Positions 1-49,722 of a stretch of 49,722 nucleotides of DNA are shown one piece after another. Source of the DNA: Chloroflexota bacterium (GTDB lineage: Bacteria > Chloroflexota > Dehalococcoidia > UBA2979). The translations under genes were made by a program, and so were the position numbers. How positions within the stretch are numbered: position 1 is the stretch's first letter; each line of letters opens with the position of its first letter. The notes under the pieces are model-generated. The model ran no database searches. It saw only the letters and a program-made list of their open reading frames with translations, and had not been told where the DNA came from. The stretch is taken from positions 1 through 49,722 of the forward strand of contig QWQU01000004.1 in assembly GCA_003670735.1 (NCBI GenBank), read 5' to 3'.

Positions 1-854
1 CGAACGTTCGAGGTGTCTCGAACCGCCGTGCGGCTGCGCAGCCAGGCGAAGGCCCAGAACCGCCACGCCGGTGGCATGAGCATTGTCGCCAGCTGCCCGA
101 GTGAGTACGCCACATCGAGCAGCCCTGGCCGGTAGCCGTACTCGCGCATAGCGCGCCACCGCACCGCGAGCGTTGCGAGTTCGACTGCATGAGCGTGTCG
201 GCGGCTGAACGAGTCAGGAGAGGTGCGCAACCGCAGTAGCGTTTCCGGCAGGTTGGCGAACGCCCCGACGCGACCGAGGCGAAAGTACAGGTCGTAATCT
301 TCCGCGCCTCGCTCGAGATCCGCGCGGTAGCCTCCGGCCTGCCGCGCTGCCTCGGTCCGAACCATCACTGCGGGATGCGCGAATGGGCTGTAGCGGAAGA
401 GGTGTGCCCGGATCGTCGCGTCGTCGAGGTGGTAGCGCCGAGGCAGCACGGGGTGCAGCTCGCTGTCACACACCTCGATCGCACCGCCGCAGATGACGAC
501 CGCTGGGTTCTCGTCGAGGAATGCGACTTGGCGCGCGAGGCGGTCAGGCAGCGACCAGTCGTCGGCATCCATGATCGCGACGTACTCGCCTCTGGCCTCG
601 CGCAGTCCGAGTTTTGCAGCGCCACTGACGCCCAGTCGCATTTTGCTGCGCACGAGCCGCACTCGATGGTCGCGCTGCGTGTATGTCAGCGCGACGTCAG
701 GCGTGGTATCGGTGCTCGCGTCGTCCACGACGAGCAGCTCGAAGTCCTCGAACGTCTGCGCCAGCATGCTGTCGAGCGCGACGGGCAGCGTCGCGACCGC
801 ATTGCGCGCCCGCATCAGTACGGTCACCCGAGGTGGCTCAGGAGTGGCTATCAT
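1..854 (-). CDS. Family 2 glycosyltransferase (partial, runs off left edge)
   Basis: Manual reverse-strand translation from ATG at 854: MIATPEPPRVTVLMRARNAVATLPVALDSMLAQTFEDFELLVVDDASTDTTPDVALTYTQ...GEYVAIMDADDWSLPDRLARQ; classic GT2 motifs. Open at the window edge, so absent from the ORF track. Confidence 0.9.
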   Translation of the reverse strand, partial: MIATPEPPRVTVLMRARNAVATLPVALDSMLAQTFEDFELLVVDDASTDTTPDVALTYTQRDHRVRLVRSKMRLGVSGAAKLGLREARGEYVAIMDADDWSLPDRLARQVAFLDENPAVVICGGAIEVCDSELHPVLPRRYHLDDATIRAHLFRYSPFAHPAVMVRTEAARQAGGYRADLERGAEDYDLYFRLGRVGAFANLPETLLRLRTSPDSFSRRHAHAVELATLAVRWRAMREYGYRPGLLDVAYSLGQLATMLMPPAWRFWAFAWLRSRTAVRDTSNV

Positions 855-862
855 CCGGCGCC

Positions 863-1792
863 GTGAGCATACAGGCGTCGCTGGGTGCGAGTGCTGAGAC
901 GATCATCGCGAGGTGGGGCGACCTACTTGCGTGTCCGGCGTGTCACGGGGCGCTCTCAGTGCATGATGACGCGCTCGTGTGTTCGTCGTGCGGCGAACGA
1001 TTACTCCTCGAACGTGGCGTGTTGATGGCGATCGAGCTCGCCACGCTATCGCCGCATCTCGCCGGCCAGGTTGTGACGTTCGAGCGCGAACGCTCCGGGT
1101 ATGGTGACTCGTACGCCCTCGCCGCCTGGCAGCGCCGCTACGTCGAGCGTTGGGAGCAGGCCGCGGGTTCCGTGACGGCCGGACTGAGGGTCATCGACTG
1201 CGGCGCGGGCTCCGGCTACATGGCGATCGAACTTGCGCGCCGAGGGGCGCGCGTCATCGCGTGTGACCTCACGTTCGCTAGCCTCGAACGCCTTGCGCGT
1301 GTTGCAGTCGAGGAGGGCGTTGGTGAACGCGTGCTTGCCGTGTGCTGCACGGCGGACCGGCTCCCCGTGGAGGCTGGTGCTATCGAGGCGTTCGTCGCCA
1401 ATGGCCTACTCGAGCACCTGCCGGATGACCGGGCTGCCGCCGCCGAGTGGGCTCGGGTGTGTCGGGTGGGCGCGGCGCTGATGGTCGCCGTGCCGTCCTC
1501 GATGAGCCTCGTGCACCTCGCGCTGCGCCCGGTGCAATGGTGGCGTGACCGACAGGTGGGGCACCTGCGCCGCTACGACGCGCCGGAGCTGCAGCGTGTA
1601 CTGGCCGATTGGTCGTTGGTGAGTGCTGTGTACACGGGCCACTGGTCGAAGGCGTGGCGTGTGCTGGCGAACATGACTCGCATAGGGCGGTTCGACGAGG
1701 AGGAGATGGAGCATCTCGACGCAATGCACGAGGGGCGTGCGCATGGATCGAGCAACATCGTTTCGTTCTGGCGACGAGGCGACCTCGGATGA
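863..1792 (+). CDS. Class I SAM-dependent methyltransferase with N-terminal Trm112-like zinc ribbon
   Basis: GTG start in frame with ORF 683..1792; ACPACHGALSVHDDALVCSSCGERL zinc ribbon, then VIDCGAGSGYMAIELARRGARVIACDLT and FVANGLLEHLPDD. Confidence 0.85.
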   Translation: MSIQASLGASAETIIARWGDLLACPACHGALSVHDDALVCSSCGERLLLERGVLMAIELATLSPHLAGQVVTFERERSGYGDSYALAAWQRRYVERWEQAAGSVTAGLRVIDCGAGSGYMAIELARRGARVIACDLTFASLERLARVAVEEGVGERVLAVCCTADRLPVEAGAIEAFVANGLLEHLPDDRAAAAEWARVCRVGAALMVAVPSSMSLVHLALRPVQWWRDRQVGHLRRYDAPELQRVLADWSLVSAVYTGHWSKAWRVLANMTRIGRFDEEEMEHLDAMHEGRAHGSSNIVSFWRRGDLG

Positions 1793-2862
1793 AGGTCGTC
1801 TACTGCCTGCCGCACCCGCAGACGGTCTACGCGGCGCGCTTCCTGCACGACGGCCTGCGCAACGCGTTTCTCGATCTCGGCCACGAGTTCACGACGTTCA
1901 CGGCTGATGATGACCTCGAGCGAGTGCTGCGTGAGCACCAGCCCGACGTGTTCATGTACAGCCTCAACTTCTACCACCGTCGCTACGTCGATCTCCCGCT
2001 GCTGCGGGCCTACCGCGAGCGAGGCATGGTGCTGTTCGCGTTGACTCGCGCGTGGAATCGCTCGGCGGGGTTCCTCACGAACGGCAGCATCGCCGCGAGT
2101 GATCTGCGGAACGATCGGCACGAGGTGCAGCTGATCCGTGACGGCCTCGCCGGTGACGTGTTCTGGAACTGGATTCCGCGCGATCACGCGCTGCTCGAGG
2201 GATTCGAGGCGACGACGGGTGCCCGCTACGAGCAGATCCTGCTCGCGGCGGACACGACGACCTATTGGCCGGAGTTCGACCCAGCCTGGGAGAGCGATCT
2301 CGCCTACGTCGGCGCGAATCTGGTCGCCAAGCGCCGCTACTTCAACTCGTGCATTCGGCCACTTGGCAGCGAACACGACCTCGGCGTCTACGGCAGCGAC
2401 TGGTCTCTTGGAAGTCGCGCGCTCGGCCATGTGCAGCGACTGGGCCAGTACCTCAACGTGCGAGGGCTTGCCGGCCTCCGCGAACCACAGCTCTCAGTTG
2501 CCGACGAGCGCCGCGTGTACTCATCGGCTCGCATCTCGGTGAACGTGCATGAGGACCAGGTGCGTGCCACCGGCAGCGAGCTCAACGAGCGCACGTTCAA
2601 GGTGCTGGCCTGTGGCGGATTCGAGATCGTCGACGACGTTGCGATGGTTCGAGACTACTTTGGCGCCGATGAGCTACCGATCGCGCGAGATGCACACGAT
2701 TGGTCCGAGATGACGCGTCATTTCCTCGCGAGCCCCGAGGAGCGTCAGGCGATCGCCGCGCGTGGCCGTGAGCGGGTGCTTGCGGCGCACACGTATCACC
2801 ATCGCGTGCGGCAGATCCTCGAGATTGCCGATGGTGTGCGCGCCCGACGAGCGCTGTTGTGA
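1789..2862 (+). CDS. CgeB-like / group 1 family glycosyltransferase
   Basis: MKVVYCLPHPQTVYAARFLHDGLRNAFLDLGHEFTTF...NERTFKVLACGGFEIVDDVAMVRDYFG...RERVLAAHTYHHRVRQIL; ATGA overlap with upstream gene. Confidence 0.8.
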   Translation: MKVVYCLPHPQTVYAARFLHDGLRNAFLDLGHEFTTFTADDDLERVLREHQPDVFMYSLNFYHRRYVDLPLLRAYRERGMVLFALTRAWNRSAGFLTNGSIAASDLRNDRHEVQLIRDGLAGDVFWNWIPRDHALLEGFEATTGARYEQILLAADTTTYWPEFDPAWESDLAYVGANLVAKRRYFNSCIRPLGSEHDLGVYGSDWSLGSRALGHVQRLGQYLNVRGLAGLREPQLSVADERRVYSSARISVNVHEDQVRATGSELNERTFKVLACGGFEIVDDVAMVRDYFGADELPIARDAHDWSEMTRHFLASPEERQAIAARGRERVLAAHTYHHRVRQILEIADGVRARRALL

Positions 2863-3794
2863 CGTCGGTGCCGTCGGAGCTGCTGAAGACGCTGCTGTAC
2901 TGCCTCGGTGATGGTCGTGTCGTGCTCCGCGACGAGGTCACGGGTACGCTCGAGGTACACGGTGCGTCGGAAGCCACGCCCAGCGAGCAGGCGGCGCCTG
3001 GGCGTGGTGGCTGGGGACGCGCGTTGTTTCACGCGATGCAGGCGAGCGTGCTTGTGCCGCAGCCTACAGGGTGGCTGCGACGACTGGTCAGCCTCGTGCT
3101 CCCCGTTCCCTCGATCGCGAAGCAGGGGCGGTTCCTCGATATCGGCTGTGGTGCCGGAGGGGTGTTGGGTGCGCTCGGCAGCGGGTGGGAACGTGTGGGC
3201 GTCGAGCCCAACGCCGCACTGGCTGCGCTGGCGTCGCGGCAGCCTGGCATCATGATCATCAACGGCGCGTTCGAGGATGTTCAGATTCCTGGTGTGTTCG
3301 AGTGCATTCGTGCCTGCCATGTAATCGAGCACACCGCGCACACGGGCGCGTTCCTCGACGCGATCGAGACGCATCTCACGCCCGACGGGCGTGCGGTGAT
3401 CTACACGCCGAACGCGGATGGACTGGCGCGACGGTTGTTCGGCGCGTGGTGGGCGTGCTTCGGGGACACGACGCACGTGCGGCTGTTGAGCCTCGACGGT
3501 CTCGTGCGCGAGTGCGAGGCGCACGGGCTGACCGTTGTGGAGCGTCGGACGTACGAGATGGGCATCTTCGCGGACTCGCTGCTGCGGTGGCTGGGTGGCC
3601 ATCCCAGCGCGAGATGGTTCCTGCTGGCGCAGGCCGCGATCACGACTGCGCTTGCACCATTGCTGTGGCTCGCATGCCGCTTCGAATATGGCGATGCCTG
3701 CTACGTGGCCCTCGCGCGTGCTCGAACGATCGAGGTGAGCCCGAGCGCGACCAGGGCCGAAGCGGTCGTAACCGAGACGATTAGTCCGGCGTAG
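2859..3794 (+). CDS. Class I SAM-dependent methyltransferase
   Basis: FLDIGCGAGGVLGALGSGWERVGVEPN...ACHVIEHTAHTGAFLDAIETHLTPDGRAVIYTPN; GTG start overlapping upstream stop. Confidence 0.85.
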   Translation: MTSVPSELLKTLLYCLGDGRVVLRDEVTGTLEVHGASEATPSEQAAPGRGGWGRALFHAMQASVLVPQPTGWLRRLVSLVLPVPSIAKQGRFLDIGCGAGGVLGALGSGWERVGVEPNAALAALASRQPGIMIINGAFEDVQIPGVFECIRACHVIEHTAHTGAFLDAIETHLTPDGRAVIYTPNADGLARRLFGAWWACFGDTTHVRLLSLDGLVRECEAHGLTVVERRTYEMGIFADSLLRWLGGHPSARWFLLAQAAITTALAPLLWLACRFEYGDACYVALARARTIEVSPSATRAEAVVTETISPA

Positions 3795-5986
3795 AACCAC
3801 TGCTGCGGCCGATATTGCAGCAGGAGCGTGACGTCGATCGAACTGTCGGCGTTTGTGACGTACTCGGACGGCGCGAGGCGGCGTTCGAGTGACGGACTGT
3901 CGAATGTCCACGCGTTGGCGTAGCCGTTCACGAGGGTGTGTTGCGCGGCGAGTGGATGCTGCACCATGCGCATCGCGTCGAGCACCTCGTGGTGCACGTC
4001 TGGGCGGCACTCGACGAGGTGTTCGTCGAACGTTCGAGCTGGCTCGCAAGTATGTGGCGAATCTGGGTACCAGGCCCAGTCGGTGTTGAAGTGCTGCAGG
4101 AAACGCACTGTGCGTGATCCGCTGACCTGGCGCAGCGTGAAGCGGTAGGTGGCGTCGTTCAGCCGCTGGAACGTGATCTGCTCACCTCGAATGCGGGGGA
4201 GGTAGGCGATCCGCTCGTAGAGCGCGTACGAGTCGTTGTCGGCGACGAGGCGATACGCCGGATCGTGCTCGAAGTAGTCGGTGTAGCGCTGAACATCCGT
4301 CACTGGCGCGCCGGTTCCGAGGTCATATGCGTCGCGGTGCACGAGCACGTAGCGCGCATCCGTCTTCGCGAGGTCGTCGTCGAAGCCCGGATATGCCGCG
4401 AACGTTGAGTCGTAGGCGAACGCCTGCGCACCCCACGGGATCGAGGTGCTGAGCTCGGGCGCGACGTAGCGATTGAAGGCGACCGGCTTCGCGAACGCGA
4501 GCTCCTGGAAGTAGATGAACTGACGGAACACGTCGGTGCGCGGGTTGATCGACCAGACGTAGGCCTCATATCCCGTCGCGGGATAGGTCACGACGGTGAA
4601 GTCCTCGGGCGTATCGAGGAAGCGCGCGTTCAGCTCCTCGTAGGCTCGAGGTATGCGTGCGGCTCCCATTGCGCCGTTCGCGTTGCCGTTGAGCAGCGGC
4701 CACTGCGTCGCGAATATTGCTGCGAGGACAAGCGCGATAGCGAGCCGATACGCGCGCGGGCGCTGTTCTGCCACCACCGCGAGGGACGCGATCACGACGA
4801 CGATCGAGGCGAGCTGCGCGTAGGTCGCGAGCCGAGTGAAGTGTCGCAGCAGCCCGAATCCGGGGACGTGTGCGTAGGCGAAATTCCAGATCGGTCCGAT
4901 CAGCGGCGCGTTCGGGCCAAGCGTGAGCAGCACACAGGCGATGTACACCGCGATCGAGGCGGCCAGCACGCCCCGGCCTCGCGTGCCTCGAACGCTCGAG
5001 GCCAGAACGATCGCGCCGAGTGCTGGCGCGCCAAACGTCAGCGCGTAGGGCAGCTGTCCGCCGTAGACGGTGGCCTGCCAGGCGCCGCCCATCTGCAGGA
5101 ACGTCGAGGCGCTGACGTAGGTGGTTGTGCGCCGGAGTTCCTCGAAGATGGCGTCCTGGGCACCGTTGAAGATCACGTCGTTTGTGCTGGTGAGCGTCGT
5201 GAGGATGAACGGCACGAGCCAGAACGCGTGCAGCAATGGAATCAGCAAGAATGTGAGCAGCGCGGTTCGAATACCTCGAGTGTGACCGAGGTAGATGGCG
5301 ACGATGAGCACCGCGGCCGTCAGGGCAACATGCACCGCCCAGAACAGTGGGTGGGTGACGAGCAGCGTGACCAGGGCTAACTGGACTGCGTTGCCTGTCG
5401 TACACGCTCGTGAGTGAGCGATCTCGAGTGCGACATGCGCGAGCAGCGCTAGTGCGAGCATGGTCGCGAAGATGTGCGACGGCTGGATGACGAGGTGCTC
5501 CATCGTGACGGTGCTGAGCACGAGCATCGTGGCGGCCACGTATCCGAGTTCCGCATGGCCCGTGATACGCCGGGTGACGTCGAGCCATACGAAGGCTGCG
5601 AGCGCGAGCATGCCGAAGATGAGCAGATATGCGATGAGCTCGTGCGGCATGACGCGCGACAGCGCAGCCGGAACGAATGCAAGCCAGGTGACGAACATCG
5701 CCGTTGGTCGTGGCAGTCCGAAGAATGAGGCCTGCATCGTCGAGAGCGGGTCGAAGGCGCGGCCCGGCCAGAAGTACGGATAGTCGCCGTAGGCGAGGAT
5801 GCCGGCGGTGGGCAGCACCCGATACGAGATCGCGAGGACGAGCACGATGCAGTACACCGCGCCGACCGGGCGCCGCGCTGACCAGCGTGCGAGGGAGCTC
5901 AATCGTGTGGTGGGCAATTCGAGGGCGACAGTAGCGCACGACTCGTGGCAGCGTGCGGCGGGTAGGATGACGCCCGTGAACCTCAT
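3701..5986 (-). CDS. Large polytopic membrane protein, GT-C-like glycosyltransferase/YfhO-like (start uncertain, possibly TTG at 5917)
   Basis: 761-aa ORF with many hydrophobic segments, N-terminal GDYPYFWPGRAFDPLSTMQASFFGLPRPTA loop and a soluble C-terminal domain. Confidence 0.7.
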   Translation of the reverse strand: MRFTGVILPAARCHESCATVALELPTTRLSSLARWSARRPVGAVYCIVLVLAISYRVLPTAGILAYGDYPYFWPGRAFDPLSTMQASFFGLPRPTAMFVTWLAFVPAALSRVMPHELIAYLLIFGMLALAAFVWLDVTRRITGHAELGYVAATMLVLSTVTMEHLVIQPSHIFATMLALALLAHVALEIAHSRACTTGNAVQLALVTLLVTHPLFWAVHVALTAAVLIVAIYLGHTRGIRTALLTFLLIPLLHAFWLVPFILTTLTSTNDVIFNGAQDAIFEELRRTTTYVSASTFLQMGGAWQATVYGGQLPYALTFGAPALGAIVLASSVRGTRGRGVLAASIAVYIACVLLTLGPNAPLIGPIWNFAYAHVPGFGLLRHFTRLATYAQLASIVVVIASLAVVAEQRPRAYRLAIALVLAAIFATQWPLLNGNANGAMGAARIPRAYEELNARFLDTPEDFTVVTYPATGYEAYVWSINPRTDVFRQFIYFQELAFAKPVAFNRYVAPELSTSIPWGAQAFAYDSTFAAYPGFDDDLAKTDARYVLVHRDAYDLGTGAPVTDVQRYTDYFEHDPAYRLVADNDSYALYERIAYLPRIRGEQITFQRLNDATYRFTLRQVSGSRTVRFLQHFNTDWAWYPDSPHTCEPARTFDEHLVECRPDVHHEVLDAMRMVQHPLAAQHTLVNGYANAWTFDSPSLERRLAPSEYVTNADSSIDVTLLLQYRPQQWFYAGLIVSVTTASALVALGLTSIVRARARAT

Positions 5987-7250
5987 TCCTCCTCGATGGT
6001 TGATTGTCTGCTTCGTGACTGCGCTCGGCGCGGCGTCGCTGCTTGCGTCTCCGCGTCAGGTCGGTGCGCAGGCGCCGGGCCCGCAATTGCTCGGCGTTGC
6101 GGTCGCGGAGGCGCTGCCGGTTGGCGAGGAGCGCCTCGTTGCGGCGTCGTTCGGCCATGTGAGTGGCCTCGATGCGTTGTATCAGGCGTACCTCGTGATC
6201 GCGCGCGCGGATGGGGCACCGGGCTGCACGGTGTTCTTCGAGCGCACGACGGGCGCGCTGGCGCTGCGCTCCGATAGCGGCCAGTTCGTCAACCTCGGTG
6301 TACCCGGCGGTGCGGGGAGCGCGAGCTCGTCGTGGTGCGCGCTGCGCGCACAGGCGAGCCGTGTCACGGAGCGCGACGGCGTGCTGACCATCGAGTTCGC
6401 CCTCACGCTGCAGGCACGCCTCGAAGGCACCGTCGAGGTGTTCGAGACTGCGGTTGACCGCGATGGTCGCTCGGCTGCGCCCCGCAAGCAGGCGACGGTA
6501 CGCGTCGGTCGAGGTCCGCTCGCGCCGTCGACGGTTAGCGCGGACCTCGATGCGGTCACGGCGGGGCGTGCGGCGTCGATCACCGCGACCTACAGCGACC
6601 AGAACAGCTGGCAGACGCTGACCGAGCTCTATCTCGTCGCGGCGGATGGTGTGGGTGGGGCCGGCTGCTACGCGCGCTATCTGCCGGCGACGAACATGCT
6701 CCAGCTGCGTGGTTCGGGCGATGCGTGGCTCGATGCTGGCGCGCCCGGCGCCGATGGCGCGGCGACGAGTGGGAACTGCGCGCTCAACGCGCGCGCATCG
6801 AGTGCGAGTGGGGCGGGCGAGTATGTCACCGTCCGCTACGCACTCACGTTCGCAGCACCGTTCGTCGGGAAGCATCGCCTGTTCCTGCTCGCGGTGGACG
6901 ATGCGAACCTGCGTACGTACTGGGACGATCGAGGCAGCCTACTCATCGGTGCTCGACCGCTCTCACTCGGCGAGCACCTCGGGACGTTCGTGCGCGAACA
7001 GGCGTTCACGTGGAGCGGCCTGTTCGTGGTGATGACACTGGCCGCGGCAGCGGTGAGGATGTCTCCACGGATCGCGTGGGGCGCCGCTGCGGTGGCGTTG
7101 CTGCTCGCCGCCGTGCTTGCGACGCTGCACATTGCGGCGGCCGAGCCGGTCACGGCGCTGGCGCTCGCACTGCTCGTGCTTGGTGCGGTGCTCGAGGTCC
7201 GAGATCGCCGTCTACCTGCGTGGTCGTCGCCATGGCGACATCGCGCGTAA
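5967..7250 (+). CDS. Secreted protein with two tandem Cys-containing beta-rich repeats and C-terminal TM segments
   Basis: MTPVNLIPPRWLIVCFVTALGAASLLASPRQVGAQ signal peptide; two copies of a GC[TY]-x(n)-W/G-CAL[RN]A...VE/KH-VF/LFLLAVD repeat; C-terminal hydrophobic helices. Confidence 0.65.
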   Translation: MTPVNLIPPRWLIVCFVTALGAASLLASPRQVGAQAPGPQLLGVAVAEALPVGEERLVAASFGHVSGLDALYQAYLVIARADGAPGCTVFFERTTGALALRSDSGQFVNLGVPGGAGSASSSWCALRAQASRVTERDGVLTIEFALTLQARLEGTVEVFETAVDRDGRSAAPRKQATVRVGRGPLAPSTVSADLDAVTAGRAASITATYSDQNSWQTLTELYLVAADGVGGAGCYARYLPATNMLQLRGSGDAWLDAGAPGADGAATSGNCALNARASSASGAGEYVTVRYALTFAAPFVGKHRLFLLAVDDANLRTYWDDRGSLLIGARPLSLGEHLGTFVREQAFTWSGLFVVMTLAAAAVRMSPRIAWGAAAVALLLAAVLATLHIAAAEPVTALALALLVLGAVLEVRDRRLPAWSSPWRHRA

Positions 7251-7264
7251 CCGTTGGAGGAACA

Positions 7265-8191
7265 ATGCCTACTGCACTCGTCACCGGCTCATCCGGGTTC
7301 CTGGGCTGGCACCTTTCGAGCCGCCTCGTGCGCGACGGATACGACGTCGTGGGGCTCGACTTCCACGAGCCGCGCAACCCGCTGCCGGACGGCATGCGCG
7401 ACCTGCGCGTCGATGTGCGCGATCGCGAGGCCGTGCGGCGCGCGGTGAGCGAAGTCAGGCCAGACGCGCTGTTCCACGCGGCTGCGCAGGCCTCTGTGTC
7501 GATCTCGATGCGCGAGCCAGTCGTCGACATTGAGACGAACGTGCTCGGCACGGTTCATCTCGCGCAGGCGGCGATTGACGCGGGCGTGCCGCGCATGGTG
7601 TTCGTATCGACGGGTGGTGCCCTGCTCGGGGAGCCCGAGGTGGTGCCGGTGACCGAGGCGATGGCGAAGGGTGCGATTCCGGAGTCGGTCTACGGTGCCT
7701 CGAAGCTTGCGGCGGAGCGCTATCTCGCGCTCGTCACTGCGGGCACGGACCTGCAGCTTTCGGTGTTGCGGCCCGGCAACATCTATGGTCCCGCGCAGGA
7801 TCCGCACGGCGAGGCGGGCGTTGTCGCGATCTTCACCCAGCGCATGTTGCGCGGTGAGCCGGTCACGATCTTCGGCACCGGCTCGCAGCAACGCGACTAC
7901 GTCTACGTGCGCGATGTGGTCGAGGCTGCCGTGCTTGCCTCGACGGAGCCGGCATCGACGTGCCTGGTCGCGACTGGTGTGGGCACCTCGACGCAGCAGA
8001 TCTGTGATGCACTCGCACAGCTGACGGGCTACGAGCGGCCGCCGGTATATGCCGACGAGCGGCCGGGCGACATTCAGCGCATCTACCTCGACAACTCGCA
8101 CGCCCGCGAGGTGTGGGGCTGGCAGCCTCAGGTGAGCCTTGAAGAGGGACTTGCCGAGACCGTCGAGTGGTTCCGCGAGCGCACCTCCTAG
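7265..8191 (+). CDS. NAD-dependent epimerase/dehydratase (UDP-glucose 4-epimerase-like)
   Basis: MPTALVTGSSGFLGWHLSSRLVRDGYDVVGLDF; YGASK catalytic motif; GGAGGAAC RBS. Confidence 0.88.
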   Translation: MPTALVTGSSGFLGWHLSSRLVRDGYDVVGLDFHEPRNPLPDGMRDLRVDVRDREAVRRAVSEVRPDALFHAAAQASVSISMREPVVDIETNVLGTVHLAQAAIDAGVPRMVFVSTGGALLGEPEVVPVTEAMAKGAIPESVYGASKLAAERYLALVTAGTDLQLSVLRPGNIYGPAQDPHGEAGVVAIFTQRMLRGEPVTIFGTGSQQRDYVYVRDVVEAAVLASTEPASTCLVATGVGTSTQQICDALAQLTGYERPPVYADERPGDIQRIYLDNSHAREVWGWQPQVSLEEGLAETVEWFRERTS

Positions 8192-8204
8192 ACCCCGATC
8201 GTGC

Positions 8205-8238
8205 GCGCTCAGCCCGACTTGTTCGGGCATCGATTGTC
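8205..8238. terminator. Hairpin GCCCGA-CTTGT-TCGGGC nested in distal CGCGCTCA/TGAGCGCG arms
   Basis: Exact inverted repeats read in the intergenic region after the epimerase; no U-tract. Outer right arm lies a few bases beyond the inner hairpin. Confidence 0.5.
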
Positions 8239-8288
8239 GTGAGCGCGTGCCGCGCGACTCGTAGCGTTCCTCCTCGGAAGGACACGAG

Positions 8289-9152
8289 ATGCTGGAGCGC
8301 CTGAACGAGTCGATCGAGCACATTGAGGGCCACCTCGACACCGACGTCGAGGTCAGCGCACTCGCGCGGATCGCGGCCACCTCGGAGTACCACTATCGGC
8401 GGATGTTCTCGGCGCTCGCCGGGATGTCGTTGTCCGAGTACGTGCGCCGACGTCGGCTCACGCTCGCGGGTGCCGAGGTGCTCGGCGAGCAGCCGCTGCT
8501 CGATATCGCGCTGCGCTATGGGTACGGCTCGAACGAGGCGTTCGCGCGCGCGTTTCGCGCGATGCACGGCGTTGGCCCAAGCGATGCGCGACGCGATCGC
8601 GCGGTGCTCCAGTCACAGCCTCGTCTGTCCTTCCGGCTGATCGTGGAAGGGAGCAGTCCGATGGAATACCGCATTGTGGAGTCCGAGGCGTTCAACATCG
8701 TGGGCAAGCACACGCGTGTGCCGCTGGTGTACGAGGGCATGAACCCTGACCTGGTGGCGTTCATTCGCGGGCTTGGCAAGGAACTGATCGCGCAGATCGG
8801 CGCGCTATCCGACCGCGAGCCTGCGGGCGTCCTCGGTGTGACCGACAACATCGCCGCCGATGCGAGCGAGGGCACCGAGCTCGACTACTACCACGGTGCC
8901 GCGAGGTCTGCGGCGCCGCCGGATGGCTTCGATGTGCTGCCGCTCGAGGCTGGCACGTGGGCGGTGTTCGCCTCCTCGGGTGAGTTCCCGCTTGCGGTGC
9001 AGTACCTCTATCGCGACGTGTACACGCAGTGGTTCCCGTCGAACTCATACCAGAGTCGGCCTGGGCCGCAGCTGCTGCGCACTGTCCTGTCCGAGGATGG
9101 CACGCACGCGGACGCCGAGCTGTGGGTGCCAGTCGAGGCGACGACCACGTAG
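8289..9152 (+). CDS. AraC-family transcriptional regulator with GyrI-like/effector-binding domain
   Basis: N-terminal AraC HTH (IAATSEYHYRRMFSALAGMSLSEYVRRRRLTLAGAEVL, YGSNEAFARAFRAMHG), then a GyrI-like domain (MEYRIVESEAFNIVGKHTRVPL). Confidence 0.9.
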   Translation: MLERLNESIEHIEGHLDTDVEVSALARIAATSEYHYRRMFSALAGMSLSEYVRRRRLTLAGAEVLGEQPLLDIALRYGYGSNEAFARAFRAMHGVGPSDARRDRAVLQSQPRLSFRLIVEGSSPMEYRIVESEAFNIVGKHTRVPLVYEGMNPDLVAFIRGLGKELIAQIGALSDREPAGVLGVTDNIAADASEGTELDYYHGAARSAAPPDGFDVLPLEAGTWAVFASSGEFPLAVQYLYRDVYTQWFPSNSYQSRPGPQLLRTVLSEDGTHADAELWVPVEATTT

Positions 9153-9157
9153 CTCCG

Positions 9158-10636
9158 CTACGGCTTGCCGTAGATGGTCGTGCCCGGATAGGCCGAGGCC
9201 CACGCGAACCAGTAGGCCTCGCGGGTGTCGAGGGCGGGCAGGGTCTTCCTCGTGCGCTCGTTGATCAGGGCGGACTCGCGCATCGCCCAGCGATTGCCGT
9301 CGCTGTCGGCGAGCACGAGGTCCACGCCGCTGTCGATGATGCGCACGAAGGTCGAGCCGGTCGCCTCGTACGCACCGATCGCTTTGCCGTCGCCCTCGCA
9401 CACGATCACGATGTCCTGGGTGCCGACGCGCTCCTGGATGATGCGCTTCGAGGCGACCTCGGTGGTCGGGTACGCGCGCTGCTGCCCGCCCGCCGAGACG
9501 CCGAGCACCATCGTCTTCGGCTCGAGGCGTGCATCGATGGGCGTGACCGGGTAGAGCGGGCCGGGCGCATCGAGCACATCTCGATTCGCCGCGCCGGGCG
9601 CGTAGTCACGCACCACGCCTGTCGTCACGTCGAGCACGGTGGTCGCGGGATGGCGCGCGAACCAATCGCCCCATGTCGTGGTGAACATTGGGACGTTCGC
9701 GAGTGATGCGCGCGGTTCACCGATCGCGGCACCGGTGAGCGCATCCCAGAGCCGCGGTGTCTGGCGATCGAGCAGCAGCGAGCGCGATTGCAGCGAGAGT
9801 CCAGCCGTGCCGAACTCGAGCGTCACGCTGCTGGTGCGGCGATCGAATGCGGCAGCGCCGCCACAGGGCAGGCAATACGAGAGCAGCACGGGCTGATTGG
9901 CGATCACGTCGTTGACCGCGCCGTGCCAGGCAACGATGCGCTGTGGATACGCGCGTGCGTCACCCGCGATCGCGATCCCGTAGACGATCTCGTTGGGGTC
10001 GAGCCAGGTCGCGGCTCGCCCGGCAACGGCGCGTGGGTTTGTGAGTGGTCTCGACGCGTTGGGCTGCACCTGTGTCCAGTGCAGCAACGGCAATGCGGCG
10101 CCGAGCTTGTCGGTGAGCAGCTGGGCGTACGGCGGCTGCGTGCTCACGCTCGAGGTGAGCGCGAACAGACGTGCCTTCCACTCGGCATAGCCGGGCGGCT
10201 GCGCCACGGGGGCGTGCGCCGTGAGCCACTCGCGCCAGACGCGCGCGCGGTCAGCGCCCTCGACGCGATCGTTCGTGAGGCGCTCGAGTGCGGGCTCGAC
10301 CGCGCCGTTCCAGCCGACATCCACGTTGAGCATGTCCACGAGCGGTGCGATCAGGCGACGGTCGTTCGAGCGGCCCATCGCGTCGATCGAGGTGAGCACG
10401 TCTGTCCCGACCGGCACGCACTTCCTCGCGAGCGCCGGATCCTCGTACCAGCAGACCGAGCGGCGCAGCAGCGCATCGATCGAGGTGCCCGAGAGCGGGG
10501 CGGGAGTCGCGTTTGGGTTCGCGGTCGTGGCAGCGGTCGCACTCGGCGTGACGACGGCGGCAGGCGCTCGATCCGAGCACGCAGCAAGGAACGTCGCGAC
10601 GAGGAGGAGGGCGGCGAGCTGCCTAGCGCGCACCAT
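9158..10636 (-). CDS. DUF3179 domain-containing lipoprotein
   Basis: Lipobox MVRARQLAALLLVATFLAACSD; DUF3179 signature DPNEIVYGIAIAGDARAYPQRIVAWHGAVNDVIANQPVLLSYCLPCGGAAAFDR. Confidence 0.85.
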   Translation of the reverse strand: MVRARQLAALLLVATFLAACSDRAPAAVVTPSATAATTANPNATPAPLSGTSIDALLRRSVCWYEDPALARKCVPVGTDVLTSIDAMGRSNDRRLIAPLVDMLNVDVGWNGAVEPALERLTNDRVEGADRARVWREWLTAHAPVAQPPGYAEWKARLFALTSSVSTQPPYAQLLTDKLGAALPLLHWTQVQPNASRPLTNPRAVAGRAATWLDPNEIVYGIAIAGDARAYPQRIVAWHGAVNDVIANQPVLLSYCLPCGGAAAFDRRTSSVTLEFGTAGLSLQSRSLLLDRQTPRLWDALTGAAIGEPRASLANVPMFTTTWGDWFARHPATTVLDVTTGVVRDYAPGAANRDVLDAPGPLYPVTPIDARLEPKTMVLGVSAGGQQRAYPTTEVASKRIIQERVGTQDIVIVCEGDGKAIGAYEATGSTFVRIIDSGVDLVLADSDGNRWAMRESALINERTRKTLPALDTREAYWFAWASAYPGTTIYGKP

Positions 10637-11819
10637 AGCGAGCCACCGTGAGCCGCCTCGCGACACTGGCGAGCGGGCCGAGCGTGGGGGCGAAGGGGCC
10701 GGTGGAGCGGACGATCGAGGCGTAGGACTCGTCGCCGGTGAGCAGGTCGCAGAACTGGCGCCAGAGGCGGCCGGAGTGGGTGGCGAGCAGCACGGCGGGG
10801 GTCGGCCAGGCGTGGAAGACCTCCATCAGCCCGCGCGAGGCGACGATGTCGGGGAGGAGCTCGCGCTGCACCGCAAGGCGATAGCCGCGCATGTCTGGGA
10901 CTCGACAATCGAGGTAGTCCACGGCGGCGGGCGCGACGGCGACACCGGAGGCGATAGCGCCGTAGATGCCTTCGCCGGAGAGCGGGTCCACGAAGCCGGC
11001 GGCGTCACCGATGAGCGCGACACCGCGCACAGTGACTTCCTGGCCGGGGCGCTGCATCGGCAGGTGGTGACCGCGGACGTTGGTGAGCTGCGCGGGATCC
11101 CAGCCAACGCTCCGGGTGTAGCTGTCGAGCGTGGTGCGCAGGTGCTCACCGGCGACGCCCTTCCAGCCACCGACGCCGACGTTGACATGGTCGCCCTTGG
11201 GGAAGACCCAGCCGTAGCCGCCGGGCATAAGCCCGAGGTTCAACGCGACACGGCCGTTCAGCCACGCAGGCGTGCCGTTGGGGGTGGCGATGTTGCCTTC
11301 GAGCGCGACCGCGCCCTCCGCGACATGCTCAAAGCCGAGGAATGTGCCGACGACGCCGTTGGCGCCGTCCGCGCCGATCAGCACGCGCGAGGTGTGCGTC
11401 TCCGCGCCCTCCGTCGTGCGGCCGACGGTGACCTCGAAGGTGCCGTCGTTCTGCTCCGTGATTGCACGCACGGGGCTGCCATCACGGAACTCGACGCCCG
11501 CTTCCTGCGCGCGCTCGACCAGGAAGGCGTCGAGGTGGCGACGCTGGGTCATATAGGTGAGGGTCTTGCCGGCATTGCGGATGACGTTGGGGCCCTTGGG
11601 GCCGCCCATGACAGCGCCGGTGACGACGTGCTCCACGACGGGCTCAATGCTGAAGGGGAGCAGGTCGGCGCAGCGGATCGTGACGCCGCCGCCGCAGGGC
11701 TTGTCGCGGGGGAACTTCGCGCGGTCGAGCAGGAGCACCGACTTGCCGCGCGAGGCGATCTCGCGTGCCGCCGTGGAGCCCGCAGGCCCCGCCCCCACCA
11801 CGATCGCGTCGTATTGCAT
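10623..11819 (-). CDS. Geranylgeranyl reductase family FAD-dependent oxidoreductase
   Basis: MQYDAIVVGAGPAGSTAAREIASRGKSVLLLDRAKFPRDKPCGGGVTIR...GVALIGDAAGFVDPLSGEGIYGAIASG. Confidence 0.9.
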   Translation of the reverse strand: MQYDAIVVGAGPAGSTAAREIASRGKSVLLLDRAKFPRDKPCGGGVTIRCADLLPFSIEPVVEHVVTGAVMGGPKGPNVIRNAGKTLTYMTQRRHLDAFLVERAQEAGVEFRDGSPVRAITEQNDGTFEVTVGRTTEGAETHTSRVLIGADGANGVVGTFLGFEHVAEGAVALEGNIATPNGTPAWLNGRVALNLGLMPGGYGWVFPKGDHVNVGVGGWKGVAGEHLRTTLDSYTRSVGWDPAQLTNVRGHHLPMQRPGQEVTVRGVALIGDAAGFVDPLSGEGIYGAIASGVAVAPAAVDYLDCRVPDMRGYRLAVQRELLPDIVASRGLMEVFHAWPTPAVLLATHSGRLWRQFCDLLTGDESYASIVRSTGPFAPTLGPLASVARRLTVARYGAR

Positions 11820-11844
11820 GCGCCGATCTTAAAGCAGGGAGGCG

Positions 11845-12495
11845 TTAGGCGCGGACGAGCACGATCCTCGGCAGCCCCGGCGAGTCATCAAGTACCTCGA
11901 GGCGGTCGCGCAGGGCAGATTCGGCCAGCGCGCGCTGAATACCGTGATCCGAGGGGGCTCCGGCGCCGTCATACGCGTGCCAATCGTCGAGGATCAGCAC
12001 CGTGCCCTTACCAACGAGTGGCTCGAACCAGCGCAGCACCTCGAGCGACGATTCGTAGAGGTCGCAGTCGATGTGCGCGACCGCGATGCGTCCGAGGTTG
12101 AGCGACGTGGCGTGCTCCGGAGTGAGCGTGTCCGAGAACCAGCCGGCAACCACCTCGACCTGACTGAGATCGCCCCCGGCACGCTCGAACCAGCGCAGAA
12201 AGCGCTGCTCCGAGAATGCGAAGCGGCCACGCCAGAACGTTGCGGTCTCGGCGTTCGGCAACCCCTCGAACGAATCGAAGACGACACAGCGCATCGAGGT
12301 GAGGCCAGCACGTGCCGCCGCCTGCTGCGCGAGCAGCAGCGAAACTCCGCGATGCACGCCGAACTCGAGGTAGGCACCGCCTCCGTGACGCGCTGCCTCG
12401 GTCATCGCGAGCTCGAAGCCAGTGCGACGTGGGTCCGGGAATAACAGCCGTCCGAACGTGTGCGCCCAGCGCGAGTACGGGAGGGGCAGCGCCAT
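11845..12495 (-). CDS. TylF/MycF-like SAM-dependent methyltransferase (start uncertain)
   Basis: GGGAYLEFGVHRGVSLLLAQQAAARAG...VFDSFEGLPNAETATFWRGRFAFSEQRF...AVAHIDCDLYESSLEVLRWFEPLVGKGTVLILDDWHAYDG. Confidence 0.82.
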   Translation of the reverse strand: MALPLPYSRWAHTFGRLLFPDPRRTGFELAMTEAARHGGGAYLEFGVHRGVSLLLAQQAAARAGLTSMRCVVFDSFEGLPNAETATFWRGRFAFSEQRFLRWFERAGGDLSQVEVVAGWFSDTLTPEHATSLNLGRIAVAHIDCDLYESSLEVLRWFEPLVGKGTVLILDDWHAYDGAGAPSDHGIQRALAESALRDRLEVLDDSPGLPRIVLVRA

Positions 12496-12560
12496 GTGGG
12501 CACACGCAAGCAACGTTCGTAGCCGCGGGAATGGGTCGAGCAGGCGCGTCGGCGACCCGC

Positions 12561-13517
12561 TCAGAGCCGCACGGCTCCAGCGACACGCGACGTCTCGAAC
12601 CACGCGATCGTGCGGCGCAGGCCATCGTCCAGGCTCGTGTCGCACGAGGCGTGGAGCAGCGTCCGCATGCGCGTGACGTCGTAGCCCTTGTCGAGTTGGC
12701 CATCCGGCATTGACGTGTCGTACTCGATCGCGCCCTCGTAGCTCGTGATGCGCGCGATCGTCTCGGCCAGTGCCCGGATGCTCACCTGCGTACCGCTTGA
12801 GATATTCACGATATCGGCGCTGTCATACTGCTCGAGCGCATCGACGAGCACGCGCGCAACATCCTCGACGTACACAAAGTCTCGAGTGGGTGCGCCGGAG
12901 CCCCACACGGTCACGCTCGAGGCATGCGCATCGCGTGCCTCCACGAACTTGCGCACGAGCGCCGCGATCACATGCGAGTCGTGCAGGTCGAAATGATCGC
13001 GTGGCCCGTACATGTTCCCTGGTACGAGCACGACCGAGTTGAATCCGTATTGCTCGCGGTAGGCTTGCGCGCGTACAACGCTCATCGCCTTGGCCAACGC
13101 GAACGGGGCGCTTTCGGCCTGCGGCATGCCTCGAAACAACGTGTCCTCACCGATCGGCGATGCGGCGTCCGCTGGATACGAGCAGCCGCCGATCACGGTG
13201 AGGTGCTTATCGACACCGGCTCGCCACGCCTCGTGGTGCACGAGCGCGTCCATCATCAGGTTCTCGTGGTGGAACTCCGCCGGCCGTTCGCGGTTGGTGA
13301 GGATGCCGCCGACGAGGCCCGCGAGGTGCACGACGATCTGCGGGTGCACCGCCTCGAACATCGCGCGCACGTCGGATTGCTCGGTCAGGTCGTACTCGAC
13401 GTGTGTGGGCGCGACAACGTCGTTGTAGCCACGCTCTGCCAGCACCTCAAGCACGTGTGAACCGAGGAAGCCTGTGCCGCCCGTTACCAGCACTCGCTGC
13501 GAATTACGCTCACTCAT
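12561..13517 (-). CDS. NAD-dependent epimerase/reductase, GDP-L-fucose synthase-like
   Basis: MSERNSQRVLVTGGTGFLGSHVLEVLAERGYNDV...VVHLAGLVGGILTNRERPAEFHHENLMMDALVHHEAWRAGVDKHLTVIGGCSYPADAASPIGEDTLFRG. Confidence 0.85.
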   Translation of the reverse strand: MSERNSQRVLVTGGTGFLGSHVLEVLAERGYNDVVAPTHVEYDLTEQSDVRAMFEAVHPQIVVHLAGLVGGILTNRERPAEFHHENLMMDALVHHEAWRAGVDKHLTVIGGCSYPADAASPIGEDTLFRGMPQAESAPFALAKAMSVVRAQAYREQYGFNSVVLVPGNMYGPRDHFDLHDSHVIAALVRKFVEARDAHASSVTVWGSGAPTRDFVYVEDVARVLVDALEQYDSADIVNISSGTQVSIRALAETIARITSYEGAIEYDTSMPDGQLDKGYDVTRMRTLLHASCDTSLDDGLRRTIAWFETSRVAGAVRL

Positions 13518-14446
13518 GCGTTCACCGTGTCCGCCATCGGCAACATCGAGTACGCAGCGATTAGCTCGCGTACGCCCTGGTCGAGGCCGATGCACGCCTC
13601 GAACCCCTGCGCCCGCAGCCGCTCGTTCGAGATGACGTAGTTGCGCTTGTCCGGGTCTTCGCCAATCGCTGCTGTGTGCAGCGAGAGGGACGGCACATGC
13701 GTGCGGATCAGCTCGGCAAGCTCGCGCTTGGACAGGTTTGCCTCGTTGAGGCCGGCATTGAACGCCTGCCCGCGCATTACCTCGAAGTGATCGAGTGCGA
13801 AGACGAACGCCCGTGCCGCGTCGCGGACGTGGATGTAGTTGCGCTTGAAGTGTTCCTCGTACAGCACGAGGGAGCGCTGCGTGACAGCTCGATACACGAA
13901 GTCATTGACGAGCAGGTCGAGGCGCATGCGGGGCGATGGGCCAAATACAGTCGCGAAGCGCAGCGACACGGCCTTGCCACTCGCGAGCAACAGGCGCTCG
14001 GCGTCGACCTTGGTGCGCCCGTAGAGGGAGATCGGCTCGAGCGGCGTCTCCTCGGTGCAGTAGACCTCGCCTGACTGCGTGCCGTAGCCGCTGTTCGTGC
14101 ACGGGAAGACGATGCGCTGCTCGCTCGTGACCAACGACTCCAGCATGCGCACTGCGTCGAGGTTCACCGATGTTGCGAGCAGCGAGTCACGGTCGCACGC
14201 GCTGGCGCCGACGATCGCGGCGAGCGGGATGATCGCGTCAGCCTCAGGTACCAGGCGGCGCAGCAGCTTCTCGTCGCGCGCATCGCCTCGAACGAACGTG
14301 AACTGGGGTTCGGCGACGTATGACAGCAGGCTGGTCTGGCGGTACATGAGGTTGTCGAGCACGGTCACGGCGTGGCCAGCCGCGAGCAGCTGCCCGACGA
14401 GCACCGAGCCGATATAGCCCGCGCCGCCAGTGATGAGCACTCTCAT
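13514..14446 (-). CDS. NAD-dependent sugar epimerase/dehydratase
   Basis: MRVLITGGAGYIGSVLVGQLLAAGHAVTVLDNLMYRQTSLLSY...SLYGRTKVDAERLLL; start read at 14446; stop overlaps the 13517 start. Confidence 0.85.
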   Translation of the reverse strand: MRVLITGGAGYIGSVLVGQLLAAGHAVTVLDNLMYRQTSLLSYVAEPQFTFVRGDARDEKLLRRLVPEADAIIPLAAIVGASACDRDSLLATSVNLDAVRMLESLVTSEQRIVFPCTNSGYGTQSGEVYCTEETPLEPISLYGRTKVDAERLLLASGKAVSLRFATVFGPSPRMRLDLLVNDFVYRAVTQRSLVLYEEHFKRNYIHVRDAARAFVFALDHFEVMRGQAFNAGLNEANLSKRELAELIRTHVPSLSLHTAAIGEDPDKRNYVISNERLRAQGFEACIGLDQGVRELIAAYSMLPMADTVNA

Positions 14447-15228
14447 GCGTGTACCTCGAGTGTTTCTCGTTCGCGCGCTAGGGCGCACAGCGTCTCCTCC
14501 GTGGTTGGCAGGCCGACGAGTGCATGCGCCCGGCTCACATCGATGTTCCAGTGCTCGGTGGGCGCATCGGCACGGGCGGAGGACTGCTCGGTACCAAGGA
14601 TTGAGGCGACAGCGTCCAGTGTGAGCGGATCGCGCCCGGCGACGTTGATAACCTCGTTGGTGTGGCCCTGCTTGAGCAAGGTATCGACGATCGCGGCTAC
14701 GTGGTCGGTATCGATGAACTGGAACGTCGAGGTTGGCGCGACCCACAACGGCGCGCGCTCGAGCAGGTCGAACACTGGTCCTTTGCGGAGGCCCGGCCCA
14801 ACGACACCACCGAGCCGAATGATCAGCCAGCGCTTGGCATGGCGCCGCACCAGCTGCTCGGCCATGTACTTGTGGGCGGCGTATGGCGGGAGCCGGTTTG
14901 GATCGATCGAGGCGTCCTCGGAGGTCAGCACCTGGTTGTCGTGATCGGCATAGACCGCCACCGAGGAGATGTAGACGTAGGTCTCGGCGTCGAAGTCGCG
15001 CAGCGAATGCAGCACGGAGCGCACTGACTCCTCGAAGTCCCATCGCGGGTCGGCGTCGGCTCGATACTTCCGAGCGTTGCCGGCGGCGTTGATCAGCACG
15101 TCGCACGAGGTGCCGACGGCGCTCGCGTAGTCGGCGCGGCCGACCGCGCGATGATCGATGCCATGCGCGTTCGCATGGCGCACGAACGCCGATCCCACGA
15201 AGCCGTGACCGCCCAGTACGAGTCGCAC
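14443..15228 (-). CDS. NAD-dependent epimerase/dehydratase family protein
   Basis: GTG start: VRLVLGGHGFVGSAFVRHANAHGIDHRAVGRADY...YVYISSVAVYADHD...PPYAAHKYMAEQLVRR. Confidence 0.8.
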   Translation of the reverse strand: MRLVLGGHGFVGSAFVRHANAHGIDHRAVGRADYASAVGTSCDVLINAAGNARKYRADADPRWDFEESVRSVLHSLRDFDAETYVYISSVAVYADHDNQVLTSEDASIDPNRLPPYAAHKYMAEQLVRRHAKRWLIIRLGGVVGPGLRKGPVFDLLERAPLWVAPTSTFQFIDTDHVAAIVDTLLKQGHTNEVINVAGRDPLTLDAVASILGTEQSSARADAPTEHWNIDVSRAHALVGLPTTEETLCALARERETLEVHA

Positions 15229-15276
15229 TCGATACCCCCGCGCGTCGATATACCACTTCGTGATGTGTCTCGTACG

Positions 15277-17073
15277 ATGCGCGCCGTGCATGCGCTCCGG
15301 CGGATCCTCGGCTCACCTCGCACGATCGAGGCGTCACTGATCGCCGCGCTGGCGGTCGCCGTCCTGTACCCGCTGATGCAGTCGGGCTACCTCGCGCTCC
15401 TCGACCTGCCGTTCGGGCCGAGGCCATTCCCGGTGTGGACGTTCGATGGCACGCCGCAACACCTCGCGCCACTGTGGTTGCTGTGCGATGCGCTCTATCG
15501 CCTGCTGCCATCGCCCGAGGTCGTCGGAAAGTTGCTCGCCGTCGCCGTGCTCGTCGCCATTGGCGCGGCCGCCGCGCCCCTCGGTGGCACGTCGCGAGCG
15601 GGCAGGCTGTTCGCGATTGGCCTCTGCATGGTGAATCCATGGGTGACCGATCGACTCGCGGTTGGACAGCTCCCGCTGCTCGCGAGCTACGCAGCGGCGA
15701 TGGTGGCGTTGCGCGCAGTGATTCGAGTCGTGCAGGAGCCATCGCGCAGCGCGGCTGTGTGGCTCGGTGTCGCCACGTCAGCTACTGGCGCGCTCTCGCC
15801 ACACCTGCTGTACGTGTTTGCATTGATCTGCACCGTGTTATTCGCAGTGCATCTCGCCCGCGCGAATCGGACTTTACGGCTCGCGCTGATCGAGTCGGTA
15901 TGCATCGGGACGGGGGTAATGGTGCTGCTCTCGGCGTACTGGCTTGTGCCATTGCTTGCGCAACCGTCGCCGCTCGGACGATTTGGCGAGGCCGACGTAC
16001 AGGCGTTCATGACGCGCGGCGATCCCGCGTTTGGCTTGCCGTTCAACGTCGCCGCGTTCTACGGCTTCTGGCGCCGAGCAGCACTGACGAAGGACTGGCT
16101 TCCCGGCTGGTGGCTCGGTGCAGATGCGTTGCTGCTGCTTGGTGCGAGTGGGCTCGTGGCGTTGTGGCGCGAGCGATCGACCCGCTCGCTGTCGCTCGGA
16201 TTGGCCGCTGCCTACGGCGCAGTGCTCATCGTCGCGTGCGGGATCGCGTTCGCGCCGACCGCTGGCGCATGGAACTGGGCGTTCGAGCATGTGCCAGGCT
16301 TTGCCGGCCTGCGCGAGCCACAGAAGGCCAGCGCATTCCTCGTGATCATCACGGCCTACGCAGGTGCTCGAGGTCTGACATGGCTACTCGAGAACATGCG
16401 TCCGCGACTCCGCTCGATGGTCACTGCGCTCGCGATTGGCGTGCCGCTCGTTGCTGGTGCTGGGGACTTCGGCGGCGTGCGCGGAGCGCTCGAGCCAGTG
16501 CAGTACCCCGCTGTGTGGTACTCGGCGGCGGCGTTCCTGCGCGCACACGAGCAATCCGGCGACGCTGTGCTTGTGCTGCCGTGGCGTCAGTACTTGACGT
16601 TTGAGTTCACGCGTGGCGCGACGGTCAGCAACCCGGCGTCGTTGTTCCTCCCGGGCTCGGTCGTTTCGAGCGATGACCCACAGCTCGCTGGCCTTGCACC
16701 AGCGAATGTCGACGAGCGACATCGCGTGCTCAATGCACTGTTCGCCCGACCCGATGCGCGCGAACAGCTCGGCGTGACGATGGCTGCACTCGGCATTCGC
16801 TGGGTATTTGTCAGTGACTTGTCAGCGTCACTCGACGGTGCGCCGAGGCTGGCGCTCGCCGGACGCTGGGACGACGTCGCGGTCTACGAGGTGACCAACC
16901 TGGTCGCCTCTGCGCCTGAAGGCTCGCCGAGTGTGGCGCAGCGCGTTAGTCAGGTGGCCGGCATCGCGCTCAGTGTGATCTCGCTCGCCGCGGTCGTGTG
17001 TTTCGGTTTGCGAACAGTTGCGAGGCGTCGTCCGACGCGAGCAGAATCCGCCGCGCGCCCACCGTCGATCTAA
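15277..17073 (+). CDS. Large polytopic membrane protein, GT-C-like
   Basis: MRAVHALRRILGSPRTIEASLIAALAVAVLYPLMQSGYLALLDLPFGPRPFPVW; multiple TM segments; WAFEHVPGFAGLREPQKASAF loop resembles the 3701..5986 protein (FAYAHVPGFGLLRHFTRLATY). Confidence 0.65.
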   Translation: MRAVHALRRILGSPRTIEASLIAALAVAVLYPLMQSGYLALLDLPFGPRPFPVWTFDGTPQHLAPLWLLCDALYRLLPSPEVVGKLLAVAVLVAIGAAAAPLGGTSRAGRLFAIGLCMVNPWVTDRLAVGQLPLLASYAAAMVALRAVIRVVQEPSRSAAVWLGVATSATGALSPHLLYVFALICTVLFAVHLARANRTLRLALIESVCIGTGVMVLLSAYWLVPLLAQPSPLGRFGEADVQAFMTRGDPAFGLPFNVAAFYGFWRRAALTKDWLPGWWLGADALLLLGASGLVALWRERSTRSLSLGLAAAYGAVLIVACGIAFAPTAGAWNWAFEHVPGFAGLREPQKASAFLVIITAYAGARGLTWLLENMRPRLRSMVTALAIGVPLVAGAGDFGGVRGALEPVQYPAVWYSAAAFLRAHEQSGDAVLVLPWRQYLTFEFTRGATVSNPASLFLPGSVVSSDDPQLAGLAPANVDERHRVLNALFARPDAREQLGVTMAALGIRWVFVSDLSASLDGAPRLALAGRWDDVAVYEVTNLVASAPEGSPSVAQRVSQVAGIALSVISLAAVVCFGLRTVARRRPTRAESAARPPSI

Positions 17074-17087
17074 CGAGAGGCCTCGTC

Positions 17088-18059
17088 ATGGCTCGCGTGC
17101 TGGTGACCGGAGCTGGTGGCTTCATCGGCGCACACCTCGTGCGCCTGCTGCGCGAACGCGGCGAGTGGGTGCGTGGCGTCGATATCAAACGACCCGAGTT
17201 CGCTCCAACCGCAGCGCACGAGTTCCTGATCCGTGACCTTCGAGATCGCAGCGCATGCGCCGAGGTGGTCGAGGGCATCGACCACGTCTATCACTTCGCC
17301 GCGAACATGGGTGGCATCGGTTACATCACCGCCGTCGCTGCGCCCCTGATGCATGACAACGTGCTGATGGATGCGCACATGCTCGAGGCCGCCCGATGCG
17401 CCGAAGTCGAGCGCTTCTTCTACGCCTCGTCGGCCTGCATCTACCCCACGTTCCGCCAGGACGCAGCGGACAGCCCTGCATTGCGTGAGGATGAGGCCTA
17501 TCCCGCCGACCCCGACAACGAGTACGGCTGGGAGAAGCTCTACGTGGAGCGCATGTGCGCCGCGTACGCGAACGAGCATGGCATGACGATCCGCGTCGGT
17601 CGCATGCACAACGTGTACGGCCCCGAGGGCGCCTACGACGGTGGTCGCGAGAAGGCCCCGGCCGCACTCGCACGCAAGGTCGCGCAGGCGGGCGACGGCG
17701 ATGAACTCGAGATCTGGGGCGACGGGCAGCAAACGCGGTCGTTCTGCTACGTCGACGACGCGATCGAGGGTGCGTACCGGCTGCTGCACTCCGACGTGAC
17801 CGTCCCCGTGAATGTCGGCTCGAGTCGCCTCGTGACGATCGATGAGCTCGCGGACATCCTCGCCGCGATCGCTGGCAAGCAGCTCACGAAGCGTCACCTG
17901 CTCGACAAACCGCAGGGCGTGCGTGGGCGCAACTCTGACAACACGCTCGTGCGATCGCTGCTGGGCTGGGAGCCGAACACATCACTCGAGGACGGACTAG
18001 CCGCGACCTATCGCTGGGTTGCCGCGCAGATCGAGGCGAGCGTCGCGACGACTCGTTAG
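17088..18059 (+). CDS. NAD-dependent epimerase, GDP-mannose 3,5-epimerase-like
   Basis: MARVLVTGAGGFIGAHLVRLLRERGEWVRGVDIKRPEF...HFAANMGGIGYITAVAAPLMHDNVLMDAHMLEAARCAEVERFFYASSACIYP; the AxMGGIGYI segment resembles the GME signature. Confidence 0.85.
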   Translation: MARVLVTGAGGFIGAHLVRLLRERGEWVRGVDIKRPEFAPTAAHEFLIRDLRDRSACAEVVEGIDHVYHFAANMGGIGYITAVAAPLMHDNVLMDAHMLEAARCAEVERFFYASSACIYPTFRQDAADSPALREDEAYPADPDNEYGWEKLYVERMCAAYANEHGMTIRVGRMHNVYGPEGAYDGGREKAPAALARKVAQAGDGDELEIWGDGQQTRSFCYVDDAIEGAYRLLHSDVTVPVNVGSSRLVTIDELADILAAIAGKQLTKRHLLDKPQGVRGRNSDNTLVRSLLGWEPNTSLEDGLAATYRWVAAQIEASVATTR

Positions 18060-18835
18060 CCGCGCTGCTCGTTGCGTAGTCCGCGCGCGAAGCGCAACAG
18101 CCGACGTACACGCCACAACAGCACAGCAGGCGATGTCCCCGAGCGTCGAGGCAACGCCGCGAGCGTACGCAGCTGCTCACCAAAGTTTGCGAGCACCGGC
18201 TCACCGTGACCGCAGCAGCCGATGCTCGGCGCGCGCTCCCCGAAGATGCGCATCGTTTCGAGGTACTGTCGGTCGTCCGAGTTGATGAACTTGAGCGAGC
18301 GCGCCAGCCCATCGTTGTGACTGATCACGAGGTCGCCGACGAACGCCACGTCGCGTGCCGTATCAAGGAAGCAGTACGAACCGGGCGTATGTCCTGGCGT
18401 TGGGATCGCGAGCAATCCCGGCACAACCTCGAACTCGCCGTCGAGCACGCGATCGATCCGCGGGAGCGGTGGCATGCGCCGTCGCATCATGCGTCGCATC
18501 AGCCAGCTCATCGGTCCGCGCTTCGAGGTCATCGAGACGCGCCAGCCCTCGCTGTCCTGCTTCGCGTCCCCCGAGCCGATCACGACCGGTACCCCGAGGT
18601 GTTCCCGCAGGCCCTCCGCTGCGCCGGAGTGGTCCGGGTGCGAGTGCGTCAGCAGCACCATCGAGAGGTGGCGTCCGGGCACGGTCGCCGCGAGTTCTGC
18701 CTCGATTGCGTCGAGGCTGGGCGCGAAGCCGGTGTCGATCAGCACGAGCTGACCGTCGGCGGCCTCCACGAGGTATACGTTGCTGCCTCGGGTGCCTTCG
18801 AGGCGCCAGATGCCCGGAACGACGACGCTGGCCAT
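18056..18835 (-). CDS. MBL-fold metallo-hydrolase
   Basis: VYLVEAADGQLVLIDTGFAPSLDAIEAEL...LLTHSHPDHSGAAEGLREHLGVPVVIG...TPGHTPGSYCF. Confidence 0.92.
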   Translation of the reverse strand: MASVVVPGIWRLEGTRGSNVYLVEAADGQLVLIDTGFAPSLDAIEAELAATVPGRHLSMVLLTHSHPDHSGAAEGLREHLGVPVVIGSGDAKQDSEGWRVSMTSKRGPMSWLMRRMMRRRMPPLPRIDRVLDGEFEVVPGLLAIPTPGHTPGSYCFLDTARDVAFVGDLVISHNDGLARSLKFINSDDRQYLETMRIFGERAPSIGCCGHGEPVLANFGEQLRTLAALPRRSGTSPAVLLWRVRRLLRFARGLRNEQRG

Positions 18836-18886
18836 GTGGCCTCCCTGGACCGAGGGTAGGGGTACCCCGAATTCGTCGATTCGAGG

Positions 18887-18916
18887 TTGACGCGGTTGGG
18901 CTCCAGCGCCAATACT
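18887..18916 (+). promoter_or_regulatory. Candidate sigma-70-type promoter for the ilv leader
   Basis: TTGACG (18887-18892), 18-bp spacer, AATACT (18911-18916). Confidence 0.45.
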
Positions 18917-18925
18917 GTCCTCGTT

Positions 18926-19018
18926 ATGGCGAACACCATTCTCTCCCGCCAGACCTCTGAGGCCGCTCGCACCGCCGAGCAGGGCCTGCTCGGCATCTCC
19001 GTACTCGTACTTACCTAG
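18926..19018 (+). CDS. BCAA leader peptide (30 aa) upstream of ilvB
   Basis: Manual translation MANTILSRQTSEAARTAEQGLLGISVLVLT*; the C-terminal run LLGISVLVL is dominated by Leu/Ile/Val and precedes a terminator-like hairpin. Confidence 0.8.
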   Translation: MANTILSRQTSEAARTAEQGLLGISVLVLT

Positions 19019-19056
19019 GCGGCGCGTGCGGCTAGAGGCCGCGCTCGTCGCCTATC

Positions 19057-19078
19057 ACGGCCCGCCTCTGCGGGCCGT
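19057..19078 (+). terminator. ilv attenuator terminator-like hairpin
   Basis: ACGGCCCGC-CTCT-GCGGGCCGT, 9-bp perfect arms, 3' TT only; between the leader peptide and ilvB. Confidence 0.7.
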
Positions 19079-19142
19079 TTGCGTGTCTCAACCAGCCAAA
19101 CGCGGATAGAGCCCCAGCGGCAGAACGAACCAGGAGACCGGC

Positions 19143-20840
19143 ATGCAGATCAGTGGCGCCGACATCGTCCTCGAAAGCCTGAAGAAGCTCGGTATCGACA
19201 CCGTCTTCGGCTACCCCGGCGGCGTGGTACTGCCCCTGTACGACCGCTTCCCGTTCCACCCTGAGGTGCGGCACATCCTCGTCCGCCACGAGCAGGCCGG
19301 TGGCCACGCCGCTGACGGCTACGCCCGCGCCTCCGGGAAGCTGGGCTGCGCCCTGGCGACCTCGGGCCCTGGTGCCACCAACCTGGTGACGGCCATCGCG
19401 AACGCGCAGATGGACTCCGTGCCGACGCTGTTCATCACTGGCAACGTCGCCCGCAGCCTGCTCGGCCGTGACGGCTTCCAGGAGGCCGACATCACCGGCA
19501 TCACGACCCCGATCGTGAAGCACAACTACCTCGTCATGCGTGTCGAGGACCTCGCGTACACCTTCGCCGAGGCAGCCTTCATCGCTACGACGGGTCGCCC
19601 CGGCCCGGTGCACATCGACATCCCGAAGGACGTCTTCACCGACCTCGCCGAGTTCGAGTGGCCCGAGGAAGTCTCGATCCGTGGCTACCAGCCGTCGCCG
19701 CGCGTCGACATGACGGCGGTCGCTGACGCGGCCGCGATCATCGATGCCGCCGACAAGCCGATCATCCTCGCCGGCCACGGCGTGATCCTGTCACGCGCGC
19801 ACGAGGAGCTGAAGGCGTTCGCCGAGAAGACCGGCATTCCGGTGCTGAACACGCTGCTCGGCCTGGGCAGCATCCCGCGTGACCACGCGCTGTCCTACGG
19901 CATGCTCGGCATGCACGGCTCGTACGAGGCCAACCATGCCGCCTCGAACGCCGACGTGATCATTGGCATCGGCAACCGCATGGACGACCGCGCGCTGGGT
20001 CGCTTTGCGGACTTCAACCCGACCGCCAAGATCGTGCACATCGACATCGATGCCGCCGAGCACGGCAAGAACATCAACACCATCGCGCCGCTGCTGGGCG
20101 ACGCGAAGTCAGTGCTGCAGGCGCTGATTCCTGCGGTTGCGCAGAACACGCACACCGAGTGGCTGCGCTGGATGGACGACATGCGAGCGGAGCACGCGCA
20201 CTCGATGGCGATCCCGTCGGGACCGGGGCTCTCCGTGCAGCAGATCTGCGCGAGCATCTCAGAGGTGAATGGCGACGAGGTGATCATTGTCACCGACGTC
20301 GGTCAGCACCAGATGTGGGCCGCGCAGCATGTGAAGTTCAGCTTCCCGTACCAGCTGATTACCTCGGGTGGTCTCGGCACGATGGGCTTCGGCGCACCGG
20401 CCGCGATGGGCGCGCAGGTCGCGTGTCCGGACAAGGCCGTGTGGGCGATCGTCGGTGACGGCGGCTTCCAGATGACGATGCAAGAGCTCGCGACGATGGT
20501 CGATGAGCACCTGCCCGTGAAGATCGCGATCATGAACAACGGCTACCTCGGCATGGTTCGCCAGTGGCAAGAGCTGTTCTACAAGGACAACTACGTCTCG
20601 GTGCAGATCTCGCAGCCGGACTTCGTGAAGATCGCGGAGGCCTACGGCATCCTCGGCTTCCGCGTCACGGACAAGGACCAGGTGGACGACGCCATCCGTC
20701 GCGCAAACGAGCACCCGGGCCCCGTGCTGATCGACTTCCAGGTCGAGGCCGAGGACAACGTGTGGCCGATGGTGCCCGCGGGTGCCTCGCTGAGCGAAAC
20801 TGTCGAGGCTCCGCGCACGCAGCAGGAAGTGAGCCGATGA
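19143..20840 (+). CDS. ilvB: Acetolactate synthase large subunit
   Basis: MQISGADIVLESLKKLGIDTVFGYPGGVVLPLYDRF...RHEQAGGHAADGYARASGKLGCALATSGPGATNLVT...VGDGGFQMTMQELATMVDEHLPVKIAIMNNGYLGMVRQWQELFY. Confidence 0.98.
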   Translation: MQISGADIVLESLKKLGIDTVFGYPGGVVLPLYDRFPFHPEVRHILVRHEQAGGHAADGYARASGKLGCALATSGPGATNLVTAIANAQMDSVPTLFITGNVARSLLGRDGFQEADITGITTPIVKHNYLVMRVEDLAYTFAEAAFIATTGRPGPVHIDIPKDVFTDLAEFEWPEEVSIRGYQPSPRVDMTAVADAAAIIDAADKPIILAGHGVILSRAHEELKAFAEKTGIPVLNTLLGLGSIPRDHALSYGMLGMHGSYEANHAASNADVIIGIGNRMDDRALGRFADFNPTAKIVHIDIDAAEHGKNINTIAPLLGDAKSVLQALIPAVAQNTHTEWLRWMDDMRAEHAHSMAIPSGPGLSVQQICASISEVNGDEVIIVTDVGQHQMWAAQHVKFSFPYQLITSGGLGTMGFGAPAAMGAQVACPDKAVWAIVGDGGFQMTMQELATMVDEHLPVKIAIMNNGYLGMVRQWQELFYKDNYVSVQISQPDFVKIAEAYGILGFRVTDKDQVDDAIRRANEHPGPVLIDFQVEAEDNVWPMVPAGASLSETVEAPRTQQEVSR

Positions 20841-21412
20841 AGCACACCATGGTCGCGTTGGTCGAGGACCGTCCCGGCGTCTTGAACCGAGTCGCCTCGC
20901 TGTTCCGGCGTCGTGGCTTCAACATCGACTCGCTCGCGGTCGGTACGACCGAGGAGACCGGTGTCTCGCGCATGACGATCGTCCTCGACGGTGCCGAGGG
21001 CATCGTCGAGCAGGTCGAGAAGCAGCTCTACAAGCTGATCGACGTGATCAAGGTTGCTGACCTCACGAACGCTGAGGCGGTCGTGCGCGAGCTAGCGCTG
21101 GTGAAGGTGCGCTGCTCCACGGCGCAGCGTGCCGAGTTGATCGACCTCGTCGAGATCTTCCGCGGCCACGTCGTGGACGTCGGCCCCCAGCACCTGATGG
21201 TGGAGCTCGCCGCTGAGGGCGAGCGCATGGATGCCTTCCTGAAGAACCTCGAGGGCTACGGCATCCTCGAGCTCGTGCGCACCGGTCGGATCGGCATGAT
21301 CCGCGGCTCGGAGACGACCGCCGTACATCAGGTCGAAAGCGACGAGGCCGCGCTCTTCCACATGGAGTCAGGCCGGTTGCCGGAAGGCGACCTGCCGTTC
21401 GTCAGCGACTAG
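20837..21412 (+). CDS. ilvN: Acetolactate synthase small subunit
   Basis: MKHTMVALVEDRPGVLNRVASLFRRRGFNIDSLAVGTTEETGVSRMTIV ACT domain; ATGA overlap with ilvB. Confidence 0.97.
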   Translation: MKHTMVALVEDRPGVLNRVASLFRRRGFNIDSLAVGTTEETGVSRMTIVLDGAEGIVEQVEKQLYKLIDVIKVADLTNAEAVVRELALVKVRCSTAQRAELIDLVEIFRGHVVDVGPQHLMVELAAEGERMDAFLKNLEGYGILELVRTGRIGMIRGSETTAVHQVESDEAALFHMESGRLPEGDLPFVSD

Positions 21413-21428
21413 TTCGTCGAAATAGTTC

Positions 21429-21447
21429 GGCGCGCAGGATGCGCGCC
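21429..21447 (+). terminator. Terminator-like hairpin after ilvN
   Basis: GGCGCGCA-GGA-TGCGCGCC, 8-bp perfect arms; no U-tract. Confidence 0.5.
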
Positions 21448-21532
21448 AGAGGGAGCCCCGTGAGCCACTCGTTCTTCCGCACTGCACCGGAAGTACGCCC
21501 CGTACGTCTGTACGGAGGAACGATCGCGCGTG

Positions 21533-21555
21533 CGGCCGCCAGTCACTGGCGGCCG
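21533..21555 (+). promoter_or_regulatory. Strong hairpin in the leuA 5' region
   Basis: CGGCCGCCAG-TCA-CTGGCGGCCG, 10-bp perfect arms. Confidence 0.55.
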
Positions 21556-21692
21556 TTGCTGCGCTCGACTCGCTCACTGACGCCACTCTGCGCGCAGCTC
21601 GGACTCGCGCTTCCTCGGCCCTCCTCCGCTGCAGAGCGGATGGGAGGGCTGTCCGAACCTGGAACCATCGAGCACAGCACGAGGAACGACCA

Positions 21693-23234
21693 ATGACCGA
21701 GAAGCTCTACATCTTTGACACCACGCTGCGCGACGGCGAGCAGTCCGCCGGCATCGGCTTCACCATCGAAGACAAAGTCGAGATTGCGCGCGCGCTGCAG
21801 CGCATGAATGTCGACATCATCGAGGCGGGCTTCCCCGTTTCCTCGCCGGGTGACCTCGAGGCCGTCTCGCGCATCGCGCGCGAGATTAAGGGCCCGATCA
21901 TTGCCGGCCTCGCGCGCGCTGCCGCTGGTGACATCGACGCTTGCTGGGAGGCGGTGCGCCACGCAGAGACGCCGCGCATCCACGTCTTCATCTCGACCAG
22001 TGACGTGCACATGGCGAACCAGCTGCGCAAGAACAAGGAAGACGTGATCGAGATGGTGCGCGCCGCCGTCTCGCGCGCTGCCAGTTACACCTCGGACGTC
22101 GAGTTCTCGCCGATGGACGCCTCGCGTTCCGACCGCGACTTCATCTTCCAGGTGCTGGAAGCTGCGATCGAAGAGGGCGCGACCACGCTCAACATCCCTG
22201 ACACCGTGGGCTACGCGATCCCAGCTGAATTTGGTCAGCTGGTCGCGGATATCATGAATCGTGTGAAGGGCATCGAGAAGACTCGCATCTCCGTGCACTG
22301 CCACAACGACCTCGGCATGGCGACGGCGAACTCGCTGGCCGGCGTGCTGAACGGCGCGCGGCAGGTCGAGGGCGCGATCAACGGCATTGGCGAGCGCGCC
22401 GGCAATACCGCCATCGAAGAGATCATCATGGCCGTGCGCACGCGCCCGGACTTCCTGGGCGTGCACACCGATGTGAACACGAAGGAGATCTACGCCACCA
22501 GCCGTCTGGTCGAGCGTGTCTCCGGCATGGCCGTGCAGTCGAACAAGGCGATTGTCGGCAAGAACGCCTTCCGCCACTCCTCTGGCATCCATCAGGACGG
22601 CGTCCTGAAGATGCGTGAGACATACGAGATCATTAACCCCGCCGACGTCGGCGCCCCGACCACCGGTGGCATCGTGCTGACCAAGGTCTCCGGCCGCCAC
22701 GGCCTGCGTGCCCGCCTCGACGAGCTGGGGGCGCAGCTCACCGACGAGGAGTTCGAGCGCGTCTTCGAGTCCTTCAAGGAGGTCGCCGACCATCGCGACG
22801 AGGTGGACGACCGCGATCTGGAGGCCATCCTGGCTGAGCAGACCTCGGTGCAAGCGGCTGAGCAGTGGGTCCTCGACCTGGTGCAGGTCTCGGCCGGCGA
22901 CCGCACGTCGCCGACCGCCACCGTGCGCATCATTGGCCCGGACGGGGTCGCCCACGAGGACGCTGCCATCGGCTCCGGCCCAGTGGATGCCATCTACCAG
23001 GTCATTAACCGGGTGATGGGCGTGCAGAACGAGCTGACCGAGTTCTCCGTGAAGTCGGTCACTGAAGGTATCGACGCCCAGGGCGAGGTCACGATTCGCA
23101 TCGAGGCCGAGGGCGGGTCGTACACTGGCCGGGCTGCCGACACGGACATCCTCGTGGCCAGCGCCCGCGCCTACCTGCACGCGCTGAATCGCTATCTGAA
23201 CGCCGTCCAGCCTCGAGTCACCACCACGGCCTAA
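21693..23234 (+). CDS. leuA: 2-isopropylmalate synthase
   Basis: [35 protein letters not shown]...[41 protein letters not shown]-terminal LeuA allosteric region. Confidence 0.97.
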
Positions 23235-23275
23235 CGCCGTTCGACATACATACAATCAAGTTCGAGGGGGAACCG

Positions 23276-24682
23276 ATGCCAAAGACGATGACCGAGAAGA
23301 TCTGGGAGCAGCACCTGGTACGGCAAGAAGCCGGCCTGCCTGACCTGCTCTACATCGACCTGCACCTGGTGCACGAGGTGACCTCGCCCCAGGCGTTCGA
23401 GTCGCTCCGCATGACCGGCCGCACCGTGCGCCGCCCGGACCTCACAGTCTCGACGGTCGACCACAACGTGCCGACCTTCGGCCGTGAGTTGCCGAACCCG
23501 GATCCGCTGTCCGCTCAGCAGATCGACACGCTGCGCGACAACTGCAACGAGTTCGGTATCCCGTTGTTCGACGTCTTCGATGCCCGCCAGGGCATCGTCC
23601 ACGTCATTGGCCCGGAGCAGGGCCTGACCCAGCCCGGCCTGATCATCGTCTGCGGTGACTCGCACACGGCCACGCACGGCGCGTTCGGCGCGCTCGCGTT
23701 CGGCATCGGCACCTCTGAGGTCGAGCATGTGCTCGCGACCCAGACGCTGCTGCAGGCGCCGCCGAAGACCATGTCGGTCGAGGTGAACGGCAAGCTGAAC
23801 GTCGGCGTCACCGCGAAGGACGTCATCCTCGCGATCATCAACAAGATCGGCGTCGACGGCGGCATCGGCCACGTCATCGAGTACCGCGGCGAAGTGATCC
23901 GCGACCTCTCGGTGGAAGGCCGGATGACGATCTGCAACATGTCGATCGAGGGTGGCGCGCGCGCCGGCCTCGTCGCACCGGACGAGAAGACGTTCGAGTA
24001 CCTTAAGGGTCGCCACTTCGCCCCGCAGGGCGAGGCGTGGGATGAGGCCGTCGCCGCCTGGAAGCTGCTGCCGACGGACGAGGGCGCGGTCTTCGACAAG
24101 GTGGTCGTCCTCGACGGCAACACGATTGAGCCGCACGTCACCTGGGGCACGACCCCGGCGCAGTCCGTCCCGATCTCCGGCGTCGTCCCGGACCCCGATG
24201 AGGCGATCAGCCCCTCGGCCCGCGAGACTGCGCACCGCGCGCTCCAGTACATGGACCTCAAGGCCGGCACGCCTATTCAGTCGATCGCGATCGACCGTGT
24301 GTTCCTCGGCTCCTGCACGAACTCGCGCATCGAGGACCTGCGAGCGGCCGCCAAGGTCGTCCAGGGCCAGAAGGTCGCGAAGACCGTGAGCGCGATGGTC
24401 GTGCCCGGCTCTGGCCTCGTGAAGCTGCAGGCCGAGCGCGAAGGTCTCGACCAGATCTTCAAGGACGCGGGCTTCGAGTGGCGTGACGCGGGCTGCTCGA
24501 TGTGCCTGGCCATGAACCCGGACATCCTGCTGCCGGGTGAGCGCTGCGCCTCGACCTCGAACCGCAACTTCGAGGGTCGTCAGGGTGCCGGTGGTCGCAC
24601 GCACCTCGTGAGCCCGGAGATGGCGGTTGCTGCCGCGATCGCCGGTCACTTCGTCGACATCCGCGACATCGTCGGCAAGTAA
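23276..24682 (+). CDS. leuC: 3-isopropylmalate dehydratase large subunit
   Basis: [53 protein letters not shown]...[18 protein letters not shown]...[17 protein letters not shown]. Confidence 0.98.
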
Positions 24683-24695
24683 GGGAGACACAGCC

Positions 24696-25304
24696 ATGGA
24701 GAAGGTTCAGGACATCATCGGCAACGCCATCCCGCTGAACCGTGCGGATGTCGACACCGACCAGATCATGCCGAAGCAGTTCCTGAAGCGCATCGAGCGC
24801 TCCGGGTTCGGCCCGTTCACGTTCTTCGACTGGCGCAAGGACCCGGACTTCGTCCTGAACAACCCGTCCTACGCCAACGCGCCGATCCTGCTGGCGCAGC
24901 AGAACTTTGGCTGCGGCTCGTCGCGCGAGCACGCGCCTTGGGGCCTCGAGGACATGGGTATCAAGGCGATCATCGCGCCGTCGTTTGGAGACATCTTCCG
25001 CACCAACTGCTCGAAGCTTGGTCTGCTGACGATCGCGCTCGCGCAGGAGGACATCGACTTCATGATGGCCCGTGCCGAGGAGCTCCCCGGCGGCCAGATC
25101 ATCGTGAGCCTGCAGAACCAGACGGTCGGCATCGCCGGGTCAGACTGGACGCGCAAGTTCGACATCGACCCATTCATCAAGCACAACCTGCTGAACGGCC
25201 TGGACGACATCGGGCTCACGATGCAGCACGGTGATGACATCGCGGCATTCGAGGCGACGCGCTCGACGCGGCTCCCCGTGACCGTTGAGGCGGCCAAGGG
25301 CTGA
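24696..25304 (+). CDS. leuD: 3-isopropylmalate dehydratase small subunit
   Basis: MEKVQDIIGNAIPLNRADVDTDQIMPKQFLKRIERSGFG...NFGCGSSREHAPWGLEDMGIKAIIAPSFGDIF. Confidence 0.97.
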   Translation: MEKVQDIIGNAIPLNRADVDTDQIMPKQFLKRIERSGFGPFTFFDWRKDPDFVLNNPSYANAPILLAQQNFGCGSSREHAPWGLEDMGIKAIIAPSFGDIFRTNCSKLGLLTIALAQEDIDFMMARAEELPGGQIIVSLQNQTVGIAGSDWTRKFDIDPFIKHNLLNGLDDIGLTMQHGDDIAAFEATRSTRLPVTVEAAKG

Positions 25305-25321
25305 CGCTCGACGCATCTGCG

Positions 25322-26269
25322 TTGCTTACACGAGAACTCCGCGCGGCCATCCGCGCGGAGTTCTCTGATCTACGGCCTCGCGACTTCGAGGTGGCGCGCC
25401 TACTCGGCAGTGGCGAGTCGGCTGATGCCGTGCTCGTGCGTGACCTCGTCGTCCGCATCCCGCATCACCGGCTGCACGACACAAACCTCGAGGTCGAGGC
25501 GCGCGTCCTCGAGCTGCTCGAAGCACGCGCCGTGCCGAGCACGCCGCGCGGCGTACGAGTGCTGCTGGTGCGCGATGGTGCGCCGCTCGCGTTCGCGTAC
25601 CGCTACATCGACGGCCAGCCGTCGCACCTCGCGCATCTGCGCGGTGCGGCACGCGAGCGCTATGCGCGCGACCTCGGACGTTTCCTCGGTGCGCTGCACG
25701 CTGTCCCACGCGCGAGAGCACGCGAGGCTGGGCTCTCCGGTGCCAACCACTGGCGGGCGACGTACGTCCCACTGATCGAGGACTGCCGCCCGCATCTGCC
25801 TCGGGCGCTCCAAAGTGAGCTCGAACAGCTCGTCGTTCAGTTCGCGTCGCTGGTTGCCCGTACGCCGCGAGTGCTGGTGCATGGTGACGTGAGCGGCTTT
25901 CACACGCTGGTGCGAACCGATGGGGCACTGGCAGGGGTGATCGACTTCGGGGACGCCGCGATTGCGGACCCGGCCATCGACTTCGCGGGTGTGCTCAATC
26001 ACCACTCGCGAGCACTGCTGCGGCGGGCGCTGTCCTATTACGGGCGTGCGGTCGATCCCGAGGCGCTGCAGCGCGCCGAGTTCTTCATCGCCCTCGTGCC
26101 ACTGTTCACGATGCGCACGGCCGGCCTCGAAGGCGACGAGGCGACGCTCCGAGCGGCGATCGCTGACCTGCGCCGGAGGGTGAGGCGCGCGATGGCACGG
26201 GGCCCGGGTGAGCCGTACCATGCCCCGGGCGCTCCCGGCGCCGCCGCTGCCCGCAACGGACTGAGGTGA
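25322..26269 (+). CDS. Aminoglycoside phosphotransferase (APH)-family kinase-like protein (start uncertain, TTG)
   Basis: LLGSGESADAVLVRDLVVRIPHHRLHDTNLEVEARVLELL...VLVHGDVSGFHTLVRTDGALAGVIDFGDAAIADPAIDFA. Confidence 0.88.
   Translation: MLTRELRAAIRAEFSDLRPRDFEVARLLGSGESADAVLVRDLVVRIPHHRLHDTNLEVEARVLELLEARAVPSTPRGVRVLLVRDGAPLAFAYRYIDGQPSHLAHLRGAARERYARDLGRFLGALHAVPRARAREAGLSGANHWRATYVPLIEDCRPHLPRALQSELEQLVVQFASLVARTPRVLVHGDVSGFHTLVRTDGALAGVIDFGDAAIADPAIDFAGVLNHHSRALLRRALSYYGRAVDPEALQRAEFFIALVPLFTMRTAGLEGDEATLRAAIADLRRRVRRAMARGPGEPYHAPGAPGAAAARNGLR
25332..25365 (+). terminator. Perfect 15-bp inverted repeat after leuD
   Basis: GAGAACTCCGCGCGG-CCAT-CCGCGCGGAGTTCTC; no U-tract; lies within the annotated N-terminus of the next ORF. 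Confidence 0.7.
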
Positions 26270-26272
26270 CTG

Positions 26273-26752
26273 ATGGTCTCGATGGTGACGGTCTATCTGT
26301 TCCTGCACATTCTCGGCGCGTTCATGATCGTGGGTGGTTCCACCCTCGGTGAAGGGCTGACCGCAGGGATGAAGCGTTCGACGAACGCGCACACGCTGCT
26401 GGCACTGAGCTCGGTGGCGTCACGCATTCCGATGATGACCGTGCCAGGTGCGCTGCTGGCGATCATTTTCGGCACGCTGATGATCCCGCTCTACGGCTTC
26501 AGCCACAGCGCGATCTGGATCAACATCTCCTACACGCTCTGGATCATCTCGGCGGTGCTGTCCGTCGCGGTGCTCGGCCCGGCGATGCGCAACATGCACG
26601 CGCTCGCGCAGCGTGACGCTGCTGCGGGCACCGAGGCGAGCGCGGAGCTGCTAGCTGCCGTGAAGTCGCCGCGCTTCGGCATGACGGTGCACACGCTCAG
26701 CCTTCTGGTGCTGATCTTCCTCGTATTGATGGTGTTCAAGCCGGGCAACTAG
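26273..26752 (+). CDS. DUF2269-like integral membrane protein
   Basis: [29 protein letters not shown]...four hydrophobic segments; family by resemblance only. Confidence 0.55.
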
Positions 26753-26784
26753 CCCAATTCGAAACGCTGAGACAGGGGACTGCA

Positions 26785-27876
26785 ATGGGTAGCTACAAGA
26801 TTGCCGTGCTCGGTGGCGACGGGATTGGCCCCGAGGTGACCGCGGAGGGCGTGCGCGCCCTCGACGCGATCGGCAAGCAGTTCGGGCACACGTTCCAGTA
26901 CACCGAGGACCACGTTGGTGGCGCGGCGATCGATGCCTACGGCACGGCGCTGCGACCCGAGACGATGGAGATGGCGAAGGCCTCCGACGCCGTGCTCTGG
27001 GGCGCCGTCGGTGGCCCGAAGTGGGACGACCCTCGTGCTGCCGTGCGACCCGAGCAGGGTCTGCTCGCGATTCGCGCCGGCCTGGGGCTGTGGGCGAACC
27101 TGCGCCCCTCGAAGGTGGACGCCGCACTCGTCGGTAACTCGACGCTGAAGTCGGACGTGCTGCAGGGCGTCGACATCATGATCATTCGCGAGCTCACTGG
27201 CGGCATCTACTTTGGCAAGCCGCAGGAGCGTCGCACCGTCGATGGCCAGCGCGCTGCGGTCGACACGATGTACTACACGGAGTCCGAGATCGCGCGCATG
27301 GCGCACCTCGGCTTCCAGCTCGCGCGTGCACGCAGGAGCAAGGTCACGAGCGTGGACAAGGCGAACGTGCTCGAATCCTCGCGACTCTGGCGCGAGGTCG
27401 TCGCGGAAGTGCGCCCGGAGTACCCGGACGTGGAGTTTGAGAACGTGCTGGTCGACGCGATGGCGATGCACCTGATCCGCCGTCCCGCGACCTTCGACGT
27501 CGTGATTGCCGAGAACATGTTCGGTGACATCCTCACTGACGAGGCGTCGATGCTGTCCGGCTCACTGGGCATGTCGCCGTCGGCCTCGCTCGGCTCGCTC
27601 CGACCGGATGGCACAGGCCTCGGTATGTACGAGCCGATCCACGGCTCGGCGCCGGACATTGCCGGCAAGGGCATCGCGAACCCGGTGGGCATGCTGCGCT
27701 GTACCGCGATGCTGCTGCGCCATTCGCTCGGCCTCGAGGCTGAGGCGCAGGCGCTCGAGGCGGCCGTGACCAAGGCGATCGAGGATGGCCTGCGCACTGC
27801 CGACATCGCCAACCCCGGCGAGGAAGTGCTCTCCACCCGCGAGATGGCCGAGGGCATCCTGGAGCGTCTCAGCTAG
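26785..27876 (+). CDS. leuB: 3-isopropylmalate dehydrogenase
   Basis: [30 protein letters not shown]...[15 protein letters not shown]...[33 protein letters not shown]...[19 protein letters not shown]. Confidence 0.98.
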
Positions 27877-27905
27877 GCTGCTGACTCAGGGAATCGCTGA
27901 TTTGC

Positions 27906-27924
27906 GGGGCTCCTCTGGAGCCCC
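27906..27924 (+). terminator. leuB terminator hairpin
   Basis: GGGGCTCC-TCT-GGAGCCCC followed by GTATTATTG. Confidence 0.7.
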
Positions 27925-27943
27925 GTATTATTGTCGGGTGACT

Positions 27944-28030
27944 ATGAACATGAACACCTCGATCGACACGAAGGCGGTGCACGTCGTCCGGCTCTCCATG
28001 CCGGCGACGTCCATCATTCTCAGCCTCTAA
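27944..28030 (+). CDS. BCAA leader peptide (28 aa) upstream of cimA
   Basis: Translation MNMNTSIDTKAVHVVRLSMPATSIILSL*; Ile-Ile-Leu-Ser-Leu immediately before the stop; followed by GCCCC-GCGA-GGGGC and GCGCC-GGAT-GGCGC hairpins ahead of cimA. Confidence 0.7.
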   Translation: MNMNTSIDTKAVHVVRLSMPATSIILSL

Positions 28031-28118
28031 CCACTGCTCTCGACGGGCTCGACACATCGGCCCCGCGAGGGGCACCGACGCACGCGCCGGATGGCGCGCC
28101 AGAATGTGGATGAGCCTG

Positions 28119-29726
28119 ATGACGAATGACTCAACGACCCGCACGGTCTACCTCTACGACACAACGCTTCGCGATGGTCTGGGCATGGAAGGCCTGTCGC
28201 TCTCGCTCGAGGACCGGCTGACGATCGTGCAGCACCTCGACGAGCTCGGTGTGCACTACATCGAGGGCGGATACCCCGGATCTAACGCGACCGACGCTGA
28301 GTTCTTCGAGCGCGTCCAGGACCTCACTCTCCGCACCGCACGCCTCGTCGCGTTCGGTTCAACGCGCCGTGCCGGCGGTGATGCTGCGACCGACGCCGCG
28401 ATCCAGGCGGTGTACCGCGCAAACACGCCAGTCGTGACGCTCGTCGGCAAGTCGTCCGCCTCGCAGGTGCGAGATGTGATCGAGACCACCGAGGAAGAGA
28501 ACCTCGCGATGATCGCGGACTCCGTCCGCTTCCTCACCGAGCATGGCCGCGAGGTCGTGTTCGACGCTGAGCACTTCTTCGATGGCTACGCCGAGAACCC
28601 CGCGTACGCACTCGCGACGCTGCGCGCGGCCGCCGAGGCTGGTGCTGGCACGGTCACGCTCTGCGATACCAACGGTGGCACGATGCCGGAGGCACTCGTG
28701 CTTGCTGTGACGGCGGCCGTCGAGGCGGTTGATTGCCACGTCGGCATCCACTGCCACAACGACGCAGACATGGCGGTCGCGAACACGCTGCTCGCGGTGC
28801 AACACGGCGCGACGCAAGTGCAGGCCTGCCTCAATGGCTGGGGTGAGCGCTGCGGCAACGCAAACATCGTCTCGGTGATCGCGAACCTCAAGCTCAAGCT
28901 CGGCCTCGAGGTCGTGACTGACGAGCAGCTGCAGCGTCTGACCGAGGTCTCACACATCGCTTCGGAGCTCGCGAACCTCGCGCCGAACTCGCACCAGCCG
29001 TACGTCGGCGCGAGTGCGTTCGCGCACAAGGCCGGCCTGCACGTGGCGGCGATCACCAAGTCCGCGGGCTCGTACACACATGTTGACCCGCTGTCGGTCG
29101 GCAACGTCGAGCGTGTGCTGGTCTCGGAGCTTGCGGGGCGGCGCAATGTTATCCAGAAGCTGCGCGAGCAGGGCACGGACATCGAGCTCACCGACGAGCA
29201 GGCGCGTGATGTCCTCGAACGTGTGAAGCAGCAGGAATCGCGCGGCTTCCAGTACGAATCTGCCGAGGCGTCGTTCGAACTGCTCGTGCGCCGCACGCTG
29301 GGCGGCTACACGCCGCCGTTCGACCTCGAGGACTTCATGATCGTCGAACGCCGCCGGCACGACGCCAGCCGTGAGCGCACCGGCGAGAGCGAGATGCAGG
29401 CTGAGGCGATGGTGAAGGTGCGCGTCGGTGAGCACCTCACGCAGACCGCCGCGGATGGCAACGGCCCAGTGTCAGCGCTCGATGCCGCCGTGCGTCGTGC
29501 GCTGGTCGAGTCGTTCCCTGGGCTGCAGAAGATCGCGCTGCGCGACTATAAGGTGCGCATCATCAACCCCGGTGGTGGCGCGGATGCGGCAGTGCGCGTG
29601 CTGGTCGAGTCGACCGACGGCGTGCACCTCTGGCGCACCGTGGGCGCCTCGACGGATGTGGTCGAGGCCTCGTGGCTCGCACTGCAGGACTCGTACGAGT
29701 ACTGGCTGGCCCGCTACCGCGACTAA
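28119..29726 (+). CDS. cimA: Citramalate synthase
   Basis: MTNDSTTRTVYLYDTTLRDGLGMEGLSLSLEDRLTIVQHLDELGVHYIEGGYPGSNATDAEFFERVQDL...CDTNGGTMPEALVLAV...NGWGERCGNAN; matches the CimA subgroup. Confidence 0.93.
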   Translation: MTNDSTTRTVYLYDTTLRDGLGMEGLSLSLEDRLTIVQHLDELGVHYIEGGYPGSNATDAEFFERVQDLTLRTARLVAFGSTRRAGGDAATDAAIQAVYRANTPVVTLVGKSSASQVRDVIETTEEENLAMIADSVRFLTEHGREVVFDAEHFFDGYAENPAYALATLRAAAEAGAGTVTLCDTNGGTMPEALVLAVTAAVEAVDCHVGIHCHNDADMAVANTLLAVQHGATQVQACLNGWGERCGNANIVSVIANLKLKLGLEVVTDEQLQRLTEVSHIASELANLAPNSHQPYVGASAFAHKAGLHVAAITKSAGSYTHVDPLSVGNVERVLVSELAGRRNVIQKLREQGTDIELTDEQARDVLERVKQQESRGFQYESAEASFELLVRRTLGGYTPPFDLEDFMIVERRRHDASRERTGESEMQAEAMVKVRVGEHLTQTAADGNGPVSALDAAVRRALVESFPGLQKIALRDYKVRIINPGGGADAAVRVLVESTDGVHLWRTVGASTDVVEASWLALQDSYEYWLARYRD

Positions 29727-29758
29727 CGACTGAGGCGAACCCGAACGACGAAGCCGGG

Positions 29759-30295
29759 CTACGCGCCCGGCTTCGTGCTACCGGCGGCTGGGGTTGCTGT
29801 GTCCGCCGGAGCGGTGACGCGCAGTGTCTGCTCGTTGGTGCCCCGCCGGACGACGAGGTCGTACTGAGTGCCCGGCGCGATCTTCGCAAGCAGGTCGCGG
29901 AGCGCGGTCGTACTGGGCACATCCGCGCCATTGACCTTCGTGATTACATCGCCGACCTGCACACCGGCCTTCGAGGCAGCCGAGTCGGGCTGCACCGCGT
30001 CGACGCGCACGCCGCCCATCTGCGCCTGCACGCTCACACCGAGCAATGACTGCTGCGGCACGGGCCGCACGCTGCCCGGCGCCGCGTTCGAGTCACCCGG
30101 CATGCGGAACGGGCGGTCGGAGCGGTCGCGCATGTCGAAGGCGCGGCGGTCGTAGCCGCGCATCATGGATGCCTCGAACGGGCCGCCGTGGCGCCAGGGC
30201 CAGTGATCGACAATCACCACCAACGAGGCAACGGCCATCAGCAGCGCGGTTGCGCCGATCAGGATCGGGAGTGCGTTACGACGTAGCACCGGCAT
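29759..30295 (-). CDS. Membrane-anchored PDZ-domain protein
   Basis: N-terminal TM (LRRNALPILIGATALLMAVASLVVIVDHW) and a PDZ domain (LLGVSVQAQMGGVRVDAVQPDSAASKAGVQVGDVITKVNGADVPSTTALRDLL). Confidence 0.85.
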   Translation of the reverse strand: MPVLRRNALPILIGATALLMAVASLVVIVDHWPWRHGGPFEASMMRGYDRRAFDMRDRSDRPFRMPGDSNAAPGSVRPVPQQSLLGVSVQAQMGGVRVDAVQPDSAASKAGVQVGDVITKVNGADVPSTTALRDLLAKIAPGTQYDLVVRRGTNEQTLRVTAPADTATPAAGSTKPGA

Positions 30296-31775
30296 GCGGG
30301 GCTGTCCTTCCAACCTGCTCGGCGCGCACGTTGCTGGGACGTTCGGTGGTTGCGGCGATCGGGAGACGCACGGAGAACACCGTGCCCGCGTCGCGCGAAG
30401 ACTGCACGGTGACATCGCCACCATGCGCCTGCACGAGCTCCTTCACGATCGAGAGCCCGAGGCCGCTGTGTACCTGCCCACCGCTGCGCGTGCGCGCACG
30501 GTCGACCTGGTAGAAGCGATCGAAGAGGTGTGGGAGATCATCGGGTGGAATCGGCTCGCCGCCGTTGTGGACCTCGAGGAGCACGAAGCCGGGGACGCGC
30601 GCCGTGCGCAGCAGTACCTCGGTGCCCGCGGGCGCGTAGCGGATGGCGTTGTCCACGAGGTTCGCGAGGATCTGCTCGATCCGTCGCTCATCGGCGCGCA
30701 CTGGCTGTCCGTCCGTCGCCACGCGGATCGAGACTTCCGCAGCGTCGGCCTGCAGCCGGAAGCGCTGTCCGGTTGCGGTGACTGCGGCGTCGATATCCAG
30801 TGGTTCGAGGGTGAGCGGGAGCTGGCCCGCCTCGATCTGCGAGAGGTAGAGCAGATCCTCGACGAGCGCACGCATGCGCTCGGCCTCCTGGTGCACGACC
30901 TCGGCTGCCGAGTGGCGCTCCGCCTCATCCTCCAGCACCCCATCGAGTAGCGCCTGTGAGTAGCCCTGGATCGAGGTGAGCGGTGTCTTGAGGTCATGCG
31001 ACACGTCCGCGACCAGCTGCCGCATCGCGCGGCGGCCACGGTCGACCTGGTCGGCCATCTCGTTGAACGCGCCGCCCAGCACGGCCACCTCGTCGGTGCC
31101 GTGCACGTCGATGCGGTTGCTGAAGTCACCCTGCGCCATCGCGCGCGATGCCGCAGTCATCTGCAGCATCGGCTTAGTAATGCGACGCGCGAAGAGACCA
31201 GCGACCACGATGCTCGCGAGGAGTGCGGCGCCGCCGGCGATCGTCATGCGCGGGAGTAGTTTGGCCCAGGCAGCGGTCACATCGCCGGCGGGCACAGCGA
31301 CGATCACGCTGACGTCCTGCACGCGGAACGGCCAGCCGGCAGGGGCACCGGCTTGCCGCGCGGGCGCGAACAGGATCAGGTCGTCGCCACTTATTTTTGT
31401 GCGAGTCGATCGGAACGATTCACCCGGGCCAGCGAACGCGACGCGTTCAGGCTCAGTGACTTGCTGGCCGACGATTGGCTTGCGGAGATTGGTATCGAGG
31501 GTGACGCGGTGGTCGGAGTCCACGAGCAGAATGCGGATATCGAAGAAGCGGGCGTACGAGCCCATGTCTTCGGTGATGCGTTCCGGTGGCGCGCCGAGCA
31601 TCTGCAACTGCAGCAGTCGCTGCGAAGCAGGCTCGACGAGGCGGCCAATGCGTGCCTCGGCATTTGCGGCCTGCTGGTCGCGGAGCAGCCAGACGGTGAC
31701 GAAGCCCGCCGCGATCAGGCTGAGCGAAATCACCGCAATGAAGCTGACGAGGAGCTTGGCTCGGAGGCTGTTCAT
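30276..31775 (-). CDS. HAMP-domain sensor histidine kinase
   Basis: Two TM segments, HAMP, H-box VADVSHDLKTPLTSIQGYSQAL, N/G boxes ANLVDNAIRYAP and HSGLGLSIVKELVQAHGG. Confidence 0.96.
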   Translation of the reverse strand: MNSLRAKLLVSFIAVISLSLIAAGFVTVWLLRDQQAANAEARIGRLVEPASQRLLQLQMLGAPPERITEDMGSYARFFDIRILLVDSDHRVTLDTNLRKPIVGQQVTEPERVAFAGPGESFRSTRTKISGDDLILFAPARQAGAPAGWPFRVQDVSVIVAVPAGDVTAAWAKLLPRMTIAGGAALLASIVVAGLFARRITKPMLQMTAASRAMAQGDFSNRIDVHGTDEVAVLGGAFNEMADQVDRGRRAMRQLVADVSHDLKTPLTSIQGYSQALLDGVLEDEAERHSAAEVVHQEAERMRALVEDLLYLSQIEAGQLPLTLEPLDIDAAVTATGQRFRLQADAAEVSIRVATDGQPVRADERRIEQILANLVDNAIRYAPAGTEVLLRTARVPGFVLLEVHNGGEPIPPDDLPHLFDRFYQVDRARTRSGGQVHSGLGLSIVKELVQAHGGDVTVQSSRDAGTVFSVRLPIAATTERPSNVRAEQVGRTAPHAGATS

Positions 31776-31789
31776 GCGCTGAGTGTTGC

Positions 31790-32494
31790 CTACGCCTCAC
31801 CCGCCGGGACGAGCTTGTAGCCGACGCCCCAGACCGTCTCGATCTTTGCGTCCGACTCGCGCAGCTTGTCGCGAAGCCAGGCGACGTGCACGTCGATCGT
31901 GCGCGTGTCGCCTTCGTACTCCTGGCCCCAAACGAGGCGGAGCAGGCGCTCGCGGTCGAGCACGATGTTCGGGTGGCGCAGGAATGCCTCGAGCAGGTCG
32001 AACTCGCGCTGGCGCAGTCGCACGCGCGTACCGGCGACGGTGACGTCGCGGCTCGCAGGTTCGAGGGTCACGTTGCCCACCGTCACCGGTGCGGCTTCCT
32101 CCTCGGGATCGTCAGAGGACTCCCGGTCCCACGAGCGGCGACGCAGCGCCGCCTTCACGCGCGCGACGACTTCGCGCGGGTTGAAGGGCTTGGTGACGTA
32201 GTCATCCGCGCCCATCTCGAGGCCAACGATCTTGTCGACATCGTCGGAGCGCGCCGTGAGCATGATCACCGGCACGTCGCTCTTCTTGCGGATCTCGGTG
32301 CAGACATCAAAGCCAGACATCTGCGGCATCATCAGGTCGAGCAGTACGAGGTCGGGCGATTCGCTGCCGAAGCGCTCGAGCGCCTGCTTGCCATCGGCGG
32401 CGGCAACGACCTCGAAGCCTTCATTGCGGAGATAGAGACGAAGCAGCCGGACGATGTTTTGTTCATCGTCCGCGACGAGGATTTTCGCGCTCAC
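31790..32494 (-). CDS. OmpR/PhoB-family response regulator
   Basis: GTG start; VSAKILVADDEQNIVRLLRLYLRNEGFEVVAAADGKQALERF...DLVLLDLMMPQMSGFDVC...winged-helix C-terminus RLRQREFDLLEAFLRHPNIVLDRERLLRLVWGQEYEGDTRTIDVHVAWLRDKL. Confidence 0.97.
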   Translation of the reverse strand: MSAKILVADDEQNIVRLLRLYLRNEGFEVVAAADGKQALERFGSESPDLVLLDLMMPQMSGFDVCTEIRKKSDVPVIMLTARSDDVDKIVGLEMGADDYVTKPFNPREVVARVKAALRRRSWDRESSDDPEEEAAPVTVGNVTLEPASRDVTVAGTRVRLRQREFDLLEAFLRHPNIVLDRERLLRLVWGQEYEGDTRTIDVHVAWLRDKLRESDAKIETVWGVGYKLVPAGEA

Positions 32495-32541
32495 TGGAGT
32501 GTCCGCTCGTTGCGAGGGTGGAGCATTGGAGAGGCTCGCTA

Positions 32542-32561
32542 CCTCCGAGGTAACTCGGAGG
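32542..32561. repeat. Perfect inverted repeat upstream of the response regulator
   Basis: CCTCCGAG-GTAA-CTCGGAGG. Confidence 0.7.
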
Positions 32562-32734
32562 CGGTGTATTGGGGGCCGGTCGGCTCGCGGTCGTTCGCAA
32601 CCGCTCCCACCACTGTTTCTCACGTCCGTCCGTCGACCGACCCCACGAAATGAATCATGGCGTCGACCCGTTGGTAGGCCGCAATTCAAGTGTAAAGAGT
32701 CTGTTAGGGCGTGGGGGATTTCGAAAAATGTTAG

Positions 32735-32775
32735 CCAGCTCGCACGCCTCAGGAGCAACGAGGCGTGCGAGTGGC
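32735..32775 (-). terminator. Intrinsic terminator on the minus strand, with U-tract
   Basis: CTCGCACGCCTC-N9-GAGGCGTGCGAG (12-bp perfect arms, extended by GCCA/TGGC); minus strand continues GGCTAACATTTTT. Confidence 0.85.
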
Positions 32776-32780
32776 TGTGC

Positions 32781-32987
32781 TTACGGTGCGGCGCGCCGCT
32801 GGCGCGGCTCGACGGAACGCTGCTCTTCCAGCCCTTGCAGGCGGCGAGCAATCTGGCGGTTCTGGACGCCGGTGGCCGCCTCGCGGTTCGCCCCGGCGAC
32901 CTGCTCGGCCAGCTCCTCACGGAGCACCCCGACCTGGTCGGGCGCCTCAATGCCGATTTTTACCCGGTCACGCCACGCTGGCGTGAG
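32781..32987 (-). pseudogene. CsrA-like C-terminal fragment (N-terminal half missing)
   Basis: Minus-strand translation LTPAWRDRVKIGIEAPDQVGVLREELAEQVAGANREAATGVQNRQIARRLQGLEEQRSVEPRQRRAAP*; RVKIGIEAP..V.VLREEL matches the CsrA C-terminal half; an in-frame TGA lies upstream at 32988-32990 and no MLVLTRK-like start is present. Confidence 0.5.
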
Positions 32988-33006
32988 TCACCTCGAATGA
33001 GGCGGA

Positions 33007-33222
33007 CTAAGCCGAGAGGCGCCCGGCGTTGTAGCTGCTGGTAGCGGTGAGCTCGCGGTAGTCATCGAACCGGTCGTTCGACTCCGGGCTCGCTGAGTAC
33101 ACCTTGGTGGCGTTGCAGCGTCGGCAGCGGCCAATGATCGCACCGCCGGCCGGATCGCCGAGCATCCAGTGATGCACGCACGATGGCTGCTGGGTTCCGT
33201 CCACGATTTGGAGCTCGGTCAT
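33007..33222 (-). CDS. Small zinc-ribbon-like protein
   Basis: MTELQIVDGTQQPSCVHHWMLGDPAGGAIIGRCRRCNATKVYSASPESNDRFDDYREL; CVHH/CRRC metal-binding pattern; AGGGAGGTGGA RBS. Confidence 0.7.
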   Translation of the reverse strand: MTELQIVDGTQQPSCVHHWMLGDPAGGAIIGRCRRCNATKVYSASPESNDRFDDYRELTATSSYNAGRLSA

Positions 33223-33377
33223 CGGCTCCACCTCCCTGTGGTCTTCCTTGACGCGGGCAATCGTAGGGAAGGGCAGTGAACTCCCGCATAGGTGTTTTCC
33301 CTAGGGGAGCATGGGATAAATCCCCTGCTTTTGAGGGAAACCGCGCGATCGAGTCAGGGTCATCAGCCCTGTGAACA

Positions 33378-33412
33378 CAGGGAGGGCCCGCCAGTACGGC
33401 GGGCCCTCCCTG
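33378..33412 (-). terminator. Perfect 15-bp hairpin downstream of the ABM-like gene
   Basis: CAGGGAGGGCCCGCC-AGTAC-GGCGGGCCCTCCCTG; no U-tract. Confidence 0.75.
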
Positions 33413-33446
33413 AAGAGTCGAGGCTCAGAGTCAGCGAACCGACAGG

Positions 33447-33743
33447 TCAGGCGTTCGGCGCGGTCCCGTGGAACGAGTATTCCAGGTGCTCGGCGACCGA
33501 CATGTTCATCTGGGAGCGCAGCGCGAGGTCGAAGTCCTCCTGCGCAGCCTTGTCTGCCTGCTCGGCGGTGTCCCACACGCCGATGCGGCCCATATAGCCA
33601 TCCGGCTCGACGGGTTCGAGGCGGTAGCCGGTCAGATAGCCGGGCTGAGAGGAGAAGAAGCCGACCAGACGGTCGATCAGGTCGCGGACGCGCTCTTCCT
33701 CGCCAGGACGAGGGCGCATCAACGAAACACGGACATAAGGCAC
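33447..33743 (-). CDS. Antibiotic biosynthesis monooxygenase (ABM)-like ferredoxin-fold protein
   Basis: GTG start: VPYVRVSLMRPRPGEEERVRDLIDRLVGFFSSQPGYLTGYRLEPVEPDGYMGRIGVWDTAEQADKAAQEDFDLALRSQM. Confidence 0.65.
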   Translation of the reverse strand: MPYVRVSLMRPRPGEEERVRDLIDRLVGFFSSQPGYLTGYRLEPVEPDGYMGRIGVWDTAEQADKAAQEDFDLALRSQMNMSVAEHLEYSFHGTAPNA

Positions 33744-33785
33744 GAGCGGTCTCCCCCCACTGAGCGCCCCGAAACGAGACGCACC

Positions 33786-33807
33786 GCCCACCTCACCCGA
33801 GGTGGGC
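33786..33807 (-). terminator. Hairpin between the zinc-ribbon and ABM-like genes
   Basis: GCCCACCTC-ACCC-GAGGTGGGC, 9-bp perfect arms. Confidence 0.55.
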
Positions 33808-33861
33808 TCTCAGTGTAGGAGATTGAGGAGCTCCCGTCCGGACGCTCCCGTCAGGTTCGGA

Positions 33862-34074
33862 CTAGAGGCGGAGCTTGCCGTGCGACGGCTGGCGGCGACG
33901 CTGCTTGCCAGCGGCCAGGCGCTCCTCCTCAAGGATCTCGGCCGGGTCGGCAATCTGGTTCTCGTGTACGTAGCCGCACGCGATGCAGGTGCCGAACTTC
34001 CCGTACCAGTCGTCCTCAATGATCATGAGGCCACGGCAACGCGGGCAGGACTTGGGCGGTGCTGAGTTGTTCAC
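33862..34074 (-). CDS. Small zinc-ribbon protein downstream of a c-di-AMP riboswitch
   Basis: GTG start with GAGGAG RBS: VNNSAPPKSCPRCRGLMIIEDDWYGKFGTCIACGYVHENQIADPAEILEEERLAAGKQRRRQPSHGKLRL; CPRC-x(n)-CIAC. Confidence 0.8.
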   Translation of the reverse strand: MNNSAPPKSCPRCRGLMIIEDDWYGKFGTCIACGYVHENQIADPAEILEEERLAAGKQRRRQPSHGKLRL

Positions 34075-34121
34075 GGGATACTCCTCGCGAGCCGGATACC
34101 CTCCGGTGCGGGCCTGTTCCA

Positions 34122-34235
34122 CTGCCGACGGGGTTAGCTGACGGGTTCGGGCGATCAGGTTGCCCGCTCCTCGAAAGGAGTTCACCCCAGATGTTGGGTC
34201 CCCCGGCCGCCGGTTGCTTGCCGGCGATTAGGCAG
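34122..34235 (-). promoter_or_regulatory. c-di-AMP riboswitch aptamer (ydaO/yuaA leader class)
   Basis: Minus strand: CTGCCTAATCGCCGGCAAGCAACCGGCGGCCGGGGGACCCAACATCTGGGGTGAACTCCTTTCGAGGAGCGGGCAACCTGATCGCCCGAACCCGTCAGCTAACCCCGTCGGCAG. Matches the remembered consensus blocks GGGGGACCCAA / TGGGGTGAA / CCCGAAyCCGTCAGCTAACC; terminal CTGCC/GGCAG can form P1. Confidence 0.92.
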
Positions 34236-34271
34236 GGCGCTCCTCCGCGCCAATCTCTTCAAATCTCATTA

Positions 34272-34300
34272 TCACAATCAAGATGACTTCGTGATTGTGA
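34272..34300. repeat. Inverted repeat at the presumed start of the riboswitch transcript
   Basis: TCACAATCA-N11-TGATTGTGA, perfect 9-bp half-sites. Confidence 0.7.
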
Positions 34301-34307
34301 CGACAAG

Positions 34308-34335
34308 AGCATACTCAGGCGGTTTAGCCTGTCAA
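34308..34335 (-). promoter_or_regulatory. Candidate promoter of the c-di-AMP riboswitch transcript
   Basis: Minus strand TTGACA (34335-34330), 16-bp spacer, TATGCT (34313-34308). Confidence 0.7.
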
Positions 34336-34414
34336 TAGTATGGTTCACCTCCTTTCAACATTTGGACGCCTGCCGTTAACACGGGCCTTCGAGGCAGCCC
34401 GCAGGTCGGGCCGC

Positions 34415-34545
34415 TGCTATGCTGACGCCGTCTCGTGCGAGGCCCGGGGAAGTCGGTGCGATCCCGACGCTGTCCCGCAACTGTGACCGGCGTTTGAGTC
34501 TGACTCGACGGCGGAAGCCAGAGCACCGGCCCGCACCCACATTGG
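34415..34545 (+). promoter_or_regulatory. Cobalamin riboswitch (boundaries approximate)
   Basis: GGGGAAGTCGGTGCGATCCCGACGCTGTCCCGCAACTGTGACCGGCG...GCGGAAGCCAGAGCACCGGCC; canonical B12-element core, upstream of a B12 operon. Confidence 0.93.
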
Positions 34546-34627
34546 TGACCGAACCCGCGAGGACGGGGCATCGGCTCGCGACGACCGTGTCGCGCGCTGC
34601 CTTGAGGCGCTGACGAAGCGTCTTCCC

Positions 34628-34642
34628 TCGCCTTGGAGGCGA
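34628..34642 (+). promoter_or_regulatory. Possible SD-sequestering hairpin before btuF-like gene
   Basis: TCGCC-TTGGA-GGCGA overlaps the GGAGG Shine-Dalgarno; GTG start at 34647. Confidence 0.4.
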
Positions 34643-34646
34643 CGGC

Positions 34647-35633
34647 GTGCGAGCCCTCTCGACCCGACTCGCTATGGTTGCCGCGCTGCTCTGGCTCGCC
34701 GCCTGCGGCGCCAACACGCCCGCGCCGAGCGCCGCAACCTCTACGGCGGCGCCGAGTGCGACCGCTGCCGCATTCCCACGCACCGTCACCGACTCGAAGG
34801 GCACGAGTCTCACTCTGGACGCCGCGCCGAAACGCATCGTCTCGCTCTCGCCCGCCGTCACTGAGGTGCTCTTCGCGATCGGCGCCGGCTCGCAGGTCGT
34901 CGCCAGCGACCGCTTCTCCGACTTCCCGGTGGAGGCGGCCAAGACCGCGAAGCTCGACTACTCCCAGCCCAGCGCCGAGTCCGCTCTCGCGCTCTCGCCT
35001 GACCTCGTCGTCATGACCAGCCGCCAGCAGCAGCAGGTCCCGCAGTTCCGGGCACTGCGTCTCCCTGTCCTCTATATGGAGGAACCCACGAGCATCGACG
35101 CGGCAATCGAGAACGTCCGCCTCTACGGCGGCATCACCGGCCACCCCGCCGAGGCGAACGCCCTCGCCGACTCGATGCGAGCGCGCGTCGCTCGCGTCGT
35201 CGCGCAGGTCCCGAGTGGCGCCGATGGTCCCCGCGTCTTCTATGAGCTGAGCCCCGAGCTGTACTCGGCCGCCCCGAACTCATTCATCGGCTCGATGCTG
35301 ACCATGCTCCGCGCGCGCAACGTCGCCGAGGGTGCCAAGACCGCGTTCCCCCAGCTCTCCTCCGAGGCAGTGATCGCCGCGAACCCGCAGGTCGTGCTGC
35401 TCGCGGACTCTGGCTCGACCTCGGGCAGTCAGAGCCTCGCGACCGTCTCCGCGCGCGCTGGCTGGAGCGTGATCGACGCCGTGAAGAACGGCCGCGTCAT
35501 CGGCATCGACCCCAACCTCGGCAACCGCCCCGGCCCGCGTGTCGTCGATGGCCTCGAGCAGATGGCGCGCGCGCTCTACCCCGAGCGCTTTGGAACGCCG
35601 ACGCCCACAGCAACGGCAGGTACGGGCCGATGA
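34647..35633 (+). CDS. btuF: Cobalamin ABC transporter substrate-binding lipoprotein (BtuF-like)
   Basis: Lipobox LAACGANT; KRIVSLSPAVTEVLFAIGAGSQVVASDRFSDFPVEAAKTAKLDYSQPSAESALALSPDLVV; downstream of a B12 riboswitch. Confidence 0.88.
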   Translation: MRALSTRLAMVAALLWLAACGANTPAPSAATSTAAPSATAAAFPRTVTDSKGTSLTLDAAPKRIVSLSPAVTEVLFAIGAGSQVVASDRFSDFPVEAAKTAKLDYSQPSAESALALSPDLVVMTSRQQQQVPQFRALRLPVLYMEEPTSIDAAIENVRLYGGITGHPAEANALADSMRARVARVVAQVPSGADGPRVFYELSPELYSAAPNSFIGSMLTMLRARNVAEGAKTAFPQLSSEAVIAANPQVVLLADSGSTSGSQSLATVSARAGWSVIDAVKNGRVIGIDPNLGNRPGPRVVDGLEQMARALYPERFGTPTPTATAGTGR

Positions 35634-36991
35634 CGCGCGGCCTGATCGTCGCGGGCACCTCCTCCGGCGTCGGCAAGACGACGATCACCACCGGCATCGT
35701 CGGCGCGCTCCGCGCTCGCAGCCTTCGAGTCCAGCCGTTCAAGACCGGCCCCGACTACATCGATCCGACCTACCTCGCCCGCGCCGCCGGCATGCCGTGC
35801 CGCAACCTCGACTCGTGGATGCTGCCGGACGACACGGTGCGCGAACTGTTCACGCGCGCCGCGCTGCCCGCTGATGTCGCTGTCGTCGAGGGCGTGATGG
35901 GCCTGTTCGATGGCCACGCGGATGGGACTGGCTCAGCGGCGCACCTCGCGCGCTTGCTGCGCCTGCCAGTCGTGCTCGTCGTCGATGCGCGCTCGATGGC
36001 GCAGTCGGCGGCCGCGCTCGTGCTCGGCTTCCAGCAGTTCGATCCCACAGTGCGCATCGTTGGAGTGATCCTGAACCGCATCGCGAGCGAGCGGCATGCG
36101 CGCGTCTGCGGCGAGGCGATCACCGCGCGTACTGGCCTGCCGATCCTCGGCGCCATCCCGCGCACCGAGGACGCCACGATCCCGGAACGTCACCTCGGCC
36201 TCGTCCCCGACGTTGAGTCGCCCGCCGCCGACCGCTGGTTCGAGGGCCTCGCGCAACTGGCGGCGACACACATCGACCTCGATGCATTGCTCGCGCTCAG
36301 CAGCGAAGTCGAGTCCGAGCTTGTGGCAGAGCCGGTGTTTCCGAGTACGCCCGTCGCCACACGCGCCCGCATCGCGATCGCACGCGACGAAGCGTTCCAC
36401 TTCTACTATCGGGACTCGCTCGATCTGCTCGCGGCCCAGGGTGCCGAGCTGCGCCCGTTCAGCCTGCTCGCTGACGGCGATGTCCCCGAGTGCGACGCGA
36501 TCTACATCGGTGGCGGCTTCCCGGAGCTGTTCGCTGCCGACCTCGCAGCCAACGAGGCGATGCGGGGCGCTGTGCGCGCCGCCGCCGCGCGTGGCCTGCC
36601 GATCTACGGCGAGTGTGGTGGCCTCATGTATCTCGGTGGTGGCATCACTGACTTCGACGGCCGCCGCCACGCGATGGCTGACCTCGTTCCCGCCGAGTCG
36701 GTGATGGCCGGCTCGCGCCTCACGCTCGGCTACCGCGAGGTCGAGTCGCGCGGCACACCGCTGCTCGCGGCGGGCGAGCGCATGCGTGGCCACGAGTTCC
36801 ACTGGTCCGGCCTCGCCGCACCGGCGACTGACGACGGTGCGGCGTATCGCGTGCTCGACCAGGACGGCCGCGCCGACGGCTACCGCGTCGGCTCGGTGAC
36901 TGCGACCTACGTGCACGCGCACCTCGCTTCACGCGCGGACCTCGCCCCGAACTTCGTCGCCACCGCCGCCGCATTCCGAGACATGCAATGA
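35630..36991 (+). CDS. cobB/cbiA: Cobyrinate a,c-diamide synthase
   Basis: [49 protein letters not shown]...GAT domain [12 protein letters not shown]. Confidence 0.96.
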   Translation: [453 protein letters not shown]

Positions 36992-38052
36992 CCGCCCCCG
37001 AGGCAATCGCATTGCCTCGATCGAGCGCGCGCCGTCGCGGCAGCCTTGGCCCGTTCGCAATCGCCTGGTTGCTGCTCGCGGTCGTCGTCGTGCTGGCGAC
37101 GATGCTCGGTACCACCTCGATCCCCGCGAGCGCCGTGCTTGGCGCGATCTGGAACCACCTGCCGCTGATCGGCGGCGGCGTATCCGTGGAGCAGGGCTGG
37201 GAGCGCATCGTGATCGATGTGCGTCTCCCTCGCGTGGTTACGGCAGGCCTGGCCGGCGCGGCCCTGGCGAGCTCAGGCGCCGCGTATCAGGGCGTCTTCC
37301 GCAACCCGCTCGCGGACCCGTTCTTGCTTGGCGTGGCCTCCGGTGCGGCGCTCGGCGCAGCGCTCGGTGTCGTGCTCCCGATCCCCGCGCTCGGTTACTC
37401 GGCTGTTCCGGTACTCGCCTTTGTCGGTGCCGTGATCGCCGTCGTGCTGGCGTACACCGCGTCGAGGACGGGCGCGACGGTCTCGAACACGTCGCTAATC
37501 CTCGCCGGGGTCGCAATCGCCGCGATGGCTGGTGCGGCGACGTCGTTCATCCTGCTCACCTCGAACGAGCGCGCACTCACGATCTTTGGCTTCCTGTTTG
37601 GCTCGTTCAACGCTGCGAGCTGGCCGCGTGCACTGACCGCGCTCCCGTACCTCGTCGTTGGCATCACTGTGCTGCTTGTCTATGCGCGCGTACTGAATGT
37701 GCTGCAGCTCGACGAGGAGCAGGCTGATCAGCTGGGCGTCGATGTATCGAGGACGCGCATGGCGGTGCTGACCGCAGCGTCGCTCACCGCCGCGACCGCT
37801 GTCGCGATGGCCGGTGTGATCGGTTTTGTTGGTCTGATCGTGCCGCATGTCGTGCGCATCGTCTTTGGCGTTGACTATCGCCGCGTGCTGCCGCTTTCAG
37901 CGCTGCTTGGTGCGGTGTTCCTGATCGCAGCCGACATGCTCGCGAGGACGGTGCTACGCCCGCAGGAGGTGCCGGTCGGCATCGTCACTGCGATGGTCGG
38001 TGGCCCGTTCTTCCTCGCACTGATGCGCTCGCGCCTCGGAGCGCTGCGATGA
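36988..38052 (+). CDS. btuC: FecCD/BtuC-family ABC transporter permease
   Basis: VIDVRLPRVVTAGLAGAALASSGAAYQGVFRNPLADPFLLGVASGAALGAALG...GVIGFVGLIVPHVVRIVFGVDYRRVLP. Confidence 0.93.
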   Translation: MTAPEAIALPRSSARRRGSLGPFAIAWLLLAVVVVLATMLGTTSIPASAVLGAIWNHLPLIGGGVSVEQGWERIVIDVRLPRVVTAGLAGAALASSGAAYQGVFRNPLADPFLLGVASGAALGAALGVVLPIPALGYSAVPVLAFVGAVIAVVLAYTASRTGATVSNTSLILAGVAIAAMAGAATSFILLTSNERALTIFGFLFGSFNAASWPRALTALPYLVVGITVLLVYARVLNVLQLDEEQADQLGVDVSRTRMAVLTAASLTAATAVAMAGVIGFVGLIVPHVVRIVFGVDYRRVLPLSALLGAVFLIAADMLARTVLRPQEVPVGIVTAMVGGPFFLALMRSRLGALR

Positions 38053-38864
38053 CGACGACGACCAGTACCGACACGCTGCTGCGCCTCCGCGATCTCGAGG
38101 TACGGATCGGCGACGCCTCGATCGTCCGAGGCGTGAGCCTCGACGTCCGGCGTGGTGAGGTGCTGGGCCTGATCGGCCCCAACGGTGCAGGCAAGAGCAC
38201 GCTGCTCCGCGCCGCGACCGGCCTCCTTCCGCTCACCCACGGCACAGTCGAGGTGGCTGGTGCGCCGCTGACGCAGCTCGATCGCCGCGCGCGTGCGCAG
38301 GCGATCGCTGTCGTGCAGCAGCTCCCAGAAGCGCCACCCACGATGCGCCTCGCCGAGCTCGTACTGCTCGGTCGCAATCCGCACCTTGGCCTGCTCGCGC
38401 GCGAGTCCGCGCACGACTACGCCGTAGCGCAGGACTCGATGGAACGAGCTGGATGTGCCGATCTCGCGGATCGCATGCTCGGCACGCTGTCTGGTGGCCA
38501 GCGCCGCCGTGCCTTCATCGCGCGTGCGCTCGCGCAGGAAGCGCCGCTGCTCCTGCTCGATGAGCCCACTGCGAACCTCGACGTGCAGGCCCAGTGCGAG
38601 ATCTTCGAGCTCATACGTGCCCTAGCCGCTAACGGCGCGGGCGTGCTCGTCGTCGTGCATGACCTCACGCTTGCCGCGACGTACTGCGATCGCCTCGTAC
38701 TACTCGCGGCCGGCAGCGTCGTTGCCCAGGGTGCGCCACATGAGGTGGTGACGAGCGCTAATGTGGCGCGCGTCTATGGCGACCGCGTGACTGTGATCAA
38801 CGACCCATCGCATGCCGCGCCAATCGTGGTGCCGGCGCGTGCGGGAGATGGAGGCAACCCATGA
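38049..38864 (+). CDS. btuD: ABC transporter ATP-binding protein (B12/iron type)
   Basis: Walker A GLIGPNGAGKSTLLRA; signature LSGGQRRRAFIARALAQEAPLLLLDEPTANLD. Confidence 0.93.
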   Translation: MTTTTSTDTLLRLRDLEVRIGDASIVRGVSLDVRRGEVLGLIGPNGAGKSTLLRAATGLLPLTHGTVEVAGAPLTQLDRRARAQAIAVVQQLPEAPPTMRLAELVLLGRNPHLGLLARESAHDYAVAQDSMERAGCADLADRMLGTLSGGQRRRAFIARALAQEAPLLLLDEPTANLDVQAQCEIFELIRALAANGAGVLVVVHDLTLAATYCDRLVLLAAGSVVAQGAPHEVVTSANVARVYGDRVTVINDPSHAAPIVVPARAGDGGNP

Positions 38865-39505
38865 CGATCGAGCAGGCCGGCACCGGACACACCTCGGGCG
38901 ATCCGATGCGTGAGCGCGCCGATGCGCGACACGAGGAAGAAGACGAGGTCGAGCAACCGCAGGCGCGCTGGGAAGGCCTCTTCAAGAAGCGTGACCCGCT
39001 CGTGCTGCTCTACACGGGCAACGGCAAGGGCAAGACGTCGTCCGCCCTCGGCGTGACGATGCGCGCGTGGGGCCGCGGCTGGAAGATCTGCTGGCTGCAG
39101 TTCATCAAGTCGAAGAAGGCCAACTACGGCGAGACCCGCGCCGCAAAGGCGATGGGCATCGAGATGATTCCGCTGGGTGATGGCTTCACCTGGCTCTCGA
39201 AGGACATCGAGCAGGACAAGGCGCTCGCTCGTGAGTGCTGGGCGCTCGCACGCGAAAAGATCTACTCGGGTAACTACGACCTCGTCGTGCTTGATGAGAT
39301 CACGTACCCCGTCGCCTACGGCTGGCTGCCGGTCGATGAGGTGATTGAGACGCTGCGCGACCGCCCGGCGAACGTGCATCTCATCCTGACCGGCCGCAAG
39401 GCCGATCCCGCGCTGATCGAGTTCGCTGGCCTCGTGACCGAGATGACCGAGATCAAGCACCCCTACAAGAGTGGCATCAAGGCACAACCAGGAATCGACT
39501 TCTAA
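38861..39505 (+). CDS. cobO: Cob(I)yrinic acid a,c-diamide adenosyltransferase
   Basis: LVLLYTGNGKGKTSSALGVTMRAWGRGWKICWLQFIKSKKANYGE...YDLVVLDEITYPVAYGWLPVDEVIETLRDRPANVHLILTGRKA. Confidence 0.97.
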   Translation: MTIEQAGTGHTSGDPMRERADARHEEEDEVEQPQARWEGLFKKRDPLVLLYTGNGKGKTSSALGVTMRAWGRGWKICWLQFIKSKKANYGETRAAKAMGIEMIPLGDGFTWLSKDIEQDKALARECWALAREKIYSGNYDLVVLDEITYPVAYGWLPVDEVIETLRDRPANVHLILTGRKADPALIEFAGLVTEMTEIKHPYKSGIKAQPGIDF

Positions 39506-40602
39506 TGACCTACGACGACGACCGCTCACTCCTCAACGCGACGATCGAGGCGATCCGTCCGCCCAACGACACTGCGATCGCCGCTTCGCGCGAGCGCCAG
39601 GGCCAGCTCACCAAGCCCCCCGGCTCACTTGGTCGTCTCGAGGCGCTCGCCGAGCGCATCGCTGGCATCACCGGCCAGCCTCGACCGCACCTCGACCAGC
39701 GTCTCGTCATCGTCGCTGCCGGTGATCACGGCGTGACCGCGCAGGGCGTATCGGCGTTCCCGGCCGAGGTCACCGCGCAAATGGTCGGCAACTTCCTCCA
39801 CGGCGGGGCCGCCATCAATGTGCTCGCCGCCCACGCCGGCGCTCGAGTGCGTGTCGTGGACGCCGGCGTTGCCGCCGAGACGCCACTCGACCCGCGCCTC
39901 GTGCGCCTGCGCCTCGCACCGGGCACCGAGGACTTCACGCAAACCCGAGCGATGACACAGGAGCTCGCCACCACGGCCATCGCCGAGGGCATCCGCCTCT
40001 TCAACTCTGAGCGCGCCACCGATGGCGTCGACATCGTCGCGTGTGGCGAGATGGGCATCGGCAACACGACGTCTGCTGCCGCGATTATCGCGACCGTCAC
40101 TGGCCACCCCGTGCGCACCGTCACGGGCCGTGGCACCGGCATCGATGACGAGCACTTCGAGGCGAAGGTCGACGTGATTGAGCGCGCGCTCGCACTGCAC
40201 CGTCCCGACCGCACCGATGGCCTCGAGCTTCTCTCGTGCATCGGCGGCCTTGAGATCGGCGTGCTTGCCGGTGTGTACCTCGCCGCCGCCGCAGCAGGTG
40301 TGCCGGTCGTGATCGATGGCGTCATCTCTAGCGCGGCTGCGCTCATCGCTGAGGCCACCGCGCCCGCCTCGACCGCGGCGATGCTGGCGAGCCACCTGTC
40401 CGTCGAGCCGGGTCACATCGCAGCGCTCCAGCACCTGCACCTGGAGCCGCTGCTCGACCTCGGACTGCGCCTCGGCGAGGGCACTGGCGCGGCGCTGGGC
40501 ATCACGCTCTGCGTCGCCGCCTGCCGCCTGCTCGACGAGATGGCTACCTTCGCCGAGGCGGGTGTGAGCGAGTCCGACGAGGTCGTCCCGCCGGAGTCCT
40601 AG
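39505..40602 (+). CDS. cobT: Nicotinate-nucleotide--dimethylbenzimidazole phosphoribosyltransferase
   Basis: RQGQLTKPPGSLGRLEALAERIAGITGQ...VAAGDHGVTAQGVSAFPAEVTAQMVGNFLHGGAAINVLA...CGEMGIGNTTSAAAI; TAATG overlap with cobO. Confidence 0.97.
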   Translation: MTYDDDRSLLNATIEAIRPPNDTAIAASRERQGQLTKPPGSLGRLEALAERIAGITGQPRPHLDQRLVIVAAGDHGVTAQGVSAFPAEVTAQMVGNFLHGGAAINVLAAHAGARVRVVDAGVAAETPLDPRLVRLRLAPGTEDFTQTRAMTQELATTAIAEGIRLFNSERATDGVDIVACGEMGIGNTTSAAAIIATVTGHPVRTVTGRGTGIDDEHFEAKVDVIERALALHRPDRTDGLELLSCIGGLEIGVLAGVYLAAAAAGVPVVIDGVISSAAALIAEATAPASTAAMLASHLSVEPGHIAALQHLHLEPLLDLGLRLGEGTGAALGITLCVAACRLLDEMATFAEAGVSESDEVVPPES

Positions 40603-40693
40603 TTGTCGTAATCGTCGCGTCGCGTGCGGTCGTGGTCGCCTCGCGGCGAGCGCCCCATACTGCGAACGCGACTGCACGCAGCACGGAGCCGTC

Positions 40694-41467
40694 ATGTCCC
40701 TGTCCGCCGCCCTCATCGCGCTCGAGTTCCTCACGCCGCTCCGGCTGCGCGCGGTAGAGCGCTGGAGTGACCGCGGCTTTGGCGAGGCGCTCGGCTGGTT
40801 CCCGCTCGTCGGCGTCTTCCTCGGCTTCGTCCTGCTCGGCATCGATCGCACCCTCGCGCACCTACTCCCGAGTGCGCCCGCATCGGCGCTCGTCGTCGCG
40901 GCGCTCGCGCTGCTCTCCGGTGGGCTGCATCTCGATGGGGTTGCTGACACCGCCGACGGCATGGCCGTGCAGGGCGATCGAGCGACGCGCCTTGGTGTGA
41001 TGAGCGCCGGCAACATCGGCCCGGCTGGTGTGATGGCGCTCGCGCTCGTGCTGCTCGTGCAGTGGTCCGCGATCGCGACCCTCGACACACCGATGCGAGG
41101 GGCTGCGCTCGTGATCGCGCCTGCCCTCGGACGCTGGGCTGCGACGCCGGTCGCAGTGCTGTTCCGTCCCGCGCGTCCGCGAGGCATCGGTCACGCGCTG
41201 CAACAGGGCGTCTGGCCGATCGCCGCGCCGCTGGGCAGCGTGCTCATGCTCATCGCATGCCTCGTGCTCTTCGGCCCCGCCGGCGTCGCGCTGCTGGTGG
41301 TCGCTGCTGGCGCGTCGGTGCTCGTCGCAGCTGCCGCGGCGCGTCTGCTCGACGGTGTGACCGGCGACACCTTCGGCGCATCGATCGAGGTGTCACAGGC
41401 CGTTGTCCTGCTCTTCCTCGTCGCCTGCGCGCAACGCGGGTGGCTCACGCCTAACTTCCTCGGATGA
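40694..41467 (+). CDS. cobS: Adenosylcobinamide-GDP ribazoletransferase
   Basis: EALGWFPLVGVFLGFVLLGIDRTLAHLLP...ALLSGGLHLDGVADTADGMAVQGDRATRLGVMSAGNIGPAGVMAL. Confidence 0.96.
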   Translation: MSLSAALIALEFLTPLRLRAVERWSDRGFGEALGWFPLVGVFLGFVLLGIDRTLAHLLPSAPASALVVAALALLSGGLHLDGVADTADGMAVQGDRATRLGVMSAGNIGPAGVMALALVLLVQWSAIATLDTPMRGAALVIAPALGRWAATPVAVLFRPARPRGIGHALQQGVWPIAAPLGSVLMLIACLVLFGPAGVALLVVAAGASVLVAAAAARLLDGVTGDTFGASIEVSQAVVLLFLVACAQRGWLTPNFLG

Positions 41468-41474
41468 ACGCCGC

Positions 41475-42416
41475 ATGATGCGCGCCATCTCCTTCGCCGC
41501 TGGCGTCGCCCTCGACGATCGCTGGGGCGACCCACCGACGCATTTGCACCCCGTCGCCTTGCTCGGCAATGCCATCAACGCACTCCACGCACGCGCACCT
41601 CGAGGTGATGGCGATCGCCTGCGCTATGGCGCGTTCACCGCGTTTGGCCTGCCGCTGGCCGCCGCCGCCGTCACGCTGCTCGCAAGGCGTATCGTGGCGC
41701 CGCTGCCGCTCGGTGGCGCGCTCTTCGATACGCTGCTCCTCGATGCGACGAGCGCGCTACACACGCTGCTCGCGCGTGCACTCGAGATCGAGGCCGCACT
41801 CCAGGCCGATGACCTCGAGGCTGCTCGCAGCCTCTGCGCCATGCATCTGGTCAGCCGCGACACCTCGACACTCACGCCCTCGGAGATCGCCGGCGCCACC
41901 ATCGAATCTGTCGCTGAGAATCTCTCCGATGGCGTCGTCGCCCCGTGGCTCGCCTTTGCACTCGGCGGCGCACCTGCCGCAGTCGCCTACCGCGCTGCGA
42001 ACACGCTCGACTCGTTGTGGGGCTACCACAACACGGAGTTCGAGTTGCTCGGTAAAGCCGGTGCGCGCCTCGATGATGCCTTGAACATCGTTCCGAGCCG
42101 GCTCACCGCACTGGCGATCATCGCGGCGTCCGCCGTGCCGCGCTTCGGTGCGCAGGCTGACGTGCTCGAAGCACTGGCGTGCTGGCGCACCGATGCACAG
42201 CGCACCGCGAGCCCCAACGCGGGACACCCGATGTCGGCAATGGCCGGCGCACTGCACGTCCGCTTGGTGAAGCATGGCGCATACACGCTGGGCGACCATC
42301 TCCGCGATCCCGAGGCCGCTGACATTGGTCGCGCCGTTCGACTCGCGCGAGGTGCTGCGTCGCTCGTCGGCGCAGGCCTACTCGGTGCACTTGTTCTGAC
42401 AGGAGCTCGCCCGTGA
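41475..42416 (+). CDS. cobD/cbiB: Adenosylcobinamide-phosphate synthase
   Basis: AAGVALDDRWGDPPTHLHPVALLGNAINALHAR...VSRDTSTLTPSEIAGATIESVAENLSDGVVAPWLAFALGGAPAAVAYRAANTLDSLWGYHNTEF. Confidence 0.96.
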   Translation: MMRAISFAAGVALDDRWGDPPTHLHPVALLGNAINALHARAPRGDGDRLRYGAFTAFGLPLAAAAVTLLARRIVAPLPLGGALFDTLLLDATSALHTLLARALEIEAALQADDLEAARSLCAMHLVSRDTSTLTPSEIAGATIESVAENLSDGVVAPWLAFALGGAPAAVAYRAANTLDSLWGYHNTEFELLGKAGARLDDALNIVPSRLTALAIIAASAVPRFGAQADVLEALACWRTDAQRTASPNAGHPMSAMAGALHVRLVKHGAYTLGDHLRDPEAADIGRAVRLARGAASLVGAGLLGALVLTGARP

Positions 42417-43456
42417 CTGATGTGGTGCATGGTGGTCTGCGCGCGAGCGAGCTGGAGTCGTTGGGTATCGACCCGCTCGACGTCAGCGATCTCTCTGCGA
42501 ACCTCAACCCGTTCGGGCCACACCAACATGTTCTGAGCAGCGCGCGCGAGGCTGATGTTCGCCACTACCCCGAGGCGCACGCCGAGGGGCTGCGTGACGC
42601 GCTCGCCGCCTTCGCGCACGTCGAGCCAGCGCAATTGCTCGTGACCCCGGGCTCCACTGCTGCACTGCACCTCATCGCACGTGCGTTCCTGCGCGAGGGT
42701 GACGCCTGCGCACTCTGGCCGCCGACGTTCGGCGAGTACGCCGCCGCGATCGAGGCCGCGGGCGCGACCGTGCGCGAATACCCCGCGACCGCACCGGACT
42801 TCGTCCCCGTGCAGGACATCGAGCCGTCCCCGCTCGGCATCTTCTGCAACCCGAACAACCCGACCGGCACCTACCTCGACCGCGCGAGCATCGAGGCGAT
42901 TGCCGATCGCCTCGGCGGACCGCTCGTACTCGACGTCGCCTACGACCCGTTCGTCGAGGCTGGCAAGTGGGACGCGGACGCGCTCGTGGGTGACGGTCGT
43001 GATGTGCTCGTCGTGCACTCAATGACGAAGCTGCACGCCGTGCCGGGCATTCGTCTCGGCTACATCGTCGGCCCCGAGGCGCACATTGCGCGGCTCACGG
43101 CGCTGCAGCCCTCGTGGTCGATCGATGCGACCGCAATCGCCGCCGGGCACGCCATGCTCACCGTTGACCGCGTGCAGCGCGAGGCGACACGAGACATCAC
43201 CGGCACGCGCGCCCTGATCGCGAGCCAGCTGACTACTCAACACATCGAGGTCGTTGAAGGCCGTGCGAACTTCCTACTCGTGCGCGTCGGTGACGCTGCG
43301 GCAGTCCGCCTCGCGCTCCTGCGTCGAGGCTTCGCCGTCCGTGACTGCACCTCATTCGGCCTCCCGGAGTGGATTCGCATTGCGATCCCCGTCGAAGTCG
43401 CGGGACGCCGGCTTGCGAACGCGCTCGTCGCCGTCCTTGCGGAGCAGCGAGCGTGA
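42413..43456 (+). CDS. cobC: Threonine-phosphate decarboxylase / histidinol-phosphate aminotransferase-like PLP enzyme
   Basis: DLSANLNPFGPHQHVLSSAREADVRHYPEAHAEGLRDALAAF...IFCNPNNPTGTYLDRASIEAIAD...HSMTKLHAVPGIRLGYIVG; B12 operon context. Confidence 0.88.
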   Translation: MTDVVHGGLRASELESLGIDPLDVSDLSANLNPFGPHQHVLSSAREADVRHYPEAHAEGLRDALAAFAHVEPAQLLVTPGSTAALHLIARAFLREGDACALWPPTFGEYAAAIEAAGATVREYPATAPDFVPVQDIEPSPLGIFCNPNNPTGTYLDRASIEAIADRLGGPLVLDVAYDPFVEAGKWDADALVGDGRDVLVVHSMTKLHAVPGIRLGYIVGPEAHIARLTALQPSWSIDATAIAAGHAMLTVDRVQREATRDITGTRALIASQLTTQHIEVVEGRANFLLVRVGDAAAVRLALLRRGFAVRDCTSFGLPEWIRIAIPVEVAGRRLANALVAVLAEQRA

Positions 43457-44976
43457 CCACGCCCGCGCCGGTGCTGATGGTGCTCGGTACTGCCTCGTCC
43501 GCCGGGAAGTCGGTGCTCGTCACCGCGCTCTGTCGCATTGCGCGCCAGGACGGCCTGCGTGTCGCGCCGTTCAAGGCGCAGAACATGTCGAACAACGCCG
43601 ATGTCACGCCCGATGGCGGCGAGATCGGCCGCGCGCAGTCCGAGCAAGCTGCGGCCGCCGGCATCGTGCCGACCGTCGAGATGAACCCGGTGCTCCTTAA
43701 GCCGCAAGGCGATCGCACCTCCCAGGTCGTTGTAAACGGACACGCCGAGGGCATCCTCCGCTCTGTCGACTTCCTCGAGCGCAAGCACGACCTCTGGCCG
43801 CACGTCGAGCGTGCACTCGCCTCACTGCGCTCGCAGTACGAGCTCGTGATCGCCGAGGGCGCCGGCAGCCCTGCGGAGCCGAACCTGCGCGCGGGTGACA
43901 TCGTGAATATGCGTGTCGCCCTGCACGCGAACGCGACGGTGCTACTCGTCGGCGACATCGATCGAGGCGGTGTGTTCGCACATCTCGTCGGCACGATGGA
44001 GCTGCTCGCTCCCGAAGAGCGCGCGCTCGTGCGCGGCTTTGTCATCAACCGCTTTCGCGGCGACCCATCGTTGCTCGCCCCCGCCATCGAAGACCTCGAG
44101 CGCCGCACCGGTGTGCCCGTGCTCGGCGTCGTCCCGTACCTCGATCACCTGCGCGTTGCCCAGGAGGACGCAGTCGCCCTCGAACGTGCCGATCCCGTGC
44201 CGAACGAGGTGGGCGCTGTCGATATCGCCGTCATGCGTTTGCCGCGCATCGCGAACTTCGACGACTTCGACCCGCTCGCTGCAGAACCGGGCGTCCGAGT
44301 GCGCTACGTCGCACGTCCGGAGGACCTGGGCGATCCCGCGCTGATCATCATCCCCGGCACCAAGGCGACCATTGCCGACCTCGATGCGCTGCGTGCGAAT
44401 GGGCTCGCCGATGCCATCACTGAGCGCGCCCAGCGCGGCACACCCGTGCTCGGTATTTGCGGCGGCTACCAGATGCTCGGCGAGCGCCTCGCCGACCCGC
44501 ATGGCGCCGAGGCCGCCCCGGGCACCGAGGTTGCCGGCCTTGGCTTGCTGCCACTCGACACGACCTTCGCCGCAGACAAAATCACGCGTCGCGCCACCGG
44601 CACGGTCCTCGCCTCGCACGGCCCGTGGTCAGCCGCTGGCTCCGCCGTCGAGGGCTACGAGATCCACATGGGCCGCACGGAGCCGCTGCCCGGCGCGCAG
44701 ATCGTGCCACTGCTGATGCTTGGTGAGCACGAGGACGGGGCAGTGCGCGCGGACGGACTCGTCGCCGGATGCTATCTCCACGGCCTGTTCCACAACGAAG
44801 GCTTCCGCCATGCACTGCTGCGTGCGCTCGGTTGGCCGGGCCCCGGCGCGACGCCTGCCTTCGACCGGGCGCGCGAGTTCGATCGCCTCGCGCAGCACGT
44901 CCGTTCACACCTCGATATCGAGCGCATCAACGCGATGCTGTTCCCCGACGTCACCGTCGAGGCAACTCGTGGCTGA
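43453..44976 (+). CDS. cobQ: Adenosylcobyric acid synthase
   Basis: GTG start: VLMVLGTASSAGKSVLVTALCRIARQDGLRVAPFKAQNMSNNADVTPDGGEIGRAQSEQAAAAG...GICGGYQMLGERL. Confidence 0.97.
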   Translation: MTTPAPVLMVLGTASSAGKSVLVTALCRIARQDGLRVAPFKAQNMSNNADVTPDGGEIGRAQSEQAAAAGIVPTVEMNPVLLKPQGDRTSQVVVNGHAEGILRSVDFLERKHDLWPHVERALASLRSQYELVIAEGAGSPAEPNLRAGDIVNMRVALHANATVLLVGDIDRGGVFAHLVGTMELLAPEERALVRGFVINRFRGDPSLLAPAIEDLERRTGVPVLGVVPYLDHLRVAQEDAVALERADPVPNEVGAVDIAVMRLPRIANFDDFDPLAAEPGVRVRYVARPEDLGDPALIIIPGTKATIADLDALRANGLADAITERAQRGTPVLGICGGYQMLGERLADPHGAEAAPGTEVAGLGLLPLDTTFAADKITRRATGTVLASHGPWSAAGSAVEGYEIHMGRTEPLPGAQIVPLLMLGEHEDGAVRADGLVAGCYLHGLFHNEGFRHALLRALGWPGPGATPAFDRAREFDRLAQHVRSHLDIERINAMLFPDVTVEATRG

Positions 44977-45529
44977 TCTGCTCTTCGTCACAGGAGGCGC
45001 GCGCAGCGGCAAGAGCAGCTTCGCCGAGCGCCTCGCGTCGCGAACCGGCGCACCTGTCGTCTACATCGCCACGATGGAAGCACTCGACGACGAGGTGCGC
45101 GCGCGCATCGCGCGCCACCGAACGTCGCGTCCTGAAGTATGGACGACCGTCGAATCCCCACTCGAGATTGTCGAGGCCGTACGCGACGCGCCCTCGGATG
45201 CATGCGTGCTGCTCGACTGCCTCTCGCTCTGGGTCTCGAATCGCCTGCTACAGCTGGGCGAAGCGTTCAACCAGGACGACCTCGACACACTCGAGATTGC
45301 ACTCGAACGCGACATCGAATCGCTGCACGCGCTCGCTGCTGCTCGCAGCGCCCCGCTCATCCTCGTAACCAACGAGGTTGGTAGCAGCCTCGTCCCGGAA
45401 CACGCGCTGGGTCGCGCCTATCGCGACCTGCTCGGTCGCGTGAACCAGCGCGCGAGCACACTCGCGACACACGCATGGCTGCTCGTCAGTGGTCGCGCGC
45501 TGCTACTCCCGCCACCCGACAGCGACTGA
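44969..45529 (+). CDS. cobU: Adenosylcobinamide kinase / adenosylcobinamide-phosphate guanylyltransferase
   Basis: GTG start: LLFVTGGARSGKSSFAERLASRTGAPVVYIATMEALDDEVRARIARHRTSRPEVWTTVE...VLLDCLSLWVSNRLL...LVTNEVGSSLVPEHALGRAYRDLLGRVNQ. Confidence 0.96.
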   Translation: MADLLFVTGGARSGKSSFAERLASRTGAPVVYIATMEALDDEVRARIARHRTSRPEVWTTVESPLEIVEAVRDAPSDACVLLDCLSLWVSNRLLQLGEAFNQDDLDTLEIALERDIESLHALAAARSAPLILVTNEVGSSLVPEHALGRAYRDLLGRVNQRASTLATHAWLLVSGRALLLPPPDSD

Positions 45530-45537
45530 CAAACGAA

Positions 45538-45558
45538 GCCCCGGACGATCTCCGGGGC
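45538..45558. terminator. Bidirectional terminator-like hairpin between cobU and htrA
   Basis: GCCCCGGA-CGATC-TCCGGGGC between convergent genes; no clear U-tract. Confidence 0.65.
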
Positions 45559-45590
45559 CTCGTACAGCCTCGTTCGAGGTATGCGCGGCG

Positions 45591-46766
45591 CTATTGGCCC
45601 GTCCACTCGCGCAGCGCAGCGGTGACGTCCATCGCCTTCCCGGCGCGAATCACCGAGAGCTTCACGCTGTCGCCGACCTTGTAGCCGTCGACCGTCTTCG
45701 CAAGCTGCTCGATCGTCGTCATCGGCTTGCCATCAATTGCGGTGATCACGTCCCCGCCCGGCGGCAGTACACCAGCGGAGCTCGCCGCTGCGGCGGGCTT
45801 GAGGCCGGCACGCTCAGCCGCGCTGCCCGCGTTCACCGCAGTGACGTAGACGCCCTTCTGCGCGTCAACGCCGGCTTCCTTTGCGTTCACGGTGTTCAAC
45901 GTTACGCCCGCGACACCAAGCTGCGGGTGCGTGATTGGCTTGCCCGCGATCATGTCCGGCAGGAAGCGCTGCGCGGTGTTCGAGGAGATCGCGAACCCGA
46001 TGCCGACGAACACGCGCTGCCCCGTCGGATTCTCGATCGAGGTGTTCACGCCGATCACGTTGCCGTCCGCGTCGAACAACGGACCACCGGAGTTACCGGG
46101 GTTCACCGCCGCGTCGGTCTGGATCACGCCACGCACCGGGCGACCGGTGATGCCACCCTCGGACTGGCGGTTCAGCCCGCTCACGATGCCCGAGGTCACT
46201 GTGAACTCGAGTGAGAACGGGTTGCCGATCGCGAACACCGACTCGCCGACGCGCACGCCGTCCGAGTCTGCGAACTTCGCAGGCACGAGCAGGCTCGCGG
46301 GCGCACCCGTCACCTGCACGACCGCGAGGTCATTGCCGGGGTCCGAGCCGACCACCTTGCCCGGCAGCATCGATCCGTCGGTGAACTCGACGCTCACTTG
46401 TCCGGCGCCGTCGATCACGTGGTAGTTGGTCAGGATGTTGCCGCTCTTGTCGAGCACGATCCCGGTGCCAAGACCTTCGCCCTGGCGCTGTCCGTTGCGG
46501 CCGGTCACGACCGTGTTGATCGCGACCACCGACGGCTTCACGCGATCCACGAGGTCAGGCAAGTTCCCGATCGCCGAGTTGGATGCCACCGGCAACGTTC
46601 GACCGGTGCTCGAACCACTCGATGCGGCGGCGGCCGCCGTTGCGGTCGAGGCGGGGCCGTGCGCGCTGCTGCGCGTCGCGATGATCCCGCCGATCAGCAT
46701 GGCGAGAACGATCAGAACCCCAAGCCCGGCCGGGCGGATCCATGACTGCCAGCCTTTGATATCCAT
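45591..46766 (-). CDS. HtrA/DegP-like trypsin-fold serine protease with PDZ domain
   Basis: N-terminal TM; GTGIVLDKSGNILTNYHVIDGA (His), GNDLAVVQV (Asp), VNPGNSGGPLFDADGNVIGVNT (Ser); C-terminal PDZ LPPGGDVITAIDGKPMTTIEQLAKTVDGYKVGD. Confidence 0.95.
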   Translation of the reverse strand: MDIKGWQSWIRPAGLGVLIVLAMLIGGIIATRSSAHGPASTATAAAAASSGSSTGRTLPVASNSAIGNLPDLVDRVKPSVVAINTVVTGRNGQRQGEGLGTGIVLDKSGNILTNYHVIDGAGQVSVEFTDGSMLPGKVVGSDPGNDLAVVQVTGAPASLLVPAKFADSDGVRVGESVFAIGNPFSLEFTVTSGIVSGLNRQSEGGITGRPVRGVIQTDAAVNPGNSGGPLFDADGNVIGVNTSIENPTGQRVFVGIGFAISSNTAQRFLPDMIAGKPITHPQLGVAGVTLNTVNAKEAGVDAQKGVYVTAVNAGSAAERAGLKPAAAASSAGVLPPGGDVITAIDGKPMTTIEQLAKTVDGYKVGDSVKLSVIRAGKAMDVTAALREWTGQ

Positions 46767-46880
46767 GTCACCCTCCTGGGCGGTGCAAATCCTCTGGTGT
46801 GATTGTCGGCAACACCCGTCAAACACCCGTCGCGCAAATGTAAAGCGCGTACAAACCGCGCCATCGATACCAATTGAGCG

Positions 46881-47699
46881 CTAGCGGTAGGTTCGAGTTC
46901 CCTCGTAGAGGGCGTATGGCCCACTGACAGCCCCTGGTGAGAGCTCCACGCCGAAGGCCTGCGCGAGCGACACCGCAGCGCGCCCCATCACAAGATCCCG
47001 CACGCTGCGTCGAGGATGCACGATGCGTATCCGCCTCGGCGCACCGCTGCGCTCCACGGCCCAGTCGATCGCGTCCTCGATATCGCCCATGCGGTCCACG
47101 AGTCCGTTCGCGAGCGCATCTGCGGCCGGATACACCTCGCCCGTCGCGAGCTCGCGCACGCGCTCGAGCGGCATCCGACGGCCCTGGGAGACCGATTGCA
47201 CGAACAGCTCGTGCATCGAGTCGATGATGTGCTGCTCGCGCGCCTGCTCTTCGTCGGTCGGCGCGCGGAACGGCGAGAACATGTCCTTCAGCCGTCCCGA
47301 CTTCGCGACGCGCATCTCCACGCCCACGCGTTCGAGTGCGCCCGCGACCAGCGGCCGGTACGCGATCACGCCGATCGCCCCGACCAGCGCCGACGGCAGC
47401 GCGAGGATGCCGTTGGTCGCCGCCGCGATCATGTAGCCGCCCGACGCACCGAGCCCGCCGATATAGGCGATCGTCGGCTTCTGCGCCGCGAGTCGTGTTA
47501 CTGCGCGCGTAATAACGTCCGAGCCGACCGCGCTGCCACCGGGCGAGTCGATATTGAGCACGACCGCTCGCGTGGACTCATCCTCGCGGAGCCGTGTGAG
47601 CATGCGCGAGGTCTCGAGTGGCTTGATCGCGTTGCCGATCGCGCCCTGCAGGTCGACGACCGCGATGGAAGCTGGGCGTAATCGGTCAAGCGAACCCAT
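46881..47699 (-). CDS. SppA-like S49 family signal peptide peptidase
   Basis: MGSLDRLRPASIAVVDLQGAIGNAIKP...VVLNIDSPGGSAVGSDVITRAV...IAYIGGLGASGGYMIAAATNGILALPSALVGAIGVIAYRPL. Confidence 0.92.
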   Translation of the reverse strand: MGSLDRLRPASIAVVDLQGAIGNAIKPLETSRMLTRLREDESTRAVVLNIDSPGGSAVGSDVITRAVTRLAAQKPTIAYIGGLGASGGYMIAAATNGILALPSALVGAIGVIAYRPLVAGALERVGVEMRVAKSGRLKDMFSPFRAPTDEEQAREQHIIDSMHELFVQSVSQGRRMPLERVRELATGEVYPAADALANGLVDRMGDIEDAIDWAVERSGAPRRIRIVHPRRSVRDLVMGRAAVSLAQAFGVELSPGAVSGPYALYEGTRTYR

Positions 47700-47787
47700 G
47701 ATCACCTCGACTTCGCGTGTTCGAGATCGAGTGTACGGCCCCCCGGTGCTAGCGCGGCTCGACGTGGCAGCGCTACCCTGCGGCGCT

Positions 47788-49407
47788 ATGCGCGTCCGTT
47801 GGCCAGCCATCCTCCTTGCCTCGCTCGTCCTTTCCGTGACGGGCTGTGCGCGCGCTGCTGCGCTGATCCCTGGCCACAACACGACACCGACTCCGCGCTC
47901 CGGTGCCACGCCCGGCCCGATCTCGGCGCCGCCGTTGCTGGCGCCCGGCTCGTTGCGCCTCGCGGGCTCTGCTGGCGGCGCGGCGAATCGTCCTGCCATC
48001 GCCGACAACGAGCTGGGCAAGATGCTCTTTGTCGTGCAGACGCTCGACGACGGCGGCAAGCCACTCCGTAGTGGTGGTGGTGTGCTCGTCGATCGCGGGC
48101 AGCAGCTCGTGCTCACCAGCTACTCGCTCGTGAAGCCGTACCAGGCGAACGGCGCGAAGGCATACGCGACGCTCGCCGCCGGCCCGGCATCCTCGACCGG
48201 GGCGATCGAGTTCAACACGATCCTCGTCGCCGCGAACCCCAACGCCGACATCGCCGTGCTCCGTGTCGTCGGGACGCGTGACGGTGCGACCACGCCGCCC
48301 GCGGCGAGCGAGGCTGTCCTCGCCGACTCATCGAGCCTGCGTCGTGGCGATCGCCTCCGTTTCCTCGCACAGCCGAGTCCGACACGTCAGGGACCGATTC
48401 AGGTCACGAACGGTGGCATCGTCGGCTTCAGCGGCGATGGGCTCGGCGAGTCGCGTGCGTTCATCAAGGGTGACGTGCGCTTGATGGCCGGCACCGTTGG
48501 CTCACCCGTCTTCGACCAGTCGGGCGCGTTGATCGGCATCGCCTCGCAGCTCTCGTATGACGCGGCTGCACCGGTCGCGGTCGTGCGCCCACTCGCGCGA
48601 GCGATCGAGGCGATCAACCAGGCGAAGTCCGCCCCACCGACGCTGAAGTACAGCGCACCGCTCGAGCATTCACCGTCGCTCTCCGGCGCGACCACCTCGG
48701 CGGCTGCGCGTGATGGTGTCGTCGTCGCGAAGCCCGTCTTCGCCGAGGGCGCGCTCGAGGGCCAGGGCTTCCGAGATCTGCTCGACTACACCAACATCTT
48801 CAAACGCGAAGCACCCGAGCTCGACTACGAGTACCTCGCGCAGGGCGTCCCGCAGGGCGCGCTCGTGCAGGAGCTCTGGTACCTCAACGGCACGCTGCAG
48901 GACTCGCTCTCCTCGTCCTACACATGGACGAAGGGCCCCTTCGCCGTCGTCTCCGACCGCCTCACGACCCCGAGCTCTCGAGGTGTGCCAAACGGCACAT
49001 GGACGATGGAGGTCTGGGTCGCCGGCACGGTGCGTGCGACCAGCACCGCCTACGTCGGTATCACCCCGCCGGACGTCCCCCGCAAGCCCACCGTCGAGGG
49101 ACTGCGCTTCGCCTCGAACGCCAGTGCGGAGCAGCTGCCCGGTGACAACGCCTCGTCGGGTGCCGGCCAGATCCTGATGTTCTTCGACTACCGCCAGGCG
49201 GCAGCCGTGCAGAGCATTCGCTGGGTCGTGCTCAAGGATGGCCGCGCCATCTACCAGTCGCCGCCCGTCCCGTGGGCCGGCGGCGAGAAGGGCACATGGT
49301 GGGTTGGTATGCCCGCCGAGACCGGAGGCGTCGGCGCCGGTGCCTGGGAGATCCAGATCTACATGGACAACCAGTCCATCGGCAGCGCGAAGACCACGCT
49401 CCGCTAG
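47788..49407 (+). CDS. Lipoprotein with trypsin-like domain lacking catalytic residues (probable pseudoprotease) plus two C-terminal beta-sandwich-like repeats
   Basis: Lipobox LASLVLSVTGCARA; GGGVLVDRGQQLVLTSYSLVKPY, PNADIAVLRV, MAGTVGSPVFDQSGALIGIAS align to the HtrA triad regions but lack His and the GNSGG Ser. Confidence 0.75.
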   Translation: MRVRWPAILLASLVLSVTGCARAAALIPGHNTTPTPRSGATPGPISAPPLLAPGSLRLAGSAGGAANRPAIADNELGKMLFVVQTLDDGGKPLRSGGGVLVDRGQQLVLTSYSLVKPYQANGAKAYATLAAGPASSTGAIEFNTILVAANPNADIAVLRVVGTRDGATTPPAASEAVLADSSSLRRGDRLRFLAQPSPTRQGPIQVTNGGIVGFSGDGLGESRAFIKGDVRLMAGTVGSPVFDQSGALIGIASQLSYDAAAPVAVVRPLARAIEAINQAKSAPPTLKYSAPLEHSPSLSGATTSAAARDGVVVAKPVFAEGALEGQGFRDLLDYTNIFKREAPELDYEYLAQGVPQGALVQELWYLNGTLQDSLSSSYTWTKGPFAVVSDRLTTPSSRGVPNGTWTMEVWVAGTVRATSTAYVGITPPDVPRKPTVEGLRFASNASAEQLPGDNASSGAGQILMFFDYRQAAAVQSIRWVVLKDGRAIYQSPPVPWAGGEKGTWWVGMPAETGGVGAGAWEIQIYMDNQSIGSAKTTLR

Positions 49408-49436
49408 CTGACCGTCTCCGACGTTCGAGGCTGGCG

Positions 49437-49722
49437 TTACTTCAGCTTCCCCTGCGCGTCGTACAGCGAGTCCACTGCAGCGCCGTACCACGCACCCAGC
49501 GCATCCACTGGCTTGGTCAGCACGCCGTACTTCGTGAGCGTCGCCTGTAGTGCCTGCCACTGCGCGGCACTTGCGCGTCCGATGCCGTCCGAGCGCGTCG
49601 CAGCCGCAATGTCGGTGTCGAGCAGGTACCGCTGCTGGCCCGGATCGGCGCCGTCCGCGTACTTCAACGTGATCTGGACCGCCTCGTCCGGATGGTCGAT
49701 CGCGAACTGCGCGCCGCGGATC
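49437..49722 (-). CDS. ABC-transporter substrate-binding protein, NMT1/THI5-like (partial, runs off right edge)
   Basis: Minus-strand frame open to the window end: IRGAQFAIDHPDEAVQITLKYADGADPGQQRYLLDTDIAAATRSDGIGRASAAQWQALQATLTKYGVLTKPVDALGAWYGAAVDSLYDAQGKLK*. Confidence 0.65.
   Translation of the reverse strand, partial: IRGAQFAIDHPDEAVQITLKYADGADPGQQRYLLDTDIAAATRSDGIGRASAAQWQALQATLTKYGVLTKPVDALGAWYGAAVDSLYDAQGKLK

Follow-up and report, generated by a model that had tools for sequence, protein, structure and literature searches.

A riboswitch aptamer of the known c-di-AMP (ydaO/yuaA) class was found directly in front of a small zinc-ribbon gene in the stretch of Dehalococcoidia DNA analyzed here (49,722 nucleotides, hereafter the window), and the same arrangement recurs across the class. 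The class-wide association of this aptamer with an unnamed, conserved zinc-ribbon family is new within the open-access literature that was searched: the full-text search returned no paper naming c-di-AMP together with Dehalococcoidia, and the literature searches turned up no c-di-AMP riboswitch described together with a zinc ribbon, nor one described from Dehalococcoidia. Most work on c-di-AMP has been done in Firmicutes, and some in Actinobacteria. Because the target gene adjoins the aptamer in 13 of 15 families, which is a strong genetic hint of a core c-di-AMP output, the genomic pattern suggests that c-di-AMP signalling in Dehalococcoidia has in the zinc-ribbon protein a major output that has not been described before. 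The whole account, in which a dedicated zinc-ribbon gene specific to this lineage carries a c-di-AMP riboswitch in its 5' leader and all the mechanism steps proposed below apply, is in our judgement evenly poised between right and wrong.

The window forms one of the 84 contigs of a draft genome of 1.36 Mb that is 77% complete. The named relatives with the same protein belong to the Dehalococcoidia and Chloroflexota and include Tepidiforma; families are given under anonymous labels, of which f1 is the family of the window and f33 includes Tepidiforma. On the minus strand the locus reads, from 5' to 3', promoter, inverted repeat, RF00379 aptamer, a 33-nt stretch, the zinc-ribbon gene and an ABM-like gene.

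Aptamer and c-di-AMP synthesis

The aptamer (34108..34244, minus strand) matches RF00379 over the full model (positions 1-134) with 72.5 bits, compared with a gathering score of 38, and an E value of 5.5e-15. Its helices covary, with two-sided compensatory changes in 10 of the 19 predicted pairs among 37 related aptamers, and a CCUG/CAGG pseudoknot is present between loop and 3' tail, for which the mean best helix was 5.1 within a sequence in comparison to 4.2 between families. The same loop/tail pairing is readable in the sequence of the crystallised ydaO (4QLM) printed in PMC5393176. A diadenylate cyclase was also found in the window's own genome (PF02457, G000:C9:321-671, E 7.8e-40). The sequence-only reading of this DNA had assigned the aptamer to the c-di-AMP class and had proposed an RF00379 search and a search for a diadenylate cyclase as checks, and both of them came out in its favour.

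The cyclase was present in 44 of 60 relatives, and the more distant class members among these 60 without RF00379 mostly had no cyclase as well. Thirteen class members (G037, G039, G040, G042-G048, G051, G053 and G058) have neither diadenylate cyclase nor aptamer. That both are missing in many members suggests that a part of the Dehalococcoidia has lost c-di-AMP signalling.

Pairing of the aptamer with the zinc-ribbon gene

The zinc-ribbon protein and RF00379 were both searched over one sample of 394 Dehalococcoidia genomes. Of these, 137 have the zinc ribbon in full length, and 135 of the 137 also carry an RF00379 aptamer; two have the zinc ribbon only, 20 the aptamer only, and 237 neither. 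The Fisher p value of this co-occurrence is 1e-80, a figure which ignores relatedness and is to be read only as "strong". The two zinc-ribbon genomes without an aptamer anywhere are G177 (f20) and G328, the latter only 69% complete, so that an assembly gap may explain its case.

A total of 131 zinc-ribbon loci from 15 families were looked at closely, with upstream aptamers placed either by a covariance model built from relatives (37 aptamers) or by the original RF00379 hits. The aptamer lies immediately upstream in 113 of the 131 loci and in 13 of the 15 families, so the pairing that the sequence-only reading had proposed to survey in relatives is indeed widespread. By family, the aptamer was upstream in 40/40 loci of f1, 34/37 of f33, 14/14 of f59, 5/6 of f16, 5/5 of f66, 4/4 of f34, 4/4 of f70, 2/2 of f60 and 1/2 of f25, as well as in the single loci of f22, f31, f53 and f68. 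No upstream aptamer was found, at permissive thresholds too, in the remaining 18 loci: f20 (0/11, which leaves out seven further f20 zinc-ribbon genomes), f50 (0/2) and five others, so that 13 of the 18 come from the two families in which no examined locus has an aptamer. The earlier reading had named a zinc-ribbon gene without the aptamer as evidence against itself; such genes do occur at these 18 loci, mostly in f20 and f50, while the other 113 are paired. Since the 18 loci have no aptamer, c-di-AMP control is not essential to the zinc-ribbon gene. Judged from the genomic arrangement, riboswitch control of the gene where the two are paired is very probable.

As a separate observation, aptamers at two loci, L005 (G036) and L006 (G052), precede zinc ribbons without the RRRQPSHGKLRL tail described below, and the L005 protein matches the zinc-ribbon profile with an E value of 4e-8.

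Leader structure and direction of the switch

In the first step of the proposed mechanism, which the sequence shows, a strong sigma-70-type promoter makes a leader with TCACAA at its start; the leader then folds into the c-di-AMP aptamer and continues straight into the zinc-ribbon gene. The stretch between aptamer and gene (34075..34107, minus strand) is the candidate expression platform, with a small CCGGA-GGGUA-UCCGG hairpin and the Shine-Dalgarno sequence GAGGAG, and without an intrinsic terminator.

Leaders were scanned for a U-run in combination with RNA folding; an earlier scan for perfect stems had found few terminators. Six families have intrinsic terminators straight after the aptamer (f33 19/34, f34 4/4, f53 1/1, f59 12/14, f68 1/1 and f70 4/4), with 41 of the 58 leaders between aptamer and gene having a hairpin followed by a U-run, and in most of the leaders listed the 3' pseudoknot strand overlaps with the 5' arm of the terminator (AAAGGCC or similar). 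By their sequence, the leaders of the six families appear to be of the standard transcription-terminating design. No recognisable intrinsic terminator was found in the f1 leader of the window, and because a U-run is present in only 1 of the 40 f1 leaders, the switch in this family probably acts on translation initiation. The f1 platform itself is a guess, as no terminator was found and the folding energy of the window leader is no better than that of shuffles.

The sequence, the helices and the loop/3'-tail pseudoknot are those of ydaO/yuaA riboswitches, and so is the downstream intrinsic terminator in several families, although not in f1. The usual targets of that class are a cell-wall hydrolase, a K+ transporter or an osmolyte gene, whereas the target here is an undescribed zinc-ribbon gene. 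The nlpC riboswitch of Corynebacterium glutamicum belongs to the same aptamer class and is reported to act mainly on translation without a canonical terminator (PMC9960051), as would be expected for f1, but its target is a cell-wall peptidase, unlike the zinc ribbon here. The characterised members of the class are OFF switches (PMC9960051), and by analogy the zinc-ribbon riboswitch is likely to be an OFF switch as well; in the terminator families, the pseudoknot strand overlapping the terminator arm could alternatively make an ON switch. In the second step, modelled on the characterised OFF switches, high c-di-AMP would thus give a bound aptamer and less zinc-ribbon protein, through intrinsic termination in f33, f34, f53, f59, f68 and f70 and through a block of translation in f1, while at low c-di-AMP the protein would be made. 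Low c-di-AMP is classically the state under hyperosmotic or low-K+ conditions. A cultured species has the zinc-ribbon gene (Tepidiforma flava, NZ_CP115149), and the clear terminators in some of the leaders make simple in vitro tests possible.

The zinc-ribbon protein

The GTG-started frame with CPRC...CIAC pointed out earlier is present at 33862..34074 (minus strand) and encodes a 70-aa protein with a C-x2-C-x16-C-x2-C pattern, an acidic linker and a RRRQPSHGKLRL C-terminus. The 88 distinct sequences have in common the C-x2-C-x16-C-x2-C pattern, a linker of 22-26 residues and the motif RRRQPSHG. The knuckle spacing is always 16, and the exact RRRQPSHGKLRL end is found in 124 of 131 loci. RRRQPSHG is found in all 131, which holds partly by construction, since full-length profile hits were counted as loci only with this motif, a rule that excluded one tail-less second copy (L223, G343). 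The invariance of the tail across 15 families is still striking, the selection of loci notwithstanding. The gene is under purifying selection: in comparison with relatives, synonymous differences are seen at 15-43 codons and amino-acid differences at 5-15.

The protein passes no Pfam or NCBIfam cut-off. The nearest profiles, both below the Pfam cut-off, are the TFIIB ribbon (PF08271, 23.8 bits in comparison to 29) and the RPB9 ribbon (PF02150, 18.2 bits in comparison to 25.2). An AlphaFold2 model of modest quality (pLDDT 75, pTM 0.47, tail about 60) predicts a ribbon of three strands and a helix at 44-54, with the tail only loosely placed. None of the Foldseek fold matches in the PDB reaches an E value of 0.001, and these are mostly transcription-type zinc ribbons and ZifS; PDB searches with the profile and with the tail gave nothing significant. 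With the TFIIB, RPB9 and RPC10 ribbons the protein has in common the Cys4 pattern and the predicted three-stranded ribbon, but the scores stay below cut-off, the rest of those proteins is missing here and the RRRQPSHGKLRL tail stands instead. The top-ranked fold match, ZifS (TTHA0897, a small zinc-finger protein of Thermus thermophilus, PDB 8yoz), is of similar size (77-79 aa), but the match is not significant (E 0.17, TM 0.37). No relative was found in viral contigs, and in a phylum-wide sample of 349 genomes the protein was found in 8, all of them Dehalococcoidia, and not outside the class.

In the third step of the mechanism, the zinc-ribbon protein would be no enzyme but a small nucleic-acid- or machine-binding adaptor, whose TFIIB/RPB9-type ribbon displays the invariant basic RRRQPSHGKLRL tail. 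This tail would dock on a conserved partner, for example RNA polymerase, the ribosome or RNA, and gene expression would in this way be tuned to the level of c-di-AMP; the neighbouring ABM-like protein may work together with it. We hold an adaptor docking on expression machinery or RNA to be a tentative reading of the sequence, with less than even odds. Action on the gene-expression machinery as such is about as tentative or slightly more so, and a version in which the protein is a novel regulator of transcription or translation throughout the class, with its dose set by the c-di-AMP riboswitch, is doubtful. If true, c-di-AMP would have a branch onto the core gene-expression machinery and not onto the wall, K+ or osmolytes. 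The earlier label of an unrecognised c-di-AMP "effector" is fair only in the sense of a c-di-AMP-regulated target. With its almost fixed 12 residues, the tail makes the binding partner findable by pull-down.

In a different role, the protein would resemble Ruc (Rv0991c), reportedly a small redox-regulated chaperone, and act as a chaperone or stress protein that responds to redox state or zinc. Here oxidation would break the ribbon and the charged tail would bind clients, with c-di-AMP adding only an envelope-stress input. The small size, the four-cysteine ribbon and the charged, poorly structured C-terminus agree with such a role, but a disordered client-binding tail is not expected to hold 8 of 8 residues (RRRQPSHG) invariant over 131 loci while the linker drifts, and searches of Pfam and NCBIfam gave no match to families of this kind; we regard a Ruc-type protein as unlikely.

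Promoter and TCACAA element

The near-consensus promoter TTGACA-N16-TATGCT reported for this locus was borne out at 34308..34335 on the minus strand, with 10 of 12 matches; it is the sole one in 1 kb, compared with 0.1 expected in shuffles, and most relatives have the same arrangement. At the predicted transcription start lies an inverted repeat, TCACAATCA-N11-TGATTGTGA (34272..34300, minus strand), which is a candidate operator or 5' RNA hairpin. TCACAA is found 24-36 nt after TTGAC[AG] in 76 of the 131 zinc-ribbon loci, in comparison to 0.05 expected from mononucleotide shuffles, and in most families it is at the predicted start of transcription. The aptamer-less families f20 and f50 retain both promoter and element, and f33 has TTGTGA, the inverted form, upstream of the -35 instead of TCACAA at the start. 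TCACAA may serve as an operator, or else form the 5' stem of the transcript.

The first of these possibilities leads to another explanation, in which the zinc ribbon is a DNA-binding autoregulator with TCACAA as its operator, and the aptamer adds a second input independent of it. The pattern TTGACA-N24-32-TCACAANCAC had 13 sites in 36 genomes and 12 of them were at the zinc-ribbon gene, which speaks for such an operator, as do the basic tail and the persistence of the element in families without the aptamer. Yet the half-site spacing varies and the repeat could be a 5' RNA hairpin, the position of the element changes between most families and f33, and a 70-aa ribbon without a helix-turn-helix would be an unusual operator-binding protein. 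Autoregulation is on these grounds rather improbable, although a little less so than a chaperone of the Ruc type.

Downstream genes

The small genes downstream had been suggested as further members of the system. The first of them, a 98-aa ABM-like protein of the dimeric alpha-beta barrel type (33447..33743, minus strand), is real; its score against PF03992 (E 1.9e-4, 22.0 bits) is just under the Pfam cut-off of 23.1, hence "ABM-like". At 58 of the 131 loci, from 8 or more families, this gene comes next after the zinc ribbon and is therefore a conserved neighbour (f1 18/40, f33 24/37, f59 5/14, f16 4/6, f34 4/4, and one locus each in f22, f53 and f70). For the other two, the CVHH ribbon and the csrA fragment roughly 650-1000 nt beyond the zinc-ribbon gene, no tie to the system was found. 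The CVHH/CRRC frame has no family match in Pfam or NCBIfam. The csrA fragment (about 32898-32969, minus strand) was correctly recognised (PF02599, E 7e-7), covers the C-terminal half only (profile positions 28-51) and is probably a relic.

The recurrence of the ABM-like gene behind the zinc ribbon, at 58 of 131 loci in several families, would also fit ordinary synteny, in which case the aptamer would serve a longer operon or the ABM-like gene itself, and the zinc ribbon would be no more than the first small frame of the transcript. Against this, no ABM-like gene was found behind the aptamer and zinc-ribbon pair in f31, f60, f66 and f68, nor in part of f1, f33 and f59, and in the window the GC-rich hairpin GCCCACC-TCGGGTGA-GGTGGGC (33786..33807, minus strand), which is without a U-run, lies between both genes; the terminator scan found none between them. 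Mere synteny is improbable, and the least likely of the explanations weighed here.

Other riboswitches in the genome and the phylum

The second aptamer of the window's own genome (C58) precedes a membrane glycosyltransferase-like protein, and in other class members aptamers stand before a trehalose-phosphate-synthase-type enzyme (PF00982), a nucleotidyltransferase/CDP-alcohol enzyme and a radical-SAM protein. In other Chloroflexota classes they lie mostly before OtsA-like proteins, glycosyltransferases, a transporter ATPase and small unknown proteins, and not before the zinc ribbon. The single-contig genome G093 has seven RF00379 aptamers, a large c-di-AMP regulon for its size.

A second small, uncharacterised Cys4 family, distinct from the zinc ribbon studied here and with the pattern EEDxxRG...CxxC...GSVxY...LCNRC, was found downstream of RF00379 at L003 (f25), L070 (f16) and L071 (f22). 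Small Cys/His zinc-type proteins, for example CPVCEADF...AAAH and CAGC...CCSDC, also follow aptamers at L341, L342 and L357, which belong to other families of the phylum. These sequences suggest that small zinc proteins may have been recruited repeatedly behind c-di-AMP aptamers.

Divergent from the c-di-AMP leader, the window also contains a cobalamin riboswitch (34386-34548, plus strand; RF00174, 36.8 bits, E 7.9e-6), which precedes a BtuF-like gene and a run of B12 synthesis- and uptake-like genes (34647 to about 45500).
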